DNA of 64,000 nucleotides, taken from NCBI RefSeq assembly GCF_900176005.1, contig NZ_LT838272.1, positions 2,871,587 to 2,935,586 of the forward strand. The letters are read 5' to 3'. The translations under genes were made by a program, and so were the position numbers. Shown here piece by piece: positions 1-64,000 of the stretch. Below the pieces are notes generated by a model, which saw only the letters and a list, made by a program, of their open reading frames with translations, was not told the DNA's origin and made no database searches. This stretch comes from Thermanaeromonas toyohensis ToBE (lineage in GTDB: Bacteria > Bacillota > DSM-521 > Neomoorellales > Neomoorellaceae). Positions within the stretch are counted from its first letter, which is position 1. Each line of letters opens with the position of its first letter.

Positions 1-951
1 GTAGTCTCCTTCCACCTTTACCCCCGGGTCTACAATGGTGACCACTTTAAATCCCATCTCTTTAAGCTCTTTAATCATTCCCTTGGGATCAGGAAACCTC
101 TCTTGATCAAAAGTAAATACTTTAAAGCTATCCATATAGTGGATGTCAAGGTATATCACATCGCACGGGATGTCTCGCTTTCTAAATTCTCGGGCTACCT
201 CTAAAACTCTTTCTTGGGGATAGTAGCTGTACCGGCTCTGCTGATAGCCTAAAGCCCATAAAGGCGGAAGCTCCATTCTCCCCGTTATTTCAGTGTAGCC
301 TTCCACTACTTCTTTTATGGTGGGACCATAGATCAAAAAGAAGTTTAAAGGCCCTTTTTCCGCCCCGAAAGTCACCATGTCGGGATGGGTCTTGCCCAGG
401 TCAAAAAAGCTCTTAAAAGTATTATCAAAATAGAGGCCATAACTTCCCGTTGGGCTTACTCCTATATAAAAGGGGTAGCTTTGGTACATGAGATCTGCGC
501 CCTCTACATAACTGCGGTAGCAGTCGGCATTCCACATGGTGTATCTTTTACCCCGCTTATCTAGGAACCCAGTTCTCTCGCCTAACCCGTAGAAATGTTC
601 ATCCTCTCGTATACGTAAAGAACAGGACTTTATATTCTCCTCTACCACTAGCTCCTTACCTTCGAGCAGAAAGGGTTCTGCGCTTAAAGTAAAAGAAAAG
701 TTTTCTTTATTTACCTTAAGCTTTACCGTACCAGTAGTTACAGAAAGGCATTCCTCGCCTTCCTTAACTTTTAGAGATACGGGCTTAGGCTTTATCACCA
801 CCGCCTGACTAAAGGATTTTTCCTCGCCCCGGGAAGCATAAATATTGATTATCTTGTCGCTAAAAGCCTCGATCTCTACGTTAAAATTCTCGCCAGCTAA
901 AATTACTCGGCTACCATCTTTTTCCCAGGAATTAACCCCAGTCGCTGTCAT
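1..951 (-). CDS. GH31 alpha-glucosidase-like hydrolase, N-terminal part (cut by window edge)
   Basis: Translating from the ATG at 951 gives 317 codons that stay open to base 1. Glycoside hydrolase family 31 enzymes cleave terminal alpha-glucosidic bonds. The fragment carries the N-terminal beta-sandwich with FYGLGERTG and MWNAD, then the start of the catalytic barrel with PLWALGYQQSRYSYYPQ, DVIYLDIHYMD and VVTIVDPGVK, all typical of GH31. The catalytic Asp residues lie beyond the left edge. No signal peptide is visible, so it probably acts in the cytoplasm on imported oligosaccharides. The start follows GGGGGAG and lies 14 bases after the permease stop, so it is the last visible gene of the alpha-glucoside transporter operon. 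The exact linkage specificity cannot be read. Confidence 0.9.
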   Translation of the reverse strand, partial: MTATGVNSWEKDGSRVILAGENFNVEIEAFSDKIINIYASRGEEKSFSQAVVIKPKPVSLKVKEGEECLSVTTGTVKLKVNKENFSFTLSAEPFLLEGKELVVEENIKSCSLRIREDEHFYGLGERTGFLDKRGKRYTMWNADCYRSYVEGADLMYQSYPFYIGVSPTGSYGLYFDNTFKSFFDLGKTHPDMVTFGAEKGPLNFFLIYGPTIKEVVEGYTEITGRMELPPLWALGYQQSRYSYYPQERVLEVAREFRKRDIPCDVIYLDIHYMDSFKVFTFDQERFPDPKGMIKELKEMGFKVVTIVDPGVKVEGDY

Positions 952-965
952 AAGCTGGTCTCCCC

Positions 966-1799
966 CTATCCCTTAATGGCTCCTGCGGTAAGCCCAGAGA
1001 TAATCCTTTGTTGGAAAACCAATACCATTATAATCAATGGGACAGTGACTATGACGGAAGCCGCCGCCATATCCCCCCAAGGGAGATCAAACTGGCCCGG
1101 GAACATGGCGATGGCTACGGTGACAGTGCGCATGCTCACTTTGCTGTTAAAGACTAAAGCAAATAGAAATTCATTCCAGGCTGCGATAAAGGTGAGGATG
1201 GCAGTAGTAAATACACCTGGGGCGGCCAAGGGGAAAATGATCCGGGCTAGCGTCACTAAAGGTGTAGCTCCATCTACCCTGGCCGACTCTTCTAGTTCTA
1301 AGGGTATGCTCTTAAAGAAGGTGGTCAAGTTCCACAGGGCCAAGGGCAAATTAAAGGCTGTATAGGGGATTATAAGGGCCCAGTAAGTGTTAAGGAGATG
1401 CATCTTCATCATAAAGAGGTAGAGAGGCCCTATCACTGCTATACCAGGGAACATAGAGACGGCCAAAAACAGGGAAAGGATGAGTTTTTTCCCCTTCATC
1501 TTTAGCCTACTTAAGGCATAAGCCGCAAAGGAAGAAAGTAGGATACATAATATGGTAGCACTTCCAGCCACAATAAAGCTATTCTTTACAGGAACTAAAA
1601 AAGAGCGCTTGACCAGTACGGAATAATAGTACTCCATATATAGGTGGCTGGGAATCCACTTAGGCGGTATGCTCCATAATTCAGCTGGCGACTTAAAAGA
1701 GGTCAATACCTGCCATATGAAGGGGAACAAGATGACTGTGACTGCTGCTATCACTCCTAAATAAAACAGGCCGTTATATACTCTCTTCTTAAACCCCAA
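966..1799 (-). CDS. CUT1 sugar ABC transporter permease (MalG/AraQ type)
   Basis: Inner-membrane permease of 277 residues, one half of the channel of a carbohydrate ABC importer. It has about six membrane segments (first at roughly 12-32) and the cytoplasmic EAA loop at about 170-190 (EESARVDGA followed by FPLAAP), which docks the ATPase. WNEF near 208-211 is typical of MalG-type subunits. The start is a TTG behind GAGG. It follows the MalF-type gene by 17 bases and precedes the GH31 gene. No ATP-binding gene is present in this operon, so the importer probably uses a shared MsmK/MalK-type ATPase encoded elsewhere. Substrate is probably an alpha-glucoside, judged only from neighbouring enzymes. 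Confidence 0.93.
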   Translation of the reverse strand: MGFKKRVYNGLFYLGVIAAVTVILFPFIWQVLTSFKSPAELWSIPPKWIPSHLYMEYYYSVLVKRSFLVPVKNSFIVAGSATILCILLSSFAAYALSRLKMKGKKLILSLFLAVSMFPGIAVIGPLYLFMMKMHLLNTYWALIIPYTAFNLPLALWNLTTFFKSIPLELEESARVDGATPLVTLARIIFPLAAPGVFTTAILTFIAAWNEFLFALVFNSKVSMRTVTVAIAMFPGQFDLPWGDMAAASVIVTVPLIIMVLVFQQRIISGLTAGAIKG

Positions 1800-1816
1800 T
1801 TTGCCTTCCTCTCTCC

Positions 1817-2689
1817 CTACTTTTCATCGGTACTTAAGAGCCGGATATAAATAAGGCTTATCCCGAATACCATAAAGAAGATCACTACCGAAAGGGCAGA
1901 GCCCAGGCCGAAATCCAGATTTCTAAACAAAGTCTTGTAAGCATAGATGGTCAAGGTCTCCGTCGAATTGCCGGGCCCTCCCCCAGTTAGAACATAGATA
2001 AGATCAAATACCCGGAAGGCGTCCAAGGTCCGGAAGATCAGGGCCACCAGGATAGCAGGCTTGAGCAAGGGTAAGGTGATGCGGGTAAACTGCTTAAGCC
2101 GCGAAGCTCCATCTACCGTAGCCGCTTCATACAGCTCCTCCGGAATAACCTGCAAGCCCGCCAGCAGCAGCAAGGCCATGAAGGGGGTAGTCTTCCACAC
2201 ATCAGCTATTATGGCTGCTGCCAGGGCCGTCTTTTCGCTGCCTAGCCAGGCCTGGTAAGCAGGAATTATTTTTAGCCTCAATAGAATATCGTTTATAGCC
2301 CCTAACTGATCGTTGTAGAGGAACTTCCACATCATGGCCGAAATGACAGTGGGTATAGCCCAGGGCACCAGGGCAGCAGCCCTCACTAGCCCCCTTCCCC
2401 GGTAACTCTTGTGCATAAGCAAAGCCAAACTTAAGCCCAAAATAAGTTCCAGGGCCACAGAAACCAAGGTAAAGGTAAAAGTATTTGTAGTGGCACTTAA
2501 AAAGCGGCTATCCCTTAGCAAGCTCAAGTAATTTTCTAATCCTACCCACTTACTCAGGTGAGGAAATTGGAGTTGAAGCCTGAAAAAACTCATCCAGAGT
2601 GTTTGAAGTACAGGGTATAAGGCTATAAGAACTATACAGGTTAGCGCAGGTAAAACTAGGAAAAAGCCTAAGCGCGTTTCACTTCTCAT
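1817..2689 (-). CDS. CUT1 sugar ABC transporter permease (MalF/UgpA type)
   Basis: Permease of 290 residues that pairs with the MalG-type protein encoded just downstream. It shows an N-terminal membrane segment (about 8-30), the periplasmic loop with ENYLSLL, the EAA motif at about 185-200 (EELYEAATVDGA) and TGGGPGNSTETL near 235-246, all standard for CUT1 MalF-type subunits. It starts at an ATG behind AGAGGT. It is separated from the upstream binding-protein gene by 81 bases that contain a strong hairpin, which suggests lower expression than the binding protein. Confidence 0.93.
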   Translation of the reverse strand: MRSETRLGFFLVLPALTCIVLIALYPVLQTLWMSFFRLQLQFPHLSKWVGLENYLSLLRDSRFLSATTNTFTFTLVSVALELILGLSLALLMHKSYRGRGLVRAAALVPWAIPTVISAMMWKFLYNDQLGAINDILLRLKIIPAYQAWLGSEKTALAAAIIADVWKTTPFMALLLLAGLQVIPEELYEAATVDGASRLKQFTRITLPLLKPAILVALIFRTLDAFRVFDLIYVLTGGGPGNSTETLTIYAYKTLFRNLDFGLGSALSVVIFFMVFGISLIYIRLLSTDEK

Positions 2690-2724
2690 GCAGAGCCTAC
2701 CTCTTTAAGATGCCTTATTTTTAG

Positions 2725-2754
2725 AGGGCAAGGCACAACTTGGCGCCTTGCCCT
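2725..2754 (-). other. 10-bp hairpin between binding-protein and permease genes
   Basis: AGGGCAAGGC at 2725-2734 is perfectly complementary to GCCTTGCCCT at 2745-2754, with a 10-base loop. On the minus-strand transcript it follows the binding-protein stop codon and is not followed by a U-tract. It therefore looks more like a 3'-end protecting or partial-termination element than a full terminator. Confidence 0.7.
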
Positions 2755-2770
2755 TTACTTAAGCTTTAAG

Positions 2771-4054
2771 CTATTTTTTCTTCATTATCTCCGTGATAGC
2801 TTTCTCCACATTCTTTACAGCTTCTTCGGCCGAGATTTGACCAGTCAGCGCCTTGTGGAAGTTAATCTGCATGGCATCAGAAATTTGTGGGTAGTAGGGC
2901 GATACCGGCCGCGGCTTGGCAGTTAAGAAAGCTTCTAGCAAGGTTTTAAAGTGGGGATTTTTGCTTAGCACTTCCGTGTCGCTGTAAACTGCTTTTCTGG
3001 TAGGAAGCCATCCAGCCATCAAGGCGCTGGTCTTTTGCGCTTCATCGCTAGTCATAAATTCTATAAATTTCCAGGCCTCATCCGGATGTTGGGAAAATTT
3101 GCTTATAGCCAGGTTCCAACCGCCTAACGTAGGGGCGCCCGCCTTACCTTGAGGACCATGGGGCAGGGGCGCTATCCCTACTTTACCCTTAACCGGGGAA
3201 CCATCCTCGTTTACCTTTCCCCAGGCATAAGGCCAGTTGCGCATGAAGAGGGCCTCTCCTTGCTGGAATACGTTCCTGGCATCCTCTTCCATGTAGGTGG
3301 TCACGCCCTCAGGGGCTATTTTTTCTTTTACCATGCTGACCATTTCCTTAAGCCCCTCAATAGCTTGGGGCGAGTTTATAACCACCTTATCTCCTTCTAA
3401 TACTTCCCCACCATTGCCGTGAATAAACTCTAGGGCGTCGCAAACTAAACCTTCATACTGGTTACCTCGAAAAACAAAGCCATATTTTATACCATTCTTA
3501 CCCATTTGTTCTTTGGCAATCTTCTTAAGCTCTTCCCACGTCTTAGGAGGCTCCTTCACCAGATCCTTACGGTAGTAAAGCAATCCAGCATCCGTATACC
3601 ACGGAACAGCATAAATCTCGCCCTTATAAGTTACAGCTTGCATAGGGCCTTCCAAGAATTTGGCCCGCTCGCTTTCCGGTAAATATTTAGATAAGGGCAA
3701 TACCCATCCCGCGCTAGCAAACTCTGCTGGCCAGATCACATCTAAAGAAAGCACATCTATGCTAGAATCCTGAGCAGAAAGGGCAGTCACATAAGCATTG
3801 TGTTGATCATCGGTTGACCAGGGCATTTCCTGAAAATTAACTTTAATGTTGGGGTACTTCTCTTCAAACTTTTTAATCAAGGCCTTGATCTGCCCTGAAG
3901 TATCTTTGCCTGTCCGGAAATTGAGGGTGACTACTTTATTTTCTGAGCTCTCTTTCGCGCTCTCCTGGGTTTTCCCCTTACCGCCGCACCCTCCCAAAAA
4001 GGCTAAAGCCAGGATAACGGCCGCAAGAACCGCCAGAGCTTTAAAACCTTTCAC
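2771..4054 (-). CDS. Extracellular sugar-binding lipoprotein of CUT1 ABC transporter
   Basis: Solute-binding protein (SBP family 1) of 427 residues that captures sugar outside the cell for the MalF/MalG-type permeases downstream. The N-terminus is a lipoprotein signal ending in the lipobox LGGC (Cys23 in this numbering). The mature part has typical family features such as EMPWSTDDQ, DVIWPAEFASAGW, WYTDAGLLYYRKDL and a C-terminal WKFIEFMTS. The GTG start at 4054 is chosen because GGAGG lies six bases upstream. A longer frame to 4090 would run over that ribosome site. It lies directly downstream of the YesN-type regulator, which likely controls it. Confidence 0.93.
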   Translation of the reverse strand: MKGFKALAVLAAVILALAFLGGCGGKGKTQESAKESSENKVVTLNFRTGKDTSGQIKALIKKFEEKYPNIKVNFQEMPWSTDDQHNAYVTALSAQDSSIDVLSLDVIWPAEFASAGWVLPLSKYLPESERAKFLEGPMQAVTYKGEIYAVPWYTDAGLLYYRKDLVKEPPKTWEELKKIAKEQMGKNGIKYGFVFRGNQYEGLVCDALEFIHGNGGEVLEGDKVVINSPQAIEGLKEMVSMVKEKIAPEGVTTYMEEDARNVFQQGEALFMRNWPYAWGKVNEDGSPVKGKVGIAPLPHGPQGKAGAPTLGGWNLAISKFSQHPDEAWKFIEFMTSDEAQKTSALMAGWLPTRKAVYSDTEVLSKNPHFKTLLEAFLTAKPRPVSPYYPQISDAMQINFHKALTGQISAEEAVKNVEKAITEIMKKK

Positions 4055-4240
4055 AATGCTCCTCCTTCCTAAGAGATTCCCTCTCCCCAAGGAAAATCAA
4101 GAAAAATATCGATAATTGTCGGATGCGTCCTCGCTCTCCAACCTCCCCTATCTTAAATTTCTTGCTTTCTAATTTAGAGGGTAGCGAAAGGAGGGTTCCT
4201 TGAAAATGGGACATATCTACGAAAAGGTGTAATATTTTAA

Positions 4241-4273
4241 GGCTTTTTTAAGGGTTTTTTAAGGGTTTTTTAA
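4241..4273. repeat. Three tandem 11-bp T-tract repeats
   Basis: The unit GGNTTTTTTAA occurs three times without gaps (4241, 4252, 4263). The T6 tracts are spaced by one helical turn, as in intrinsically bent DNA. The repeat covers the regulator stop codon and lies upstream of the sugar-binding-protein gene, where it could assist promoter function. The function is inferred. Confidence 0.5.
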
Positions 4274-5871
4274 GCTATGTCCCGGTACTCAGCGGGGGTC
4301 AAGCCGGTAACCTTTTTAAATATCTTGCTAAAATATTTGGCATCCGTATATCCCACTTTGGAAGCTACATCGTATATTTTAAGCCGTGGGTCTTTAAGCA
4401 GTAACTTAGCCTTCTCTATACGGAAGCGAGTAAGATAATCGGTGAAATTTTCGCCCGTAAGGTGTTTAAAAAGAAAGCTTAAATAATTAGGAGTAAAATA
4501 TAATTCCCGGGCTAAGCTTTGCAGGTTAAAATCCGCCTCACCATATCTCTTTTCTACCGCCTCGTAAATTTTCCCCAGAATCCATTTGTTTTTGTTTCCC
4601 TTCTTCCACTCCAGGTAATCTAAGAACAGGCTTAAAAGCTCTTTTACCCATTCTTCCACCTCTTCTAAGGCGCGCTTGCTCTCCAGCTCCTGCCATATAT
4701 CCCTTTGCCCCCAAAGCGTATCCGGTGGCTCGCCCAGTTCATAGAGGGCCCGGGCCAACAGGGAAATTATGTGAAACACCCACCACTTAACAGCCGGTAT
4801 AGCAACTTTCGCTCTTTTAATCTCAGCAAATATCTCTTGCAAAAGCTTTAAGGCCCTCTCCCTTTCCCCCCGCTTTATCAAGGGCAAAAGCTCCTCTTCC
4901 CGCTCGTAGACATCCGGGTAAAAGTCTTCCTGAGGAGGCTCTACGTCTTTAATAAATATGATAGAATTCCTCCCTAAATAAAAGCGGTAGCCCAGGGCTT
5001 CCTCAGCCTGCTTTCTCGAGCGGTAAAGCTTGTTTAACCGTACCAGGCTCCCCACCCCGGCGCTCACCTCATGGCCAGCGGATAAAAGAAATTCATGTAA
5101 GTTAAAAGCCACCTCTTCCCACTCTCTTTCCTCGCCTTCCGCCACCTTCACCAGGACCGCTGCGCGGTAATTAGGCTGAGTTAAAATATATGCCCTGATA
5201 CCCCTAGCCTTAAAAAATTCCCCCAGGGCCTGCGTAAGTTTTAAAAGGGACAGCTGCTTTTCTTCTTCCCCGGCTTCTGGCCTTAAATTTTCGAGCTCCA
5301 CTAGGAGGCATCCCCAGTACCCTGTGGACGTATCCAGTTCCAAGCCTAAAAAGACCGCCTTCTCCTTAATAGCCTCCTCGCTCAAGCTATTCTCCCTTAG
5401 AAGCTCTTCCCAAAACTTTTCCCTCAAAACAGGAAGGGATTGGCTAAGGAGGGCCTTAAGCCTTTCCTCTTCTTTTAATTTTTCCCTTTCCTCTCGGCGC
5501 ACACCTTTGGCCTTTAAGACCGCTTCTATAAGCTCTTCCCTTTCCACCGGCTTTAAAAGATAATCAAAAGCCCCTAGCTTTACTGCCGCTTGAGCATAAG
5601 TAAAATCGTCATAGGCCGAGAGGATGAGGACTTTGATACCCGAATCTAACTCCTTAATTCTTTTAAGCAGCTCAAGCCCGTCCATCCCTGGCATCCTGAT
5701 ATCTACCAGAGCTATATCGGGCTTCTCTTGTCTAATAATTTCCAGGGCCTCCAAGCCATCGGCTGCTGGCCCTACCACCTTAAGCCCGTACTCCGGCCAG
5801 TTAATGCCCTGGCAGATGCCCTGGCGCACCAGGGCCTCATCGTCCACCACCAGCAATTTCATGAACTCCAT
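4270..5871 (-). CDS. AraC-type response regulator (YesN-like)
   Basis: Cytoplasmic DNA-binding response regulator of 533 residues. The receiver domain (about 4-120) has the acidic pair in VVDDE, phospho-acceptor Asp57 in VDIRMPGMDG and Lys107 in LLKPVE. A long linker follows, then a C-terminal AraC/XylS double helix-turn-helix (about 430-533) with ELYFTPNYLSFLFKHLTG and VGYTDAKYFSKIFKK. It overlaps the sensor kinase gene by 35 bases, so the pair is translationally coupled. An in-frame ATG three codons later is an alternative start. It likely activates the adjacent alpha-glucoside transporter genes. Confidence 0.93.
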   Translation of the reverse strand: MEFMKLLVVDDEALVRQGICQGINWPEYGLKVVGPAADGLEALEIIRQEKPDIALVDIRMPGMDGLELLKRIKELDSGIKVLILSAYDDFTYAQAAVKLGAFDYLLKPVEREELIEAVLKAKGVRREEREKLKEEERLKALLSQSLPVLREKFWEELLRENSLSEEAIKEKAVFLGLELDTSTGYWGCLLVELENLRPEAGEEEKQLSLLKLTQALGEFFKARGIRAYILTQPNYRAAVLVKVAEGEEREWEEVAFNLHEFLLSAGHEVSAGVGSLVRLNKLYRSRKQAEEALGYRFYLGRNSIIFIKDVEPPQEDFYPDVYEREEELLPLIKRGERERALKLLQEIFAEIKRAKVAIPAVKWWVFHIISLLARALYELGEPPDTLWGQRDIWQELESKRALEEVEEWVKELLSLFLDYLEWKKGNKNKWILGKIYEAVEKRYGEADFNLQSLARELYFTPNYLSFLFKHLTGENFTDYLTRFRIEKAKLLLKDPRLKIYDVASKVGYTDAKYFSKIFKKVTGLTPAEYRDIA

Positions 5872-7642
5872 CTTCCTCCGCCTCCCTCCGGGGAAGTCTT
5901 AGGCTAACCAGGGTGCCTTGTCCAGGCTGGCTGTGAAAGGATAACCCATAGGAGGGGCCAAACTTTATCTTTATCCTTTCCTCTACCAGCTTTAATCCCA
6001 GGTGACCGCCTGTTTTGCCTGCCAGCATCTCTTGGATAATGCCTTCTTCACAACCTACCCCGTTATCCTCTACCATAAGGAAAATATCCTCCCCTTTAAG
6101 ATACCCCGATATTTTAATTTCTCCTTTGCCCGTCTTGGGCTCCAAGCCATGGACCAGAGCATTTTCTACCAAAGGCTGTAGAGTAAATTTGGGGATAAGG
6201 ATATTCTCAATCCCCGGCGCTATATCTAGCACATAATCTATTTTCTCGCCATATCGCATCTTCTGGATGGCCAGGTATCGCTTTATATTCTCTATCTCCT
6301 CCTTAAGGGTCACCTCTTCCCGGGGGCTCAAAGAGTACCGCATAATGCCGGCCAGGGAAGTAACCATCTTGCTAATATCCATAGCCCCGCGGCTTATAGC
6401 CATCCAATTTATGGATTCTAAGACGTTATACAAGAAATGGGGGTTGACCTGGGCTTGCAGGGTTTTAAGCTCAGCCTCCTTCTGCTTGGCTGTAGCCTCT
6501 ACCACTTGCCCTATCAAGCCTTCGATTCGATGAAGCATCCGGTTAAAGCCGGAAGCTAGTACACTTATCTCATCAGAAGTGGCCGCTTCAGCCCTGACGC
6601 TAAGATCCCCCTTTTCCACTTCTCGCATTACCTGTAAGAGCTTACCTAAGGGCTGGGTTATACCAGAGGCTATCCGGTAAGCCCACAGCGCTGCCGCCAG
6701 GGCGCTTAAGATTATGGCCAGTAAGGTATAATTTTGGATAACCCTGGCCGTACCACCCGCTTCTTTATAGGGCACCACTCCCACTAGTTTCCATCCTGTA
6801 GCTTCTACCGTGGTATAGAAAATCAAAGTCTTTCGATCCCCCAGCGTGGTTAAAAAGTTTCCCGCACCAGCAGAACCTAATACCCGGCTTATATAATCTT
6901 CCTGGATAACAGTTCCCAGTTTTTGGGGGTCCCGGTGGTATAATACCCGTCCTTCTTTATCCACTAAAAGGACATAGCCTGTCCGGCCTAAAGTTATACC
7001 GCCCAGTATATCGGCCAGGGTAGAAATATTCACCTCCACCGAAGCCACGGCTAAGGTTACCTGGTAGTTTTTTACCGATTTAATAGCCCTCAAGCCGGAT
7101 ATAAAGGTGCCAGCTTTAAAAAGTTCTGCGTGAGGGCCCCGCCAGAAAGTCTTGCCCTGAAGTTCCAATGTCTTCTTAAACCACTCCTCCTCTTTTACCA
7201 TGCTATCATTAAAGACGTAGCCCCCAGCCCACAAAGGAGGGTAAAGGGGGCGCGAAAGGGCATATACCTTGAAACTTTCATACCGCCGATTTAACCCCCC
7301 CGGGAAGGTAAGGGATCTGTTTATCCTGGATACTTCCTGGGAGGCGCTAAACTCGTCCTGAGGTGCGGGAGAGTTTAAAGTTTCTTGCAATTCCCTGTCC
7401 ATAGAGATGATAAATAAAGTGTTGTTGACTTCGTCGACTACAGAAACCAAATTTTTCTTGGCCTGCTCCAGGGTCTGGGAGATGGTATTAAGGGCTTGCT
7501 CATTGATAGCCCTGGCGGCCAAAAAACTGGATATGAACCCCACAGCGCTTAGCCAGGGGACCAAAAGAAGCATAAAAGCCACAAAAATTTTGCTACTCAA
7601 ATTCATTTTCCTAAAAAACCTTAACTTACCAGAAGATTGCAC
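5837..7642 (-). CDS. Sensor histidine kinase (YesM-like)
   Basis: Membrane sensor kinase of 601 residues, partner of the overlapping AraC-type regulator. The order is: membrane segment (about 19-41), extracellular Cache-like sensor (about 50-295), second membrane segment (about 304-325), HAMP linker (about 326-378), His_kinase domain with the phosphorylated His402 in QVNPHFLYN, then an ATPase domain with LVENALVHGL and VEDNGVGCEEG. The GTG start has GAGGT eight bases upstream. A terminator from the upstream gene lies between it and pgmB, so it needs its own promoter; TATAAT at 7701-7706 on the minus strand could be its -10. The ligand, probably a sugar, is unknown. Confidence 0.93.
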   Translation of the reverse strand: MQSSGKLRFFRKMNLSSKIFVAFMLLLVPWLSAVGFISSFLAARAINEQALNTISQTLEQAKKNLVSVVDEVNNTLFIISMDRELQETLNSPAPQDEFSASQEVSRINRSLTFPGGLNRRYESFKVYALSRPLYPPLWAGGYVFNDSMVKEEEWFKKTLELQGKTFWRGPHAELFKAGTFISGLRAIKSVKNYQVTLAVASVEVNISTLADILGGITLGRTGYVLLVDKEGRVLYHRDPQKLGTVIQEDYISRVLGSAGAGNFLTTLGDRKTLIFYTTVEATGWKLVGVVPYKEAGGTARVIQNYTLLAIILSALAAALWAYRIASGITQPLGKLLQVMREVEKGDLSVRAEAATSDEISVLASGFNRMLHRIEGLIGQVVEATAKQKEAELKTLQAQVNPHFLYNVLESINWMAISRGAMDISKMVTSLAGIMRYSLSPREEVTLKEEIENIKRYLAIQKMRYGEKIDYVLDIAPGIENILIPKFTLQPLVENALVHGLEPKTGKGEIKISGYLKGEDIFLMVEDNGVGCEEGIIQEMLAGKTGGHLGLKLVEERIKIKFGPSYGLSFHSQPGQGTLVSLRLPRREAEEDGVHEIAGGGR

Positions 7643-7755
7643 TACTTAAAACCTCGCTTGCTCTAAAGCCCTAAAGTTAAACAATAGGCATCCAAGCAAT
7701 ATTATATCTCATGTCGCCCCGCCGGGCACTTAAAGCATGCTGAAGGCCTCAAAAT

Positions 7756-7794
7756 AGAAAAAGCCTTGCCCCTAAATTTATAAGGGGCAGGGCC
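7756..7794 (-). terminator. Intrinsic terminator after pgmB
   Basis: On the minus strand, GCCCTGCCCCT pairs with AGGGGCAAGGC around a short AT-rich loop and is followed at once by TTTTT. It ends the GH65-pgmB transcript before the kinase gene. Confidence 0.85.
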
Positions 7795-7825
7795 AACACG
7801 AATTCATGGGATGGAACCTCAGACC

Positions 7826-8476
7826 TTAAAAAAATAACTCTAGGATAGGGGTTATAAAGGTTAGATCCTTTACAACAAGGTCAGCATCTTTTAGCGCCTC
7901 TTTATCGCCAATGCCAACGGCCAACATACCCGCCCTCTTTAAGGCTTCAATGCCTGCCGCTGAATCTTCAAAGCCTACACACTCCCAAGGCTTAACGCCA
8001 ATATTCTGGGCCGCCACCAAGAATATCTCAGGGTCAGGTTTTCCCTTCTTAATCCGCCCGGCGTCCACTACATGATCGAACCACTCTATTATCCTCAAGT
8101 TTTTTAAAACGGTGGGAGCATTTTTGCTGGCCGAGGCCACCGCCAGCTTAACACCCCAGGCTTTGAGGGTCGCTATCAAATTAGTTACGCCGGGCAATAT
8201 ATCTTTAGGAGTTATATTCTTTATCATCTCCACGTAATACTGATTCTTTCTGTTGGCGTAATATTCCTTTTCCTGGTGGCTAAAATTTTGGCCATTCTCT
8301 TCCAAAATAATCTCTAAGGATTCTAGCCTTCCGATCCCCTTTAACCTTTCATTTATTTTTTCGTCAAAATAAAGCCCTAACTCACTGGCTAGCCTTTTCC
8401 AGGCCAGGTAATGATATTTAGCTGTATCAGTTATAACCCCATCCAGATCAAATATGGCCCCTTTGCGACGTAGCAT
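7826..8476 (-). CDS. pgmB: Beta-phosphoglucomutase
   Basis: HAD-superfamily enzyme of 216 residues that converts beta-glucose 1-phosphate to glucose 6-phosphate. The nucleophile Asp10 and acid/base Asp12 lie in FDLDGVITDTA, followed by the cap-domain segment YHYLAWKRLA typical of beta-PGM. Later motifs are ASASKNAP, KGKPDPEIFL and GFEDSAAGIEA. It starts at an ATG behind AAGGAAAGGTG, 13 bases after the GH65 phosphorylase gene. The pairing is functional: inverting GH65 phosphorylases release beta-glucose 1-phosphate, which this enzyme brings into glycolysis. Confidence 0.95.
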   Translation of the reverse strand: MLRRKGAIFDLDGVITDTAKYHYLAWKRLASELGLYFDEKINERLKGIGRLESLEIILEENGQNFSHQEKEYYANRKNQYYVEMIKNITPKDILPGVTNLIATLKAWGVKLAVASASKNAPTVLKNLRIIEWFDHVVDAGRIKKGKPDPEIFLVAAQNIGVKPWECVGFEDSAAGIEALKRAGMLAVGIGDKEALKDADLVVKDLTFITPILELFF

Positions 8477-8489
8477 ACTACACCTTTCC

Positions 8490-10853
8490 TTAAGCTCCTT
8501 TGCTTAAGAGGTTAAATTTAGCCCCGCGCCTGGGAGGTACTTTTTTAGATATGGTAGTTCCTGGCTTAAGTAAGACTTCTTCACCAAAGTGGTGTATCTT
8601 TAAAGCTTCGCCTTCCACTAAGGTGTAATGGGCCACCTTCCTTTCTATTGTTACCTTTACTTTCCTACCATGATATTTTATGGCAAAAGCCAGTCTTTTC
8701 CATCGATTTGGTATAATAGGAGAAAAATGTAAACCGTTGGAATAAAGCCTCATCCCGCCAAAACCGTAGACAGCCGCGCTCCAGGCCCCTCCCATGCTAG
8801 CCGCATGGATGCCGTCCTTGGTGTTGCCGTGGTAATCATCCAAATCCATCCGGGCAGCGTGCAAAAAGTAATTATAAGCCTTTTCTTCGTATCCTATCTC
8901 CCAAGCTAGGATGCTAAATATGGGCGGGGAAAGGGACGAATCGTGGGTGGTTATAGGCTCATAGTAATCATAATTTCGCTTTACATCTTCCAGGGTAAAT
9001 TTCTCCCGGAGCAAAAACAAGAGTAATAGGACATCGGGCTGCTTGCAGATCTGGTAGCGATAAATATTAAGATAGTGCCAGTGAAGTAAAAGGGGAAACT
9101 GTTCGCGCGGTATTTGGTCCGCCGGTATCCTCTTTTTGTAAAGAAAGCTATCATCCTGTGGTATTATTTTCATCTTCCGCGAGTAAGGTAAATATACGTG
9201 GGCCGCAGCCCGGCGCCATTCCTCAATTTCCCCTTCCTTTAAATTTATCTTTCCTGCTACCCTGGCATAATCCGCCGGCCGCTCCCTCTTCATTTTCTCA
9301 GCTACTACTACAGCGTATTCCAAGTTCATTTTGGCCATATAGTTGGTATAGGCGTTGTTATCCACTAAAGCTTTATATTCATCGGGACCGGTTACGCAAT
9401 TGAAGCAGAATTTATTGCCCTTGCTGGGAATGTAGGACCCGAGGTCCACCCAGAATCTGGCCGTCTCAAAAACCATCTCAGCCCCGTAACTCCACAGGAA
9501 ATCCACGTCCCCCGTCACTTCCACATAGCGCTTTAAGGCGTAGATGATGTCTGCGTTTATATGGTATTGAGCGGTGCCAGCTGGGAAATAAGCTGAGCAT
9601 TCAGGGCCGTCGATGGTCCTCCAGGGATAAAGCGCTCCTTTATGCCCTAGCTCCTTAGCCCTGCTTCTAGCAGCATCAAGCAAACTATAGCGGTGTAGCA
9701 GTAACGCTTTGGCTATCTCCGGCCTGGTGAAGAGGAAAAAGGGTAAGATGTATATATCGGAATCCCAGAAGTAGTGGCCTCCATACCCTTCTCCTGTCAA
9801 ACCTTTGGCAGCTATATTGGTCTTGCCGTCCCTGCCAGTAGACTGCAAAAGGGAAAAAAGGCAAAACCTTATACCTTGTTGGGCCGCCGGGTCCCCCTCG
9901 ATCTTTATATCGGCATCTTCCCAGAAACTAGCGAGAAACTTTTCTTGTTCTTTTTCCAATACCTGAAAACTATCTTCCTTGGCTTTTTCCACCTCCCTTA
10001 AGGCCAAGTTTACCAAATCCTTTTCCTCATAATCCCTAGAAGTAAAGTAGGAAATATATTTAAAGAGGGTATAGGGAACTCCCTTAGAAGCTTTAAGTTT
10101 GAACTTTATCACAACTGCGTCCTCATCTAAGCAGCCTGAAACTTTAACCCCGCTAGCTGGCGTTAGAGAGTGTTCCAGGGCACACACCAGGGAAAAGCCG
10201 CTTCTTAAGGTTTTCTGCTTAATCCAGGCCGCCGTCCCTTCTATTTCTTTATCTACAGTAATCAAGCCGCGGCCCTTAAGGCCAGCCCCCACCCTCATAT
10301 CTTTGCTTTCTGTTAGATTGGAAACCTGGCCATCAATACGAGAGGTAAAGTTAAGCTCTCCTTCAAAATTCAGCGGCTTTATAGTAACCGCTAGTGCCGC
10401 TACATGAGGCCTGGGGAAGGAAACTATCCTTTTAATTTCAGCCTCAACCTTCTTCCCCGCTGGTGACTCCCAAACTATCTTACGCTGAAGTATACCCTTC
10501 TTTAGGTCCAGGATGCGCTCGTAGAAATGTACCTTCCCTTTTAGGAGGTCAAATTCTTCCCCGTCGATGGTAAGTTTTATGGTTTTGGCATCGGCCACAT
10601 TTAACATGGCCTGTCCTTTGCGGGCGAACCCATACCCGTCTTCCGGATACTCAATGTCGTACTCCTCATAAAAGCCATTGAGATAAGTAGCGTTAAAGGT
10701 AGTCTCTGGGGGACCGCTATATCCTTCTTCTAAGGTGCCCCTCATACCTATATATCCATTTCCCGTAGCAAAAATAGTCTCGTCCCTGTAGTTGGTTTCC
10801 ACATCAAATTCTGTCTCTCGAATCTGCCACTCCTCTATAGGATAAATTTTCAT
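8490..10853 (-). CDS. GH65 alpha-glucoside phosphorylase
   Basis: Protein of 787 residues of glycoside hydrolase family 65, which splits alpha-linked disaccharides with phosphate to beta-glucose 1-phosphate and a sugar. Visible motifs are the N-terminal GNGYIGMRG and TYLNGFYEE, the barrel segments GYGGHYFWDSDIYILPFF and GALYPWRTIDGPE, and the phosphate-binding THDSSLS. The segment SAYFPAGTAQYHINADI occupies the region of the general acid; it lacks the WEITFEE form I associate with maltose phosphorylases, and I could not assign the acid by eye. Kojibiose, trehalose, nigerose or another substrate is therefore possible. The pgmB gene follows immediately, and a phosphopentomutase gene precedes by 26 bases. 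No signal peptide. Confidence 0.9.
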   Translation of the reverse strand: MKIYPIEEWQIRETEFDVETNYRDETIFATGNGYIGMRGTLEEGYSGPPETTFNATYLNGFYEEYDIEYPEDGYGFARKGQAMLNVADAKTIKLTIDGEEFDLLKGKVHFYERILDLKKGILQRKIVWESPAGKKVEAEIKRIVSFPRPHVAALAVTIKPLNFEGELNFTSRIDGQVSNLTESKDMRVGAGLKGRGLITVDKEIEGTAAWIKQKTLRSGFSLVCALEHSLTPASGVKVSGCLDEDAVVIKFKLKASKGVPYTLFKYISYFTSRDYEEKDLVNLALREVEKAKEDSFQVLEKEQEKFLASFWEDADIKIEGDPAAQQGIRFCLFSLLQSTGRDGKTNIAAKGLTGEGYGGHYFWDSDIYILPFFLFTRPEIAKALLLHRYSLLDAARSRAKELGHKGALYPWRTIDGPECSAYFPAGTAQYHINADIIYALKRYVEVTGDVDFLWSYGAEMVFETARFWVDLGSYIPSKGNKFCFNCVTGPDEYKALVDNNAYTNYMAKMNLEYAVVVAEKMKRERPADYARVAGKINLKEGEIEEWRRAAAHVYLPYSRKMKIIPQDDSFLYKKRIPADQIPREQFPLLLHWHYLNIYRYQICKQPDVLLLLFLLREKFTLEDVKRNYDYYEPITTHDSSLSPPIFSILAWEIGYEEKAYNYFLHAARMDLDDYHGNTKDGIHAASMGGAWSAAVYGFGGMRLYSNGLHFSPIIPNRWKRLAFAIKYHGRKVKVTIERKVAHYTLVEGEALKIHHFGEEVLLKPGTTISKKVPPRRGAKFNLLSKGA

Positions 10854-10879
10854 CCTTCCCCCTCCGGTTTCTTGTCGTT

Positions 10880-12046
10880 TTAGAGCAAGGCTTGAGCAAA
10901 ACTAGTGCCATCAAGGTGGTAAGGTACGTGTAGTAATTCGGCTACGGTAGCTGCCAAATCGGCCATGGTGGGTCGAACCCCGATATCGCCCGGCCGTATA
11001 GGTTGGCCATAGGCCAGGATAGGTACATACTCCCGGGAATGATCGGTGCTGGGGGTGGTGGGGTCACAACCATGATCCGCGGTAATAAATAGAACATCTC
11101 GGGGACCTAAATTCTCTAGTAGCTCCGGTACCCGTTTGTCAAAGGCTTCTAAGGCTAAAGCATACCCCTTTACATCGTTACGGTGTCCATAAAGCATATC
11201 AAAGTCCACCAAATTAGTAAATATTAAGCCGCGCTCGCTTTCCCTTAAATATTTACAAGTTTTGTCTACACCATCCATATTGTCATGGGTATGGATCCAC
11301 CGGGATATCCCCCGCCCCGCAAAGATATCTTTGATTTTGCCTACAGCCAGGACTTGTAATCCCGCCTGGCTTAAAATATCCAGCAAAGTGGGCCGAGGGG
11401 GTTCCAGAGAGAAATCCTGGCGCCGGTCTGTGCGGATGAAATGCCCCGGCTCTCCCACGAAGGGCCGGGCGATAACCCTCCCTACAGCGTGCTCCCCTTG
11501 GAGAAGCCGCCGGGCTATCCGGCAGTAACGGTAAAGTTCTTCTACCGGGATAATTTCTTCATGGGCAGCAATTTGAAATACGCTATCGGCTGAAGTATAG
11601 ACGATAGGGTACCCGGTGCGCATATGTTCCTCGCCCAGTTCATGGATAATTTCTGTACCGGAAGCCGGCTTGTTACCCAATACTTTACGCCCTATAGCTT
11701 TCTCAAAGGGTTCGATGATCTCCGGTGGAAAGCCATTAGGATATAAAGGAAAAGGCTTTTCCAAAATGAGTCCGGCCAGCTCCCAGTGCCCAGTAGTGGT
11801 ATCTTTACCCGGGGCCTGAGATCCCATCTTCCCATAAGCAGCAGTGGGTTCAAAAGCTGGAGGGATACCCCGTAAAGGTATAATATTCCCCAAGCCCATC
11901 TGGGCTAGATTGGGTAGCTGCAAATCCACCTCTTCCGCTATATTCCCTAGGGTGTTGCTACCCTCATCACCATATTGAGCTGCATCAGGTAGCTCGCCCA
12001 CTCCTACACTATCTAAAACTAATACCACTACACGGTCTACCACCAT
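10880..12046 (-). CDS. deoB: Phosphopentomutase
   Basis: Alkaline-phosphatase-fold mutase of 388 residues interconverting (deoxy)ribose 1-phosphate and 5-phosphate in nucleoside breakdown. Motifs: [15 protein letters not shown] near the start (metal Asp), KDTTTGHWE containing the Thr that carries phosphate, and [19 protein letters not shown] near the C-terminus (metal ligands). The ATG at 12046 is preferred because GGGGGA lies eight bases upstream; an in-frame TTG at 12073 would put that site inside the gene. It lies 39 bases after ahcY and 26 bases before the GH65 gene, so it may link nucleoside and sugar phosphorolysis in one transcript. Confidence 0.95.
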
Positions 12047-12085
12047 AACCTTTATCCCCCATTCCCTAGCCAATAAAGAACAAGA

Positions 12086-13339
12086 TTAATCATGACGCCA
12101 GCTAGAAAGATAATTCTTTTGTTCAGGAGTGAGGGTATCGATCTCTACTCCCACAGATTTAAGCCACAGGGAGGCTACTTGGTTATCGATCTCTAAGGGT
12201 ACAGGTAAAACTTTAGGAGGTAGGTTTCTCGCTTCCTTAACTAGGTACTCCATACACAGGGCTTGAAGGCCAAAGGAAAGATCCATAATCTCTACCGGAT
12301 GACCATCAGCCGCAGCGATGTTCACCAGCCGACCTTCGGCTAAAAGGTATAGCCTCCGACCGTCCTTAAGTTCAAATTCCTCTATATTTCGACGTACCAC
12401 CCTGCGGCTGCGGGAGATAGCTTCTAGATCCTTCTTGTTTATTTCCACGTCGAAGTGACCGGCGTTGGCCAGGAGCGCCCCATCCTTCATCAGTGCATAA
12501 TGTTCCCCACGGATAACACTAATACACCCGGTGGTAGTCACAAAGATATCGCCCATCTTGGCTGCCTCGGCCATGGGTAGAACCTCAAAGCCGTCCATAA
12601 GGGCCTCCATAGCCCGGATGGGATCTACTTCTACTACGATAACCCTAGCTCCCAACCCCCTCCCCCGTAGGGCCACCCCCCGCCCGCACCAACCATAACC
12701 TGCCACCACCACTGTTTTCCCGCAGATAGCCAGATTAGTGGTACGCATAATACCGTCCCAGGTCGACTGGCCCGTACCATAACGATTATCAAAGAGGTGT
12801 TTAGATCGGGCATTGTTAACCGCCAGCATAGGAAAGGCCAAAACCCCATCCCTCTCCATAGCTTTAAGCCGAAGGATACCTGTAGTAGTTTCCTCCGCAC
12901 CACCTAAGACGCCCGCTAAAACATCCCGCCGTTCGGTATGCAATAGATGAACCAGGTCACCTCCATCATCTATGATGAGCTGGGGTTTAGTATCGAGAAC
13001 TTTATGTAAGAAAGAGTTATACTCTTCAAGGGTACACCCATGCCAAGCGAATACGCTGATCCCTAGGCTAGCCAAAGCAGCACAAATGTCATCCTGGGTG
13101 GAGAGGGGATTAGAACCGCACAGGGCTATCTCTGCTCCCCCAAATTTTAACACTTCAGCCAAGTAAGCGGTTTTGGCCTCGACATGGAGACACATACCTA
13201 TCCTGAGGCCCTGAAAAGGCCGGTGCTGCTCAAAATCTTGGCGGATATGAGTTAACACTGGCATGTGGCGGCGAACCCACTCTAATTTCTGCTTCCCCTC
13301 ATTAGCTAAATTGGGGTTACGAATTAAAGAATTAGCCAT
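12086..13339 (-). CDS. ahcY: Adenosylhomocysteinase
   Basis: NAD-dependent S-adenosylhomocysteine hydrolase of 417 residues that splits SAH into adenosine and homocysteine. The substrate region [11 protein letters not shown] and [18 protein letters not shown] are intact, as is the Rossmann motif [22 protein letters not shown] near the C-terminus is also family-typical. The length fits the short prokaryotic form that lacks the 40-residue insertion. ATG start behind GGAAGGG. It lies between the MTA/MTI phosphorylase gene and deoB, a module that recycles SAM by-products and handles released nucleosides. Confidence 0.96.
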
Positions 13340-13418
13340 ACCAATATCCCTTCCTTATGGTTATGTGTGCTATATGTCTTTTATATAAACTTACTAAATG
13401 TGCTTTCCTTTTTGGATT

Positions 13419-14222
13419 TTAAGCATCTTTTTTCTCCCTAACTACTGTATCTAACTTTCCCGGAGTATAAGAGCACCGGCACCCTCGCTCTAAAGGGATG
13501 CGTGGGATAGCCTGGAATATAAGATTCCTTAGATTCCTGCTGTTTTGGGCCATAACCTCTAAGACTTCATCATGAGTTAAGGGAGTAGCCGAGATACCAG
13601 CTGCCATATTAGTAACCATGGCGATGGTACTATAGCAAAGCCCGGCTTCGTGGGCTAGAATAACCTCGGGAACAGCGGTCATGCCCACTACATCCCCTCC
13701 TAACTGCCTTATCATCCGGATCTCAGCCGGGGTCTCAAAGCGAGGGCCCTCGGTACAAGCATAGATACCCCCATCGTGGGCTTTAATCCCCAGTTCCCTC
13801 GCGGTCTCTAACAGTATCCTCCGTAGCTCAGGACAATAAGGCTGGGTAAAATCCGTATGTACAACCCCCATTTCGCCGCCTTCAAAAAAGGTATAGAGCC
13901 GGGTTTTAGTAAAATCTAGGAAATCGTGGACTATAACAAATTCCCCTGGTTGGAAGTCAGGATTAGTGGAGCCTACTGCCGCCGTAGCTATAACCCGTTC
14001 TATCCCTAACACTTTTAAGGCCCAGATATTAGCCCGGTAGTTCACCTTATGGGGTGGCAGGGAATGCTTTTCCCCATGGCGGTTCAAAAACACTATCTCT
14101 TCAGCTTGATAAAGCCCGATCTTTAGCTTCACCTCTCCGTAAGGCGTCTCTACCCTTTGTTCCCGCATCTCTAGCATTCCCGGATCATAAACGCCGGAGC
14201 CACCAATGATAGCGATGCGCAA
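13419..14222 (-). CDS. mtnP: S-methyl-5'-thioadenosine/thioinosine phosphorylase
   Basis: Purine nucleoside phosphorylase family protein of 267 residues that splits a methylthio-nucleoside with phosphate to the base and 5-methylthioribose 1-phosphate. Motifs: IIGGSGVYDP (phosphate), NRHGEKHSLPPHKVNYRAN, TEGPRFETPAEIRM and GMTAVPEVILAHEAG. The purine-contact position reads TNMAAG with Asn205, where adenine-specific MTA phosphorylases usually have Asp. By family rules this suggests preference for 6-oxopurines (methylthioinosine, inosine), to be combined with an MTA deaminase such as the aminohydrolase at 26.5-27.9 kb. The TTG start has GGAG nine bases upstream. It is divergent from galT. Confidence 0.9.
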   Translation of the reverse strand: MRIAIIGGSGVYDPGMLEMREQRVETPYGEVKLKIGLYQAEEIVFLNRHGEKHSLPPHKVNYRANIWALKVLGIERVIATAAVGSTNPDFQPGEFVIVHDFLDFTKTRLYTFFEGGEMGVVHTDFTQPYCPELRRILLETARELGIKAHDGGIYACTEGPRFETPAEIRMIRQLGGDVVGMTAVPEVILAHEAGLCYSTIAMVTNMAAGISATPLTHDEVLEVMAQNSRNLRNLIFQAIPRIPLERGCRCSYTPGKLDTVVREKKDA

Positions 14223-14372
14223 TTCCTCCTTCTCCTTTCTCTAAGAATCTTTTCGTCACCCAAGATATTAACCTTCTAAACTTAAGTAGTAAAGGGGTTC
14301 GCGCATAAACTGATACTTTAAGACGAAACCTAGAAAAAGACTTTATTCTTAAAGCGGAGGTCCTACTCCTTT

Positions 14373-15419
14373 ATGCCCGAGTTCCGTCAAGACCCGATCA
14401 CGCAAAATTGGGTGATCATCTCTACCGAAAGAGCTAAGCGGCCTTCAGACTTTGTTTCTTCTAAGGATAGAGAACAAAAAGAAAAAGCGACCATAAAGGA
14501 TACTTGCCCTTTTTGTCCAGGTAATGAAGAGCAAACACCGCCCGAAGTTTTTGCCCTCCGCTCCCCCAACACAAGAGCAGACACCCCCGGTTGGCAAGTC
14601 CGGGTGGTACCTAATAAGTTTGCCGCCCTCTTGCCTAAAGAAAAAGGAAGGGAGCAAAAGGTGGGGTTATACCGGAGTTTACCTGGAAAGGGCGTACATG
14701 AAGTTATAATCGAAATACCTGAGCACGAAGCAAGCTTCCCTAACTATCCTCCTCGGCAAGCCGTGAGGGTATTGCAAGCCTGGCGACAGCGCTATCTACA
14801 ACATTCCCAACAGGGAGATCTAAAATACATCCAGATTTTCAAAAACCAAGGCCAAATAGCTGGAGCTTCCCTGGAACACCCCCATAGCCAGCTCCTCGCC
14901 ACTCCCTTGGTACCCCCAACTGTAGCTCAAGAAATAAGGCGGGCACAAGAATACCTAAAGGAGAAAGAAAGCTGCCTCTTCTGTGATCTTCTGGAAAGGG
15001 AGATGCAAAAGGGAGTCCGGGTGGTAGCTTTCAACAAGAAGTTTTTAGCCTTCTGTCCCTATGCTTCCCGCTTTCCCTTTGAAACCTGGATTTTCCCCTG
15101 GCAGCACCAATCTCATTTTGGAGAAATAGAAGATGAACAGTTAGAAGACCTAGCCGCTATCATACAAGATGTTCTGGGGCGGCTCCAAATGGCCCTACAA
15201 GATCCCCCTTTTAACTTAGTTTTGCGTAGCGCTCCTGTAAATGAGGAAACTGAGGAAACAAGGGGGTATCATTGGCACTTTGAACTCCTTCCTCGCTTGA
15301 CCACAGTGGCTGGGTTTGAATACGGAACCGGCATTTACATTAACCCCACCCCTCCGGAACTGGCTGCCCAATTTTTGACTCAGGCTAATAAGGAGGACGA
15401 AAATGACGGAGAGACTTAA
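14373..15419 (+). CDS. galT: Galactose-1-phosphate uridylyltransferase
   Basis: Leloir-pathway enzyme of 348 residues that exchanges UMP between UDP-glucose and galactose 1-phosphate. The zinc site CPFCPGNE begins at Cys45, and the active-site HPHSQ holds the nucleophile His171; GYHWHFELLPR near the C-terminus is the second His cluster. Start ATG behind GGAGGT. The last 17 bases overlap glgA, so the two genes are translationally coupled. No galK or galE is seen here; with glgA as partner it may serve nucleotide-sugar supply rather than galactose growth. Confidence 0.94.
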   Translation: MPEFRQDPITQNWVIISTERAKRPSDFVSSKDREQKEKATIKDTCPFCPGNEEQTPPEVFALRSPNTRADTPGWQVRVVPNKFAALLPKEKGREQKVGLYRSLPGKGVHEVIIEIPEHEASFPNYPPRQAVRVLQAWRQRYLQHSQQGDLKYIQIFKNQGQIAGASLEHPHSQLLATPLVPPTVAQEIRRAQEYLKEKESCLFCDLLEREMQKGVRVVAFNKKFLAFCPYASRFPFETWIFPWQHQSHFGEIEDEQLEDLAAIIQDVLGRLQMALQDPPFNLVLRSAPVNEETEETRGYHWHFELLPRLTTVAGFEYGTGIYINPTPPELAAQFLTQANKEDENDGET

Positions 15420-16854
15420 AATACTATTCGTATCTTCTGAGGTGGCACCCTTAGCTAAAACCGGTGGCCTGGCCGACGTAGCTGGTAGCTTGCCTAAAGC
15501 CCTGGCTAGGCGGGGGATGGATGTACGCGTGGCCCTCCCTCGTTATCGCCATATTACCAACGTCGATTATTTAACCGATCTGCCCGTAGAAATGGACGGA
15601 AGTTTAGAAACAGCTATCATCCGCTATACAACCCTTCCTGGCGAACCACCTGTACCGGTGTATCTTGTAGACAATTACAAGTATTTCTATCGAGAAGGGA
15701 TGTACGGCTACGCGGACGACGATGCCCGCTTTAATTTCTTCTGTAAGGCCATCCTTGCCCTTTTACCCTGGGTAGATTTTAAGCCCGATATTATCCATTG
15801 TAATGACTGGCAGACAGCCCCCATCCCTCTTTTCCTAAAAGTAAAGCACGAGAATAACCCTTTCTACCGTGATACGGCTACCATCTTTACCATCCATAAT
15901 CTGCAATATCAGGGTCATTTTCCTAAAGAGACGTTGAAGCTTTTGACCTTGGGAGATGGGTTTTTTACTCCTGAGCTTCTGGAGTTTTATGGAAAAGTAA
16001 ACTTTATGAAAGCCGGCCTTCTCTATGCTGATCTCCTTAATACAGTGAGTCCCAAGTATGCCCTAGAGATCCAGACACCTGAACTGGGTGAAGGACTGGA
16101 CGGTGTGCTACGTAAAAGGGCAGCGGACTTACGCGGGATACTGAACGGTATCGATTACGAGGAATTCAACCCAGCCACGGATCCTCGCCTGGCCGTAAAT
16201 TACGATGTCCACAGCCTGGAGGGTAAAAAAGAAAATAAAAAAGCCCTCCAACGGGAATTACAACTTCCCGTGCAGGAGGTACCTGTACTGGCCGTAATCT
16301 CTAGGCTGGTAAGCCAAAAAGGGTTGGACCTTCTTAGCGCCATCCTCGATATACTTCTGCAACAAGATGTACAGCTAGTCCTTTTAGGAAAAGGCGACGA
16401 TTATTTCCAACAGCTTTTCTCCCAATATAAGGTAAAATACCGCCATAAGATGGCCGTCAAAATAGGGTTTGATCCGGAACTGGCCCAGCGCATCTACGCT
16501 GGAGCCGATATTTTCCTTATGCCCTCACGCTTTGAACCCTGTGGCCTAGCGCAGATGATAAGCCTGCGTTACGGGACCGTACCGGTAGTGCGGGCCACCG
16601 GGGGTCTAGAGGATACCATACTGGATTTCCACCAGTACCCCGAGAAGGCTAACGGTTTCACCTTCCACGAATACTCCCCCCAGGCCTTCCTCCAGGCCAT
16701 AAACCGGGCCTTGAAGGTTTATTATACCCAACCCCATGAGTGGCGAAAAATTATGGAGCGGGGTATGCAGGCTGATTTCTCTTGGGGTGCCTCGGCCGCC
16801 CACTATGAGGAAATGTACCGAGAAGCCCTCCTTAAGCGCAGGAGCAGTAGATAA
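15403..16854 (+). CDS. glgA: Glycogen synthase (GT5)
   Basis: Glucosyltransferase of 483 residues that extends alpha-1,4-glucan from ADP-glucose. It has the N-terminal substrate motif KTGGLADVAGSLPKAL (Lys19), IIHCNDWQTA, TIHNLQYQG and the C-terminal SRFEPCGLAQMISLRYGT with ATGGLEDT, all typical of bacterial GlgA. The ATG overlaps the end of galT. A hairpin terminator follows, shared with the converging starch-binding protein gene. The usual partners glgC, glgB and glgP are not in the window. Confidence 0.96.
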   Translation: MTERLKILFVSSEVAPLAKTGGLADVAGSLPKALARRGMDVRVALPRYRHITNVDYLTDLPVEMDGSLETAIIRYTTLPGEPPVPVYLVDNYKYFYREGMYGYADDDARFNFFCKAILALLPWVDFKPDIIHCNDWQTAPIPLFLKVKHENNPFYRDTATIFTIHNLQYQGHFPKETLKLLTLGDGFFTPELLEFYGKVNFMKAGLLYADLLNTVSPKYALEIQTPELGEGLDGVLRKRAADLRGILNGIDYEEFNPATDPRLAVNYDVHSLEGKKENKKALQRELQLPVQEVPVLAVISRLVSQKGLDLLSAILDILLQQDVQLVLLGKGDDYFQQLFSQYKVKYRHKMAVKIGFDPELAQRIYAGADIFLMPSRFEPCGLAQMISLRYGTVPVVRATGGLEDTILDFHQYPEKANGFTFHEYSPQAFLQAINRALKVYYTQPHEWRKIMERGMQADFSWGASAAHYEEMYREALLKRRSSR

Positions 16855-16867
16855 CCCAAAAATATCA

Positions 16868-16900
16868 AAAGGGATAGGCCAACCTATCCCTTTGCTTGTT
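16868..16900. terminator. Bidirectional terminator between glgA and CBM gene
   Basis: AAAGGGATAGG (16868-16878) pairs with CCTATCCCTTT (16883-16893) around a four-base loop. It is followed by T-rich sequence on the plus strand and by TTTTGATATTTTT on the minus strand, so it can end both converging transcripts. Confidence 0.8.
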
Positions 16901-16925
16901 TTAAGGCTTTATACTTTTTAAGCCC

Positions 16926-17312
16926 TTATACTTTCCAGTCCCCTTTATGGATTATAAAGCTCCAGTTAAGGCCGTTATTGTTATCCCAGTTGTTGGCGCT
17001 ATCCTTAAAGCAGAAGTTCAAGCGGTCATAATCCTCGGAAACCCGGATATTCTTTACCCACCCGTAGCCGGTACGCTCCATACGGTGGTCATAAATCTCT
17101 TGCCAGTTATTGGGATCACCATAGCCTGTACGCATCCAAATCTGGTCGGCCCCGCATTGGGCCAATAGCCCGTAATACATTATGGTAACTTCACTTCCCG
17201 CAGTAACAGGCATGGGATCCACCACTACACCGCCAGGATATTCTGCAGCTCGCATCTGTTCCAGCCTGGTACGGTCTTCATCCACAAAACGGCTTCGGCT
17301 TCTGTCACCCAT
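16926..17312 (-). CDS. Stand-alone starch/glycogen-binding domain protein (CBM25-like)
   Basis: Small protein of 128 residues made almost only of one carbohydrate-binding module. The pattern GSEVTIMYYG, WQEIYDHRM, GYGWVKNIRV, LNFCFKDSANNWDNNNGLNW resembles CBM25/CBM53 starch-binding domains. No signal peptide or catalytic domain is visible and the first 20 residues are charged, so it is probably cytoplasmic. It converges on glgA, which suggests binding to the cell's own glycogen. The ATG is the only start after an in-frame stop; GGGAGGTG lies 13 bases upstream, rather far. The 138 bases upstream of it hold no other gene. Confidence 0.75.
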   Translation of the reverse strand: MGDRSRSRFVDEDRTRLEQMRAAEYPGGVVVDPMPVTAGSEVTIMYYGLLAQCGADQIWMRTGYGDPNNWQEIYDHRMERTGYGWVKNIRVSEDYDRLNFCFKDSANNWDNNNGLNWSFIIHKGDWKV

Positions 17313-17450
17313 CTTTAATTAAAGACACCTCCCTAGGGATAATCAAGCACACTTAAGAATAGCCATGAGAGATCAGCTTCCAAAGAATAGATTTCCCCAG
17401 GGAGGATGTAACTATGCCTATGAGGAGCTATCTTTCAAGATATAGCACTT

Positions 17451-18596
17451 TTAGGATACAGCCTTGCGCTTCTGTTCCTCTAGATATTCATCATAAAGGT
17501 GTACAAGCTCCTTATCGAAGAGAGGTCTCTTAAGTTCTACAGCTAGGGCCCTCACCCGCTCAAGAAGGGCTACCGCATCCTTATCCTCTAGGTGCACTCC
17601 GTACTCAGCGAACTTGGCTTTAAGGGCTGCTGTACCGGAGTGCTTGCCGATAACAATCTGGCGTTGGAGGCCAACCTCTTCCGGTGCAATTACTTCATAA
17701 GTTCTAGGATCCTTTAAAGCACCGTCAGCATGAATCCCGGATTCGTGGGCAAACATGTTACTACCCACAATAGCCTTCCAGGCTGGTAGCTCCCTCCTTG
17801 CAGCCATGGAAACGTATTCGGCGAGTTCCCGGAACATTTCTGTGCGGAAGTTAAGGTCAATGTTCCAGAGATACTTTAGGGCCATAACCACTTCCTCAAG
17901 GGCTGCATTACCTGCTCGTTCACCCAAACCGATCACTGTGACCCCAGCATAGGTAGCGCCAGCCTTAAGACCAGCCAGGGTATTGGCTGTCGCCATACCA
18001 AAGTCATTATGCATGTGCATCTCCACATCTATTTTTACTTCCTCGATCAGCCATTTTATCCGCTCGTAGGTGCTGAAGGGATCCATAATGCCTACCGTGT
18101 CACAGAAACGCAAGCGGTCAGCCCCTGCTTCCTTGGCTGCCCGGGCAAAGCGGAGGAGAAATTCCGGATCGGTACGGCTGGCATCCTCAGCATTTACGGA
18201 TACATATAGATTATGTTTCTTGGCAAACTCGCAGGCCTGGCACATGGCCTCTATGACTTTCTCCCGCGTGCTCCGCAATTTGTGCTGGATATGGATATCC
18301 GAGGTGGAAATGGAAATGGCTACGGCATCTACACCGCAATCCAGGGAATGTTTGATATCATCGATTACCGCCCGGTTCCAGCCCATAATGCTAGCCCGAA
18401 GGCCGGCATCTACAATGTCTTTAATGGCCTTTTTCTCGTCACCGCCCATAACAGGAATACCGGCCTCGATCTGATCTACTCCTATAGCATCTAACATCTT
18501 GGCTATACGCAACTTCTCCGAATTAGCAAAGACTACACCGGCCGTCTGCTCGCCGTCGCGTAAGGTAGTGTCAACGATCTTGATTTTCCGCGTCAC
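17451..18596 (-). CDS. Homocitrate synthase-type enzyme (NifV-like; DRE-TIM family)
   Basis: Claisen-type condensing enzyme of 381 residues (acetyl-CoA plus a 2-oxoacid) in the isopropylmalate/homocitrate synthase family. VDTTLRDGEQTAGV holds the metal-binding DTTLRDGEQ signature; MHMHNDFGMATANTLAG gives the HxH metal ligands; NMFAHESGIHADG closes the active site. The GTG at 18596 is chosen for its AGGGGT site; a longer frame would overlap lipM. No nitrogenase genes are nearby. Related proteins in clostridia include homocitrate synthase and Re-type citrate synthase, and I cannot decide between them. A SigH-like promoter lies 48 bases upstream. Confidence 0.8.
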   Translation of the reverse strand: MTRKIKIVDTTLRDGEQTAGVVFANSEKLRIAKMLDAIGVDQIEAGIPVMGGDEKKAIKDIVDAGLRASIMGWNRAVIDDIKHSLDCGVDAVAISISTSDIHIQHKLRSTREKVIEAMCQACEFAKKHNLYVSVNAEDASRTDPEFLLRFARAAKEAGADRLRFCDTVGIMDPFSTYERIKWLIEEVKIDVEMHMHNDFGMATANTLAGLKAGATYAGVTVIGLGERAGNAALEEVVMALKYLWNIDLNFRTEMFRELAEYVSMAARRELPAWKAIVGSNMFAHESGIHADGALKDPRTYEVIAPEEVGLQRQIVIGKHSGTAALKAKFAEYGVHLEDKDAVALLERVRALAVELKRPLFDKELVHLYDEYLEEQKRKAVS

Positions 18597-18643
18597 GTTT
18601 TCACCCCTTTGCTTCTTGGTGTAAACTCCAAAATATGTTATAT

Positions 18644-18669
18644 ATTCGCCATCTAAGTGGGAAGATCCT
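18644..18669 (-). promoter_or_regulatory. SigH-like promoter for the homocitrate-synthase-type gene
   Basis: Minus strand reads AGGATCT, then 15 bases, then GAAT in the context GGCGAATATATAA. AGGA to GAAT spacing (22) fits the SigH consensus (RNAGGAWWW, 11-12 bases, RNNGAAT). Confidence 0.45.
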
Positions 18670-18699
18670 CTTTCACCAATAAAAAATTTTTGCTCCTTT

Positions 18700-19518
18700 T
18701 TACCTTCTGGCGTTCCAACTGGCACTGGAGTACTTTCCCCGGAGCTCCTCCACTCGTTCTTCTTCCTCTGGAGTTAATTTTCCAAGGAAGAACCGCAAAC
18801 CGTAAAGCTCTTCAAAGCTATGGACAATAGCTTCCTTAACCTCTTCTCTTGAGACGGGTCGGCCTAAAACTTCTTCCAGACCGCAGGCCCGGCGGGCAAA
18901 CTTTTCTTGTAGTTCCTGGCGGTTTTCAGGAACAGGAAATTTCAGCACCGCAAACAAGTCTTCTACATTTTGCCTTAAGACAAGGGAACCATGCTGGAGC
19001 ACTACTCCTCCCTTCCTGGTCTGGGCGCTACCAATTAGCTTCCTACCCCCAGCTGTAATTTCATACCAGGAAGGAGCATCAAAACATGCTGCTGAAGTAT
19101 GCTGGCTTAAAACCTTTTCCCGGCCGGAGGCGATCTCCACTCTAACCCCCAACAGTTCTAAACCTTTGGCCAAGGCCCGGGCCACCCTTAAGTAAGAAGG
19201 CAAAACACCCCCAGTCATCAGGGGGTGGTCTTCCCTGACTACTATACTATACGTAATCTCCTTATCATGGAGCACTGCGCGGCCACCAGTTAGGCGCCGA
19301 ACCAGGCCAAAGCCCTTCGCCTTTAGGGCCGCAAGGTCTACCTCTTTTTCCAGGGATTGGGCATAACCTAAGGAAAGGGCCGGAGGGTCCCACGCATAGA
19401 AACGTAAGGTAGGAGGGACCCGGCCGGCCCGGTGCTCCCAAAGGATAGCTTCGTCTACAGCCATATTGGTGGCCGCATCTAAAGCCCCAGTATCCAGGAG
19501 GCGCCAGATCTCCGCCAT
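18700..19518 (-). CDS. lipM: Octanoyl-[acyl carrier protein]:protein octanoyltransferase LipM
   Basis: Protein of 272 residues of the LplA/LipB/LipM superfamily, which transfers octanoate from acyl carrier protein to GcvH before lipoyl formation. It starts with WRLLDTGALDAATNMAVDEA, then RRLTGGRAVLHDKEITYS, and has the LipM catalytic Cys145 in ACFDAPSWYE and Lys160 in GGRKLIGSAQTR. The Cys position separates it from LplA lipoate ligases. It lies 35 bases downstream of gcvPB, so it is expressed with its protein substrate. ATG start behind AGAGGTG. Confidence 0.9.
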   Translation of the reverse strand: MAEIWRLLDTGALDAATNMAVDEAILWEHRAGRVPPTLRFYAWDPPALSLGYAQSLEKEVDLAALKAKGFGLVRRLTGGRAVLHDKEITYSIVVREDHPLMTGGVLPSYLRVARALAKGLELLGVRVEIASGREKVLSQHTSAACFDAPSWYEITAGGRKLIGSAQTRKGGVVLQHGSLVLRQNVEDLFAVLKFPVPENRQELQEKFARRACGLEEVLGRPVSREEVKEAIVHSFEELYGLRFFLGKLTPEEEERVEELRGKYSSASWNARR

Positions 19519-19553
19519 AATTTACACCTCTAATAGCTATCTGGAACGTTCTT

Positions 19554-21041
19554 CTATCCTTTTTTCTCTTTTCCCTTCTCCTTTTCCTTCTTCCACGTGA
19601 GTATAGGGTTACGTGCTGCCCCTACTTCATCTAGCCTGCCCACCGGAGTATTATGGGGGGCACTATGGAGCAGCTCTGGCCTGGATACCGCTTCTTCAGC
19701 AATAGTTATTAAGGCTTTAGCAAAGGCATCTAACGTTTCTTTGGTTTCCGTCTCTGTAGGTTCGATCATCATAGCTTCCGGTACTATAAGGGGAAAATAA
19801 ATCGTAGGAGCGTGGAATCCATAGTCTAAGAGCCGTTTGGCTATATCTAAGGTGCGTACCCCTGCCTCTTTTATACGAGGCCCAGGGGCAATTACAAATT
19901 CGTGCTTACATATACCATCATAGGGTACGTGATAATAAGGTCGTAAGAGGCTTAAGAGATAGTTAGCATTTAACACCGCCTGTTGGCTTACCTCTTTTAA
20001 GCCTTGGGGCCCTAAGGTGCGGATATACGTATAGGCTTTTACCAGAACAGCAAAATTACCGTAGAAGGATTTTATCTGGCCGATACTCTGGGGTCGATCA
20101 TAATCCAGGTAATACCCGCCCTGGTCAGCATCAAAAGCAACCACTGGAACCGGTAAGAAGGGGGCTAGATGCTCTTTCACCCCTACCGGCCCGCTGCCCG
20201 GCCCTCCGCCACCGTGGGGGGTGGAAAAAGTCTTATGCAGGTTTACATGTACTACATCAAAGCCCATATCTCCGGGACGGGCGATACCCATGATAGCGTT
20301 TAGATTGGCCCCGTCATAGTAAAGCAAGCCTCCAGCTTCATGTACCAGACGGGCCATGGTAAGAATATCCCTTTCAAAAAGGCCCAAAGTGTTGGGGTTA
20401 GTAAGCATCAGGGCGGCTGTATCCGGGCCGAGGGCAGCTTCTAAAGCCTTAAGATCCACCAAGCCTTGCTCATTAGAAGGTATCTGGATTACCTCTAACC
20501 CAGCCATGGCCGCACTGGCCGGGTTAGTCCCATGGGCAGAATCGGGAACCAGGACCTTTTTACGGTGGGTTTCACCCCGGCTACGGTGGTAAGCAGCAAT
20601 AATGAGGAGGCCGGTCAGTTCTCCATGGGCCCCCGCTGCGGGCTGCAAAGTTACTGCATCCATACCCGTAATCTCTGCCAGGTATTGCTGTAACTGGTAC
20701 ATGAGCTCCAGAGCCCCTTGGGCAAATTCCTCAGGTATACAAGGATGCAAGCCAATAAAACCTGGTAGGCTGGCCGTAACTTCGTTAACCTTGGGATTAT
20801 ATTTCATGGTGCAGGAGCCTAAAGGGTAAAAGCCTGTGTCTACGCCATAATTTAAGCTGGAAAGATGAGTAAAATGCCTGACCACCTCTATTTCGCTCAA
20901 CTCCGGCAAATCAGCATCCTTAGAACGTCTCCATTTTTCAGGGAGATATTCCTCTACCCGCCCCGGTACGTCACAAGCAGGTAGAGCATAGCCTTGCCGG
21001 CCAGGGGCCCCTAGCTCACATAAAAGAGGTTCCAGGGGCAT
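19554..21041 (-). CDS. gcvPB: Glycine dehydrogenase (decarboxylating) subunit 2
   Basis: P-protein beta subunit of 495 residues. With GcvPA it decarboxylates glycine and passes the aminomethyl group to lipoyl-GcvH. The PLP lysine is Lys270 in [38 protein letters not shown] and the C-terminal [17 protein letters not shown] are family hallmarks. ATG start behind AAGGAGGT, 22 bases after gcvPA. The two-subunit P-protein is the form common in Bacillota and Archaea. Confidence 0.97.
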
Positions 21042-21063
21042 TCTATCTACCTCCTTTATCTTT

Positions 21064-22395
21064 CTATAGTTCCTTTAAGGCTTCTACTAAACCATCTATC
21101 TCGGCCTTAGTCCTTACTTCCGTAACGCAGAAAAGCATAGCCCCTTCTAGTTCTTTATAAAAGCGACCTAGATCGAACCCGCCAGCTATACCCCGCTTGG
21201 CCAAATGGTTAGACACCTCCCGGGGAGGCCGGGCAGCGCGCAAAGCAAACTCATGGAAGAAGGGTCCGCTAAAGACGGGTTTTATCCCTTTAACTTGTAA
21301 AAGCTGTTCATAAGCGTAGTGAGCCTTAAGCAGGCACTGTTTAGCCACTTCTTTTAAGCCTTCCTTGCCCAAGCAGGCCAAGTATATGGTAGCAGCCAGG
21401 GCGCAAAGGGCTTCGTTGGAGCAGATATTGGAAGTAGCCTTTTCCCGCCGGATGTGCTGTTCCCGGGCCTGAAGGGTGAGGACAAAGCCCCGATTGCCTC
21501 TATTGTCTACAGTTTGGCCAGCAATCCTACCCGGAAGCCTCCTCACTAAGCTTTCCTTGGCGGCCAAGAAACCCAGATAAGGACCGCCAAAATTCAAGGG
21601 GTTCCCCAGGCTCTGGCCCTCGCCTACAGCTAAATCCGCCCCGTATTCCCCAGGCGGGGTTAAAAGACCTAAGGATATAGGGTTCACCACAGCTATGAAG
21701 AGAGCCCCTACCTTATGGGCTAGCTCACTAGCTTCTGTCATAGACTCTAGCTGGCCTACAAAATTGGGCTGCTGGAGGATAACCCCGGCCACATCTTGGC
21801 TTACCAGATGAGATAAGGCTTCTAAAGAAGTCCGCCCATCCTCCCAGGGTATTTCTACGAGTTCAATACCCTGGCCCCAGGTATAAGTCTTAAGTACTGC
21901 CCGGTACTGGGGATTAACCGCCCGGGAGACCAAGAGCTTCTGGCGACGGGTGGCAGCACAAGCCACCAAAGCAGCCTCCGCCATAGCTGTAGCTCCATCA
22001 TAATGGGAAGCTGTAGCCACCTCTAAACCAGTAAGTTCACATATAAGGGACTGAAATTCAAAGATAGCCTGCAAAGTGCCTTGGCTTACTTCAGGCTGGT
22101 AAGGAGTATAAGCTGTATAAAATTCTGAGCGGGATACTAGGGCAGTTACGACACTAGGTATATAATGCTCATAAGCTCCGGCACCCAGAAAAGATATCAT
22201 ATCAACCCTATTTTTCCCGGCTAGTTCTTGTAAATGGCGCAGGACTTCAGCTTCAGCTAGGGGCGCGGGCAAGTCCAGCTCCCGTTTTAACTTAACTTCC
22301 TCCGGAATATCCGCAAAAAGTTCCTCTAAACTGGACATCCCGCAGCTCCGTAACATCTCCTCTTTTTCAGCTGGGGTAGTAGGAATGTAGGGCAT
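21064..22395 (-). CDS. gcvPA: Glycine dehydrogenase (decarboxylating) subunit 1
   Basis: P-protein alpha subunit of 443 residues, catalytic partner of GcvPB. Typical features are [15 protein letters not shown] at the start, [35 protein letters not shown], and [19 protein letters not shown]. It has the fold-type I aminotransferase scaffold without the PLP lysine, as expected for this subunit. ATG start behind GGAGGG. It follows gcvH by six bases. Confidence 0.97.
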
Positions 22396-22401
22396 AAGGG
22401 T

Positions 22402-22785
22402 TTATCCCTCCTCCACAAGCTTCTTATACCCTGAAGCATCCAGCAATTCCTTTATTTCCTCTGGATTAGAGGGTTCGATCTCGATCATCCAACCCTGCCC
22501 GTAAGGATCCTGGTTTATTATCTGGGGAGAGTTTACCACTTCCTCGTTTACAGCTACCACTTTACCTGAGATAGGCATATAAATATCGGAGGCTGACTTA
22601 ACGGATTCTACTACACCGAAGGCTTCTCCCGCTTTGAATTCTTTACCTATAGGTGGGAGCTCCACAAAAACGATATCCCCTAAAGAATGTTGGGCGTAAT
22701 CAGTGATCCCCACCCGGCCACGGTTCCCTTCCATCCGCAGCCACTCATGCTCCTTGGTATAAAAAAGATCCTCAGGAATATGCAT
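22402..22785 (-). CDS. gcvH: Glycine cleavage system H protein
   Basis: Lipoyl carrier protein of 127 residues that shuttles the aminomethyl group between the P and T proteins. The lipoylated lysine is Lys63 in VESVKSASDIYMPISG. YTKEHEWLRMEG at the N-terminus and a DPYGQGWMIEI segment are standard. ATG start behind GGAGGG. It lies 82 bases after gcvT and is the likely target of the LipM encoded in the same operon. Confidence 0.97.
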   Translation of the reverse strand: MHIPEDLFYTKEHEWLRMEGNRGRVGITDYAQHSLGDIVFVELPPIGKEFKAGEAFGVVESVKSASDIYMPISGKVVAVNEEVVNSPQIINQDPYGQGWMIEIEPSNPEEIKELLDASGYKKLVEEG

Positions 22786-22867
22786 AAGAAAATCCCTCCT
22801 GTAAATAAGATTTTGTTTTTAAACTTTAAGGTTAAGCCAAGTCAGGTATAGGTCTCGGTTAAACTCT

Positions 22868-23989
22868 CTACCGGGGTCGCCGATAGAAGGGTAGGGGCAC
22901 GACCCGCGCCCTATACTTGTGCCCCCTAATGAGGACTTCTACCTCTTCTCCCACCTGACCATAGGGCGTATCTACTAGACCTAAGGCGATGGTACAATTA
23001 AGAGAGGGAGCAAAGGAACCGGAAGTGATAAACCCTACTTCCCGACCCTGTTGGAATATGGGAAATCCTTGACGAGGAATAGCCTTATCCATCATCTGTA
23101 GGCCAACGAGGCGACGTTTAGGACCAACCTCCCTTTGCTCTTTTAAAACCTCTCTACCATTAAAATCCCCCTTTTCCACACGCACAAAACGGTCTAATCC
23201 AGCTTCTATAGGAGTGATTTCTGGAGTCAACTCATGCCCATATAGGGGAAGAGCTGCCTCCAGGCGTAGGGTATCCCGTGCGCCTAACCCGCAAGGTCTA
23301 AGGCCTTCATTTTTCCCCCTGGTAAGAAGCTCGCGCCATATTTTTTTACCGTCAGAAGGATCAAGATACAATTCAAAACCGTCCTCGCCGGTATAGCCGG
23401 TACGGGAAATAAGGCAAGGTGTACCCAGTACCCGGCCTTGCGCCCAACGATAAAACCCTAGTTCTTGGAGGTTAAAGTCTGTTAAAGGTTGTAAAATAGC
23501 TTCCGCTTTAGGCCCCTGCAAGGCCAACTGCAAAGTCAAAGCGGAGACATCCCGTACCTCTACTTCGTAGGCCCTTTCCTGTACATTCCTTTGGATCCAC
23601 TCTAAATCTTTAGCGGTGTTAGCGGCATTCACCACCAGGAGGAACTTATCCTCCTTCAACCGGTAGACGAGGATATCATCTACTGTACCGCCATTTGGGT
23701 AGCACATGGGACTGTATATAACCTTATTTCCTGTAGCCAGGGAAGCATCATGGGTAATAAGCTGCTGAACTAGATGGAAAGCATCCGGGCCCTCCACTTC
23801 TATTTCTCCCATATGGGAAACATCAAAAAGACCTGCCTTTTGTCGTACACTAAGATGTTCCTCTACAATGCTAGTGTACTGCACCGGGAGGAGCCAGCCA
23901 GCAAAATCTACTATACGCCCACCAGCAGAAATATGTTCCTCATAGAGGGGGGTCTTTTTCCCGGCCTCTGCGCCATTTAGGGCTTCCAC
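22868..23989 (-). CDS. gcvT: Glycine cleavage system T protein (aminomethyltransferase)
   Basis: T protein of about 373 residues, which moves the methylene group to tetrahydrofolate and releases ammonia. [45 protein letters not shown] and [12 protein letters not shown] mark the folate-binding fold. The start is uncertain. A longer frame begins with an ATG at 24040, but that codon lies inside the riboswitch terminator hairpin. I prefer the GTG at 23989, six bases after GGGGTG; the GTG at 23998 is also possible. First gene of the operon, controlled by the glycine riboswitch. Confidence 0.92.
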
Positions 23990-24022
23990 AGTTGTCACCC
24001 CACAAGAAATAATTATGACCAG

Positions 24023-24064
24023 AAAATATAAAAGGCCCATACCGCATCCTTGCGGTGTGAGCCT
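24023..24064 (-). terminator. Expression-platform terminator of the glycine riboswitch
   Basis: On the minus strand ACCGC and GCGGT form an inner stem and AGGC with GCCT an outer one, followed by TTTTATATTTT. It sits between the second aptamer and gcvT, as expected for a glycine-ON switch in which ligand binding prevents termination. Confidence 0.65.
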
Positions 24065-24262
24065 CTGTCCCCTTACCTGAGAGATTAGGCCGCATGGCCT
24101 TACCCCTTTGGTGTCCCCCTGCTATTGTCAAGGAGAACTCTCCAGAGTGGCGTCCGGGAGTAGTACTTTTGCCTGAGAGTTTCCCCCGGCTGCCACCACC
24201 AGCCGGGCTTGCTCCTTCGGCGCCCCCTTTTACCGGGAGTCTCTTCTACTCCTTTCCTCCGC
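24061..24262 (-). promoter_or_regulatory. Tandem glycine riboswitch
   Basis: The gcvT leader has two aptamer-like units in series. The first runs from AGGAAAGGAG through GAGACTCCC, GGCGCCGAAGGAGCAAG and ACTCTCAGGCAAAAG. The second contains GGAGAGTTCT, ACACCAAAGGGGTAAGG and TCTCTCAGGTAAGGGGACAGAGG. CTCTCAGG ending each unit is the hallmark of the glycine riboswitch. Glycine binding is expected to switch on the cleavage operon. Exact ends are approximate. Confidence 0.92.
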
Positions 24263-24292
24263 CTTCGTTATTAAGTTGTTTATAATTATTAT

Positions 24293-24317
24293 ATTCGGCA
24301 ACTCAATTATTTTTCCT
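24293..24317 (-). promoter_or_regulatory. SigH-like promoter for the glycine cleavage operon
   Basis: Minus strand AGGAAAA, then 14 bases, then GAAT in CCGAATATAAT. The spacing of 21 fits the SigH consensus. A weaker housekeeping-type pair (TTGAGT at 24301-24306, TATAAA at 24279-24284, 16 apart) overlaps it, so both sigma factors could act. It lies about 30 bases upstream of the riboswitch. Confidence 0.5.
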
Positions 24318-24399
24318 TCTCGGGTTATATCTTTTAGTATAAAATTTTAGCCTAACACTTGCTATGATTTTACCCTGGAGGCCCCAGCCTTTAAGCCTC

Positions 24400-25344
24400 T
24401 TAAGCAGCTACAATGGCCGTACCGGATGTCCCTGCTATGGCCTCAGCCGCCCGAGCCAAGGAGCCTATAATGGCTCTTTCTCCGCCCCCTTCAACAAAAC
24501 TTATAGCTGCCTCTATCTTAGGCCCCATGCTTCCTGGGGGGAATTGGCCTTCCTGTAAATATTTTTTGGCTTCCGCCACAGTAAGTCTACGTACCGGCCT
24601 TTGAGTGGGACGCCCATAATCTAAGTAGACTTGGTCCACTTCTGTAAGCAGGAACAATATTTCTGCTCCCACTTCGTTAGCTAATAAGCGAGCAGCCCTA
24701 TCCTTATCGATTACGGCCTCTACCCCTTCTAAGCTTCCATCAGGTCGAAGGGCAACCGGTATCCCCCCGCCCCCAGCAGCTATTACAATTACGCCCGCCT
24801 CCACTAGCGCTTTAATAGCTTCTTTTTCTACTATCTCTAATGGCTGGGGAGAAGGTACTACCCTTCGCCACCCGCGGTTGCTATCTTCGACTACTTTATA
24901 ACCCTTCTCTTTAGCCAGTCTTTTAGCTTCTTCCTCGCTATAAAAAGGACCTATAGGCTTAGTAGGGTTGTAAAAAGCAGGGTCCCCAGGATCTACCACT
25001 ACTTGGGTAACTAGGGATACCACCGGAACTTTTAGGCCTTGACGCGCTAGTTCAAAGCTTAAACATTGTTGAATAATATACCCTATAGAAGCCTGGGTAT
25101 TAGCTACCAACACGTCCAGGGGCATAGCCGGTACTACATCCCGCGCTAGCTCATTTTTAATAAGGAGGTTACCCACCTGGGGGCCATTACCATGGGTAAG
25201 TATCAATCGATATCCCTGGCGGACCAGCTCTACCAATTGCCGGCAGGTTTCTTGCACATTAGTCTTTTGCTCTTCGAAGGTGCCCTTCTGGCCAGGACGG
25301 GTTATGGCGTTACCACCGAAGGCCACTACTACCGTCTGGGGCAT
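24400..25344 (-). CDS. arcC: Carbamate kinase
   Basis: Enzyme of 314 residues that makes ATP from carbamoyl phosphate and ADP. Motifs: VVVAFGGNAIT at the N-terminus, LTHGNGPQVGNLL, NTQASIGYIIQQ, AAGGGGIPV and FPPGSMGPKIEAA. The ATG at 25344 has GGGAGGG six bases upstream; a longer frame to 25473 would run into the hslO terminator. No arginine deiminase or ornithine carbamoyltransferase is nearby. With the purine genes around it, a role in energy gain from purine- or allantoin-derived carbamoyl phosphate is plausible but inferred. Confidence 0.96.
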   Translation of the reverse strand: MPQTVVVAFGGNAITRPGQKGTFEEQKTNVQETCRQLVELVRQGYRLILTHGNGPQVGNLLIKNELARDVVPAMPLDVLVANTQASIGYIIQQCLSFELARQGLKVPVVSLVTQVVVDPGDPAFYNPTKPIGPFYSEEEAKRLAKEKGYKVVEDSNRGWRRVVPSPQPLEIVEKEAIKALVEAGVIVIAAGGGGIPVALRPDGSLEGVEAVIDKDRAARLLANEVGAEILFLLTEVDQVYLDYGRPTQRPVRRLTVAEAKKYLQEGQFPPGSMGPKIEAAISFVEGGGERAIIGSLARAAEAIAGTSGTAIVAA

Positions 25345-25388
25345 CAGATTCCCTCCCGTTAAGCTAACCTTTGTTTTTAACCTAATAT

Positions 25389-25417
25389 ATTCAATGTGAC
25401 TTACATAAAATCCTGCT
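25389..25417 (-). promoter_or_regulatory. SigH-like promoter for arcC
   Basis: Minus strand AGCAGGATTTTA, 11 bases, then TTGAATATA. AGGA to GAAT is 22. It lies between the hslO terminator and the arcC start (about 45 bases upstream). It shares the extended AGCAGGATTTTA with the bmpA promoter. Confidence 0.55.
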
Positions 25418-25441
25418 TCATTTCTACATATATTTTTAAAG

Positions 25442-25472
25442 AAAAATAAAAGGCGGGCCTTCCCACCCGCCA
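25442..25472 (-). terminator. Intrinsic terminator after hslO
   Basis: Minus-strand GGCGGG pairs with CCCGCC around an eight-base loop, followed by TTTTATTTTTC. It separates hslO from arcC. Confidence 0.85.
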
Positions 25473-25498
25473 TTTTCTCTTAAAACTTAAGCCCCCGG

Positions 25499-26380
25499 TT
25501 ACTCCGGAAGCCGACTTTTAGCTAGAAGTCTTGCCACTTCTTCCCGGCTGAAACGGTAGGTCCGGTTACAAAAAGCACACTTGGCTTCTACTACACCTTT
25601 TTCTTCCAGGAGTTTCTCCAGTTCCTTTTCCCCCAAGGCCATTAAAATCTCCTCTAATTTCTCACGAGAACAGTCACAGGCAAAACGTAAAGGTAAACGC
25701 TCGTGAATTTTAAAGGAAAATCCCTTTAGAAGGAGAGCCAGAATTTCCTCTGGTCTGTCTCCTTTGGCCACAAGTTGGCTAACAGGCCCAGCATTTTTAA
25801 TATTGCCTTCTAATATTTCCACTACTTCTTCCCGGGCATCAGGTAAAAGTTGGAGCAAATACCCCCCCGCAGCCCGCACTCTGCCGTCAGGTTCCACTAA
25901 AACTCCTAGCCCTACGGCCGAAGGTTTTTGCTCAGAAACTGTAAAATAATAAGCCAGATCCTCGGCGATCTCCCCCGAAATAAGGGGAACACTTCCGTTA
26001 TAAGGTTCCTTCAACCCCAGATCCTTAGTTACATATAAGGTTCCCCGGCCTACAGCCTGACCCACGTCCAATTTACCTTCTGGTTTAAGGGGGACCTCCG
26101 CTTGGGGTTCAGCCACATAGCCCTTCACCACTCCCGGCCGGGCTAAAGCTATAATACTCCCCAGAGGGCCATCTCCTAAAACCCTTACAGTCAGGCTCTG
26201 CCCCTCCTTTAGAGTGGCGGCCATGAGAGCCGCGCCAGTTAAAACCCGTCCCAAAGCCGCCGTGGCCGTGGGTGAGGTTTGGTGCAAATTCCTGGCCTCT
26301 TCCACCAAACCCGTACTTCGTGCCACTAAGGCTAGGATCTGGCCTTCCGCAGCTGTAGCGCGTATCAGGTAATCTTCCAT
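25499..26380 (-). CDS. hslO: Redox-regulated chaperone Hsp33
   Basis: Cytoplasmic holdase of 293 residues that is activated by oxidation and unfolding. The C-terminal zinc centre has Cys235 and Cys237 (CDC) and Cys268 and Cys271 (CAFC), the usual CxC...CxxC set. N-terminal GRVLTGAALMAATLKEG and GDGPLGSIIA are typical. ATG start behind AAGGAG. It has its own terminator and no SigH-like promoter, and seems independent of the purine genes around it. Confidence 0.96.
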   Translation of the reverse strand: MEDYLIRATAAEGQILALVARSTGLVEEARNLHQTSPTATAALGRVLTGAALMAATLKEGQSLTVRVLGDGPLGSIIALARPGVVKGYVAEPQAEVPLKPEGKLDVGQAVGRGTLYVTKDLGLKEPYNGSVPLISGEIAEDLAYYFTVSEQKPSAVGLGVLVEPDGRVRAAGGYLLQLLPDAREEVVEILEGNIKNAGPVSQLVAKGDRPEEILALLLKGFSFKIHERLPLRFACDCSREKLEEILMALGEKELEKLLEEKGVVEAKCAFCNRTYRFSREEVARLLAKSRLPE

Positions 26381-26516
26381 AAATTAAACTCCTTATTATA
26401 TAAAAAATATATCTACCCAAGGCTTAAAGCCCAATCTAAGAAAAATTTTAAACCCCAGAATACCCCCAAATCAATCCTACGGGGGACCATCTCCGCTTTC
26501 ACTCCGCTTTCTCTCC

Positions 26517-27851
26517 CTATTCCAACCCTGCTCGCCGCTTTACACGGCGCAGAGCCTGGTTACATTTCTGACGTAGTTCCTCGGTATCTATAGTAAGAAG
26601 CTGCCTGTTGGCTACTACCACCTGGCCATCCACTATAGTCCAGGTAACATCGCTCCCCCGGGTTGCGTATACCAGTTTACCATAAATATCTACATTGTCT
26701 TCTGGCAATTGATGGAATTCGCGGAGATCTACTACAATTACATCCGCTTTTTTGCCTACTTCCAGGCTACCGATCTCTTGCTCTAAACCTAAAGCCCGGG
26801 CCCCTCCTAAAGTAGCCATCTCTACCACTTTTTGGGCGGGGATAGACGTAGGACCATGCAAGGGTTTCTGGATGAGAGCTGCCAAATGCATCTCTTTAAA
26901 CATATCCAAATTGTTATTACAAGGGGCTCCATCTGCCCCTAAAGTCACATTTACACCCTGCTCTAGGAGTTCAGGAATAGGAGCAATACCTGAGCCAAGC
27001 TTTAAATTGCAGGAGGGACAATGGGCTACCTGGGTTCCTGTCTGCGCAAGGACCCTTTTTTCCTCTTCATCTAGCCAAATACAATGGGCGAGCACCACAT
27101 AGGGCCCAGTAAGGCCCAGCTCATGTAAATAGATCACGTTACGCCGGCCTGTAAGTTCTTCTACCAGACGTACTTCATCCCTATTTTCGGAAGCATGGGT
27201 GTGTATAAGTACCCCATACTTCCTGGCCACCTCGCCCACCTCCTGCAATAGCCTAGGGCTACAGGAAAGAACAAAACGCGGAGCAAAGGCATAGCGGATC
27301 CGCCCTCCTGCTGCCCCATGCCACTTACCATATAGCTCTAAGCTTTCCGCCAGGGAAGTATCCGTATCCTCCTGTAAAGAACTAGGCACCCCCTCTCCAG
27401 CGTCCATCATAGCTTTGCCACTAGTAGCTCGTATACCGATCTTTTCTATGGCTTTAAAAGCCGCCTCTGTATAATGTACAGTTTCCATATCCAAAATGGT
27501 GGTAGTACCGCTAAGGAGCATTTCAGCACAACCTAAAAGAGCAGAAGTATAGAGGGACTCCTCATCATGGGCTCCTTCCAGGGGCCAAATACGTTTTTTA
27601 AGCCAATCCAAAAGAGCTAAATCATCGGCCTGCCCCCGGAAAAGGGTTTGGCAGAGATGGACATGGGTTTGTACTAGACCAGGAAGAACAGCTTGCCCCG
27701 AAGCATCGATCACCAGATCTGCCTCTTGTGGCGTCTGACCAATGGCAGCGATACGGTCTTCAGCAATATATAAATCTCCCGTAAATACCCGGCGTTCCCG
27801 ATCCAAGGTGACCAGAATACCGTTTTTGATTAAGATCTTCATTATTATCAT
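26517..27851 (-). CDS. Aminohydrolase (MTA/SAH/adenosine-type or guanine deaminase family)
   Basis: Metal-dependent amidohydrolase of 444 residues. The metal site is visible as THVHL (His63, His65), HTHASEN, LAHCIWL and GADGAPCNN. FRGQADDLALLDWL is typical of the MtaD/TrzA/AtzB group that deaminates purine or pyrimidine-like rings. Candidates are methylthioadenosine/SAH deaminase, 5'-deoxyadenosine deaminase or guanine deaminase. It lies 107 bases downstream of the split hydroxylase genes without a clear terminator between, so it is probably in the purine-riboswitch operon. It could feed xanthine or hypoxanthine to that enzyme, or work with the Asn-type MtnP. ATG start; a second ATG three codons on is possible. 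Confidence 0.85.
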   Translation of the reverse strand: MIIMKILIKNGILVTLDRERRVFTGDLYIAEDRIAAIGQTPQEADLVIDASGQAVLPGLVQTHVHLCQTLFRGQADDLALLDWLKKRIWPLEGAHDEESLYTSALLGCAEMLLSGTTTILDMETVHYTEAAFKAIEKIGIRATSGKAMMDAGEGVPSSLQEDTDTSLAESLELYGKWHGAAGGRIRYAFAPRFVLSCSPRLLQEVGEVARKYGVLIHTHASENRDEVRLVEELTGRRNVIYLHELGLTGPYVVLAHCIWLDEEEKRVLAQTGTQVAHCPSCNLKLGSGIAPIPELLEQGVNVTLGADGAPCNNNLDMFKEMHLAALIQKPLHGPTSIPAQKVVEMATLGGARALGLEQEIGSLEVGKKADVIVVDLREFHQLPEDNVDIYGKLVYATRGSDVTWTIVDGQVVVANRQLLTIDTEELRQKCNQALRRVKRRAGLE

Positions 27852-27958
27852 TGTCCTCCTTAGGTGTTGGAGTAGCCTAACCGTTTGGGAAAACTTAAAA
27901 GACTCTTCTTCTGGCCCTAAATTGCTCTAAACTCCTGCTATGCTCTAAGGCTTAAAGC

Positions 27959-28963
27959 CTACTGGCTTCCACCTTTCTCTTTAGCCTTAAGTGCCCTAAG
28001 TACCCGTTCTGGCGTAGCAGGAAATTCTGTCAGGCGTACTCCTATGGCGTTGTATATAGCGTTCAAAATGGCTGGGGCAGTGGGAAGAGTAGCCGGTTCA
28101 CCTACTCCTTTGGCTCCATAGGGTCCGGTGGGTTCGGGATCTTCTATAATGATCGGTTCTATTTCCGGTATATCCAGGCTGGTAGGAATTAAATACGTAC
28201 TAAAGGAGGGATTAAGGATATTGCCCTGTTGTAAAATTACCTCCTCCATCAAGGCTAAACCTACCCCCATGGCCACACCTCCACATATCTGCCCTATAAC
28301 CCCAGCCTTATTTATAGCTCGCCCCACATCATGGGCTGCGATAACCTTTAAAACCTTCACTTCCCCGGTTTCCGTATCCACTTCTACTTCTGCAATCTGG
28401 ACTCCAAAGGCATAGGGCCAATAAGGTGCTCCTTGCCCGTTTTCATCTAGCTTAGTGGTATGGGCTATAAAGGTACCTTCCCCTACAAGGCGCACACCTT
28501 GTAGCCTAGCCCGGGTGGCAGCTTCAGCAATGGACATCCGTTTTTGAGGGTACCCCAGAACAGTAATATACCCATCGCTTGCTTTAAGGCCCATGATGGT
28601 GTTTACTCCCAGCTCCCGGGCTACAAACTCCAAGAGCTTATCCGCCGCCTTACGGCTAGCCAGTTTCACCGCGTTGCCAGATACATAGGTTTGCCTAGTA
28701 GCGGCTGTCGTCCCCGCATCGGGCGTAGCATCTGTGTCCGCGGAGACTACCGTTACTTTTTCCACCGGAACCCCTATCTCTTGGGCCGCGATCTGGGCCA
28801 GTATAGTGTTAGAGCCCTGGCCACAATCAGCAGCCCCGGTACGTACTGTAACTGAACCATCATCATGGATCTCTACTAAAGCCGTAGATACGTCTGGAAA
28901 CCCGTTACCGTAGCCTATACCATAGAAGGTGCAAGCTATACCTATGCCTCTCTTTTTGGCCAT
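27959..28963 (-). CDS. Molybdenum hydroxylase (xanthine dehydrogenase-like) large subunit, C-terminal half
   Basis: Protein of 334 residues equal to the C-terminal half of a xanthine dehydrogenase molybdopterin subunit. It begins KKRGIGIACTFYGIGYGN, has the cofactor motif AADCGQGSNT and ends with the catalytic Glu in KGVGEPATLP. Family members are normally one chain of about 760 residues; here the other half is encoded just upstream. The ATG follows a strong site (a run of seven G then AGGG). The frame differs from the upstream gene, with stops between, so it is either a true two-gene subunit or a frameshift. Confidence 0.88.
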   Translation of the reverse strand: MAKKRGIGIACTFYGIGYGNGFPDVSTALVEIHDDGSVTVRTGAADCGQGSNTILAQIAAQEIGVPVEKVTVVSADTDATPDAGTTAATRQTYVSGNAVKLASRKAADKLLEFVARELGVNTIMGLKASDGYITVLGYPQKRMSIAEAATRARLQGVRLVGEGTFIAHTTKLDENGQGAPYWPYAFGVQIAEVEVDTETGEVKVLKVIAAHDVGRAINKAGVIGQICGGVAMGVGLALMEEVILQQGNILNPSFSTYLIPTSLDIPEIEPIIIEDPEPTGPYGAKGVGEPATLPTAPAILNAIYNAIGVRLTEFPATPERVLRALKAKEKGGSQ

Positions 28964-28978
28964 GTTCCCTCCCCCCTT

Positions 28979-30241
28979 TCATTTCAATCTTTCTACTTCC
29001 CAACCGGCAGCACGGGCAGCAGCTAAAAGGCAAGCTTCCAGCCCCACACTGCTCTCCAGCACTTGGCCAGTAGCCGTCACACTCCCCTGGCGTAAAATGT
29101 TACGCCAACGGATGGTAAAAGGATGAAGCCCCAGTTCAGCAGCCAATAGATCCATCTGGCCCTCATAAGCTAGAGGAGGCTGGGTAGCTCCAAAACCCCG
29201 CATAGCACCGGTAAAGGGATTATTGGTATATACTGCATAGGCATCAATTTTGACATGGGGAACATAATAAGGCCCAGTAGCATGCACAGCCGCCTTGCGC
29301 AATACATTAGGTGACCAGGAAGCATAAGCCCCGCTATCTCCGATGATCTCTGCTTCCACGAAGGTCAAACGTCCGTCCCGGTCCGCGCCCGTGGTATATC
29401 TCATTATCATAGGATGACGTTTGCTATGGGAGTAGAAGGATTCTTCGCGGGTATTGACCATCTTAACCGGGCGACCGGTATGCAAAGCTAACAAGGCAGC
29501 CAATATCTGCAAGGTCATATCCTCCCGAGCACCAAAAGCGCCGCCTACCGCCGTAGTAATCACCCGCACACGCGTCTCAGCTACTCCTAGCGCACGAGCT
29601 ACTTCCACTCGGTCCCAATGGGGATACTGGGTAGCCACATGGATTTCAATATGCCCTCTCTCATCTACCCTGGCCACTACCGCCTCAGGTTGTAAAAAAG
29701 CATGCTCCATCATAGCCGTGCGGTAGGTTCTGGTAACTATTGCGGCCGCCGCTTTCCGGCCTATCTCTATACTTCCGCGCCTTATCTTGATATGATAAAG
29801 GATATTCCCGTCTTCATGTACCAGAGGGGCCCCCGGCTTCATGGCCTCCAAAGGATCGAAAACAGCTGGTAAGGGTTCATATTCGATGTCAATGGCTTCT
29901 GCCGCCTCTTCTGCTGCCTCCTCGCTTTCAGCTGCTACTACGGCCACTACATCGTTAACCGAGCGGACGCGGTCAGCTACCAGTACAGGCATATGGGGTA
30001 TAAGGACGCCGTGCCCATTATGCCCTGGGACATCCTCCGCCGTTAAAACAGCCACCACCCCTGGAATTTTGCGGGCTCTCTCCACTTCCACCTTCTTTAA
30101 CCGTGCGGAAGCTATCGGTATACGGCGGGCTTTCCCGTATAACATCCCAGGGAATGTAATATCGGCAGGATACATAGCGCGTCCCGTAACCTTAGCTGGT
30201 CCCTCGATGCGGCCCACAGGTTGCCCGATTAAGCTTTCCAA
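28979..30241 (-). CDS. Molybdenum hydroxylase (xanthine dehydrogenase-like) large subunit, N-terminal half
   Basis: Protein of 420 residues equal to the N-terminal half of a xanthine dehydrogenase molybdopterin subunit. It carries GPAKVTGRAMYPADI at the start, GGAFGAREDM and GAMRGFGATQPPLAYE, which bind the cofactor from this side. It ends at TGA after GWEVERLK, and the next gene resumes the family sequence about five residues later, so almost nothing is lost. TTG start with GGAGGTG seven bases upstream. The purine riboswitch lies directly before it. The FAD and Fe-S subunits are not adjacent; the nearest unpaired ones are at 56.1 and 58.4 kb. Confidence 0.88.
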   Translation of the reverse strand: MESLIGQPVGRIEGPAKVTGRAMYPADITFPGMLYGKARRIPIASARLKKVEVERARKIPGVVAVLTAEDVPGHNGHGVLIPHMPVLVADRVRSVNDVVAVVAAESEEAAEEAAEAIDIEYEPLPAVFDPLEAMKPGAPLVHEDGNILYHIKIRRGSIEIGRKAAAAIVTRTYRTAMMEHAFLQPEAVVARVDERGHIEIHVATQYPHWDRVEVARALGVAETRVRVITTAVGGAFGAREDMTLQILAALLALHTGRPVKMVNTREESFYSHSKRHPMIMRYTTGADRDGRLTFVEAEIIGDSGAYASWSPNVLRKAAVHATGPYYVPHVKIDAYAVYTNNPFTGAMRGFGATQPPLAYEGQMDLLAAELGLHPFTIRWRNILRQGSVTATGQVLESSVGLEACLLAAARAAGWEVERLK

Positions 30242-30257
30242 CCGAGCTCACCTCCAT

Positions 30258-30364
30258 AAAAATAGGTGACCGGAACCTTAGGGAAAAGGATTTTCCCCTT
30301 CGTAGTCAGGTGATTCCGGTCACCTGGTAGAGACCCCCAGCCCTATTGCTGGGGTTATACGAAG
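30258..30364 (-). promoter_or_regulatory. Purine riboswitch (guanine type) before the split xanthine dehydrogenase genes
   Basis: Aptamer at 30298-30364: P1 CTTCGT/ACGAAG, J1/2 ATAA, P2 loop with GGG, J2/3 GTCTCTACC, P3 loop CCGGAA, and J3/1 GACTACG. The C in GACTA (position 74 of the B. subtilis xpt aptamer) marks guanine/hypoxanthine class. Downstream, TTCCGGTCACCT (30264-30275) is perfectly complementary to the P3 arm plus loop (30314-30325) and is followed by ATTTTT. Six bases of it (TCACCT) can also pair with the ribosome site AGGTGA. A ligand-ON terminator is favoured, but translational control is possible. Confidence 0.9.
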
Positions 30365-30382
30365 GTTAAGCTATAAATTAAG

Positions 30383-30410
30383 ATTCGCCCTTTAGGCTTT
30401 AAATCCTGCT
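30383..30410 (-). promoter_or_regulatory. SigH-like promoter for the riboswitch-xanthine dehydrogenase operon
   Basis: Minus strand AGCAGGATTTAA, ten bases, then GCGAAT. AGGA to GAAT is 21. The same extended form occurs before bmpA and the second hydroxylase operon. The predicted start of transcription is about ten bases before the aptamer. Confidence 0.6.
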
Positions 30411-30417
30411 AAGTAAC

Positions 30418-31626
30418 TTATGCACAATTGTCCAAGCGGGTTCTCAAGATAGCTGGAAACAGAGCATAAAACTCCGTAGCTTTTACTACATCATCTAAAG
30501 GTACTTGATCTTTAACCGTATGGGCATATATTTCATTTCCAGGTCCAAAGCCGATGGCCGGTATATTAGCCTTGCCCATCCAGTAAATACCATTTGTAGA
30601 AAATACCCACTTGCCTATCTCAGGTTTATACCCATACAGTTTTTCGCAGGTTTCCACTCCGGCCTGTACGAGGAAATGTTCCTCCGGTAGAGCCCAGGCT
30701 GGGAAGTATTTATCCACTTTAAACACAAATCCATTGTAGCTCGGTTCATCATAAATTAATACTTCCACTTCGCCCCCGTAGGGCTCCGCTACTTTACGTA
30801 CCTGCTCCACAGCCATTTCCCAGGTTTCACCGAAGGTGAGCCGCCGGTCAATAAAGATAGTGCATTCATCCGGTAGCGCATTTATAGAAGGAGTTTTACA
30901 ATGGATATCGGTTACAGCTATGCTCCCCTTCCCTAAAAAGGGGTCCTCCAGGAACTCAGCACCCATTTGACTTATGGCTTCAATAATAGGAGCCATTTTA
31001 TATACCGCATTTTCCCCTCGTTCAGGGGCGCTGGCATGGCAAGTACGGCCTTTAGTCACTACTTTCATTTCAATACGACCCCGATGACCCCGGTAGATGC
31101 GCATATTGGTAGGCTCACCGATAACAACAAAATCTGGGCGTATTTTGTCCGTCTCCACTAAAGAGTGGGGTGCTATGCCGTCGCACACTTCCTCCAAGTT
31201 TCCAAAATAATACGCAGTATAACCTTCCAAGAGGCCCAGATCACGCGCTATTTTAAGCCCATACACCATCCCTGGAGTAGAACCCTTCTCGTCACAGGCT
31301 CCTAGCCCGTAGAAAATGCCATTTTCTATCTTACCTTGGTAGGGGTCCCATTCCCACTGGCTGGGGTCAGCCACATCCACAGTATCTACGTGGGAATCAT
31401 AAAGGAGAACTTTTTCCCCTCGTCCTATTCTCCCTACTACATTACCCATATGGTCGAAAAATACATCATCGTACCCTAGCTTCTTCATTTCTTCAGCGAT
31501 GCGCTGCACTACTTGGCCTATTGAGCCATTAGGAGAAGGTATAGCCACAATATCCCTTAAAAACTGAATTATGTCCTCCCGGTAGTTTTTCACCTGTTTC
31601 TTTACTTCTGCAATTACTGGATCCAT
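30418..31626 (-). CDS. ygeY: YgeY-type M20 hydrolase (selenium/purine-cluster linked)
   Basis: Zinc-dependent amidohydrolase/peptidase of 402 residues in the M20/ArgE/DapE family. Metal ligands are visible in YDSHVDTVD, GACDEKGS, NLEEVCDG and GEPTNM, with a dimerization region containing HASAPERGENA. The length and sequence fit the YgeY branch, which in many anaerobes sits with xanthine dehydrogenases, SsnA and carbamate kinase. It probably cleaves an amide intermediate of purine breakdown; the substrate is not known to me. It precedes the riboswitch operon but has its own SigH-like promoter. ATG start behind GGGGAAAG. Confidence 0.85.
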   Translation of the reverse strand: MDPVIAEVKKQVKNYREDIIQFLRDIVAIPSPNGSIGQVVQRIAEEMKKLGYDDVFFDHMGNVVGRIGRGEKVLLYDSHVDTVDVADPSQWEWDPYQGKIENGIFYGLGACDEKGSTPGMVYGLKIARDLGLLEGYTAYYFGNLEEVCDGIAPHSLVETDKIRPDFVVIGEPTNMRIYRGHRGRIEMKVVTKGRTCHASAPERGENAVYKMAPIIEAISQMGAEFLEDPFLGKGSIAVTDIHCKTPSINALPDECTIFIDRRLTFGETWEMAVEQVRKVAEPYGGEVEVLIYDEPSYNGFVFKVDKYFPAWALPEEHFLVQAGVETCEKLYGYKPEIGKWVFSTNGIYWMGKANIPAIGFGPGNEIYAHTVKDQVPLDDVVKATEFYALFPAILRTRLDNCA

Positions 31627-31758
31627 GTCAGCTTTCCCCAGGCTTGAGGCTTTCTAACCTTATCATAAGGTCCTAGACCAGCATGGGGGTAAACAGCATT
31701 AAACAGCCTCAAACCGGGGATTCCGCCTCCTTTCCTTTTTATAAACAGTGACTATATT

Positions 31759-31787
31759 ATTCGTCATAACCGGGAGGTTTTCCTCCT
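31759..31787 (-). promoter_or_regulatory. SigH-like promoter for ygeY
   Basis: Minus strand AGGAGGAAAA, 15 bases, then GAAT in ACGAATAATATAG. AGGA to GAAT is 22 counted from AGGAAAA. About 130 bases of leader follow before the gene, with no structure I recognise. Confidence 0.4.
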
Positions 31788-31833
31788 AGTTTTATTATAT
31801 ATACTTCATTTTTTTGTTGGGGCTTTAGCTACA

Positions 31834-32436
31834 TTAAATCAAACATCCCCTACCTTGGCCCAACTCCCGAAAGAGGGGTAAAGCCACTTCCGCCATCGCC
31901 TGGTAACCCCTCCGATTAGGATGGGCGCCATCGATAAAATACTCCATCTTCCCCCATCCTGTCCTAGGCTCTAGCAGCGCAGTATAAAAGTCCAACAATG
32001 GCAAATGATATAAGTGAGCCAATTCCTGGTAAGCCTGGCGGTAAGCTGCTAGCAGTTCCTCCATTTCTTTTAGAAATAATAGGGGAATATCCGTTTCTTT
32101 CGGGCATAAGGGTGGAGGAAGGGCAATTACTGGTAATATACCGGCCCTGCTAGCCTGTTCCACCATTTCCCTTACCTGGCCTTCCACTTTAGCTACATCG
32201 ACCTTCGCCCAGGCGTCGTTGGTACCTCCTAGTATGATAACTGCACGGGGTTTTAGCTCTAGGACATCCTCGGTAAAGCGCTCTAACATCTCTTTTGTGG
32301 TTTCCCCATTAACACCTCTGTTAACTACAACCGTTCCCGTAGCATTAGCTGCCAAAGCCAGCCAGGAAGCTTCCGGTCCGTAGGGATACCCATAGGTAAG
32401 GCTGTCGCCCAAGCCCACTATATCGATGGTAGGCAT
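31834..32436 (-). CDS. SGNH/GDSL-family hydrolase
   Basis: Small esterase/lipase-like hydrolase of 200 residues. The four SGNH blocks are visible: GLGDSLTYG with nucleophile Ser12, NRGVNGET with the Gly, GGTNDAW with the Asn, and DGAHPNRRGY with the catalytic Asp and His. No signal peptide, so probably cytoplasmic; the substrate is unknown (acyl or acetyl esters in general). ATG start behind GGGGAGGGG, 44 bases after sbcC, so it is likely in the sbcDC operon. Confidence 0.88.
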   Translation of the reverse strand: MPTIDIVGLGDSLTYGYPYGPEASWLALAANATGTVVVNRGVNGETTKEMLERFTEDVLELKPRAVIILGGTNDAWAKVDVAKVEGQVREMVEQASRAGILPVIALPPPLCPKETDIPLLFLKEMEELLAAYRQAYQELAHLYHLPLLDFYTALLEPRTGWGKMEYFIDGAHPNRRGYQAMAEVALPLFRELGQGRGCLI

Positions 32437-32480
32437 AGGAACCCCTCCCCATACTTCTTAACCTCTTTACATGGCTTTTG

Positions 32481-35400
32481 CTATAAATTCTTGACTAGCC
32501 GGATTCGGCTACCGCTACCATCCGGTCCAGGAGGGATCACTTCTAAATAAACGGGTATGCGTTCCTTCAGTTCACGCACATGGGATATTACACCTACCAA
32601 ACATTGCCCAAGGCGGAGTCTTTCTAAAGCTTGGAGCACTACTTCCAGTTTTTCGCCATCCAGGGTTCCGAAACCTTCATCCAAGAAGAAAAACCCTAAA
32701 GGATAACGGCCTTTAAGCTGAAGCTGGGAAGAAAGGGCCAAGGCCAGGGAAAGGGAGGTAAGAAAAGTCTCCCCGCCGGAAAGACTAGAAACAGGTCGTC
32801 GTTGTCCACCATGAAAATCATCACGTAAAACAAACTCACATCTTTCATCCAGCTCTAAGGCATAGCGCTGCCCAGTTAAAGCGCCTAAGCGTCGAGAGGC
32901 TTCTAATGTCATATCCCTTAACTGTTCTTCAGCAAGGAATTCTACAAACTTACGACCGCTTAAGATACGGCGTAAAGTATCCGCTAGATCCCGGCGCCTG
33001 GCTATTCTCTCCTCTTCTTCTTTAAGTTTAAGCCAGCGCTGGTGGTTTTGTTCAATGCGTTCTAGCTCCTTCTGGTACACAGCCAGTTGTTTATTGGCTT
33101 CCAAGAGTTCTCCTTCGCCTTTTTCTAGTTGCGCTTTAAGGTCCTGCCACGCTTCAATTTTAAACTCCCGGCCAGCTAAGGTCTCTTCCAATCCCTTAAT
33201 CTCTTCCTGTGAGGCAAAAAGCCGGCGCTCAAAATCTTCCAGGTCACGGGCCAGGGCCTGCCGGTGTCCTTCCTCTAAAAGGGCTGCCCGCGCCTCTCCC
33301 CTGGTAGCGAACCCCGCCATCGCAAGATGTTTTTCTAAGCGCTCTTTTAAATTTTGTTCTTCCTCCTTTAACCCTTCTAACTTACTCTCTAAGGCAGCTA
33401 ATTCTTTTTGAACCTCATTAAGTTCTCTTAAGGCAGTATCCCTTCGTTCGCGGCACATATTTACCTTTTCTTCTAGTTCCTGGATGCTCCTTTCCACCAC
33501 CGCCAGCAAATAATGAGGATCTTGTTCCCCAGCTACCTGGCGGATCTCTTCCTTAAGCTTGTACTGGCGAGCCTCATAGCTGGCCAGTTCCCCCTTTAGG
33601 GAACCTTCGGCAATTTTAAGGTTCTGGATCTCATCTTTAAGTTCCCTAACCCGAACATCTGCCTTATGTACCTCTTCCTCCAGCTTCTCCCTCTGGCGAG
33701 CAAGCTCATTTAATCTTTTTTCCTTTCCTTTTATCTCTTCCCACCGTTTACGTACACTTTCCCGTTCCTTACCTGAAGCAATTTGACTAAACCTCCCAGC
33801 CAGTTCTTCCACTTCTATTTCTAACCGTTTAAGCTCTGGTTGGATGTTTTCATAAAGGGTTTGATAGAGGGCATCTAGTTGGGCCACACCTTTAAAAATG
33901 AGATCTCGCCAAGCTCTGACAACCTGTAATTCTTGTTCTGCTATTTCCCTCTCCTTTTCCAGTCCCTTAAGCTTATTTTTAACCTCCTCTGTTGAAGCTG
34001 GCCGTGGATGCTCCCGGGAACCACACACTGGGCAAGGATCCCCTGGCCGTAAGCTTGAAGCCAAGATAGCCGCCTGTTCCTCCGCCAGTATCCTCTCCTT
34101 AGAAAGCTGGAGGGACTCTACTTTGCTCTGTATTTCCTTTAGTTTAGCTTCAACCAAAGGAGCAAAGTCAGCGGCTTTTTCTACCCGGGCTTCGGGTAGT
34201 CGCTCCTCTACTAGCTCTTTTAACTTCTTAAACTCCCTTTCCACCCGTGCTTTTTCTTCTTCATATTTCTTCCGCCAGGTGGAAAGTTCGCGTTCGCGAT
34301 CTTCTAGCTGGATTAGAAGTTGGACAGCCCTTTCTACATCTTCTTTTTCCTTAACATCTACCTCTATAGAACGCATTTCAGTAAGTATATTTTTTTGCTG
34401 TTCTGAAAGAATTTCTAAAGCCCTGGCACTTCCTTCCAGCTCAACTGACAACTCCTCCATCTTCTGGCGTAAACTGTTTAGCTCCCTTACTTGTTTTTCC
34501 ATAACACAGCTCAAGGCATCCCTTTCTTTTGCCTTCTCCACAGCAGCTTTTAAGGCGGCTAGCCTTTCCTGCCACTCAGGCAACTCCTGTTTTCGCCTTT
34601 TTTCTGCTTCTTCTAGTTCTACCTTGGCCTGGTGCCAAGCTCTTTCCGCCTGGTTCTCCTTAGCTTGGGCTTGAAGCCTAATTCTTTCTAATTCTTGGAT
34701 CTCGCAAGTTATCTCCTCTTCCCTTATCAGATCCTGGCGCAAGGGTTCAGCTTTAGCTGCCAGCTCTAAAACCTTCCGCTGTTCTTCCCAAAAGGCACGC
34801 TCCTTTTGCAAAGTTTCATATTTCACCTTGGCCTGCTCCAGCCTTTCATGTAGCCTCCTGAGTTCTTCCATCTCTTCCCATTGTTTCCGACAAGCCTGAA
34901 CCGCTCCCTCCAATTCCTGTACCTTGCGTAACTGTTCAGAAACGGCCTGCCTCGCTTTAATAAGAGCTTCTTCGGAAGCATCCCCCATACCGGCTTCTTC
35001 AGCAGCTATATTGCTTAGCCGCTGTTCACAATCTAAAAGCACCTTCTTAGCCTTTTCGGCCAATTCGTCCCCGTAACGTTCAAGATTAAATATATACTCT
35101 AGCATTTTAGCCCTTTCGCCGCCGGTTAGTTTTAAAAACTCGTCGAATTTCCCCTGGGGAAGCACTACCGCCCGGGTGAAATCTTCCTTCCTTAAACCCA
35201 AAATCTTTACAACCTGAAGGTCCACTTCATTAGGGGTAGAAGCTAAAACTTCTAGCCCGTCTCTCCAGCTCGTCCCACGTATAAGACGGGCGTTACGGGC
35301 CCGGACAGAAAAGGGATCCGACTTGTCACGCGTGTATAGCCGTTCTACCCGAAAAACTTGTCCTCCCAGCTCAAAGCTAAAGGAAACCCAAAGTTCATGC

Positions 35401-35612
35401 TCCTCTTGGTTTAAAATTCCACGTCTCCCCCTTTCGGCCCGGTCTACACTTCCAAAAAGGGCCAAAGTAATGGCATCGAGTATAGTAGATTTACCTGCTC
35501 CGGTAGGGCCAAAAATACCGAAAAGGCCATAACGGGAAAGTTCAGTGAAATCGATGTGTTGTTCTTCGCGGTAACTGTGTAGACCAGAAAATACCAACTC
35601 TAAAGGTCTCAT
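32481..35612 (-). CDS. sbcC: Exonuclease SbcC (Rad50-like ATPase)
   Basis: SMC-like DNA repair ATPase of 1043 residues. With SbcD it opens hairpins and degrades DNA ends. The Walker A motif GPTGAGKST is at about 35-43, two long coiled coils flank a zinc hook CPVC near residue 530, and the C-terminus has the signature SLSGGETF and Walker B FFFLDEGFGTLD. The ATG overlaps the sbcD stop by four bases. ATP binding and the N-terminal SGLHSYREEQHIDF are standard for SbcC. Confidence 0.97.
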   Translation of the reverse strand: MRPLELVFSGLHSYREEQHIDFTELSRYGLFGIFGPTGAGKSTILDAITLALFGSVDRAERGRRGILNQEEHELWVSFSFELGGQVFRVERLYTRDKSDPFSVRARNARLIRGTSWRDGLEVLASTPNEVDLQVVKILGLRKEDFTRAVVLPQGKFDEFLKLTGGERAKMLEYIFNLERYGDELAEKAKKVLLDCEQRLSNIAAEEAGMGDASEEALIKARQAVSEQLRKVQELEGAVQACRKQWEEMEELRRLHERLEQAKVKYETLQKERAFWEEQRKVLELAAKAEPLRQDLIREEEITCEIQELERIRLQAQAKENQAERAWHQAKVELEEAEKRRKQELPEWQERLAALKAAVEKAKERDALSCVMEKQVRELNSLRQKMEELSVELEGSARALEILSEQQKNILTEMRSIEVDVKEKEDVERAVQLLIQLEDRERELSTWRKKYEEEKARVEREFKKLKELVEERLPEARVEKAADFAPLVEAKLKEIQSKVESLQLSKERILAEEQAAILASSLRPGDPCPVCGSREHPRPASTEEVKNKLKGLEKEREIAEQELQVVRAWRDLIFKGVAQLDALYQTLYENIQPELKRLEIEVEELAGRFSQIASGKERESVRKRWEEIKGKEKRLNELARQREKLEEEVHKADVRVRELKDEIQNLKIAEGSLKGELASYEARQYKLKEEIRQVAGEQDPHYLLAVVERSIQELEEKVNMCRERRDTALRELNEVQKELAALESKLEGLKEEEQNLKERLEKHLAMAGFATRGEARAALLEEGHRQALARDLEDFERRLFASQEEIKGLEETLAGREFKIEAWQDLKAQLEKGEGELLEANKQLAVYQKELERIEQNHQRWLKLKEEEERIARRRDLADTLRRILSGRKFVEFLAEEQLRDMTLEASRRLGALTGQRYALELDERCEFVLRDDFHGGQRRPVSSLSGGETFLTSLSLALALSSQLQLKGRYPLGFFFLDEGFGTLDGEKLEVVLQALERLRLGQCLVGVISHVRELKERIPVYLEVIPPGPDGSGSRIRLVKNL

Positions 35613-36865
35613 CTTCTCTCCCCTTTTTGAAGATCCTCGTTAAAAACTTCCTCGCTAACTTCCTCGGTATTTACTAATTCTAAAAAAAGATCTACCAGTT
35701 CCTGAGGAGGCTCGCTACCTAACTCACGGACAGCAAAAAGGCGAAATTGCTCCTTCAACGGCAAAAAGGCCCGGTAAGCCTCTCGAAAGGAAACCAGGGT
35801 TTCTGGTAAACGTACCCGTATATTAACTACCCCGGGGTGCCGACGCCGGATTTCGGCTATATCCCTCGGAGATAAAGGTTCCGAAGCTTCAATTTCTAAG
35901 TCTACCCAACAGTGGAGGTTCCTTTCTTCCTGGCACCAATTGAAAAATTCTTCTAAGCTAGAGGCCTGCCAAATTTTTAAAGGACGACCACAGGTTATGG
36001 GGAGCCGTTTAAGGATTGCAGGAGCTCCAGGTTGGGCCTCAATAAGCACCACTTCCTTTTGGTGATCCGCTTCCGAAAAACTGTAAGCTAAAGGAGACCC
36101 GGCATAACGGCAAGGCGCCGGCGCACCTTCTATGGCTTGAGGACGGTGCAGGTGACCAAGAGCGATATAGTGGGCTGTTTCGGGCAAAGCAGCTGGAGCT
36201 ACAGCCAGTGCTCCACCCAGCTGTATAGGGCGTTCGGAATCCGATTCCTTGCCCCCGGCTATATAAAGGTGGCTCATAAGTAGGTTGATAGTATCCCTCC
36301 GGAAGTGGCGACTTAAATCTCTAAGTAAAGCCTTAACCCGCTCAGAATAAGCTTGCTGCATTATTTCTTCCTCTAATGTATCAGTTAATAGTTCATTGAG
36401 CCGGGCCTCAGAGGGATAAGCCAAGGTCCCTACCACAGCATGTTCCTCGCACCCAGGGATTTTGAGTTCTAACCATCCCGGACCCGAAGCCACTCGCTCC
36501 ACTCCACCTTTGCCCTTACCCAGCGGTAATTCTTCCAGAGGGTAGCCTACCAGGCAAATACCGTGATCCAGGGCTAAGGGACTTGCCGCCCGTATACGCT
36601 CAGGACTATCATGATTGCCAGCTATGACTACTACACCTCGGCGCCCCCCCCGGCAAAGTCTTTCCAAGGCCGAAAAAAACAGATTCTCTGCTTCGGCAGG
36701 GGGATTGAAGGTATCGAATACGTCACCGGTTACCAAAATAAGGTGAACGTCCTCAGCCTCAGCTAGGTCACAAAGGGTGTTTATAAACTCCCTCTGTTCG
36801 GCCAGGCGCGAACTCCCTTCTAGCGTCCTACCTAGATGCCAGTCTGAAGTATGTAAAATCCGCAA
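35609..36865 (-). CDS. sbcD: Exonuclease SbcD (Mre11-like nuclease)
   Basis: Metallophosphatase-fold nuclease of 418 residues, partner of SbcC. Manganese ligands are in HTSDWHLG (Asp8, His10), GDVFDTF, GNHDSPE and GHLHRPQ. The TTG start has GGAG ten bases upstream. First gene of the sbcD-sbcC-SGNH group. The 254 bases upstream hold the terminator and hairpin that end the MCP transcript, and no further gene. Confidence 0.97.
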   Translation of the reverse strand: MRILHTSDWHLGRTLEGSSRLAEQREFINTLCDLAEAEDVHLILVTGDVFDTFNPPAEAENLFFSALERLCRGGRRGVVVIAGNHDSPERIRAASPLALDHGICLVGYPLEELPLGKGKGGVERVASGPGWLELKIPGCEEHAVVGTLAYPSEARLNELLTDTLEEEIMQQAYSERVKALLRDLSRHFRRDTINLLMSHLYIAGGKESDSERPIQLGGALAVAPAALPETAHYIALGHLHRPQAIEGAPAPCRYAGSPLAYSFSEADHQKEVVLIEAQPGAPAILKRLPITCGRPLKIWQASSLEEFFNWCQEERNLHCWVDLEIEASEPLSPRDIAEIRRRHPGVVNIRVRLPETLVSFREAYRAFLPLKEQFRLFAVRELGSEPPQELVDLFLELVNTEEVSEEVFNEDLQKGERR

Positions 36866-36983
36866 AGCTAAAACACTCCCTGTATATATCCTTATAAACG
36901 TATAGAGACCCCTTCAATACTTTTTTATCTTAAATCTCCGGAATCCTCCTAACTAAAACCCAAAAACCACTACCTGTACAAAA

Positions 36984-37044
36984 CAAAAAACCCGGACCCC
37001 AGGGCCACGATCCAAGTGTACTTCCTACTACCTTGAGGTCCGGA
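36984..37044 (-). terminator. Intrinsic terminator of the xylose-type transport/MCP transcript
   Basis: On the minus strand CCGGACC (37037-37043) pairs with GGTCCGG (36992-36998) through a long, partly paired loop and is followed by GTTTTTTG. It lies about 80 bases after the MCP stop codon. Confidence 0.7.
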
Positions 37045-37060
37045 TTCCGAAGACTTTCTT

Positions 37061-37103
37061 GCAGCAGACCTGCGCGTTTGCCAAAGCCAGCCGCGCATGT
37101 TGC
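37061..37103 (-). other. Long hairpin in the 3' region of the MCP transcript
   Basis: GCAGCA and TGCGCG (37061-37066, 37071-37076) pair with CGCGCA and TGTTGC (37092-37103), twelve pairs with a four-base bulge and a 15-base loop. It precedes the terminator, so the 3' region may be a stable RNA end or a small RNA. No U-tract follows on the minus strand. Confidence 0.5.
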
Positions 37104-37119
37104 AGTTTTCCCTTCTTAA

Positions 37120-38832
37120 TTAAACTCTAAATGCAGCTACCTTCCCTTGAAGACCAGTTGCCAGATGGTCGAGATTCCCAGCTATCACACTTAGTTCTTC
37201 CAGGGCAGCCGTCTGCTCTTCTACGCTGGCAGAAATTCCTTCTAAGGCTTTAGCATTCCTGACGGTAATATCCGAAATAGCCCGCATGGCGCTAGCAATC
37301 TCCCCAGCTCTATGGCTGGTCTCCTCTACAGATAAGGATATATCTTTAATATGCATGGCCATTTTCTCTATAGCCTCGGAAATGGAACGAAAGGCTCTAG
37401 TAGTACGGTCGCTAGCAGCCTTTTGGGCCAATACTACTTCCTTTACTTTGCCCATTCCCTCTACTGCACTTATAGCCCGGGCTTGTATTTCCTCCACAAG
37501 GCTAGCGATTTCTTCTGTAGCTTTAGCTGAGCCATCAGCCAGTCGCCTTACTTCACCAGCCACCACTGAAAACCCGCGACCGTGTTCACCGGCCCGCGCC
37601 GCCTCAATGGCCGCATTAAGGGCTAAGAGATTGGTCTGTTCGGCTATTTGGGAAATAGTGGCCAGGATCTGCTCTATCTCTTTTATTCTTTGGGTTAATA
37701 TTTCTACAGCCTGGGACGCTTGTTCTGCCACCAGGAGATTTTCCTCCATCCACCGGTTCTGTTCTTCCACTGCTATAACCCCGGTGTCTGTTAGCCCGCA
37801 GGTATTCTGGGCTATCTCAACAATCTCTTTGACTTGCAAGCTGCTCTTTCTCATAGAATCTAGGATTTGCTCCACAAGGTTAACCCCTCTTTGAGCGCTA
37901 GCCGCCTGTTCTTGAGCCCCGCTGGCTATTTCCTGAACAGCTGCTGTAATCTCCTCAGCGACCCTTTTATTTTGTTCACTAGCTTTAGCTATCTCTCCTG
38001 CTGCTCCAGCTACGACTCGTGAAGCTTCTATCACCTCTTTTAAAGCCCCCCGCAGGCTGCGTCCAGCGGTATTTAAAGACTGGGCTAGTATTCCTACTTC
38101 GTCCCTGGTAACAACCGGAATCTCCTGGGTAAGATCACCCTGGGCTATAGCCTGAGCTAAGGTAACGCCGGCCTTTAAAACCGAAATAATATGCCGGGCG
38201 AGGAGAAGGGAAAAAATAAGGCCAAAAAGGGTGCCTACTAGGATAAAGAAAAGATAACTACGACGAGCCCGGTAGTAATCATCTTCTCCTCGTTGATAGG
38301 TTTCCTGGGCCTTTTCTAAGGCTAGCTCTACAAGGTTCCGTATCCGTTCTTCAATGACCTTAGCTTGCGATTCTCCGGCCCCGTTAGCAATAACTAGAGC
38401 GCCGGATATATCTCCCTTTTCAGCCCTGTTTAATACCTGCTCGAGGGTTGCCTCCCAAGTCTTAACAACTGTAAGGAGCCATTCAAACTCACTAAGCTCC
38501 TGCTCACTACGAAAAGCGTTTCGATAATTTTCTAATTCTACCTTTAGCCTAGCTATGTCTTGGCGCAGGGAATTTCTAAGATTACTCGCCCTCCGCGGGT
38601 CAGGTTCCAGTAACAGATCCCGTACTTTAACCCGCGCCTCCAGAAACCGCGCCTGGGCGGCGGTTATCACTGCCAGGGGTTCCACGGCCCCACTATAGAC
38701 AATATAAAGACCACGATTAAGGCTAGCCAAGGTCCAAGCCCCTACCGCTCCGGAAACCATCAAAAAGAGAGCTAGTATAGCCATCCCCGCTAGCAGCTTA
38801 AACCGCACGCCCACCCTCCAGCGCAGTTTCAT
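37120..38832 (-). CDS. Methyl-accepting chemotaxis protein
   Basis: Chemoreceptor of 570 residues. It has an N-terminal membrane segment (about 13-35), an extracytoplasmic four-helix-bundle-like sensor of about 150 residues, a second membrane segment (about 195-215), a HAMP domain, and a long signalling coiled coil whose tip reads [24 protein letters not shown] at 38832 is chosen for its GAGG site; a TTG three codons upstream is less likely. It lies 28 bases after xylH, so it is probably co-transcribed with the sugar transporter and may link its substrate to motility. No flagellar genes are in view. Confidence 0.94.
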
Positions 38833-38860
38833 AACCCCCAACCTCTTTTCCCGATTGAGC

Positions 38861-40072
38861 TTACCGAGTTCTTTTCTTAGTGGCTATATCTACCCATACC
38901 GCCAGGACCAGGACTAAGCCCTTAACAATCACTAAAATAGAGTAGTCAATGTTTAAAAGGCTCATACCATTATCAATGCTGGCCATAACTAAAGCTCCTA
39001 TTACCGCGCCAGGAATAGTCCCTTCTCCTCCCAAAGTACTGGTCCCCCCGATAATGGCCGAGGCAATGGCATCTAACTCAAATAAATTCCCAGCGCTGGT
39101 GGTAGCTGCATCTAGCCTGGAAGTCAAAACTATACCAGCCAGAGCTGAAAGTAAGCCCATTATAAGGAAGATGCTCATGTTGGTCCGCTTAATATTTATA
39201 CCCGAAAGGGCTGCGGCTTCCCGGTTTCCGCCGATGGCGTATACATAGCGGCCGAAGGTAGTATTGTTGGCTACAAAAGTAAAAAGGATTACCAAAAAGA
39301 GGACGATCAGGACCGGGATGGGAATACCCTCATAAGCGATCATCACGGCTATAAAAGTGGCGATAAAAGCCAGCACAGCTAAAATCTTAAGGATCTCCAC
39401 TGTCCAGGGTGATACCGGTAGCTCATATTTTAACCGCGACCGCCGGTTGTTCAAAGTCATATAGATAAAGACTAAAGCTGCAACTATACCGAGGGCGATA
39501 CTCCAGGCTGCAGGAATATATCCCTGACCTATCACCTTGAAATCCGGCCTTAAAGGTGAGATGGTAATGCCCTTAGTGATAAGAAGGATGCCCCCGCGGA
39601 ACACGAGCATAGAACTTAAGGTTACAATAAAGGCCGGTACTCCCCGATAAGCTATCCAAAAACCCTGCCAGCAGCCTATCAGGAGGCCTACTAATATCCC
39701 GGCTAGTATAGAGGGCACGGTTTCCCAGTGATGCCATAGCTGAAGTATAGCCACTACCGCCCCCACGAAACCGGCCACCGAACCTACCGAAAGGTCTATA
39801 TGACCGGCCACGATCACTAGAACCATACCTACAGCTAGGATGGCAGTAATGGAAACCTGTCTCGTAAGCATGGACAGGTTCCGCGGGGTAAGAAATCTTC
39901 CTTCGGTGAGGATAACAAATATGAGCCATATGGCTAGCAGGGCAATGATCATGGTATAAGCCCGTATATCCCATTTAAACCCGGACCATAGGGCTTGCCC
40001 GTTCTTCTCTTTAACCCCATTCAGGGCTAAACCCCGCCATAAAGCCTTACCGCTTTTTTGTTCCACGTTCAT
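38861..40072 (-). CDS. xylH: Xylose/multiple-sugar ABC transporter permease (XylH/MmsB type)
   Basis: Membrane permease of 403 residues of the CUT2 class, which forms a homodimer channel. It has about ten hydrophobic segments, with [20 protein letters not shown] near the middle and [20 protein letters not shown] near the C-terminus, both hallmarks of the RbsC/XylH family. The length of about 400 and the inserted hydrophilic region near 215-225 ([16 protein letters not shown]) are characteristic of XylH/GguB rather than RbsC. It overlaps xylG by four bases. ATG behind CGGAGGT. Confidence 0.92.
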
Positions 40073-41592
40073 GCTGCTCTACCTCCGGTAGCGCAATGCA
40101 TTATCTTTTCCTGGTCGGCTTCCCTTTGGTTGAACTCGCCGGTTATCCTTCCTTCATGAAGTACCAGGATCCTATCGCTCATACCCAGGATCTCTGGTAG
40201 TTCGGAAGAAATCATGATCACACATACACCCTTTTCGATAAGCTCATTCATAAGGGTATAGATTTCAAATTTGGCTCCTACATCGATACCCCGGGTAGGC
40301 TCATCTAGGATTAAAACCTGGGGCTGGGCGGTTAGCCATTTAGCCAGGACCACCTTCTGCTGGTTGCCCCCGCTTAAGTTCATCACCTTCTGCATCAGGC
40401 TAGGAGTTTTTATCCTCAGATCATTTACCAAATCTTGGGCGATCTTTATCTTTTGATTAGTATTTATAACTCCCCAGCGCGACATTTTGTGGAGGCTGGG
40501 TAAAGTTATATTCTCCTGCACATCCATTAAAGGAATAAGGCCATACCTCTTGCGATCTTCTGAAAGATAGGCGATACCACTACGGATAGCTTCTTCAGGG
40601 TTGCGTATAGTTAGCTTACGTCCATTTAGATAAATTTCTCCTGTAACCTTACCCGGGTAAGCACCGAAGATAGCCAGAGCCATTTCAGTCCTACCAGCTC
40701 CCATCAATCCAGCTATGCCCAGGATCTCTCCTTTTTTGACTGCAAAACTTACGTTGTCCACGACCTTCTTGGTGGGTATCTCGGGGTCATACACCGTGAG
40801 ATTCTTTACTTCCATTACCACCTCACCAGGAATGTGCTTTACGCGAGGGAATCTCTGGGTCAATTCTCTACCCACCATGAAGGAGATAATTCTATCCTCC
40901 GTCAGATTTTCAGTCTTGTCAGTATGGACAGTCTTTCCATCCCGCAAGATGGTAATAGTGTCAGCTATCTTAAGCACTTCCTGGAGCTTGTGGGAGATGT
41001 AGATACAAGTAACGCCTCTGTTTTTAAGATCCCGCAAGATATTCAGCAGATGTTCCACCTCAGCCTCGGTAAGGGCCGAGGTTGGTTCATCTAAGATAAG
41101 TATTTTAGCCCTTTTGGAGATAGCCTTGGCTATTTCCACCATCTGTTGGTGACCTATACCTAGGTTCATAACTTTGGTGTAAGGGTTTATATCCATGTTC
41201 AGCTCCCGGAGAATGGCCCTGGTATCGGCGTAGACTTTAGTCCAGTTTATAATACCGGCCCGAGCAGGCTCCTCCCCGAGGAAAATGTTCTCCCCTACTG
41301 TCATATATTTGACTAAAGCCAATTCCTGGTATATTATGGCGATACCTGCCCTCTCGCTATCCTTTATATTCCGGAAACGCTTTACTTCCCCTTCGATGAC
41401 TATATCTCCCTCATAGGTACCGTAGGGGTACACCCCGCTTAAAATTTTCATCAGAGTAGATTTACCCGCGCCGTTCTCTCCGCAAAGGCCATGGATTTCT
41501 CCTTTCCTTACCCGGAAAGTTACATTATCCAGGGCTTTAACACCGGGGAAGACTTTAGTGATGTTCCTCATCTCTAGGATGTACTCGCTCAT
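40069..41592 (-). CDS. xylG: Xylose/multiple-sugar ABC transporter ATP-binding protein (XylG/MmsA type)
   Basis: Tandem ATPase of 507 residues of the CUT2 class. The first half has Walker A GENGAGKST and DEPTSALTE; the second half has the degenerate GLMGAGRTE, signature LSGGNQQKV and DEPTRGIDVG, as in RbsA/XylG. It powers XylH. ATG behind GGCGGGG, 92 bases after xylF, with a strong hairpin in the gap. Confidence 0.94.
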   Translation of the reverse strand: MSEYILEMRNITKVFPGVKALDNVTFRVRKGEIHGLCGENGAGKSTLMKILSGVYPYGTYEGDIVIEGEVKRFRNIKDSERAGIAIIYQELALVKYMTVGENIFLGEEPARAGIINWTKVYADTRAILRELNMDINPYTKVMNLGIGHQQMVEIAKAISKRAKILILDEPTSALTEAEVEHLLNILRDLKNRGVTCIYISHKLQEVLKIADTITILRDGKTVHTDKTENLTEDRIISFMVGRELTQRFPRVKHIPGEVVMEVKNLTVYDPEIPTKKVVDNVSFAVKKGEILGIAGLMGAGRTEMALAIFGAYPGKVTGEIYLNGRKLTIRNPEEAIRSGIAYLSEDRKRYGLIPLMDVQENITLPSLHKMSRWGVINTNQKIKIAQDLVNDLRIKTPSLMQKVMNLSGGNQQKVVLAKWLTAQPQVLILDEPTRGIDVGAKFEIYTLMNELIEKGVCVIMISSELPEILGMSDRILVLHEGRITGEFNQREADQEKIMHCATGGRAA

Positions 41593-41621
41593 ATCCGTCC
41601 CCGCCTTATTGGTAAAGAAAG

Positions 41622-41660
41622 ATTCAAGGGGGTAGGCTTTTTGGGCCTACTCCCTTGAAT
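41622..41660 (-). other. 16-bp hairpin between xylF and xylG
   Basis: 41622-41637 pairs with 41645-41660 over 16 base pairs with one G-U and a seven-base loop. No continuous U-tract follows on the minus strand. It sits where a partial terminator or 3'-end protector would raise binding-protein expression over the ATPase. Confidence 0.7.
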
Positions 41661-41684
41661 TTCCTACCGCTTTATTAAATGAGG

Positions 41685-42767
41685 TTAGCTACCATATACA
41701 TCAGACTTCTTAAACCAACCGCTCTCGATAAGAACCTTGTCCAGGTTTTCCTTGGTTACTATTTCCGGCGTTAACAACACAGAGGGTACATCGATTTTGC
41801 CATTATTAACTGTCTGGTTAGCCTCCGGCAAGTCCTTGACAGCCTTACCCTTAGCAAGCTCCACAGCTACCTCAGCCGCCTTTTCAGCTAATTTCCTTAC
41901 GTCCTTAAATACCGTCATGGACTGGGTACCTGCTAAAATCCTCTTGGCTGCAGCTAGTTCAGCATCTTGTCCCGTAATAACCACTTTACCCGCTAATTTT
42001 TGGGCCTCTAAGGCCTGGATTATACCACCTGCTGTACCATCGTTGGGGGCTAGTATAGCATCCACTTTGTTGTTATTAGCGGTAAGGGCATTTTCAGCTA
42101 GTTTCAAAGCTTCTTCCGGTTGCCAATCTTTAATCCATTGGTCGAAGGCGATCTTTATGTCGCCCTTATCAGCCAAAGGCTTAATATACTTCATAGCCCC
42201 TTCCCGGAAGAGTCTTGCATTATTATCTGTAGGAGCTCCTGCAAATACAAAGTAGATGCCCTTAGGAACCTTTTCCGTCAAGAACTTACCCTGAAGTTCC
42301 CCTACTTTAATGTTATCAAAGGAAATATAGAGGTCTACATCCGCATTCCTAATAAGCCGATCATAAGAGATAACTTTAATACCAGCCTTGTGCGCCGCTG
42401 CAACTAGCGCAGCTGCCGAATCTGCGTTCTGGGGATCCAAAACTAAAACATCGATACCCTGAGTAATGAGGTTTTCTACTTGGTTGTTCTGCAAGTTTTC
42501 ATCGTTATTAGCCGCTTGTACCAATACTTCAGCTCCTAGCTCTTGGGCTTTCTTGACAAAGTAGTCCCTGTCCTTGGTGTACCTCTCCTCCCTTAACGTG
42601 GGCAAGGAAAAACCTATCTTTATCTTTTTGCCCGTGCTTTGAGACTGGGACTGGCCGGCAGCACCCGGCTCCTGTTGCTTGGTGGCCTTGGAGGAGCTGC
42701 ATCCAGCTACCACCAGCAAGGCCAGAACAGCCACTGCCATCAAAGCCACCAATTTCTTAAAAGACAT
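41685..42767 (-). CDS. xylF: Xylose/multiple-sugar-binding lipoprotein (XylF/ChvE type)
   Basis: Periplasmic-type binding protein of 360 residues, anchored by a lipobox VVAGC (Cys23). After a Gln/Ser-rich linker it shows KIGFSLPTLREERY, VQAANNDENLQNNQVENLI, DPQNADSAA, VISYDRLI, YISFDNIKVGE and ILAPNDGTAGGI, close to the XylF group of the ribose-binding superfamily. ATG behind AAGGAGGT. A terminator separates it from the sensory genes upstream, so it has a separate promoter in the 188-base gap that I could not define. Confidence 0.94.
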   Translation of the reverse strand: MSFKKLVALMAVAVLALLVVAGCSSSKATKQQEPGAAGQSQSQSTGKKIKIGFSLPTLREERYTKDRDYFVKKAQELGAEVLVQAANNDENLQNNQVENLITQGIDVLVLDPQNADSAAALVAAAHKAGIKVISYDRLIRNADVDLYISFDNIKVGELQGKFLTEKVPKGIYFVFAGAPTDNNARLFREGAMKYIKPLADKGDIKIAFDQWIKDWQPEEALKLAENALTANNNKVDAILAPNDGTAGGIIQALEAQKLAGKVVITGQDAELAAAKRILAGTQSMTVFKDVRKLAEKAAEVAVELAKGKAVKDLPEANQTVNNGKIDVPSVLLTPEIVTKENLDKVLIESGWFKKSDVYGS

Positions 42768-42932
42768 AGCACCTTACCTCCTTTTTGTTAAGGTTTTATT
42801 GGGTTTAGGTTATAGTGTTGTTAAGAAAATACCATAAAAAGCGTTTCTACCCTCTATACCTTTTTGGGATAGTTCTGCATTTTATAGGGGAATTATGTTA
42901 CACGCTCCTTCTAAACGGGTATTATTTTGGCA

Positions 42933-42957
42933 TAAAAAAAACAGGTCTTGCGACCTT
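42933..42957 (-). terminator. Intrinsic terminator after the second sugar-binding lipoprotein gene
   Basis: On the minus strand AGGTC, tetraloop GCAA, GACCT, then GTTTTTTTT. The stem begins within the stop codon of the gene. It isolates the sensory genes from the xylF transport operon. Confidence 0.85.
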
Positions 42958-44050
42958 ATGGAGTAGTACCTTGGGATAACTTCTTTGGTCTATATCTATA
43001 CACATCCTGGGAAGAGTGAAACCCATCTTTTATCACTGTTTCATCAATATTGTTTTTATCTACGCTTATGGGTTCTATAACATAAGAAGGAACGAAATAC
43101 TTTCCATCATAAATAGTATCCTTTGTGTCCAGGGTTTCTCCTCTAGCGAGCTTCAAGGCCATCCCCGCTGTCTTTTCCGCTAGCTTAGCTATAGGTTTAT
43201 ATACTGTCATAGCCTGGGTTCCTTCTACGATCCTTTGGCAAGCAGCAAGATCCGCGTCCTGCCCAGTTACTAGAGTGCTCCCTGCCATCCTACGTTCCGC
43301 TAAGGCTTTTATAACACCACCGGCCAGGCTATCATTCCCGGCAATTACCGCATCAATCCTTTTGCCGCTTTGAAGTATATCATCTGTAACCTTGAAAGCA
43401 TATTCCACCATCCAGTTAGGTGCCCATTCCTCGGCGAGGATTTTTATGTTTCCGCTAGCCACCCGATCCTTTAAAATGCTATCATATCCCTCTTTTATCA
43501 TCTTAGTGTTATGATCCGTAGTGGCACCATTTACTATTAAGTAATTACCCCTGGGTACCCTGTTTACCAGGTATTGGGCCATAAAGCGGCCCACTTTGAT
43601 GTTATCGAAGGATATATATAGGTCTACGTTAGATTCCGTAACCAGCCGGTCATAGGATATTACTTTCACACCCTGTCGTTTAGCCATCTGGACGGCAGTC
43701 GCCGCCTTTTTAAGATCATTGGGTACTAGAATGAGTACCTGGATCTGCTGATCAAGGAGGTACTTTACCTGTTTTAATTGATCTTCATCATCGTTATTAG
43801 CATTCTGCACAAACACTTCCGCCCCTAACTCCTTAAGCTTAGCCATTAAAATATCCCTATCCCTAAGCCACCTTTCCTCTTTTAAGGTACCTAAAGAAAT
43901 ACCTATCCTAATTTTAGCTTTTTCTTCCAGGGGAGCAGGTGAACCCTGCTGGGTACAGCTTGCAAGAAGGGTTATAAACAAAAGGATCAAAAAAAGAAAG
44001 AAGAAATCTTGGTACAATCTCCCAGATATAAAGTTTAACTTCCTGTACAT
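42956..44050 (-). CDS. XylF-like sugar-binding lipoprotein of the sensory module
   Basis: Paralogue of XylF, 364 residues, with a longer N-terminus, membrane stretch and lipobox LLASC (Cys32). It keeps ISLGTLKEERWLRDRD, VQNANNDDEDQ, VISYDRLV, YISFDNIKVGRF and GNDSLAGGV. It lies at the end of the regulator gene group and is split from xylF by a terminator. In clostridia a XylF paralogue (XylFII) delivers the sugar signal to a LytS-type kinase; this protein could have that job, or the membrane-anchored binding protein at 47.2 kb could. ATG behind GGGAGGG. Confidence 0.85.
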   Translation of the reverse strand: MYRKLNFISGRLYQDFFFLFLILLFITLLASCTQQGSPAPLEEKAKIRIGISLGTLKEERWLRDRDILMAKLKELGAEVFVQNANNDDEDQLKQVKYLLDQQIQVLILVPNDLKKAATAVQMAKRQGVKVISYDRLVTESNVDLYISFDNIKVGRFMAQYLVNRVPRGNYLIVNGATTDHNTKMIKEGYDSILKDRVASGNIKILAEEWAPNWMVEYAFKVTDDILQSGKRIDAVIAGNDSLAGGVIKALAERRMAGSTLVTGQDADLAACQRIVEGTQAMTVYKPIAKLAEKTAGMALKLARGETLDTKDTIYDGKYFVPSYVIEPISVDKNNIDETVIKDGFHSSQDVYRYRPKKLSQGTTP

Positions 44051-44088
44051 AAATCTTTCCCTCCCTTCCGTTAACTAAGAAGAGAAGT

Positions 44089-45669
44089 CTATGGGAGGCC
44101 AAATTTAGTACGGTACTCGCTAGGCGTTAGGCCAAAAACTTTCTTAAATATCTTGGTAAAATAATTAGGATCCTGGTATCCAACCTGATAGGCTACGTCT
44201 TTAATACTTAAAGTAGCGTTTTTCAAAAGCTCCTTGGCGTGGCGCATCCTCACCTCCGTGAGATAATCGGAAAAGTTCTGTTGGGTTTCTTCTTTAAATA
44301 GCTTGCTGAAATAGTGATAACTTATATTTACGGCCCGGGCTACCTCATCCAGGGTGAGTTCCCTGGAGTAGTTCTCGTTTATAAACTGCAAAGCCTTCTC
44401 TATGACTTCACTTATCTCCTGGGATTTATAAAGCCTTATATCTCTAATAATAGCCTCCAGATTCTGGATGAAACGGAGCTTCAAATCCGTAATCTCGGTT
44501 AAGTTTAAAAGCTCAAGAAGCCTTTGTTCCTCCAATACTTTGTCGGGATGGGAGTAAGAGGCCATCCTCATCAAAACTATCGATAGCTCCAGGAGCCGCA
44601 TCTTTATCTTGGCTTTATCGTTAACATAGTTAAGCGTCAACCAGGTGAAGATTTCCTCAAAAATGGCCTGGGCTCCAGCTACATCTCCCATTAACACTTT
44701 ATCTATAAGCCTTTTTTCTTTATGCAGGGGGTAAAAATCCGGTGGAGCCTCAGGGAGGCTTAAATCCCTGTAGCGGATAATCTTTTCCCCACTGGATAAC
44801 TTGACCGCCCGGTCGGCTTCTTCATATGACTTCCAAAAGTTTTCCAAAACGTAAGGGCTTCCTATTCCTATACAATAAGGAAGCTCCACACCTGCCTTGA
44901 GCTTAATTGTTATTTCCTGGGCTATCTCTATGGATTGGTTGCGTAAAGTATACTGGTCAACGTCTTGGGGAACCGGTACATATACCAGAACCCGATTAAG
45001 CATAAGGGGGCCCACAAGGCACTTGACAGTCTCCTTGGCCGCCTCCCTAAAAAGAAGGCTTAAGTTATACTTATCCAGGCTAGATTTCAGGTCCTCCCGG
45101 TCTTTATCTTCGATATGGAACAGCATCACATATCCAAAGGCAAGGGGCATCTCAAAAATTTCCTCATAAAAGGGGAGGTTACGCAAGCATTGGTTATCAA
45201 ACAACAGGGAGTAGACGAATTCTCCTTCCAGGTGAGGGACTATTTTTACAATCTTTTCTTTAAGCTCTAGTTCCTGCAGGAACGCTCGACGGTTCTGTTC
45301 TATGATCTCCCGGGCCTTATTTATAATTTCTATAACTTTATTCTTGTTTATGGGCTTTAAGAGATAATCTAGCACCCCCAAATTTATAGCTTCCTTAGCG
45401 TAATTAAAGTTTTCATAGGCAGTAATAATAGCAAACAAAATATTAGGATGTCGTTTCTTTATCTGCCTTATAGCTTCCAGCCCGTCTATTCCCGGCATCC
45501 GTATATCTATTAAAATAACGTCGGGTTTTAGTACTTCTGCTTTTTCTACCGCCTCCCGGCCCGACTTGGCAAAGCCTACCACTGTAGCTTCTTCCGTGTA
45601 TTTGTCTATTATAAATTTTAAAGAATCCAGCACGATCTGCTCGTCATCAGCTATCAACACTTTTAACAT
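44089..45669 (-). CDS. AraC-type response regulator (YesN-like)
   Basis: Response regulator of 526 residues. The receiver domain has IADDE and the phosphorylated Asp55 in LIDIRMPGIDG with Lys in LLKPIN; a C-terminal AraC domain carries VNISYHYFSKLFKEET and VGYQDPNYFTKIFKK. It probably activates xylFGH. It is 27 bases after the kinase gene and 38 before the lipoprotein gene. ATG behind AAAGGTGGG. Second YesM/YesN-type system in the window. Confidence 0.93.
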   Translation of the reverse strand: MLKVLIADDEQIVLDSLKFIIDKYTEEATVVGFAKSGREAVEKAEVLKPDVILIDIRMPGIDGLEAIRQIKKRHPNILFAIITAYENFNYAKEAINLGVLDYLLKPINKNKVIEIINKAREIIEQNRRAFLQELELKEKIVKIVPHLEGEFVYSLLFDNQCLRNLPFYEEIFEMPLAFGYVMLFHIEDKDREDLKSSLDKYNLSLLFREAAKETVKCLVGPLMLNRVLVYVPVPQDVDQYTLRNQSIEIAQEITIKLKAGVELPYCIGIGSPYVLENFWKSYEEADRAVKLSSGEKIIRYRDLSLPEAPPDFYPLHKEKRLIDKVLMGDVAGAQAIFEEIFTWLTLNYVNDKAKIKMRLLELSIVLMRMASYSHPDKVLEEQRLLELLNLTEITDLKLRFIQNLEAIIRDIRLYKSQEISEVIEKALQFINENYSRELTLDEVARAVNISYHYFSKLFKEETQQNFSDYLTEVRMRHAKELLKNATLSIKDVAYQVGYQDPNYFTKIFKKVFGLTPSEYRTKFGLP

Positions 45670-45696
45670 AAGATCCGTCCCACCTTTTTCAAGGGA

Positions 45697-47217
45697 TTAA
45701 CTTTGTACAATTCGCCTATCTTCTTTCAAAGGAATTTTTAAGATTACCTTAGTACCTGCACCTTTCTGGCTGTAGATCTCTATGATATCCTGGGCTTCTT
45801 CTACATTGTAAAATAGCATCAGCCGGTTTATAACGTTGTGCATACCTATACCGCTTACATGTCCTTCCCGACCGCCATCCGCTAGTTCCACCTTAAGGAT
45901 AGACCGTATCACATGATCTTCCATACCTACGCCGTTATCCTCTACCTCTATGGCCACATATCCATCCTGCTTTTTTACCTTTAAGGCAATTTTCCCGGGA
46001 CCCTCCATCTTTTCTATGCCGTGGAGAAAGGCGTTTTCCACCACCGGCTGTATTACTGTGCAGGGGATCTCCAAATCTAAGACGCTATCTTCGATATCTA
46101 AATAAAAATCTATTTTATCTCCGAACCTAGTTTTAAGGATATACATATAGTTTTCTACATGCCTAATCTCATCCCTTAAGGTTACCGGTTTATCTAGGCG
46201 TTTAAGGTTATATCTGAAGAGATCCGCCACCTTCTCAATAAACAAAGCTGATTTTTCTGCCCCTTCCATCATAGCTAGCTGGGAGGCAGCGTTCAAAGTG
46301 TTAAATAGAAAGTGGGGATTAATCTGGGACTGGAGAGATTTAAGCCTAGCATCCTTCAAAAGATTTTTCATCATAAGGTTTTGCATTTCCTGTTCTTTAA
46401 GCCTTTTCTCCATCTCTGCCTGGTACTTGATTTTATCAATATAATTCTTTATACTTACCGCCATCCTGTTGAAAGCTTCAGCTAAGATTCGAACTTCATC
46501 TTCCGTCTCCCCTTGGATGTTCACCGGTTCCACACCAAAGTCCCCCCGGGAAATCCTCTCTGCCGAACGGGAAAGCTCAATAATGGGTCGCGTAATTTTG
46601 TAGGTAAAATATATAGCTAAAAGGATACTAGATAGGAGCAACCCTATAATTAAGAAAAAGTTAAGGTAGCTTAGGAGTACCATGTGACCCTTGATACTTT
46701 CGTATTTTTGGGAACCCTCCTGGAGTTTATTATAAAGAAGCTCGTTTATATACGTTTTTATATAACCGGCAATCTTATGGGATTCTGTGAAATGAACCAG
46801 GTATACCCCGCCCATACGTCCCCTCTTGGCATTAACTGCAGCGTCTGCTTCCTGGAGCAAATTATCCATCATATTCCCGATGTCTTTAAGCATCAAGGTG
46901 TTCTTGTCATAACCTTTTAGTTGGGAAAGTTGGCTAGCTTGTTCTTGTAATTTATTGTTTAAGTTATAGTATTCTAACAGGGCCTCCGAAGATTTACTTC
47001 CCAGATATCTTTCTACAGTGCTCTCCAAGGCGGTAATCTCTGTGTATAAATTGTTTAGATATACGTAATCAATAAAAATATTGGTAAGGCGGGATATAAG
47101 GGTCTGGGCGCTGTAATAAGAAGCCAAACTGGTAAGCCCCAAAAGTAAAGTAATTACCAGATAATACAATAACATCTTTTTGCGCAAGCCAGTAAATTGC
47201 CAGAAATTCCAGCCCAT
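45697..47217 (-). CDS. Sensor histidine kinase (YesM/LytS-like)
   Basis: Membrane kinase of 506 residues. It has membrane segments at about 15-36 and 183-205 enclosing a helical extracellular region without an obvious ligand fold, then HAMP (about 206-258), a coiled linker, the phosphorylated His302 in QINPHFLFN and an ATPase domain with VVENAFLHGIE and VEDNGVGMEDH. The all-helical sensor suggests that it reads the state of a separate sugar-binding protein rather than binding sugar itself, as in the XylFII-LytS system. Two such candidates are encoded next to it. ATG behind AGGTG. Confidence 0.92.
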   Translation of the reverse strand: MGWNFWQFTGLRKKMLLYYLVITLLLGLTSLASYYSAQTLISRLTNIFIDYVYLNNLYTEITALESTVERYLGSKSSEALLEYYNLNNKLQEQASQLSQLKGYDKNTLMLKDIGNMMDNLLQEADAAVNAKRGRMGGVYLVHFTESHKIAGYIKTYINELLYNKLQEGSQKYESIKGHMVLLSYLNFFLIIGLLLSSILLAIYFTYKITRPIIELSRSAERISRGDFGVEPVNIQGETEDEVRILAEAFNRMAVSIKNYIDKIKYQAEMEKRLKEQEMQNLMMKNLLKDARLKSLQSQINPHFLFNTLNAASQLAMMEGAEKSALFIEKVADLFRYNLKRLDKPVTLRDEIRHVENYMYILKTRFGDKIDFYLDIEDSVLDLEIPCTVIQPVVENAFLHGIEKMEGPGKIALKVKKQDGYVAIEVEDNGVGMEDHVIRSILKVELADGGREGHVSGIGMHNVINRLMLFYNVEEAQDIIEIYSQKGAGTKVILKIPLKEDRRIVQS

Positions 47218-47230
47218 GTTCTCACCTGTT

Positions 47231-48232
47231 CTAACTACCTTTTTGTTCTTCCCGGTAGCGGTTCACATTCTCCTTAGTGATAATTTTCACCCCTGTATCA
47301 ATAAAGGTAGAGGTATTATCCTTTTCCTTGATCTCTAGAAGAGCCTTGATGCTTTCGTACCCCATTTTATAGGGGTCGTTCATAACCGTACCGTAAATTA
47401 TGCCTCTCTCTATATAGCGCAGGATTTCCGGTGTATCTCCATATCCCACGATTTTTATATCCCCCACCCGGTTAAAATCCACTATAGCCTGGGCTACCCC
47501 TAAAGTATCCACAGAATCCATGCAGTATATGGCATCGATGGGAGGATGATGGTTAAGGATAGATTGAGTTATCTCTTCAGCACTCAAAATGCCCAATTTA
47601 GAGGTATAGATATCTACAATTTTCATATCCGGGTGTTCGCGTAGAGCGTTTAAGAAGCCATTCAATTTTAAATTCTGGTAGATTACGTCCTTTTGGCCGT
47701 CATTGCTCACAATTATAGCTATATTAGCTTTGCCAGCTGTAGCTTGTACCATTAACCTCCCGGCCTGTTCCCCCAGTACAAAGCTGTTGGCCCCCACAAA
47801 AGCCTTCCTTTTGCTTTCTTTGGCGTCATTATCAATAGTTATTACTGGGATGCCCCGGGAGTAAGCTTTATCAATCAGGCGGGTGAAATCAGTAGCATAA
47901 GAGACGTGGGTTATTATACCATCAACCCGGGCGGTAATAGCCATATCCAGGTATTTTATTTCTTCCTCACTATTATTAAACCGGGGAGCACTAAACTCCA
48001 GGGCTAGATTATATAGGCTTGCTGCTTCAGAGGCCCCTCTATATACCTCCCGCCAAAAGGGATCCACTGAATTAGGGGCTACCAAGTAAAAATGATACTT
48101 GGGGATAGAATTGTTAAAAAGGGGCTGAGTAACCGAGGAAAAAGTCCGGGGCCCGATTACATAGATCTTAAGTATTAAAACCAGCGTAAGTAAAACACCC
48201 AGAATTATTAGAGATCCTCTCGTTGTGCGCAT
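47231..48232 (-). CDS. Membrane-anchored sugar-binding sensor protein (RbsB-like)
   Basis: Binding protein of 333 residues with an uncleaved-looking N-terminal membrane segment (about 6-27) without lipobox, followed by a ribose-binding-protein fold: FYLVAPNSVDPFWREVYRGA, AITARVDGIITH, PVITIDNDAKES, GANSFVLGEQAGRLM, YCMDSVDTLGVAQA and GTVMNDPYKMGYE. The ATG at 48232 is chosen because AAGGAA lies seven bases upstream; the longer frame starting at 48283 begins upstream of the predicted -10 element. First gene of the sensory operon; it likely presents sugar to the kinase encoded 13 bases downstream. Confidence 0.88.
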   Translation of the reverse strand: MRTTRGSLIILGVLLTLVLILKIYVIGPRTFSSVTQPLFNNSIPKYHFYLVAPNSVDPFWREVYRGASEAASLYNLALEFSAPRFNNSEEEIKYLDMAITARVDGIITHVSYATDFTRLIDKAYSRGIPVITIDNDAKESKRKAFVGANSFVLGEQAGRLMVQATAGKANIAIIVSNDGQKDVIYQNLKLNGFLNALREHPDMKIVDIYTSKLGILSAEEITQSILNHHPPIDAIYCMDSVDTLGVAQAIVDFNRVGDIKIVGYGDTPEILRYIERGIIYGTVMNDPYKMGYESIKALLEIKEKDNTSTFIDTGVKIITKENVNRYREEQKGS

Positions 48233-48274
48233 CTTCTTCTTCCTTAAAAGGATTTTTCTTTTGTCCATATGTAC

Positions 48275-48299
48275 ATTCGACATGGGTTGTCTTTGTCCT
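48275..48299 (-). promoter_or_regulatory. SigH-like promoter for the sugar-sensing operon
   Basis: Minus strand GCAGGACAA, 14 bases, then GAAT in TCGAATGTACATAT. AGGA to GAAT is 21. The -35 deviates at one position. It lies about 43 bases before the chosen start. Confidence 0.4.
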
Positions 48300-48330
48300 G
48301 CAAGCTAGAAACAACCCCCCAACCCTAAAA

Positions 48331-48366
48331 AATTTAAAACCCCACCCCTAATATAAAGGGTGGGGA
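48331..48366 (-). terminator. Intrinsic terminator of the nucleoside transporter operon
   Basis: Minus-strand CCCCACCC pairs with GGGTGGGG around an AT-rich loop and is followed by TTTTAAATTTTTT, just after the last permease gene. Confidence 0.9.
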
Positions 48367-48381
48367 TCTAAAATTAAATTT

Positions 48382-49317
48382 TTACCTTTCTTCGCGGTCA
48401 TATGGAATAGCTAAAGCTCCCGGAGCTCCCACGTGTTTTACTATGGTCTGACGGGTGGCCACGATTAGGACCAGCACAGTAAGGATATACGGCAGCATCT
48501 TTAAGAAGAAAGAAGGAATAGAAATTTTGGTAGCCGCTTGCAAAGTATAAACTAAGGAATCTACTCCTCCGAAGAGATAAGAGCCCAGCAAAGCTCTTAC
48601 CGGATCCCATACAGCAAAGATAACCAAGGCTACGGCGATCCATCCACGACCGGCAGTCATGTTTTCCAACCAAGTAGGGGCATAAGCCAGGGAAAGGAAA
48701 GCTCCACCGGCCCCAGCCAGCATCCCGCCAAGCACAACATAAATATACCGGAGGGCAAACACATTTACTCCTAAAGCGTCGGCTGCCGCCGGGTTTTCTC
48801 CCACTGCCCGTAAATTAAGTCCCGGCCGGGTGTGATAAAGGTAATACCAAAGAAGGGGAACAAGAAAATAAGTTAGGTAAACGAGGGGATTGTGTTGAAA
48901 GAAAACCGGACCGATAACAGGTACCTGGGATAAGCCCGGAACAGCCACAGCTTTGAAAGTGGTGGGCAAGGGTTGCCCGATATAGGGCTTACCCAAAAAG
49001 CCGCTCAACCCTGTACCGAAGAGGGTTAGAGCCAAACCGGTTACCACCTGATTGGCCCGCAGAGTTATGGTTAAGAAAGCAAAGATCGAGGCTAAAGCGC
49101 CAGCAGCCACCATGGCTGCTAGAAACCCTAACCACGGGTTGGCGGTCCTAGCCGTAACTATGAACCCCGTGACCGCCCCCACCAGCATCATTCCTTCTAC
49201 CCCTAAGTTTAACACCCCGGCCCGCTCAGCCAGTATCTCCCCTAAGGCGGCGTAAAGGATAGGGGTACCGGCAGTAATGGCCGCGGCCAGGGCAGCTATC
49301 CAGACGGAAACCTCCAT
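48382..49317 (-). CDS. nupQ: Nucleoside ABC transporter permease (NupQ/YufQ type)
   Basis: Permease of 311 residues of the BMP-linked branch of the branched-chain type ABC importers. About eight to nine hydrophobic segments; AGTPILYAALGEILAERAGVLNLGVEGMM at the N-terminus is characteristic, along with the LRAVGENPAAADALGVNV loop. It forms the channel with NupP. ATG four bases after the nupP stop; last gene of the operon, followed by a terminator. Together with the purine riboswitch upstream of bmpA this supports nucleoside or purine uptake. Confidence 0.93.
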   Translation of the reverse strand: MEVSVWIAALAAAITAGTPILYAALGEILAERAGVLNLGVEGMMLVGAVTGFIVTARTANPWLGFLAAMVAAGALASIFAFLTITLRANQVVTGLALTLFGTGLSGFLGKPYIGQPLPTTFKAVAVPGLSQVPVIGPVFFQHNPLVYLTYFLVPLLWYYLYHTRPGLNLRAVGENPAAADALGVNVFALRYIYVVLGGMLAGAGGAFLSLAYAPTWLENMTAGRGWIAVALVIFAVWDPVRALLGSYLFGGVDSLVYTLQAATKISIPSFFLKMLPYILTVLVLIVATRQTIVKHVGAPGALAIPYDREER

Positions 49318-49320
49318 GGT

Positions 49321-50391
49321 TTATGGGGTAACCTCCTTCCTTTTCCACCGTAAGCGGTAGCGGGTTAATATCTCCCCTCCCAAGACAAAGAAGAGTATAG
49401 CACCCTGCAGCATGGATACTGTAGCCGCAGGTACCCCCATCTTTTGAACACTATAACCTCCTACAATTAGGCCTCCAAAAAGGAAGGAGACCAAAATAAT
49501 AGTAACGGGATGAAGCTTGGCTAGCCAGGCGATAATAATAGCGGTATAGCCATATCCAGGGGAAATACCATGCTGGAGACGATGGGTTATCCCGGCTACC
49601 TCGCTCATACCAGCTAGTCCTGCCAGGGCCCCACTTAAAAACATGACCAGTAAAATATTGCGTTCGATTTTGATACCGGCATATCTAGCCGCCCGGGGGC
49701 TTTCCCCAGTAATCCTTATCTCATAGCCCCACCGGGTCCGCCACAGAATAATGGTCAAGATAATGGCAGCTATGAGGGCAAAAACTAATCCCAAATGTAC
49801 CCGTGTTCCCACTAAAGTAGGGAGGGTAGCCGATTTGCTAAAAGGTGCTGTAAGGGGAAAGTTAAAGCCTTGGGGATCTTTCCAGGGACCGTAAACTAAG
49901 TAGTCCACCCAAAGGATGGCTACATAATTGAGCATTAAGGTGGTTATGACTTCGTTCACACCCCATTTGGCCCTAGGTATAGCAGGAAGCAAGGCCCATA
50001 ACCCGCCCAGGAGACAGCCCATCACAAACATAGCTGGTAGCATAATATAGGGGGGCAGATAAGGAAAGCTCAAAGCTATCCAACTTGCGCCCAAGGCTCC
50101 CATATAAAACTGGCCTTCAGCTCCGATGTTCCAGAGGAGCATGCGGAAGGCCACCGAGACTCCTAAACTCGTTAACATAAGGGGGATAGCTTTGACGACG
50201 GTTTCCGAAACCCCGTACTTAGAACCTATTACTCCTTTTAACATCTCCCCGTAAACCTTTAGGGGGTCAAAACCCGTCATAAAGAGGAAGAAAGCTCCCA
50301 GGACCAAGGCTAAAATTATAGAAGATACAGGTATTAGGACTGTCATCCAGGGTGAAGGGGAAAGCCTCTTTTCCCACACGATCCTGGTCAT
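49321..50391 (-). CDS. nupP: Nucleoside ABC transporter permease (NupP/YufP type)
   Basis: Permease of 356 residues with about eight to ten hydrophobic segments. Typical are the N-terminal GFDPLKVYGEMLKGVIGS, NIGAEGQFYMGALGASW and ITGESPRAARYAGIK. It overlaps nupO by four bases (ATGA), so synthesis is coupled. Pairs with NupQ to form the channel. Confidence 0.93.
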   Translation of the reverse strand: MTRIVWEKRLSPSPWMTVLIPVSSIILALVLGAFFLFMTGFDPLKVYGEMLKGVIGSKYGVSETVVKAIPLMLTSLGVSVAFRMLLWNIGAEGQFYMGALGASWIALSFPYLPPYIMLPAMFVMGCLLGGLWALLPAIPRAKWGVNEVITTLMLNYVAILWVDYLVYGPWKDPQGFNFPLTAPFSKSATLPTLVGTRVHLGLVFALIAAIILTIILWRTRWGYEIRITGESPRAARYAGIKIERNILLVMFLSGALAGLAGMSEVAGITHRLQHGISPGYGYTAIIIAWLAKLHPVTIILVSFLFGGLIVGGYSVQKMGVPAATVSMLQGAILFFVLGGEILTRYRLRWKRKEVTP

Positions 50392-51902
50392 GCGCTGACC
50401 TCCATTCTTTTAGCTCCTGCCATCATTAGTCCTAGCTCTTCTACATCCGCCTGGTCAGTAGGAACTATACCCATGATCTCTCCTTCATAAAGGACAGCTA
50501 TACGATCGGCTAGGCGGAAGAGTTCTTCCAAATCTTCCGAAATAAGGAGAATAGCTGTCCCCGCCGCCTTTTGTTCTAAAAGGAGCCGGTGTACTGTCTC
50601 CGTGGCTCCTACATCTAATCCTCGCGCCGGGTATACAGCTACCAGTACACGGGGGCGGCTAGATATCTCCCTAGCCAAAAGTAAGCGCTGAAGGTTGCCA
50701 CCCGACATCATTTTCACTGGAGCTTCTAAGCTAGCTAGCTTAACTTGGAAGCGTTCTATCAGTTCTTGAGCCCACTGCCGGGCTGCCCGCCGGTTAAGGA
50801 GGACTTTTCCCCACCGGGGATGGCGGTACTCCTTTAAAAGCAGGTTATCTACGGCCCCCAAGTTAGGTACTAAACCCATACCCAAGCGGTCTTCAGGGAT
50901 GAAGCTCACTCCCGCAGCGATAACCCGGCAAGGGTCGCAGTGTATAATCTCCTTCCCCTCTACAAGAATAGATCCCTTTAAGGCCGGTCTTAAACCTGCG
51001 ATAACCTCGGCCAGCTCCCGCTGTCCGTTTCCGGCTACCCCGGCAATACCTAATATCTCGCCAGCGGCCACCGAAAGGTTTATACCCTTAAGGGCCAGCA
51101 ACCCCTTATCATTCAGGGCTTGAAGGTTCCTTATCTCTAGCATAACCCGGCCTTGGGGAGGCCTTTTTTTATCCCCTGTCCAAAAGATCTCCCGCCCCAC
51201 CATAAGCCGGGCTAGCTCTCTCTCGTTGGTCTCCTCTTTTTTGACCGTAGCTACTCTCCTACCATGGCGTAAAATAGTAATGGTATCGGCTGCCTCCATA
51301 ACCTCCTGTAGCTTGTGGGTGATAAAAATAACGGCACAGCCCTCAGAGGCCATTTTCCGTAAAGTCCGATAAAGCTCTCGGGCTTCTTGCGGAGTTAAAA
51401 CAGCCGTAGGCTCATCCAGAATAAGCACCCGGGCGCGCCGGTAAAGGAGCTTTACTATTTCCACGCGCTGTTGTTCACCTACGGATAGCTGCCAGATGCG
51501 GGCGAAGGGATCTACCTTCAGCCCATACTTTTCGGAAAGCTCGGCTATTTCTTGCGCCAGTTGGTTGAGATTAAGTTTGATACCACCTTTTAACCCTAAG
51601 GCCACATTTTCCGTTACTGTAAAGGGTGCCACCAAGCGAAAGTGTTGGTGGACCATACCTATGCCCGCCGCTATAGCATCCCGCGGTGAACGAAAATAGA
51701 CCCTTTTCCCTTGAACATAAATTTCCCCGCTATCAGGGCGGTATAGGCCGGTGAGGATGCTCATCAGGGTGCTCTTCCCTGCCCCGTTTTCCCCTAAAAG
51801 GGCATGGACCTCCCCAGCCCGAACGGCTAAATCTACCCTATCATTGGCCACTACCCCAGGAAAAACCTTGGTGATATTACGCATTTCAACCAAAGGCGTC
51901 AC
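50388..51902 (-). CDS. nupO: Nucleoside ABC transporter ATP-binding protein (NupO/YufO type)
   Basis: Tandem ATPase of 504 residues. First half: Walker A GENGAGKST, IGMVHQHFRLV (family-specific) and LDEPTAVLTP; second half: GVAGNGQRE and MMSGGNLQRLLLAREI. It energizes NupP/NupQ. GTG start behind GGGAGGC. It is 211 bases after bmpA; the gap holds a long hairpin. Confidence 0.94.
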   Translation of the reverse strand: MTPLVEMRNITKVFPGVVANDRVDLAVRAGEVHALLGENGAGKSTLMSILTGLYRPDSGEIYVQGKRVYFRSPRDAIAAGIGMVHQHFRLVAPFTVTENVALGLKGGIKLNLNQLAQEIAELSEKYGLKVDPFARIWQLSVGEQQRVEIVKLLYRRARVLILDEPTAVLTPQEARELYRTLRKMASEGCAVIFITHKLQEVMEAADTITILRHGRRVATVKKEETNERELARLMVGREIFWTGDKKRPPQGRVMLEIRNLQALNDKGLLALKGINLSVAAGEILGIAGVAGNGQRELAEVIAGLRPALKGSILVEGKEIIHCDPCRVIAAGVSFIPEDRLGMGLVPNLGAVDNLLLKEYRHPRWGKVLLNRRAARQWAQELIERFQVKLASLEAPVKMMSGGNLQRLLLAREISSRPRVLVAVYPARGLDVGATETVHRLLLEQKAAGTAILLISEDLEELFRLADRIAVLYEGEIMGIVPTDQADVEELGLMMAGAKRMEVSA

Positions 51903-52054
51903 TAGCTTTCGCCTCCCAGCCGTAAGCCTAGGTAAACCTTTTCGCTAATTTAAGGGTAAATTCCTTCCGGAGGGATAAATTAATTTATAGCTAAATCTAC
52001 TAAATAAGACTTAACATTGAGCAAATATTTTCCACATAATTAAATTAGAGGGCT

Positions 52055-52097
52055 ATTTTTAAGGGCCGCAAGGTCCATTCCCGCGGCCCTTAAAAAT
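52055..52097 (-). other. 15-bp perfect hairpin between bmpA and nupO
   Basis: 52055-52069 and 52083-52097 are perfectly complementary over 15 bases with a 13-base loop; the core is AGGGCCGC/GCGGCCCT flanked by a T-run on one side and an A-run on the other. No U-tract follows on either strand, so it is more likely a 3'-end protecting or partial-termination element. Confidence 0.75.
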
Positions 52098-52113
52098 CCT
52101 ACACAGCTTAAGT

Positions 52114-53241
52114 TTAACGCGGGATTTCTCCTTCTACTCCTTCTACAAACCAATTTACCCCTAGAACTTCTTCATGGCTCATCCTCTGGCCCTCAGGCAC
52201 CCTGACCTTGCCACTTTGATCTTTAATAGGACCCTGGAAGACGTAGAACTGCCCATTTATGATCTCTTGCTTTTTCTTCGCTACCAGATCCCGCACCTCT
52301 TGCGGAACTATTTCATTAATGGGAGCAAGATCCACAATACCATCTTTCATGGTACCATAATATTGCTCAGACTTCCAGGTACCATTCTTGACAGCCTCTA
52401 CCGTCTTAACATAGAAGGGTCCCCAGTTCCATACAGGAGAAGTCAAGTTAGCTTTGGGAGCAAACTGGCGCATGTCAGAATTGTACCCGATACCATAGGC
52501 ACCCCTTTCCTGAGCTGCTTGCTGGGGCCCTGGAGTATCCTGGTGTTGGGCAATAACGTCAGCGCCGGCATCTAAGAGGCTTAAGGCAGCCTGCTTTTCC
52601 GCTGCCGGGTCGTACCAGGTATTTGTCCATACCACCTTTACCTTAACTTTAGGATTTACTGAACGGGCTCCTAAAGTAAAGGCATTGATCCCGCGGATAA
52701 CCTCTGGGATGGGATGGGCTGCCACATACCCTAGGATATTGGACTTGGTCATCTTACCTGCCACTATACCTGAAAGGTACCGTGGCTCTTCCATGGCACC
52801 AAAATAGGTACCTACATTGGGCGCCGTCTTGTAACCAGAGCAGTGCTCAAAGACAACCTGGGGATATTTTTCCGCTACCTTAATGACATAATCCATGTAG
52901 CCGAAACTTGTGGCAAAGATAACTTTATTTCCCTGTTCAGCTAGCTCGGTCAGGACCCGCTCTACATCCGCTCCCTCAGGGACGCTCTCCAGGTAAGAAG
53001 TGGTTACCCAAGGTAATTTTTGTTCTAAATATTTTCTTCCCTGATCGTGGGCCCAGGTCCATCCGGCATCACCTACAGGTCCCACATAGATAAAGGCTAC
53101 TTTCATTTTCTCTTCCTTAGCCTGACCACCTTGTGGGCTTCCTCCCTGAGGGGCAGACTGTTTCCCCCCACATCCTGCTAATAATAAAACTGTAAGGAGC
53201 AAAGCAAAACCCACTAACCCTAGCCGCTTGATCTTTACCAT
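52114..53241 (-). CDS. bmpA: BMP-family nucleoside-binding lipoprotein
   Basis: Basic membrane protein family lipoprotein of 375 residues, the binding component of a nucleoside ABC importer. Lipobox LLAGC (Cys24), then VAFIYVGPVGDAGWTWAHDQGRKYLE, SYLESVPEGADVERVL, FATSFGYMD and AHPIPEVIRGINAF, all typical of BmpA/PnrA proteins. ATG at 53241 has GGAGG just upstream; an in-frame GTG four codons earlier overlaps that site. It is controlled by a guanine-type riboswitch and preceded by a SigH-like promoter. Confidence 0.95.
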   Translation of the reverse strand: MVKIKRLGLVGFALLLTVLLLAGCGGKQSAPQGGSPQGGQAKEEKMKVAFIYVGPVGDAGWTWAHDQGRKYLEQKLPWVTTSYLESVPEGADVERVLTELAEQGNKVIFATSFGYMDYVIKVAEKYPQVVFEHCSGYKTAPNVGTYFGAMEEPRYLSGIVAGKMTKSNILGYVAAHPIPEVIRGINAFTLGARSVNPKVKVKVVWTNTWYDPAAEKQAALSLLDAGADVIAQHQDTPGPQQAAQERGAYGIGYNSDMRQFAPKANLTSPVWNWGPFYVKTVEAVKNGTWKSEQYYGTMKDGIVDLAPINEIVPQEVRDLVAKKKQEIINGQFYVFQGPIKDQSGKVRVPEGQRMSHEEVLGVNWFVEGVEGEIPR

Positions 53242-53369
53242 TTTAACCTCCACCTACTTTCCTTCGAGGTTTTAAGTTTTAAATTTTAAAGTAATCTTTT
53301 GAGGGGTTTATCTTTGAGCTCTAAAGCTCTTCTTCTTTACCTTTCCCCTCACCCCCTTTTTAACCCATT

Positions 53370-53480
53370 AAAAAACCAGGTCAACCGCTTCAACCCCACG
53401 AAGAACCAAGCTTCGTAGTCAGGTGATTTGCGGTCACCTGGTAGAGACCCCCGGACCGATTACCGGGGTTATACGAAGCT
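53370..53480 (-). promoter_or_regulatory. Purine riboswitch (guanine type) before bmpA
   Basis: Aptamer at 53409-53480: P1 AGCTTCGT/ACGAAGCT, J2/3 GTCTCTACC, P3 loop CCGCAAA, J3/1 GACTACG with the guanine-type C. The P3 arm ACCAGGTGACCGC (53430-53442) can pair with downstream GCGGTTGACCTGGT (53375-53388), which runs straight into a six-base U-tract. Forming the aptamer would break this terminator, so ligand should switch transcription on. A competing classical OFF arrangement through ACGAAG/CTTCGT exists but gives a weaker terminator. Confidence 0.92.
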
Positions 53481-53574
53481 CTTATAAAACTCTTAATAAA
53501 TATAGGTTTTACTACTATGCAAATACGTAAAGGCCACTTTGATTATTCATATAGGGTTCCTACTATAAAATATA

Positions 53575-53602
53575 ATTCGCCAGCAATGCCTAAAATCCTG
53601 CT
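53575..53602 (-). promoter_or_regulatory. SigH-like promoter for the bmpA-nup operon
   Basis: Minus strand AGCAGGATTTTA, ten bases, GCGAATTATA. AGGA to GAAT is 21. It lies about 95 bases upstream of the riboswitch aptamer. Intergenic region 53242-53714 holds this promoter, the riboswitch and the opposing promoter, but no gene. Confidence 0.6.
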
Positions 53603-53650
53603 CCCCGTCCGAAAAAATTATTTATACTGTATTCTTGTAGCTTAAATTAA

Positions 53651-53675
53651 AGGATATCACAAGGGCATGTCGAAT
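53651..53675 (+). promoter_or_regulatory. SigH-like promoter for the 2-hydroxyacid dehydrogenase gene
   Basis: Plus strand AGGATAT, 14 bases, GAAT in TCGAATATATAA. AGGA to GAAT is 21. It lies 40 bases before the start codon and is divergent from the bmpA promoter. Confidence 0.55.
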
Positions 53676-53714
53676 ATATAAAACGTCATTGAAAACTGGT
53701 AAGGAGGGTAAACC

Positions 53715-54707
53715 ATGACTAAATGGAAAGTATATGTTACTCGACCTGTCCCCCAGCCAGCTATAGATATGCTGGCCGAGCACTGTGAAGTGGAGGTTAA
53801 TCCTGAAGACCGTGTCTTAAGCCATGAGGAGTTGATAGAAAAGGTCAAAGGCCGGGACGGAATCTTTTGTCTTCTAACGGATATCATCGACGCGGAAGTA
53901 TTGGATGCGGCTAAAGGAGCCAAAGTTTTTGCTAATATGGCCGTAGGTTTTAACAACATCGATGTCCAGGCGGCCACAGAAAGAGGTATTCTTATCACCA
54001 ATACCCCTGGTGTACTTACCGAAGCTACGGCCGACATGGCTTGGGCTTTGCTTTTTGCCGTGGCCAGGCGTATAGTGGAGGCTGACAAGTACATGCGCGC
54101 CGGGAAATATAAGGCCTGGGGTCCCTTACTCTTCTTAGGCCAAGAAATAACAGGTAAGACTTTAGGTGTGATAGGTGCCGGCCGGATTGGCACCGCCTTT
54201 GCCCGTAAGGCCAAAGGTTTTAACATGCGGGTTCTATATAATGATGTAGAGCCCAATCCCCAGTTTGAGGCCGAAACTGGCGGGGTGTTCGTAGATAAAG
54301 ATACCCTTTTACGCGAAGCTGACTTCGTCTCCCTCCATGTCCCTTTGCTACCCTCCACTTACCATCTTATCGGTGAACGGGAGCTTAAACTTATGAAGAA
54401 GACGGCCATCCTTATAAACACTTCCCGTGGCCCGGTGGTGGATGAAAAGGCCCTGGTGCAGGCCCTAAAGGAAGGGGAGATTTGGGGAGCTGGCTTAGAC
54501 GTCTTTGAAAATGAACCTGAGATGGCTCCAGGCTTAGCGGAATTGGATAATGTAGTAGTATGCCCTCACATAGCCAGCGCTACTTGGGATACTCGCATTG
54601 CCATGGCCACCATGGCTGCAAGGAACCTTCTAGCCGCCCTGCGGGGAGAACTACCACCCCAATGTGTAAATCCCGAGGCCTATTATAAACGACAAGAAGC
54701 AAAGTAG
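53715..54707 (+). CDS. D-2-hydroxyacid dehydrogenase (glyoxylate/hydroxypyruvate reductase type)
   Basis: NAD(P)-dependent dehydrogenase of 330 residues. Cofactor motif GVIGAGRIGTAFARK (about 151-165), catalytic Arg238 in NTSRGPVVDE, Glu267 in ENEPE and His285 in CPHIASAT. The sequence is closest in style to glyoxylate/glycerate dehydrogenases. Starts at an ATG behind AAGGAGG. An aminotransferase follows after 99 bases. Possible role: reduction of glyoxylate or hydroxypyruvate formed in purine or serine/glycine metabolism; the substrate is not proven. Confidence 0.88.
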   Translation: MTKWKVYVTRPVPQPAIDMLAEHCEVEVNPEDRVLSHEELIEKVKGRDGIFCLLTDIIDAEVLDAAKGAKVFANMAVGFNNIDVQAATERGILITNTPGVLTEATADMAWALLFAVARRIVEADKYMRAGKYKAWGPLLFLGQEITGKTLGVIGAGRIGTAFARKAKGFNMRVLYNDVEPNPQFEAETGGVFVDKDTLLREADFVSLHVPLLPSTYHLIGERELKLMKKTAILINTSRGPVVDEKALVQALKEGEIWGAGLDVFENEPEMAPGLAELDNVVVCPHIASATWDTRIAMATMAARNLLAALRGELPPQCVNPEAYYKRQEAK

Positions 54708-54806
54708 AGAAGGAAAAATTAGACCTTAAGCAAGGTTTACTTAAGGACAGGGTTGCTTCAAGATAAAAGGTTATTTGGGAAGAAGAGTAAAAGGAGTGAA
54801 AGATTC

Positions 54807-55988
54807 ATGTTTGAAAATCTCTTGGCTCGTAGAATGTATGACCTAGGGACTGAGACGGCCTTTGAAGTTTTGGCTAAAGCTAAAGCTTTAGAGGCCCAAG
54901 GAAAAGATATCATCCACCTGGAAATAGGGGAACCAGATTTCGATACCCCCCGCAACATTATCGACGCAGCCATTAAAGCCCTAAACAGCGGATATACCCA
55001 CTATACCCCGGCTCCCGGATTGATGGAGGTACGCCAGGCCATAGCTGAGTATGCTACCAGACAGAAGGGAGTCCCTTACACTGCTGAAGAGGTAGTGGTA
55101 ACTCCTGGTGGTAAACCCATCATGTTCTTTAGTATCCTGGCCCTGGTAGATCCTGGCGACGAAGTAATTTATCCTAACCCCGGCTTCCCCATTTATGAAT
55201 CTGTTATTAAATTTGTAGGCGGTAAACCGGTACCCATCCCCATTCGGGAAGAAAACGACTTCCGCCTGGATGTAGAGGAACTGGCTCGTTTAATTACCCC
55301 CCGTACTAAGATGATAATTATTAATTCCCCGGCTAATCCTACTGGCGGTGTACTAACCCGAGAAGATGTAGAACATATCGCCGACCTGGTCCGGGGAAAG
55401 AACATCATAGTCCTCTCGGACGAAATCTACGATCGCATCGTTTATGATGGTGCCCAGCCGGTATCTATAGCCTCTCTCCCTGGTATGAAGGACTGGACTA
55501 TAATCTTAGACGGATTCTCTAAGACCTATGCCATGACCGGGTGGCGCTTAGGGTACGGCCTCATGCACAAGGAACTGGCCGCCCGCATCGCCCAGCTCAT
55601 GGTGAACTCCAATTCCTGTACCGCCGCCTTTGTCCAAATAGCTGGAATCGAGGCCCTAACCGGTCCCCAGGATGCGGCTTGCGCTATGGTGGCTGAATTC
55701 AAACGACGGCGGGATATCATTGTAGAAGGATTGAACTCTATCCCTGGTATAACCTGTAAAAAGCCGGTGGGCTCCTTTTACGTTTTCCCCAATGTAAAAT
55801 CCTTTGGCCGGCCCAGCAAAGAGATCGCTGATTTCCTTCTCGAGGAAGCGGGTGTAGCCGTCCTAGGAGGAACAGCTTTCGGTGAATATGGGGAAGGATA
55901 CTTACGTTTGTCCTATGCTAACTCAGTGGAAAATATCCAAAAAGCTTTAAACCGCATGGAAGACGCTTTAAGGAAATTACGTCGATAA
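54807..55988 (+). CDS. PLP-dependent aminotransferase, class I/II (aspartate aminotransferase family)
   Basis: Aminotransferase of 393 residues, fold type I. EIGEPDFDTP, NSPANPTGG, LSDEIYDRI and the PLP lysine region DGFSKTYAMTGWRLGY are intact, with a C-terminal Arg in YLRLSYA. ATG at 54807 chosen for its AAGGAG site; a TTG-initiated longer frame from 54753 lacks one. With the hydroxyacid dehydrogenase upstream it could interconvert glyoxylate, glycine, serine or alanine; family members also include aspartate and aromatic aminotransferases, so specificity is open. Confidence 0.88.
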   Translation: MFENLLARRMYDLGTETAFEVLAKAKALEAQGKDIIHLEIGEPDFDTPRNIIDAAIKALNSGYTHYTPAPGLMEVRQAIAEYATRQKGVPYTAEEVVVTPGGKPIMFFSILALVDPGDEVIYPNPGFPIYESVIKFVGGKPVPIPIREENDFRLDVEELARLITPRTKMIIINSPANPTGGVLTREDVEHIADLVRGKNIIVLSDEIYDRIVYDGAQPVSIASLPGMKDWTIILDGFSKTYAMTGWRLGYGLMHKELAARIAQLMVNSNSCTAAFVQIAGIEALTGPQDAACAMVAEFKRRRDIIVEGLNSIPGITCKKPVGSFYVFPNVKSFGRPSKEIADFLLEEAGVAVLGGTAFGEYGEGYLRLSYANSVENIQKALNRMEDALRKLRR

Positions 55989-56027
55989 AGTCAGACCTTG
56001 CTTTAGTCCTAGCTTGCAAAATTACTT

Positions 56028-56070
56028 AAAAAGGCCCTTCTCCTTTAAACTAAGGAAAGGGGCCTTTTTT
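56028..56070. terminator. Bidirectional terminator between converging genes
   Basis: AAAAAGGCCC...TCCTT pairs with AAGGA...GGGCCTTTTTT across a six-base loop. T-runs follow the stem on both strands, ending the aminotransferase transcript and the FAD-subunit transcript. Confidence 0.9.
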
Positions 56071-56106
56071 AATTTAAGGGGGCTTTCTTAAAATTTAAAG
56101 AAAGGG

Positions 56107-56964
56107 CTATAAAGCTTGGATTGCGGTCTCCAGGGCCCGCCGGACCAACACCCTTACCATTTCTTTCCTATACGCCCGCGAACCACGAAGTAAGCTGTCC
56201 CGGGGCTGGGCAAGTTCGGCCGCTATCTTGGCCGCCTCTTGTATTTTTTCCTGGCTAACCTTGGCTCCTATCAGAGCTTCTGCTGCCTCCTGGCAAAGGA
56301 AGGGCTGTGGAGCTACCGGCGCTACACAGATACGCGCCCTTTCCCAGCGGCCATCTTTAATTTGGACCCGCACAGCAACATTAAGAATGGGTAAGGATAA
56401 AGCCCGGCGAGGTGAAAGTCGGACAAAGGCCGAAGCTTCTCCTTCTCCCCATTTGGGTACTAAAAATCTCCCCAGGAGTTCCCGAGTACTGTCCACTTTA
56501 GAGCGCCCTACTCCTTCATATAAATCTTCTACGGCTACCCTCCTCTTCCCCTGCGATCCCCATATTTCCGCTTCCGCTCCCAAGGCTACCAAGGCCACTG
56601 CCGTATCGGCCGCCGGCTGCGCATTAACTACATTCCCAGCCAGGGTACCTACATTACGGATCTGGGGCGAGCCTACAGAAGAAGCCGCCTGGGCTAAAGC
56701 AGGAAGCTTTTCCCTGATAAGCGGAGATGTAGCAGCCTCTCTATGGGTTACCCCGGCACCTAGACTTATAGTATCCTCTTTCTCCTGGATGAGGTTTAAC
56801 TCCGGGATGCGGGTTATGTCCACGAGTACCCGGGGTTGCAAGCGCTTCTTCTTTATATCTATGATCAGATCCGTACCGCCCGCTATGATTCTGGCCCCTT
56901 CATAGGTGTTGAGCATCTCCAGGCATTCGGATACAGAATGGGGAAAAAGGTAAGCAGAAACCAT
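56107..56964 (-). CDS. Molybdenum hydroxylase FAD-binding subunit (CoxM/XdhB-like)
   Basis: FAD subunit of 285 residues of the xanthine dehydrogenase family. FAD motifs are IIAGGTDLI (about 26-34) and NVGTLAGNVVNA (about 103-114). It passes electrons from the Fe-S subunit to an acceptor. It is third in a group Fe-S subunit, ssnA, FAD subunit. No molybdopterin subunit is in this group; the split one at 28-30 kb is the best candidate partner. ATG behind GAGGAGG. Confidence 0.92.
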   Translation of the reverse strand: MVSAYLFPHSVSECLEMLNTYEGARIIAGGTDLIIDIKKKRLQPRVLVDITRIPELNLIQEKEDTISLGAGVTHREAATSPLIREKLPALAQAASSVGSPQIRNVGTLAGNVVNAQPAADTAVALVALGAEAEIWGSQGKRRVAVEDLYEGVGRSKVDSTRELLGRFLVPKWGEGEASAFVRLSPRRALSLPILNVAVRVQIKDGRWERARICVAPVAPQPFLCQEAAEALIGAKVSQEKIQEAAKIAAELAQPRDSLLRGSRAYRKEMVRVLVRRALETAIQAL

Positions 56965-57048
56965 ACTAAATAAAATCCTCCTCCCGACCTAGCTTAAATA
57001 GAAAACATGCTTATTTTTACTTAAAGGTCAGGGCGGTAGCTGAAAGCT

Positions 57049-58374
57049 CTAAAACCTTTCCCAGACTTTTTGGGCTAGCTTACGGGCCCGGGCTGCAATG
57101 GCAGCTTCATCTAAATGGAGAAGCTCTCTGTTGTGCATAAGGATCTTCCCACCAATGATGGTGGTATTCACTCGACCTCCATGAAAGCCGAAAAGTAAGT
57201 GGCCGTACCAGTTTTCACCTGTAAAGGGCGTGGGAGGTTCGTAATCCACTAAAATTATATCTGCATATGCGCCGGGAATTAGGCGCCCTAATGGACGAGG
57301 GTAGAAGGCTTGCAGGATACGGGTATTATTGGTGAAGGCCATAGTAGGAATCTCCTGCCATCCAGCGCTGGGATCACCGCTTACAAATTTACGCAGGACA
57401 TTAGCTACTTTCAAGGATTCAAACATATCGCATGTATACCCGTCAGTACCCAAACCTACTATCACACCGGCAGCTAACATCTCTCCTACGGGAGCGCATC
57501 CCACAGCGTTACCCATATTAGATTCCGGATTATGCACCACCATGGTTCCCGTATCTCGCAGGATACCTATTTCCCTTTCGGTAACGTGGACGCAATGGGC
57601 GGCGATGGTACGAGGTCCCAAAATCCCTTTATCAGCTAGCCTTTCCACCACCCGCTTACCAGAACGTTCCAGAGCATCCTCTACGTCCTGGATGCCTTCC
57701 GCCACGTGAATATGGAAACCACAGCCCAGCTCCTCTGCCGCCTCCCGGCAAAGAGCCAATGTCTCATCGGACAAGGTAAAAGAAGCATGTAGACCAAAGG
57801 TAGCGGAAAGCAAGCCCTCCCGGTTGCGATACTTCTTAATGGCTTCCACGTTTTCTTCTATGCCTTTCCGCGCTATCTCCGGGCCATCCCGGTCGGAGAC
57901 TTCATAAGCCAGGCAAGTACGTACCCCGACCTCCTCTACTGCCCTAGCTATAGCCTCCAGACTCCCTCGTACAGCCCGGGGGCTCGCATGGTGATCCAGT
58001 ATGGTAGTGGTACCGCATTTAATGCACTCTATAAGGGGTAAGAGGGCGCTATAATAAACATCTTCCAAGGTCAGAGCTTTATCCAGCCGCCACCACAGCC
58101 GCTCCAGTATCTCCAAAAAATTGGTGGGAGGCGGATCTTTCAAGGCCATCCCCCGGGCAAAGGTGCTATAAAGGTGCATATGGGTGTTGGTCATACCCGG
58201 CATTATGATTCTGCCACCGGCATCTAGGAATTCTGCCTCTGGATAAGTTTCCTGTAGCTTGCGGGTAGGACCAATAGCTACGATTTGGTCCCCTTCTATA
58301 ACTACGCCCCCTTCCTCTTGATAGGGAGCCTCCGGATCCAAAGTCAAAAGGCGACCATTGCCTATGATAAGCAT
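57049..58374 (-). CDS. ssnA: Putative aminohydrolase SsnA
   Basis: Amidohydrolase of 441 residues. Metal ligands: TNTHMHLYS, FHIHVAEG, AAHCVHVT and GTDGYTCDM. LERLWWRLDKALTLEDVYYSALL and TTILDHHASP match my knowledge of the SsnA group, which is linked to selenium-dependent molybdenum hydroxylases and purine breakdown. The physiological substrate is not established to my knowledge; ring deamination or opening of a purine-derived compound is likely. It starts two bases after the Fe-S subunit stop and is followed by the FAD subunit gene. Confidence 0.9.
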   Translation of the reverse strand: MLIIGNGRLLTLDPEAPYQEEGGVVIEGDQIVAIGPTRKLQETYPEAEFLDAGGRIIMPGMTNTHMHLYSTFARGMALKDPPPTNFLEILERLWWRLDKALTLEDVYYSALLPLIECIKCGTTTILDHHASPRAVRGSLEAIARAVEEVGVRTCLAYEVSDRDGPEIARKGIEENVEAIKKYRNREGLLSATFGLHASFTLSDETLALCREAAEELGCGFHIHVAEGIQDVEDALERSGKRVVERLADKGILGPRTIAAHCVHVTEREIGILRDTGTMVVHNPESNMGNAVGCAPVGEMLAAGVIVGLGTDGYTCDMFESLKVANVLRKFVSGDPSAGWQEIPTMAFTNNTRILQAFYPRPLGRLIPGAYADIILVDYEPPTPFTGENWYGHLLFGFHGGRVNTTIIGGKILMHNRELLHLDEAAIAARARKLAQKVWERF

Positions 58375-58376
58375 GT

Positions 58377-58850
58377 TTACTCTCCCCTCGCTATAACTTC
58401 CGCCGCTTTCTGTACAGCGCGCACTATTTGGCTATAGCCGGTACAGCGGCAGAGGTTGCCGGAAATAGCTTCTTTAATTTCTTCTTTAGTGGGACAGGGG
58501 TTGCTATCCAAGAGGGACTTGGCGCTCAAAATCATCCCCGGTGTACAGAAACCACACTGCACAGCACCTTCAGAAATAAAGGCCTCTTGCAAGGGATGTA
58601 GCTTTTGGCCTTGGGCCAGGCCTTCAATGGTAGTAACCTCCCGGCCTTCAGCTTTAGCTGCTGGAAGGAGGCAAGAAACCACCGCCACTCCGTCTAAAAG
58701 CACAGTACAAGCTCCACATTCCCCTTCCCCACACCCCTCCTTGGTACCTGTTAATCCTAAATAATCCCGCAGAAGCCGGAGCAGGGTAATTCCAGCCGGT
58801 GCCTCTACTTGGACTTCCTTTCCATTCACTTTAAGCCTAAACTGCCGCAC
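58377..58850 (-). CDS. Molybdenum hydroxylase [2Fe-2S] subunit (CoxS/XdhC-like), first copy
   Basis: Two-cluster iron-sulfur subunit of 157 residues. The plant-type cluster cysteines lie in GCGEGECGACTVLLDG, the second cluster in QCGFCTPGM and LCRCTGY. GTG at 58850 is chosen for its AAGGAGG site; the frame open to 58904 adds 18 residues that lack family features. First gene of the group with ssnA and the FAD subunit. About 28 kb from the split molybdopterin subunit that lacks its own Fe-S gene. Confidence 0.93.
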   Translation of the reverse strand: MRQFRLKVNGKEVQVEAPAGITLLRLLRDYLGLTGTKEGCGEGECGACTVLLDGVAVVSCLLPAAKAEGREVTTIEGLAQGQKLHPLQEAFISEGAVQCGFCTPGMILSAKSLLDSNPCPTKEEIKEAISGNLCRCTGYSQIVRAVQKAAEVIARGE

Positions 58851-58975
58851 GAGCCCTTCCCTCCTTTCTTCCCGAAAACCAACTCTAAAACAACTTGAAC
58901 TCACCTTAATTTCCTAAAGTATAGCCAGTTTCAGTCCCAAGACTGCTCGTGGCTTTAGCTTGCCCTCAAAATTTA

Positions 58976-59001
58976 ATTCTTTTTAAGTCCGGGCCTTTCC
59001 T
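58976..59001 (-). promoter_or_regulatory. SigH-like promoter for the Fe-S/ssnA/FAD group
   Basis: Minus strand AGGAAAG, 15 bases, GAAT in AAGAATTAAATTTTG. AGGA to GAAT is 22. It is less conserved around the core than the xanthine dehydrogenase promoters. It lies 125 bases before the GTG start. Confidence 0.4.
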
Positions 59002-59046
59002 TTCAAGCCTAACTAGCCTTTCGGCAGCTTAGCAGTAACTTAAGAC

Positions 59047-59508
59047 TTAGTCAGCCAGCGCTTTTTCTACAGCTTTAATAATGTTCTGGTAACCTGTACA
59101 GCGGCAAAGATGGCCAGATAACTCCCTTTTAATTTCTTCCCTTGTATACTTCTTACCGCTTTCTACCAGGGCCGTAGCTGTAAGTATATAACCGGGTGTA
59201 CAAAAACCACACTGGATGGCTCCCTCTTCTATAAAGGCTTTTTGTACCTTGGAAAGCTCACCATTCTTAGCTATACCTTCTATGGTTACTATATTTTTAC
59301 CTTGAGCCCAGACAGCCAAGTAAATACAAGAGTCAATGGGGATGCCATCGATGAGAACGGTACAAGCCCCGCATTCTCCCACTCCACACCCTTTTTTAAC
59401 GCCTGTATATCCCAAACGGTTTCGCAAAACTTCAAGGAGCGATTCGCGAACGTCAACTTCTAAGGTTTCCTGTTTTCCGTTTACTACAAAGGAAATTTTT
59501 TTAAGCAA
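59047..59508 (-). CDS. Molybdenum hydroxylase [2Fe-2S] subunit, second copy
   Basis: Iron-sulfur subunit of 153 residues, related to the copy at 58.4 kb. Cysteine motifs GCGVGECGACTVLIDG, QCGFCTPGY and LCRCTGYQNI are complete. It overlaps the FAD subunit gene by eight bases, so it belongs to a full three-subunit operon. The start appears to be TTG, with GAGGAG very close; no better start is visible. Confidence 0.92.
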   Translation of the reverse strand: MLKKISFVVNGKQETLEVDVRESLLEVLRNRLGYTGVKKGCGVGECGACTVLIDGIPIDSCIYLAVWAQGKNIVTIEGIAKNGELSKVQKAFIEEGAIQCGFCTPGYILTATALVESGKKYTREEIKRELSGHLCRCTGYQNIIKAVEKALAD

Positions 59509-60385
59509 TCTCCTCGCCCCCTGCCTTTATAATGGCCACTTTTAAGGCCCTCTGGGTAAGCTCCTCCACCAAGTGCTCCCTGTATTCTTTGGAAGCCCTC
59601 CAGGAAGTTCTTGCTTTCGTCGATTTAACTGCTAGTTTTCCAATTTCTGCTATGGTCTGGGCGGAAATGCTCTTGCCTTTGGCATAGGCTTCTGCTTCCA
59701 GACATCTCAAAGGAGTTGGACCCGCCACTCCCAGCCCGATCCTGACATCTTCAAAAATACGACCTTCCTTTATTTTGCAAAGCACAGCCACGCCCAAAAT
59801 AGCTATATCCATGGCTTTACGGGCAGAGAATTTAATATAGTGCCCCCCATAGCCCATATAATCCTCTGGGGAAATGATAATCTCAGTAAGGAGTTCCCCT
59901 GGTCTTAAATCAACTTTTCCGGGGCCCAGGTAAAACTCTTGAATGGGAATGATCCTCTCCCCTTGCTCGCTCTTTAATCTTAATTTAGCGTTTAGGGCGA
60001 ATAAGGAAGAAGCGCTGTCTGCCGAAGTGGCGCCGTTACAAATGTTGCCACCTATGGTAGCCACATTACGGATCTGCGGTCCACCCATAGATAAAGCGGC
60101 TTCCGTTAAGATAGGGATATTTTCTTTAATAACAGGATTATTGATAATCTGGGTGAAAGTGGTCAGTGGCCCGATGATAATTCTTCCGTCCTTAAGTTTC
60201 CGAATACCTTCCAAGGATTTTATTTTGCGGATGCTGAGTAACTCTGCTTTTTGTACCTCGCCATGATGTATTTTAATTAAAACATCGGTGCCGCCCGCAA
60301 TGACGATTAAATTAGGATTGGCCGCCAAGAGTTTTGTAGCCTCATCTATCGTTTCCGCCTCAAAATAAGCTTTTATATCATACAT
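59501..60385 (-). CDS. Molybdenum hydroxylase FAD-binding subunit, second copy
   Basis: FAD subunit of 294 residues. FAD motifs IVIAGGTDVLIK and NVATIGGNICNGATSADSA are visible, and RKAMDIAILGVAV is typical. ATG at 60385 is chosen because GAGGAGGGG is just upstream; the frame open to 60403 starts within that site. It is 22 bases after the molybdopterin subunit gene and overlaps the Fe-S gene. Confidence 0.93.
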   Translation of the reverse strand: MYDIKAYFEAETIDEATKLLAANPNLIVIAGGTDVLIKIHHGEVQKAELLSIRKIKSLEGIRKLKDGRIIIGPLTTFTQIINNPVIKENIPILTEAALSMGGPQIRNVATIGGNICNGATSADSASSLFALNAKLRLKSEQGERIIPIQEFYLGPGKVDLRPGELLTEIIISPEDYMGYGGHYIKFSARKAMDIAILGVAVLCKIKEGRIFEDVRIGLGVAGPTPLRCLEAEAYAKGKSISAQTIAEIGKLAVKSTKARTSWRASKEYREHLVEELTQRALKVAIIKAGGEEIA

Positions 60386-60407
60386 AAAGCCCCTCCTCAC
60401 CACCTTC

Positions 60408-62699
60408 TTATATTAACCCGGCTTCTTTAAACTTCTCAAAGACCCGCTGGGGGTAAAGGGGTAACCGGTTAAAGGCTACACCTGTGGCATCTAGAACGGC
60501 ATTCCGGATGGCAGGAGCTACAGGCAGGACAGGTGGCTCCCCTAATGACTTATTTCCAAAGGGACCCGTGGGCTCAAAGGTTTCCACAAAGGCTACCCCG
60601 ATTTCTGGGATATCCATTATAGAGGGGAGTTTATAATCTAGTAGGTTGTTGTTAAGGGGCTTCCCGGTCTTTTCATCAAACAACATCTGCTCTAAAAGGG
60701 CATAGCCTATCCCCATGCTCACGCCGCCGTGAACTTGTCCTTCGGCCAATTGGGGGTTGATAATTTTACCAGAATCGTGCACGTTATATATCTCCAGGAT
60801 CTCGATCTTCCCCGTCCTGATATCTACTTCTACCTCCACAAAGGTTGCACCAAAGGTATAAGCGTTCACCCTAGCATTATTGGAAACATCGCTGGTTATG
60901 GGTTGGGCAGAAACAAGATCATAGTAACTCCTTAAAGCTACTTCGGAGAGGGGCATAACCACATTTCCTGTATCTTTATAAACGATATTCTGGTCCTTAA
61001 TATCCAAAGCATGGGCAGGTATACCGGTCATAGAACATGCAAAGTCAAGGATCTTTTCCTTAACTTCTAAAGCTGCTTTCCTTACTGCCATACCTGTAAT
61101 ATAAGTTTGCCTAGAGGCATAAGCACCGGTATCAAAGGGTGTGATATCTGTATCCTGGGTAGAAATTACATGCACCATATCCACCGGGATACCTAATATC
61201 TCTGCGGCCATCTGAGCAAAGACAGTATCGCTCCCTTGGCCTATTTCGGCAGCACCGATCTGCAATTGGATGGAACCATCCTGGTTAAGGACGATTCTGG
61301 CTCCTGCTATTTCCTGGCCCGCCGGGTAGGTCCCGGAAGCGTAACTGAAACAGGCCATCCCTAACCCCCTGCGTCTATAACCTGTCTGATTTTTATACCG
61401 CTCTTTTTTCTCCTCCCACTTAATTAATTCCTTGCCTTTTTCAATGCACTCCCTTATCCCGCAACTCCTTACCACATTTCCATTTAAGGGATCTACATAG
61501 CCCACCTGGACCAAGTTTTTCTTACGGAATTCAATGGGATCCATATTTAGTTTTCTAGCAATATCTTCTAGATGGCATTCCACAGCAAAGGTTATCTGGG
61601 GAGAACCATAACCGCGCATGGCCCCGGCCACGGGCAGGTTAGTATACACAGTGTACGGCTCATATTTTAAGGCTTTCATGGGGTATAAGACCCTAAATTT
61701 AGAACCCCCGGCCATAAGAATAGAATGGCCATGGGAGGCATAGGCACCGGTGTTGGAGATGGCGATTATATGCATTCCAATCAATTTTCCGTCTTTGGAA
61801 ACACCGGTTTTAATTTTATATCTGATAGCATGCCGGGTCCGGGTATCGATCATACATTCTTCCCTGGATAGCTCAAGTTTTACCGGCCTTCCACCCACAG
61901 CCAAAGTCATAGCGGCAACTAAAGGCTCCAGGCAAACATCTTGTTTGCTCCCAAATCCGCCGCCCACATAAGGCTTAATTACCCGCACCCTTCCCCAGGG
62001 AATACCTAAAGCTTGGGCGACAATTCTCCTTACAATATGGGGGATCTGGGTGGAGGTTATAATTACAATACGGCCATCGCTATCTACATAAGCACAGGCT
62101 ACATGGTTTTCTAACTGGCAGTGCTGTACAATGCTTGTTTCATATTGGCCCTCAAAAATATAATCAGCTTCTTTAAAAGCTTCCTCAATATCCCCAATCT
62201 CATACCCCGTAGAGCTTACAATATTTCTTTCACAGTCTTCATGGATTTTAGGTGCGCCTTCCCTCATGGCCTCTTCAGGATCAAACACCGGTTCCAATAC
62301 TTCATACTCTACCTCAATCAATTTCAGGGCTTCCTCTGCTATTAATTCGTCAGTTGCCACTACTGCTGCAATAGCATCCCCCACAAAGCGTGCTTTGTTG
62401 GTTAAAATAGTCCGGTCTTCTTTATCCCTGTGCTTGGGGTCTAAGGCATAGGGATGGCCTGCAGTAGCAAATTTGTTCTGCGGGACATCTTTATAAGTTA
62501 AAACTGCTTCTACGCCGGGTAAGGCTTTGGCTTTGCTGACCTCGATGTTTTTAACAAGGGCATGGGCATAAGGGCTTCGTAGTATTTTCCCTACGAGCAT
62601 ATTTCTTTCTAAAAAGTCACTGGCATATTTCGCTTGACCGGTAACTTTGGCAATAGCATCCACCCTGGCAACGCTTTTCCCCACCACTGTAAAAGCCAT
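60408..62699 (-). CDS. Molybdenum hydroxylase (xanthine dehydrogenase-like) molybdopterin subunit, intact copy
   Basis: Catalytic subunit of 763 residues, the usual length. It has RVDAIAKVTGQAKYASD, the cofactor motifs GGGFGSKQDV, GAMRGYGSPQ and AEIGQGSDT, and the catalytic Glu in SLGEPPVLP. In the region that is split in the copy at 28-30 kb it reads straight through (KNQTGYRRRGLGMACFSY). Substrate may be xanthine, hypoxanthine or another N-heterocycle. It heads a three-gene operon with FAD and Fe-S subunits; ATG behind GGGAGAG. Confidence 0.94.
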   Translation of the reverse strand: MAFTVVGKSVARVDAIAKVTGQAKYASDFLERNMLVGKILRSPYAHALVKNIEVSKAKALPGVEAVLTYKDVPQNKFATAGHPYALDPKHRDKEDRTILTNKARFVGDAIAAVVATDELIAEEALKLIEVEYEVLEPVFDPEEAMREGAPKIHEDCERNIVSSTGYEIGDIEEAFKEADYIFEGQYETSIVQHCQLENHVACAYVDSDGRIVIITSTQIPHIVRRIVAQALGIPWGRVRVIKPYVGGGFGSKQDVCLEPLVAAMTLAVGGRPVKLELSREECMIDTRTRHAIRYKIKTGVSKDGKLIGMHIIAISNTGAYASHGHSILMAGGSKFRVLYPMKALKYEPYTVYTNLPVAGAMRGYGSPQITFAVECHLEDIARKLNMDPIEFRKKNLVQVGYVDPLNGNVVRSCGIRECIEKGKELIKWEEKKERYKNQTGYRRRGLGMACFSYASGTYPAGQEIAGARIVLNQDGSIQLQIGAAEIGQGSDTVFAQMAAEILGIPVDMVHVISTQDTDITPFDTGAYASRQTYITGMAVRKAALEVKEKILDFACSMTGIPAHALDIKDQNIVYKDTGNVVMPLSEVALRSYYDLVSAQPITSDVSNNARVNAYTFGATFVEVEVDIRTGKIEILEIYNVHDSGKIINPQLAEGQVHGGVSMGIGYALLEQMLFDEKTGKPLNNNLLDYKLPSIMDIPEIGVAFVETFEPTGPFGNKSLGEPPVLPVAPAIRNAVLDATGVAFNRLPLYPQRVFEKFKEAGLI

Positions 62700-62781
62700 C
62701 TTAATTCTCTCCCTTTCCCATTTTGCCCGCGATACTATGCATGAGGTCTCCCATGTATTTGGTAACGCCCCTATGTTTATA

Positions 62782-62809
62782 ATTCGCTATATCTTCCTTA
62801 AATCCTGCT
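62782..62809 (-). promoter_or_regulatory. SigH-like promoter for the intact molybdenum hydroxylase operon
   Basis: Minus strand AGCAGGATTTAA, ten bases, GCGAATTATAAAC. AGGA to GAAT is 21. The extended sequence matches that before the split hydroxylase. It lies 83 bases before the ATG, without a recognisable riboswitch in the leader. Confidence 0.6.
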
Positions 62810-62931
62810 AATAACTTTAAATATCACTTAATTTTCCTTTCCGTTGGCGAGGTCTAGAAAACGGCCTAGAAAATATTCTACTTGTAAAAAGGAAAAAATT
62901 TAGCTTAAGGTATAAAAGGGAAGAAGATACC

Positions 62932-64000
62932 ATGTCCTGGTTTATTTTTATAGCAGCCACTTTATTAGTCCTTGCTTCAGCCTTCTTAATAAATAAGCCC
63001 TGGTCCTTACCCACAGGAGAAGGGTTACTAAGCCTTTTTGTCCTTATGACAGCCCAAATTATATTTTCTCTCCTCCTGGCAGGGGCAGTATTACAAAGGC
63101 TTACCATACCAGTTGTACTTCTGATTAATGCTCTTTTCTTTTTTATAGTTCTATTGGTTCGCTTACGCCAGGGTCATATAAGGCGAGCTTCTCCCTGCTG
63201 CTCCATTAAAGTTAAAGAAAAAATAAAAGAAATTAGAGGCAACTTTTGGGCTCTAGCTCTTCTATTTCTGGTAACAGGAGAAACAGGCTGGCTTACTTTC
63301 CTTGGTTACCTTTTCCCCCCTTATGATTGGGATGGGTTAGCCTACCACTTGACCGCGGTAGCCGCCTGGATAGAAGCCGCCAAAATTACCCTTACCCCTC
63401 ACTCTTTATGGGCTAACGTTTATCCTCTAAATACTGAGCTTATTTTTACGTGGAATATGCTCTTTTTAGGCAGCGATATTATTGTAGACCTGACACAATT
63501 AGGTTTTGCCTTGGCGGGAGCTGGAGCCGTTGCTGCTCTAGGGAACCTGGCCAGCCTTAAAACCCCTGGCAAGGTAGTAGCCGGAAGCCTTTTCTTCCTT
63601 ACCCCCATCATTTTAATTCAATCTAAAACAGCTTATGTGGACGTAGCTTTAGCCTCTATGTTCCTTATCTCTTTTTATTTTTCTTACCGCTATGCCCAGG
63701 ATCCTAGAAACGTTTACCTTTGGCTGGCAGGTCTTGGTTCAGGTATTACTTTAGGTATGAAATCTTCGGCAGCCCTATACGTAACTGTTAACACCCTTTT
63801 CATTCTAAGAGGGCTAGGTAAGTGTTACCGGCAAAGGGCGGGGAAGGAGTCCCTTTTTTATCTTAAAAGGCTAGGGCTTTTCCTTTTCCTCGTTTCTTTA
63901 GGGGGTAGCTTCTGGTATCTCCGTACCTGGTATTATTATGGCAATCCCTTTTACCCTTTTACAGTGGAGATCTTCGGTTATACCCTTTTCCCCGGTAGCG
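62932..64000 (+). CDS. Membrane glycosyltransferase-like protein (GT-C/PMT type), N-terminal part
   Basis: Open frame of 356 codons from the ATG at 62932 to the window edge. The product is highly hydrophobic with many membrane segments, beginning SWFIFIAATLLVLASAFL. PPYDWDGLAYHLTAVAAWIEA in an early outer loop, with the acidic DWDG, resembles family 39 / GT-C glycosyltransferases that use polyprenyl-linked sugars. TAYVDVALASMF and GSGITLGMKSSA fit the same class. It is divergent from the molybdenum hydroxylase operon and unrelated to it in function. AAGGGAAG precedes the start. The C-terminus is outside the window. Confidence 0.7.
   Translation, partial: MSWFIFIAATLLVLASAFLINKPWSLPTGEGLLSLFVLMTAQIIFSLLLAGAVLQRLTIPVVLLINALFFFIVLLVRLRQGHIRRASPCCSIKVKEKIKEIRGNFWALALLFLVTGETGWLTFLGYLFPPYDWDGLAYHLTAVAAWIEAAKITLTPHSLWANVYPLNTELIFTWNMLFLGSDIIVDLTQLGFALAGAGAVAALGNLASLKTPGKVVAGSLFFLTPIILIQSKTAYVDVALASMFLISFYFSYRYAQDPRNVYLWLAGLGSGITLGMKSSAALYVTVNTLFILRGLGKCYRQRAGKESLFYLKRLGLFLFLVSLGGSFWYLRTWYYYGNPFYPFTVEIFGYTLFPGS

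Follow-up and report, generated by a model that had tools for sequence, protein, structure and literature searches.

Guanine-I riboswitches with a predicted ON design at xanthine dehydrogenase and purine import genes of Thermanaeromonas and Moorella

How might a riboswitch that usually shuts genes off come to stand before genes that degrade purines? Guanine-I riboswitches are the textbook OFF switches of purine synthesis and import, and they usually act through a stand-alone terminator and an antiterminator. In Thermanaeromonas toyohensis ToBE, by contrast, a canonical guanine-I aptamer precedes a catabolic operon of the xanthine dehydrogenase (XDH) family and appears to be mounted on an ON-type terminator like that of the Bacillus subtilis pbuE adenine riboswitch, so that purine would induce the XDH operon, with the same design used for import. 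We give this reading a probability of about 0.8. The analysis started from a window of 64,000 nucleotides of the Thermanaeromonas genome, to which the positions in Table 1 refer.

Table 1. Features of the two purine switches and their genes in the window
Feature	Position	Strand	Basis or remark
Guanine-class purine aptamer, P1 to P1	30297..30365	-	RF00167 81.3 bits; helices covary
Aptamer helices	P1 30365-30358/30304-30297; P2 30354-30348/30341-30335; P3 30326-30320/30313-30307	-	
Terminator 5' arm	30312..30325	-	overlaps P3 5' arm, L3 and start of P3 3' arm; exact 12-nt complement plus 2 pairs
Inner hairpin GAAGGGGA-AAA-UCCUUUUC	30283..30301	-	minimum-energy fold; competes with P1 3' strand
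Terminator 3' arm GGUUCCGGUCACCU	30264..30277	-	complementarity, comparison of switches, permutation test
Terminator AUUUUU tract (A, then UUUUU 30262-30258)	30258..30263	-	
Ribosome binding site GGAGGU	30250..30255	-	precedes UUG start at 30241
XDH-family Mo subunit, N-terminal part (hammerhead and MoCoBD_1 domains), UUG start	28979..30241	-	family searches
XDH-family Mo subunit, C-terminal part (MoCoBD_2 domain), separate gene	27959..28963	-	family searches
Amidohydrolase, best model 5'-deoxyadenosine deaminase	26517..27851	-	follows Mo subunit genes
Second purine aptamer, same ON design	53396..53496	-	RF00167 83.9 bits
Second switch, terminator 3' arm and U6	53370..53403	-	complementary to own P3 and P1 3' strands
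ABC importer, Bmp/PnrA type: substrate-binding protein, ATPase, two permeases	48382..53253	-	behind second switch

The RNA read from 30382 to 30283 on the minus strand matches Rfam RF00167 far above the gathering score (81.3 versus 37 bits, E 5e-13), and it has the same aptamer sequence, fold and pocket bases as guanine-I members such as B. subtilis xpt. Read directly, its junctions are UAA (J1/2), GUCUCUAC with U51 (J2/3) and AC (J3/1), with C74 at 30305; aligned to the family, it carries U22, U51 and C74 in the pocket and junctions free of insertions. When it was aligned with 24 other purine aptamers, P1, P2 and P3 covaried strongly, with 90% of cells paired and 20 of 22 pairs changed on both sides, a result equalled by no shuffle. 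Its J2/3 carries U48C, which we consider ordinary because the OFF-type members L088 and L118 have it too. Judged by its sequence, the RNA is a canonical guanine-I aptamer with guanine as the predicted ligand, and the core with its guanine-class C in J3/1 is as the sequence-only reading had described it.

What lies behind the aptamer departs from the usual arrangement. The P3 arm and loop, AGGUGACCGGAA (30325-30314), are the exact reverse complement of UUCCGGUCACCU (30275-30264), and this 12-nt stretch is the longest exact match of the 34 nt past the aptamer to the aptamer complement; 5000 shuffles gave at most 9. The pairing extends to 14 pairs with one G-U wobble, and the arm is followed directly on the RNA by AUUUUU, a short U tract of an A and five U. 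All three features had been proposed from the letters of this DNA and were found as described. The terminator is thus built of aptamer strands and is exclusive with the aptamer, as in a pbuE-like transcriptional ON switch. Ensemble energies per length were computed for equilibrium at 37 C, although the host is probably thermophilic, as are relatives such as Moorella thermoacetica. They favour the aptamer to about 30 nt past P1; the terminator state is then ahead, by 6.6 kcal/mol at the U tract, and it overtakes only once its arm is complete, in keeping with the earlier proposal that the folded, ligand-bound aptamer would prevent this terminator. In the second switch (53496-53396), which repeats this architecture outside the interval of the sequence-only reading, the state without the aptamer wins by 5.4 kcal/mol. 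Computed from dissociation constants, guanine at 1-100 uM would stabilise the aptamer by 3-6 kcal/mol, which makes control by ligand plausible, but kinetics would matter. The inner hairpin is retained with changed sequence in the sister copy (L033). In the minimum-energy fold of the full-length RNA, UAUGGAG is in addition paired with the P1 5' strand, which masks part of the ribosome site. A promoter scan upstream on the correct strand gave nothing convincing.

From these features we predict the ligand, the termination step and the direction of the switch in the cell. The terminator would form only by dismantling the aptamer. When purine is absent, pairing of GAAGGGGA with UCCUUUUC would compete with the P1 3' strand, UUCCGGUCACCU would next capture the 5' side of P3 together with its loop, and the resulting hairpin with U5 would finally stop transcription. 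An aptamer that has bound guanine, hypoxanthine or xanthine would resist and polymerase would enter the XDH operon, so purine should induce its own breakdown. The same design would serve purine import in the Moorella/Thermanaeromonas lineage.

To place this arrangement among its relatives, RF00167 was searched in 101 genomes and found in 51, and 110 switches were read, the three of Thermanaeromonas included. For each switch, pairing of the terminator 3' arm with its own aptamer was weighed against any stand-alone hairpin. ON or OFF was called at the first strong U tract, where the aptamer-arm duplex was set beside the strongest stand-alone hairpin; a looser rule, under which every hairpin extending into the aptamer counted, gave too many ON calls and was dropped. 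Gene classes came from clustering and from family searches on representatives. Counted in this way, with switches from related genomes not being independent observations, pairing between arm and aptamer is present in 28 of 29 XDH-linked switches (23/23 in the Moorella/Thermanaeromonas family and 5/6 outside it). The switches of Bmp/PnrA-type importers (11/11) and of NCS2 permeases (7/7) are also ON in the family, and in these as in the ON-design XDH switches there is little or no stand-alone hairpin. Outside the family the sign is mostly reversed, with OFF calls for 6 of 7 Bmp importers and 13 of 15 clearly called NCS2 permeases (family versus outside, Fisher p 0.0004 and 0.0002, respectively, related sequences being treated as independent). 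There, ON makes up 6 of the 7 clear calls at XDH/amidohydrolase switches and 10 of 46 at the remaining switches (p 0.002); L102, the switch of a deaminase-type amidohydrolase, is ON.

The arms are matched to their own aptamers beyond composition, because exchange weakens the pairing: the mean is -26.3 kcal/mol for own pairs versus -20.0 kcal/mol for exchanged pairs with different P3, and 0 of 10,000 permutations were as good. Within the Mo-subunit group, P3 reads AGGUGACC in Thermanaeromonas and AGGCAACC in Moorella, and the arm differs to match, with GGUCACCU in the former and GGUUGCCU in the latter. The ON geometry of the sequence-only reading has therefore stood up in its conservation, in the covariation of arms with aptamers and in a terminator that wins only with its arm complete. 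Moorella Fe-S-subunit leaders have weaker arms, of about -16 to -23 kcal/mol. The sole XDH-linked switch here without the ON design, L086 (1001-1420), lies before an XDH-type FAD-subunit gene; by eye its aptamer is followed by a ykkC-like sequence, for which Rfam gave no confirmation. Purine-synthesis switches are mostly OFF, and those of Moorella have a ykkC-type sequence after the aptamer, resembling the guanine-PRPP tandem described earlier, where termination is favoured by guanine (PMC5912903). Four ON calls at family purine-synthesis genes (L043, L047, L055 and L078) were treated as misclassified because they hang on a weak stretch of U that belongs to the neighbouring ykkC/PRPP-type aptamer and most orthologues were called OFF.

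Could purine instead repress these genes? The sequence-only reading had left room for translational control in which the ligand-bound aptamer frees UCACCU (30269-30264) to hide AGGUGA of the ribosome site, so that purine lowers XDH synthesis. The six bases can indeed pair in this way, and the complement is present in both the window and the sister L033, but the predicted probability that the ribosome site is free rises with the aptamer enforced (0.24 versus 0.01; in the sister 0.81 versus 0.13), and since this holds for both Thermanaeromonas copies, the hiding of the site is unsupported. The other XDH leaders have no consistent shift in ribosome-site freedom, and the terminator is conserved whereas the UCACCU complement is not, which together make this form of control very improbable. 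An ordinary transcriptional OFF switch of the xpt kind, in which bound ligand favours termination, would be expected from the class as a whole, as most characterised guanine-I switches are OFF (PMC5912903); we regard it as extremely improbable in this leader, where no stand-alone terminator was found between P1 and the start codon, the values at the U tract being 0 versus -29.9 kcal/mol for the aptamer-arm duplex.

The sign could also be ON with a different ligand, if the aptamer had drifted toward xanthine or a nucleoside, like the xanthine-II or 2'-dG classes. In favour of this is the predicted action of the gene on xanthine-type purines; against it, canonical guanine aptamers have some affinity for xanthine and hypoxanthine as they are, lower than for guanine. 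With U22, U51, C74 and the junction lengths all canonical and U48C shared with OFF-type switches, we think such drift very improbable, even though pocket variants that accompany such genes exist (PMC9295807). The xanthine-II class shares the three-stem junction, the association with xdh and a predicted ON sign, and is also found with allantoinase genes; it is defined by U51G and by insertions in J2-3 and J3-1, and occurs in Paenibacillus and relatives (PMC9295807), whereas the Thermanaeromonas RNA has U51 and canonical J2/3 and J3/1.

The preferred reading, a guanine-I aptamer on a pbuE-like terminator, is reminiscent of several known systems and identical to none. The pbuE adenine riboswitch has the same fold and is an ON switch, whose terminator draws on aptamer strands and is kept from forming by bound ligand; it differs in its adenine-specific U74 and in serving a purine efflux pump, unlike the C74 and XDH genes of Thermanaeromonas. 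Its ON activity is given in the title of Mandal and Breaker 2004, as cited in PMC2258182. Guanine-II also senses guanine and is predicted ON, but has junction insertions and accompanies phosphoribosyltransferase genes; in Paenibacillus, guanine-II is predicted ON and guanine-I OFF (PMC9295807). Xanthine-I (NMT1, PMC7373994) is likewise found with purine oxidation genes, but it has an unrelated fold, acts as a translational OFF switch and belongs to Proteobacteria. In the searchable literature, where ON control of xdh genes appears only for the rarer pocket variant xanthine-II (PMC9295807), no account of this arrangement turned up for guanine or purine riboswitches in connection with xanthine dehydrogenase, Moorella or purine degradation; this absence is weak evidence, because that literature includes few subscription papers. 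The aptamer itself belongs to a familiar class. The apparent novelty lies in its use, in which canonical guanine-I sensing would act with the opposite sign on genes of purine breakdown and import throughout a lineage.

Three RF00167 matches occur in the Thermanaeromonas genome, the third before an NCS2 permease. The purE leader (L252) has a ykkC/PRPP-like sequence, which scores 44.9 bits against RF00442 and stays below the gathering score, and no guanine aptamer was detected ahead of it, so the guanine switches found in the genome are all of the ON design. We consider it likely, from sequence comparison, that in the Moorellaceae the canonical guanine-I aptamer has become the ON signal of a regulon for taking up and degrading purines, made up of XDH operons, the PnrA-type importer and the NCS2 permease, with related importers under the opposite sign in different lineages. 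If so, this natural, conserved ON version would show that the expression platform decides between ON and OFF with the sensor unchanged; pairs with the same aptamer and importer family and opposite wiring would suit the study of sign change, and these acetogens are predicted to induce purine breakdown directly through RNA. Ahead of its PRPP-like sequence, at the place of the guanine aptamer in relatives, the purE leader L252 has an unrelated-looking element (1650-1740, minus strand; genome C1:3132687-3132779). The outer stem of this element is CUGUUA/UAACAG; the element shares 87% identity with the sister species, lacks a good Rfam match and is a candidate for a decayed guanine aptamer or an unknown one.

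The controlled genes fit a catabolic role: the hammerhead, MoCoBD_1 and MoCoBD_2 domains of a xanthine dehydrogenase Mo subunit, its substrate predicted, are all present over two genes, a YgeY-type hydrolase precedes them, and product and neighbours are of purine-catabolic types. Spacing and strand suggest that the amidohydrolase is probably part of the operon. The top curated models for the N-terminal part, pucD and selenium-dependent XDH, match only partially because the subunit is split. Its closest named relatives are in a Thermanaeromonas MAG (94% identity) and then in Moorella species (66-67%). When 80 named loci of XDH relatives were scanned, the aptamer was present in 6, four of them named Moorella/Thermanaeromonas and the rest Moorella-like or clostridial, so this XDH type mostly lacks the aptamer elsewhere.

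The split falls at the MoCoBD_1/MoCoBD_2 boundary in 13 family genomes (27959-30241, minus strand, in the window, and L033, L039, L042, L046, L049, L054, L059, L063, L066, L070, L077 and L081), and stop and start codons overlap in most Moorella copies; by comparison of these genes it is a conserved gene fission and not a frameshift. No Fe-S or FAD genes adjoin the split subunit. A second XDH set, 56107-62699 on the minus strand, is without an Rfam riboswitch and comprises XdhA (60408-62699), two Fe-S subunits, two FAD subunits and SsnA; the split subunit may use its Fe-S and FAD subunits. About 6 kb downstream of the first purine switch and close to the purine-catabolic genes, a tandem glycine riboswitch (24063-24258, minus strand) precedes gcvT, gcvH and gcvP; clostridia that ferment purines form glycine as an end product (PMC3519856).

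Follow-up and report, generated by a model that had tools for sequence, protein, structure and literature searches.

A predicted guanine-responsive ON riboswitch whose terminator shares the P3 arm of the aptamer, upstream of bmpA in Thermanaeromonas toyohensis

The purine-use region and its genes

The analysed stretch of the Thermanaeromonas toyohensis genome (64,000 nucleotides, hereafter the window) contains a purine-use region flanked by riboswitches. The region includes a bmp ABC transporter, two xdh-type clusters, SsnA, YgeY, carbamate kinase, a 5'-deoxyadenosine-deaminase-like protein and a glycine-cleavage cluster, the last identified by eye from the ORFs. The genes behind the two purine riboswitches described here are as follows.

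52114-53241 (-): bmpA, a PnrA-like purine-nucleoside binding lipoprotein (Pfam Bmp, E 1.9e-65)
48382-51902 (-): ABC ATPase and two BPD_transp_2 permeases of the bmpA transporter (Pfam and ORFs)
27959-30241 (-): xanthine-dehydrogenase-type molybdopterin subunit in two ORFs, 28979-30241 and 27959-28963 (Pfam MoCoBD_1)

The bmpA gene starts with the ATG at 53241, preceded by GGAGG at 53251-53247. NCBIfam XDH models match the molybdopterin subunit ORFs, all below cut-off. These ORFs encode 420 and 334 aa, and the Moorella orthologues also open with an ORF of about 427 aa, suggesting that the split of the subunit may be natural. A second, full xdh operon (XdhA, XdhB, XdhC and SsnA) lies at 56107-62699 (-) and has no aptamer in the window; Moorella copies of operons like it carry a short ON leader of the P3-arm type described below. 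A tandem glycine riboswitch (RF00504, 66.1 and 45.8 bits) was found at 24063-24258 (-), followed by a gcvT-like ORF and others that resemble glycine-cleavage genes. Because anaerobic purine breakdown yields glycine, we infer that the layout of the region fits purine fermentation.

A guanine-type aptamer in the bmpA leader

The bmpA leader matches the Rfam Purine family with 83.9 bits and an E value of 1.2e-13 in cmscan (gathering threshold 37 bits), and our own model R1 places the aptamer core with 84.3 bits. The first-pass annotation had described a guanine-type aptamer before bmpA that is a near-copy of one before xdh, and the Rfam scores of both leaders agree with this. The parts of the two leaders are listed below.

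53396-53496 (-): purine (guanine-type) riboswitch aptamer RF00167, P1-P1 core at 53410-53479 (cmscan and model R1)
53472-53479 (-): P1 5' strand GCUUCGUA (Rfam alignment and fold)
53430-53442 (-): J2-3 ACC, P3 5' arm and start of L3 (ACCAGGUGACCGC), doubling as the terminator 5' arm (fold and duplex energy)
53420-53426 (-): P3 3' arm UCACCUG (Rfam alignment)
53410-53417 (-): P1 3' strand UACGAAGC, whose CUACGAAG pairs with 53396-53403 in the terminator fold (folds)
53396-53403 (-): CUUCGUGG, predicted P1-invading strand, terminator upper stem (folds)
53375-53388 (-): terminator 3' arm GCGGUUGACCUGGU (folds and shuffles)
53370-53375 (-): U6 tract (sequence)
30283-30382 (-): sister guanine-type aptamer before xdh (cmscan, 81.3 bits; folds and shuffles)
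30328-30314, 30275-30263 and 30262-30258 (-): P3 5' arm, terminator 3' arm and U tract of the xdh leader (folds and shuffles)

In the Rfam alignment, the junctions of the bmpA-leader aptamer are guanine-type (GUCUCUACC and GACUA) and have no insertions. The guanine-I pocket is kept, with C74, U22/U47/U51 and no J2-3 or J3-1 insertion, positions being numbered as in the xpt structure. A C at position 74 together with canonical junctions is the guanine signature, and the aptamer is predicted to be guanine-type and to bind guanine. A guanine-II or xanthine-II identity was considered and rejected, since the J2-3 insertion is absent and U51 is kept (features as in PMC9295807). A guanine-PRPP tandem arrangement was likewise rejected, as no further Rfam match was found near 53300-53400 and the sequence motif of the tandem is absent.

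A predicted terminator that competes with the aptamer

The P3 5' arm and L3 of the bmpA aptamer (53442-53430) pair with 53388-53375, immediately before the U6 tract. The first-pass annotation had placed the P3 5' arm correctly, but gave the U6 tract the coordinates of the terminator 3' arm (53388-53375); the six U residues lie at 53375-53370. The minimum free energy fold of the leader is this P3-arm hairpin (-46.7 kcal/mol), compared with -38.4 to -40.8 kcal/mol for the aptamer fold. The duplex of the P3 arm and the terminator arm alone has -20.8 kcal/mol, and none of 500 downstream dinucleotide shuffles was as strong. The earlier claim that the P3 arm forms the 5' half of the best hairpin before the U6 tract is thus confirmed. 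The arm duplex of the xdh leader reaches -22.5 kcal/mol, matched by 0 of 500 dinucleotide shuffles. The two platforms had been said to differ in sequence and keep their geometry, and this holds: the distance from the start of the P3 arm to the U tract is 67 nt for bmpA and 66 nt for xdh, and that from the P1 3' region to the U tract is 39 nt in both.

The bmpA terminator draws on the ACC of J2-3, the P3 5' arm and the CCG of L3, so that P3 and the L2-L3 contact are destroyed, and the P1 3' strand is taken up into its inner hairpin. In folds of the growing transcript, the aptamer was present by 53408, stayed to 53380 and was displaced at 53376, that is, once the 3' arm is transcribed; the terminator appeared only then. 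Constrained folding in the absence of ligand favoured the bmpA terminator by 5.9 kcal/mol at 37 °C and 3.8 kcal/mol at 60 °C, a gap that ligand binding could close. For the xdh leader the advantage was 10.7 kcal/mol at 37 °C and 8.6 kcal/mol at 60 °C, which are rough figures because the folded stretch extends beyond its U tract.

An ordinary guanine OFF switch of the xpt/yxjA type would require a different layout, in which the ligand breaks an antiterminator and frees a terminator independent of the aptamer. The guanine-I logic described so far is OFF (PMC9295807), and many bmpA leaders of other lineages score as OFF-type. However, we searched the bmpA leader for an OFF design that combines an independent terminator with an antiterminator and found none. 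A stronger aptamer-independent terminator, the result named at the outset as contradicting the ON reading, did not appear: neither the folds nor a consensus scan of the leader gave one of similar strength, and the best aptamer-independent hairpin has -5.3 to -8.4 kcal/mol (Eind -5.3; local hairpin -8.4) versus about -21 kcal/mol for the arm duplex. The local -8.4 kcal/mol hairpin is partly built from P1 3' nucleotides, and it could terminate some transcripts in the bound state. The same scoring rule calls xpt OFF (-22.7) and pbuE ON, both control sequences having been entered by hand. Instead of the OFF platform, which is usual for guanine-I but plays no part in defining the aptamer, the bmpA leader has an intrinsic terminator stem that includes aptamer strands, as in pbuE-like terminator disruption. 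We regard an OFF switch at bmpA as very unlikely.

Homologous leaders in the class

The T. toyohensis genome (3.33 Mb) contains three purine riboswitches, before bmpA, xdh and an NCS2 permease gene, all scored as ON-type. The NCS2 leader has P3 3'/J3-1 as its terminator arm, followed by a weak U tract. The covariance search of related genomes for P3-arm platforms that the first-pass annotation had proposed was run on 22 genomes of the class, including Moorella stamsii, M. sulfitireducens, M. thermoacetica DSM 21394 and Moorella sp. UBA4076, which share a family but not a genus with T. toyohensis; searches at the order and class levels gave the same genomes. Leader aptamers were located by Rfam coordinates and model R1, and 54 purine aptamer matches yielded 53 leaders after removal of one duplicate. 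All 41 non-tandem leaders are ON-type with aptamer-overlapping terminators, under a platform rule that was revised to take in leaders with weak U tracts and whose thresholds were tuned on the same data. They precede xdh (22), bmpA (11), NCS2 (7) and amidohydrolase (1) genes. The other 12 leaders are tandem (PRPP-type), called by a sequence motif with no covariance score behind it, and all lie before purE. In one NCS2 leader (L024), two consecutive terminators overlap the aptamer, an example each of the P3 3'/J3-1/P1 type and the P3 5' arm type. As far as sequence can tell, the P3-arm platform is a family-wide design, beyond a second instance of a local oddity.

Among the 36 leaders of the P3-5'-arm type, the P3 5' arm, the P3 3' arm and the terminator arm covary in three ways, at positions 7 and 8 of the arm. 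The pair found at position 7 is U-A or C-G, and that at position 8 is G-C, A-U or U-A, in P3 and terminator alike. The mean pairing energy of each arm with its own partner was -18.3 kcal/mol versus -16.3 kcal/mol for permuted partners, and 0 of 20000 permutations were as good, with the same outcome for 27 collapsed pairs; relatedness inflates such tests, and there are four arm haplotypes, one of them seen in a single leader.

These data bear on the idea that the P3-arm complementarity arose by chance and that the leader is not switched through it. The loose ON feature, found in 56/56 ON leaders (which were selected for it) and 0/61 OFF-type leaders, also occurs in 41 of 560 shuffled downstream sequences, or about 7%. 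At the observed strength, however, no shuffle in 500 sufficed, and the complementarity is kept across genera, covaries and lies immediately before the U tract, which makes chance a very improbable explanation.

Polarity and gene function across the phylum

From 199 genomes of the phylum we read 110 leaders (30 + 80 loci), and a scan for BmpA in named genomes contributed further leaders linked to bmpA; one scoring rule was applied to those outside the class, the taxon sampling is uneven and the taxa are related. Leaders of xdh subunit or amidohydrolase genes comprised 8 ON and 4 others, versus 0/47 ON before purine biosynthesis or salvage genes (Fisher p = 2e-7, relatedness ignored). The bmpA leaders were 4 ON, 10 OFF-type and 8 tandem, and the NCS2 leaders 1 ON, 15 OFF-type and 13 tandem, the remaining 2 being unclear. 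The share of OFF-type and tandem leaders before bmpA counts against the ON reading. Among the 4 xdh or amidohydrolase leaders not scored as ON, L222 has a P3-arm complement (-16.3 kcal/mol) followed by a weak U tract. The other three (L076, L188 and L197) precede a divergent molybdenum-hydroxylase subunit of the FAD-binding kind and, unlike the remaining xdh leaders, seem to carry OFF-type platforms. Two adenine-type (U74) ON leaders precede an adenine deaminase gene and an MFS gene. Guanine-PRPP-type tandem leaders stand before bmpA-type genes of other lineages (L093, L102, L104, L132 and L136), so that one transporter family is wired in three ways: ON, OFF and tandem.

Related ON platforms are, by sequence, present in other families of the phylum. 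The overall pattern probably reflects a polarity-reversed guanine-I regulon with an unchanged pocket, in which ON switches, many of them acting through invasion of the P3 5' arm and L3, would precede uptake and oxidation genes, OFF tandems would control synthesis in related genomes, and polarity would track gene function across several families.

Proposed mechanism

Computation gives the aptamer, a hairpin that excludes it, the conservation and covariation of that hairpin, and no rival terminator. From these we infer ligand binding, polarity and stepwise strand invasion. To form, the sole strong hairpin before the U tract has to recruit P3/L3 nucleotides, which the aptamer would retain once ligand is bound, and this points to ON logic; with an aptamer-overlapping terminator and no comparable independent one, ligand should favour read-through. 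We consider the bmpA leader likely (probability of about 0.85) to be a guanine-sensing transcriptional ON riboswitch acting by antitermination.

In the model, P2, P3 and then P1 would form as RNA polymerase moves off the aptamer. With guanine present (or hypoxanthine or xanthine, which would be weaker for such a pocket), the pocket would close, P1, P3 and the L2-L3 contact would be held, and transcription would go on into the bmpA operon. With no ligand, the fresh CUUCGUGG would capture the P1 3' strand, after which GCGGUUGACCUGG would pair with L3 and the P3 5' arm, and transcription would end at the hairpin ahead of U6. Purine would thereby induce both its import, by way of the bmpA ABC transporter, and its oxidation, with the sister switch turning on the xanthine-dehydrogenase-type enzyme. 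That external purine induces both uptake and oxidation had been suggested from the two leaders, and the class-wide pattern strengthens this reading into a strongly indicated one.

The ON mechanism might also operate with hypoxanthine or xanthine as the main natural ligand, a refinement suggested by controlled genes that handle these purines. Guanine-I pockets disfavour them by only about 10-fold (PMC9295807), and xanthine or guanosine is the preferred ligand of some purine riboswitches in C. difficile (PMC11477304). In the bmpA aptamer, however, C74 and the canonical junctions are present, and the U51G change and the J2-3/J3-1 insertions of xanthine-II are absent; we thus view a main ligand other than guanine as possible but the less probable case.

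If the guanine-sensing ON reading is true, the guanine-I aptamer, the textbook feedback OFF switch, also lets purine, as substrate, induce the genes for its import and oxidation, and whether the switch acts as ON or OFF depends only on the aptamer strand that is open to invasion by the downstream sequence. The leaders would then form a natural series in which to follow the reversal of riboswitch logic during evolution, and a source of guanine-inducible ON parts from thermophile relatives.

Comparison with known purine riboswitches

Guanine riboswitches lower expression when guanine is plentiful (PMC9295807), and all four purine riboswitches of C. difficile are OFF (PMC11477304). The B. subtilis xpt-pbuX and yxjA guanine-I riboswitches (RF00167) have the same fold, pocket nucleotides and transcriptional control as the bmpA leader, and yxjA also controls a nucleoside transporter. 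Both are OFF (PMC9881172; PMC9756952), whereas the opposite sign is predicted for the bmpA leader because its terminator overlaps the aptamer. In the open-access literature, to which our search was limited and whose silence is therefore weak evidence, we found no description of a guanine-I switch that turns xdh or bmpA ON; the search for guanine ON switches before xdh yielded only reviews and the papers on the variant classes.

The guanine-PRPP tandem also has a guanine aptamer in the same organisms and precedes bmpA in some other lineages. It differs in its second, ykkC-type aptamer and shared platform, and in the class it controls purE rather than bmpA or xdh (PMC5912903). ON logic has been predicted for guanine-II, xanthine-II and a 2'-dG variant (2'-dG-III), reported from Paenibacillus, Propionispira and Clostridium, and xanthine-II precedes purine-degradation genes including xdh (PMC9295807). 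These classes share the scaffold and the predicted logic of the bmpA leader, but carry junction insertions or pocket changes that are absent from its aptamer.

B. subtilis pbuE is also switched ON by breaking an aptamer-overlapping terminator, as predicted for the bmpA leader. However, pbuE has an adenine pocket (U74) instead of C74, and its terminator is formed from the P3 3' arm, J3-1 and the P1 3' strand, arms that resemble those used by the NCS2 leaders of the class, whereas the outer stem of the bmpA terminator is formed from the P3 5' arm and L3. With its predicted ligand and polarity, the bmpA leader would be a known riboswitch that carries a new kind of expression platform.
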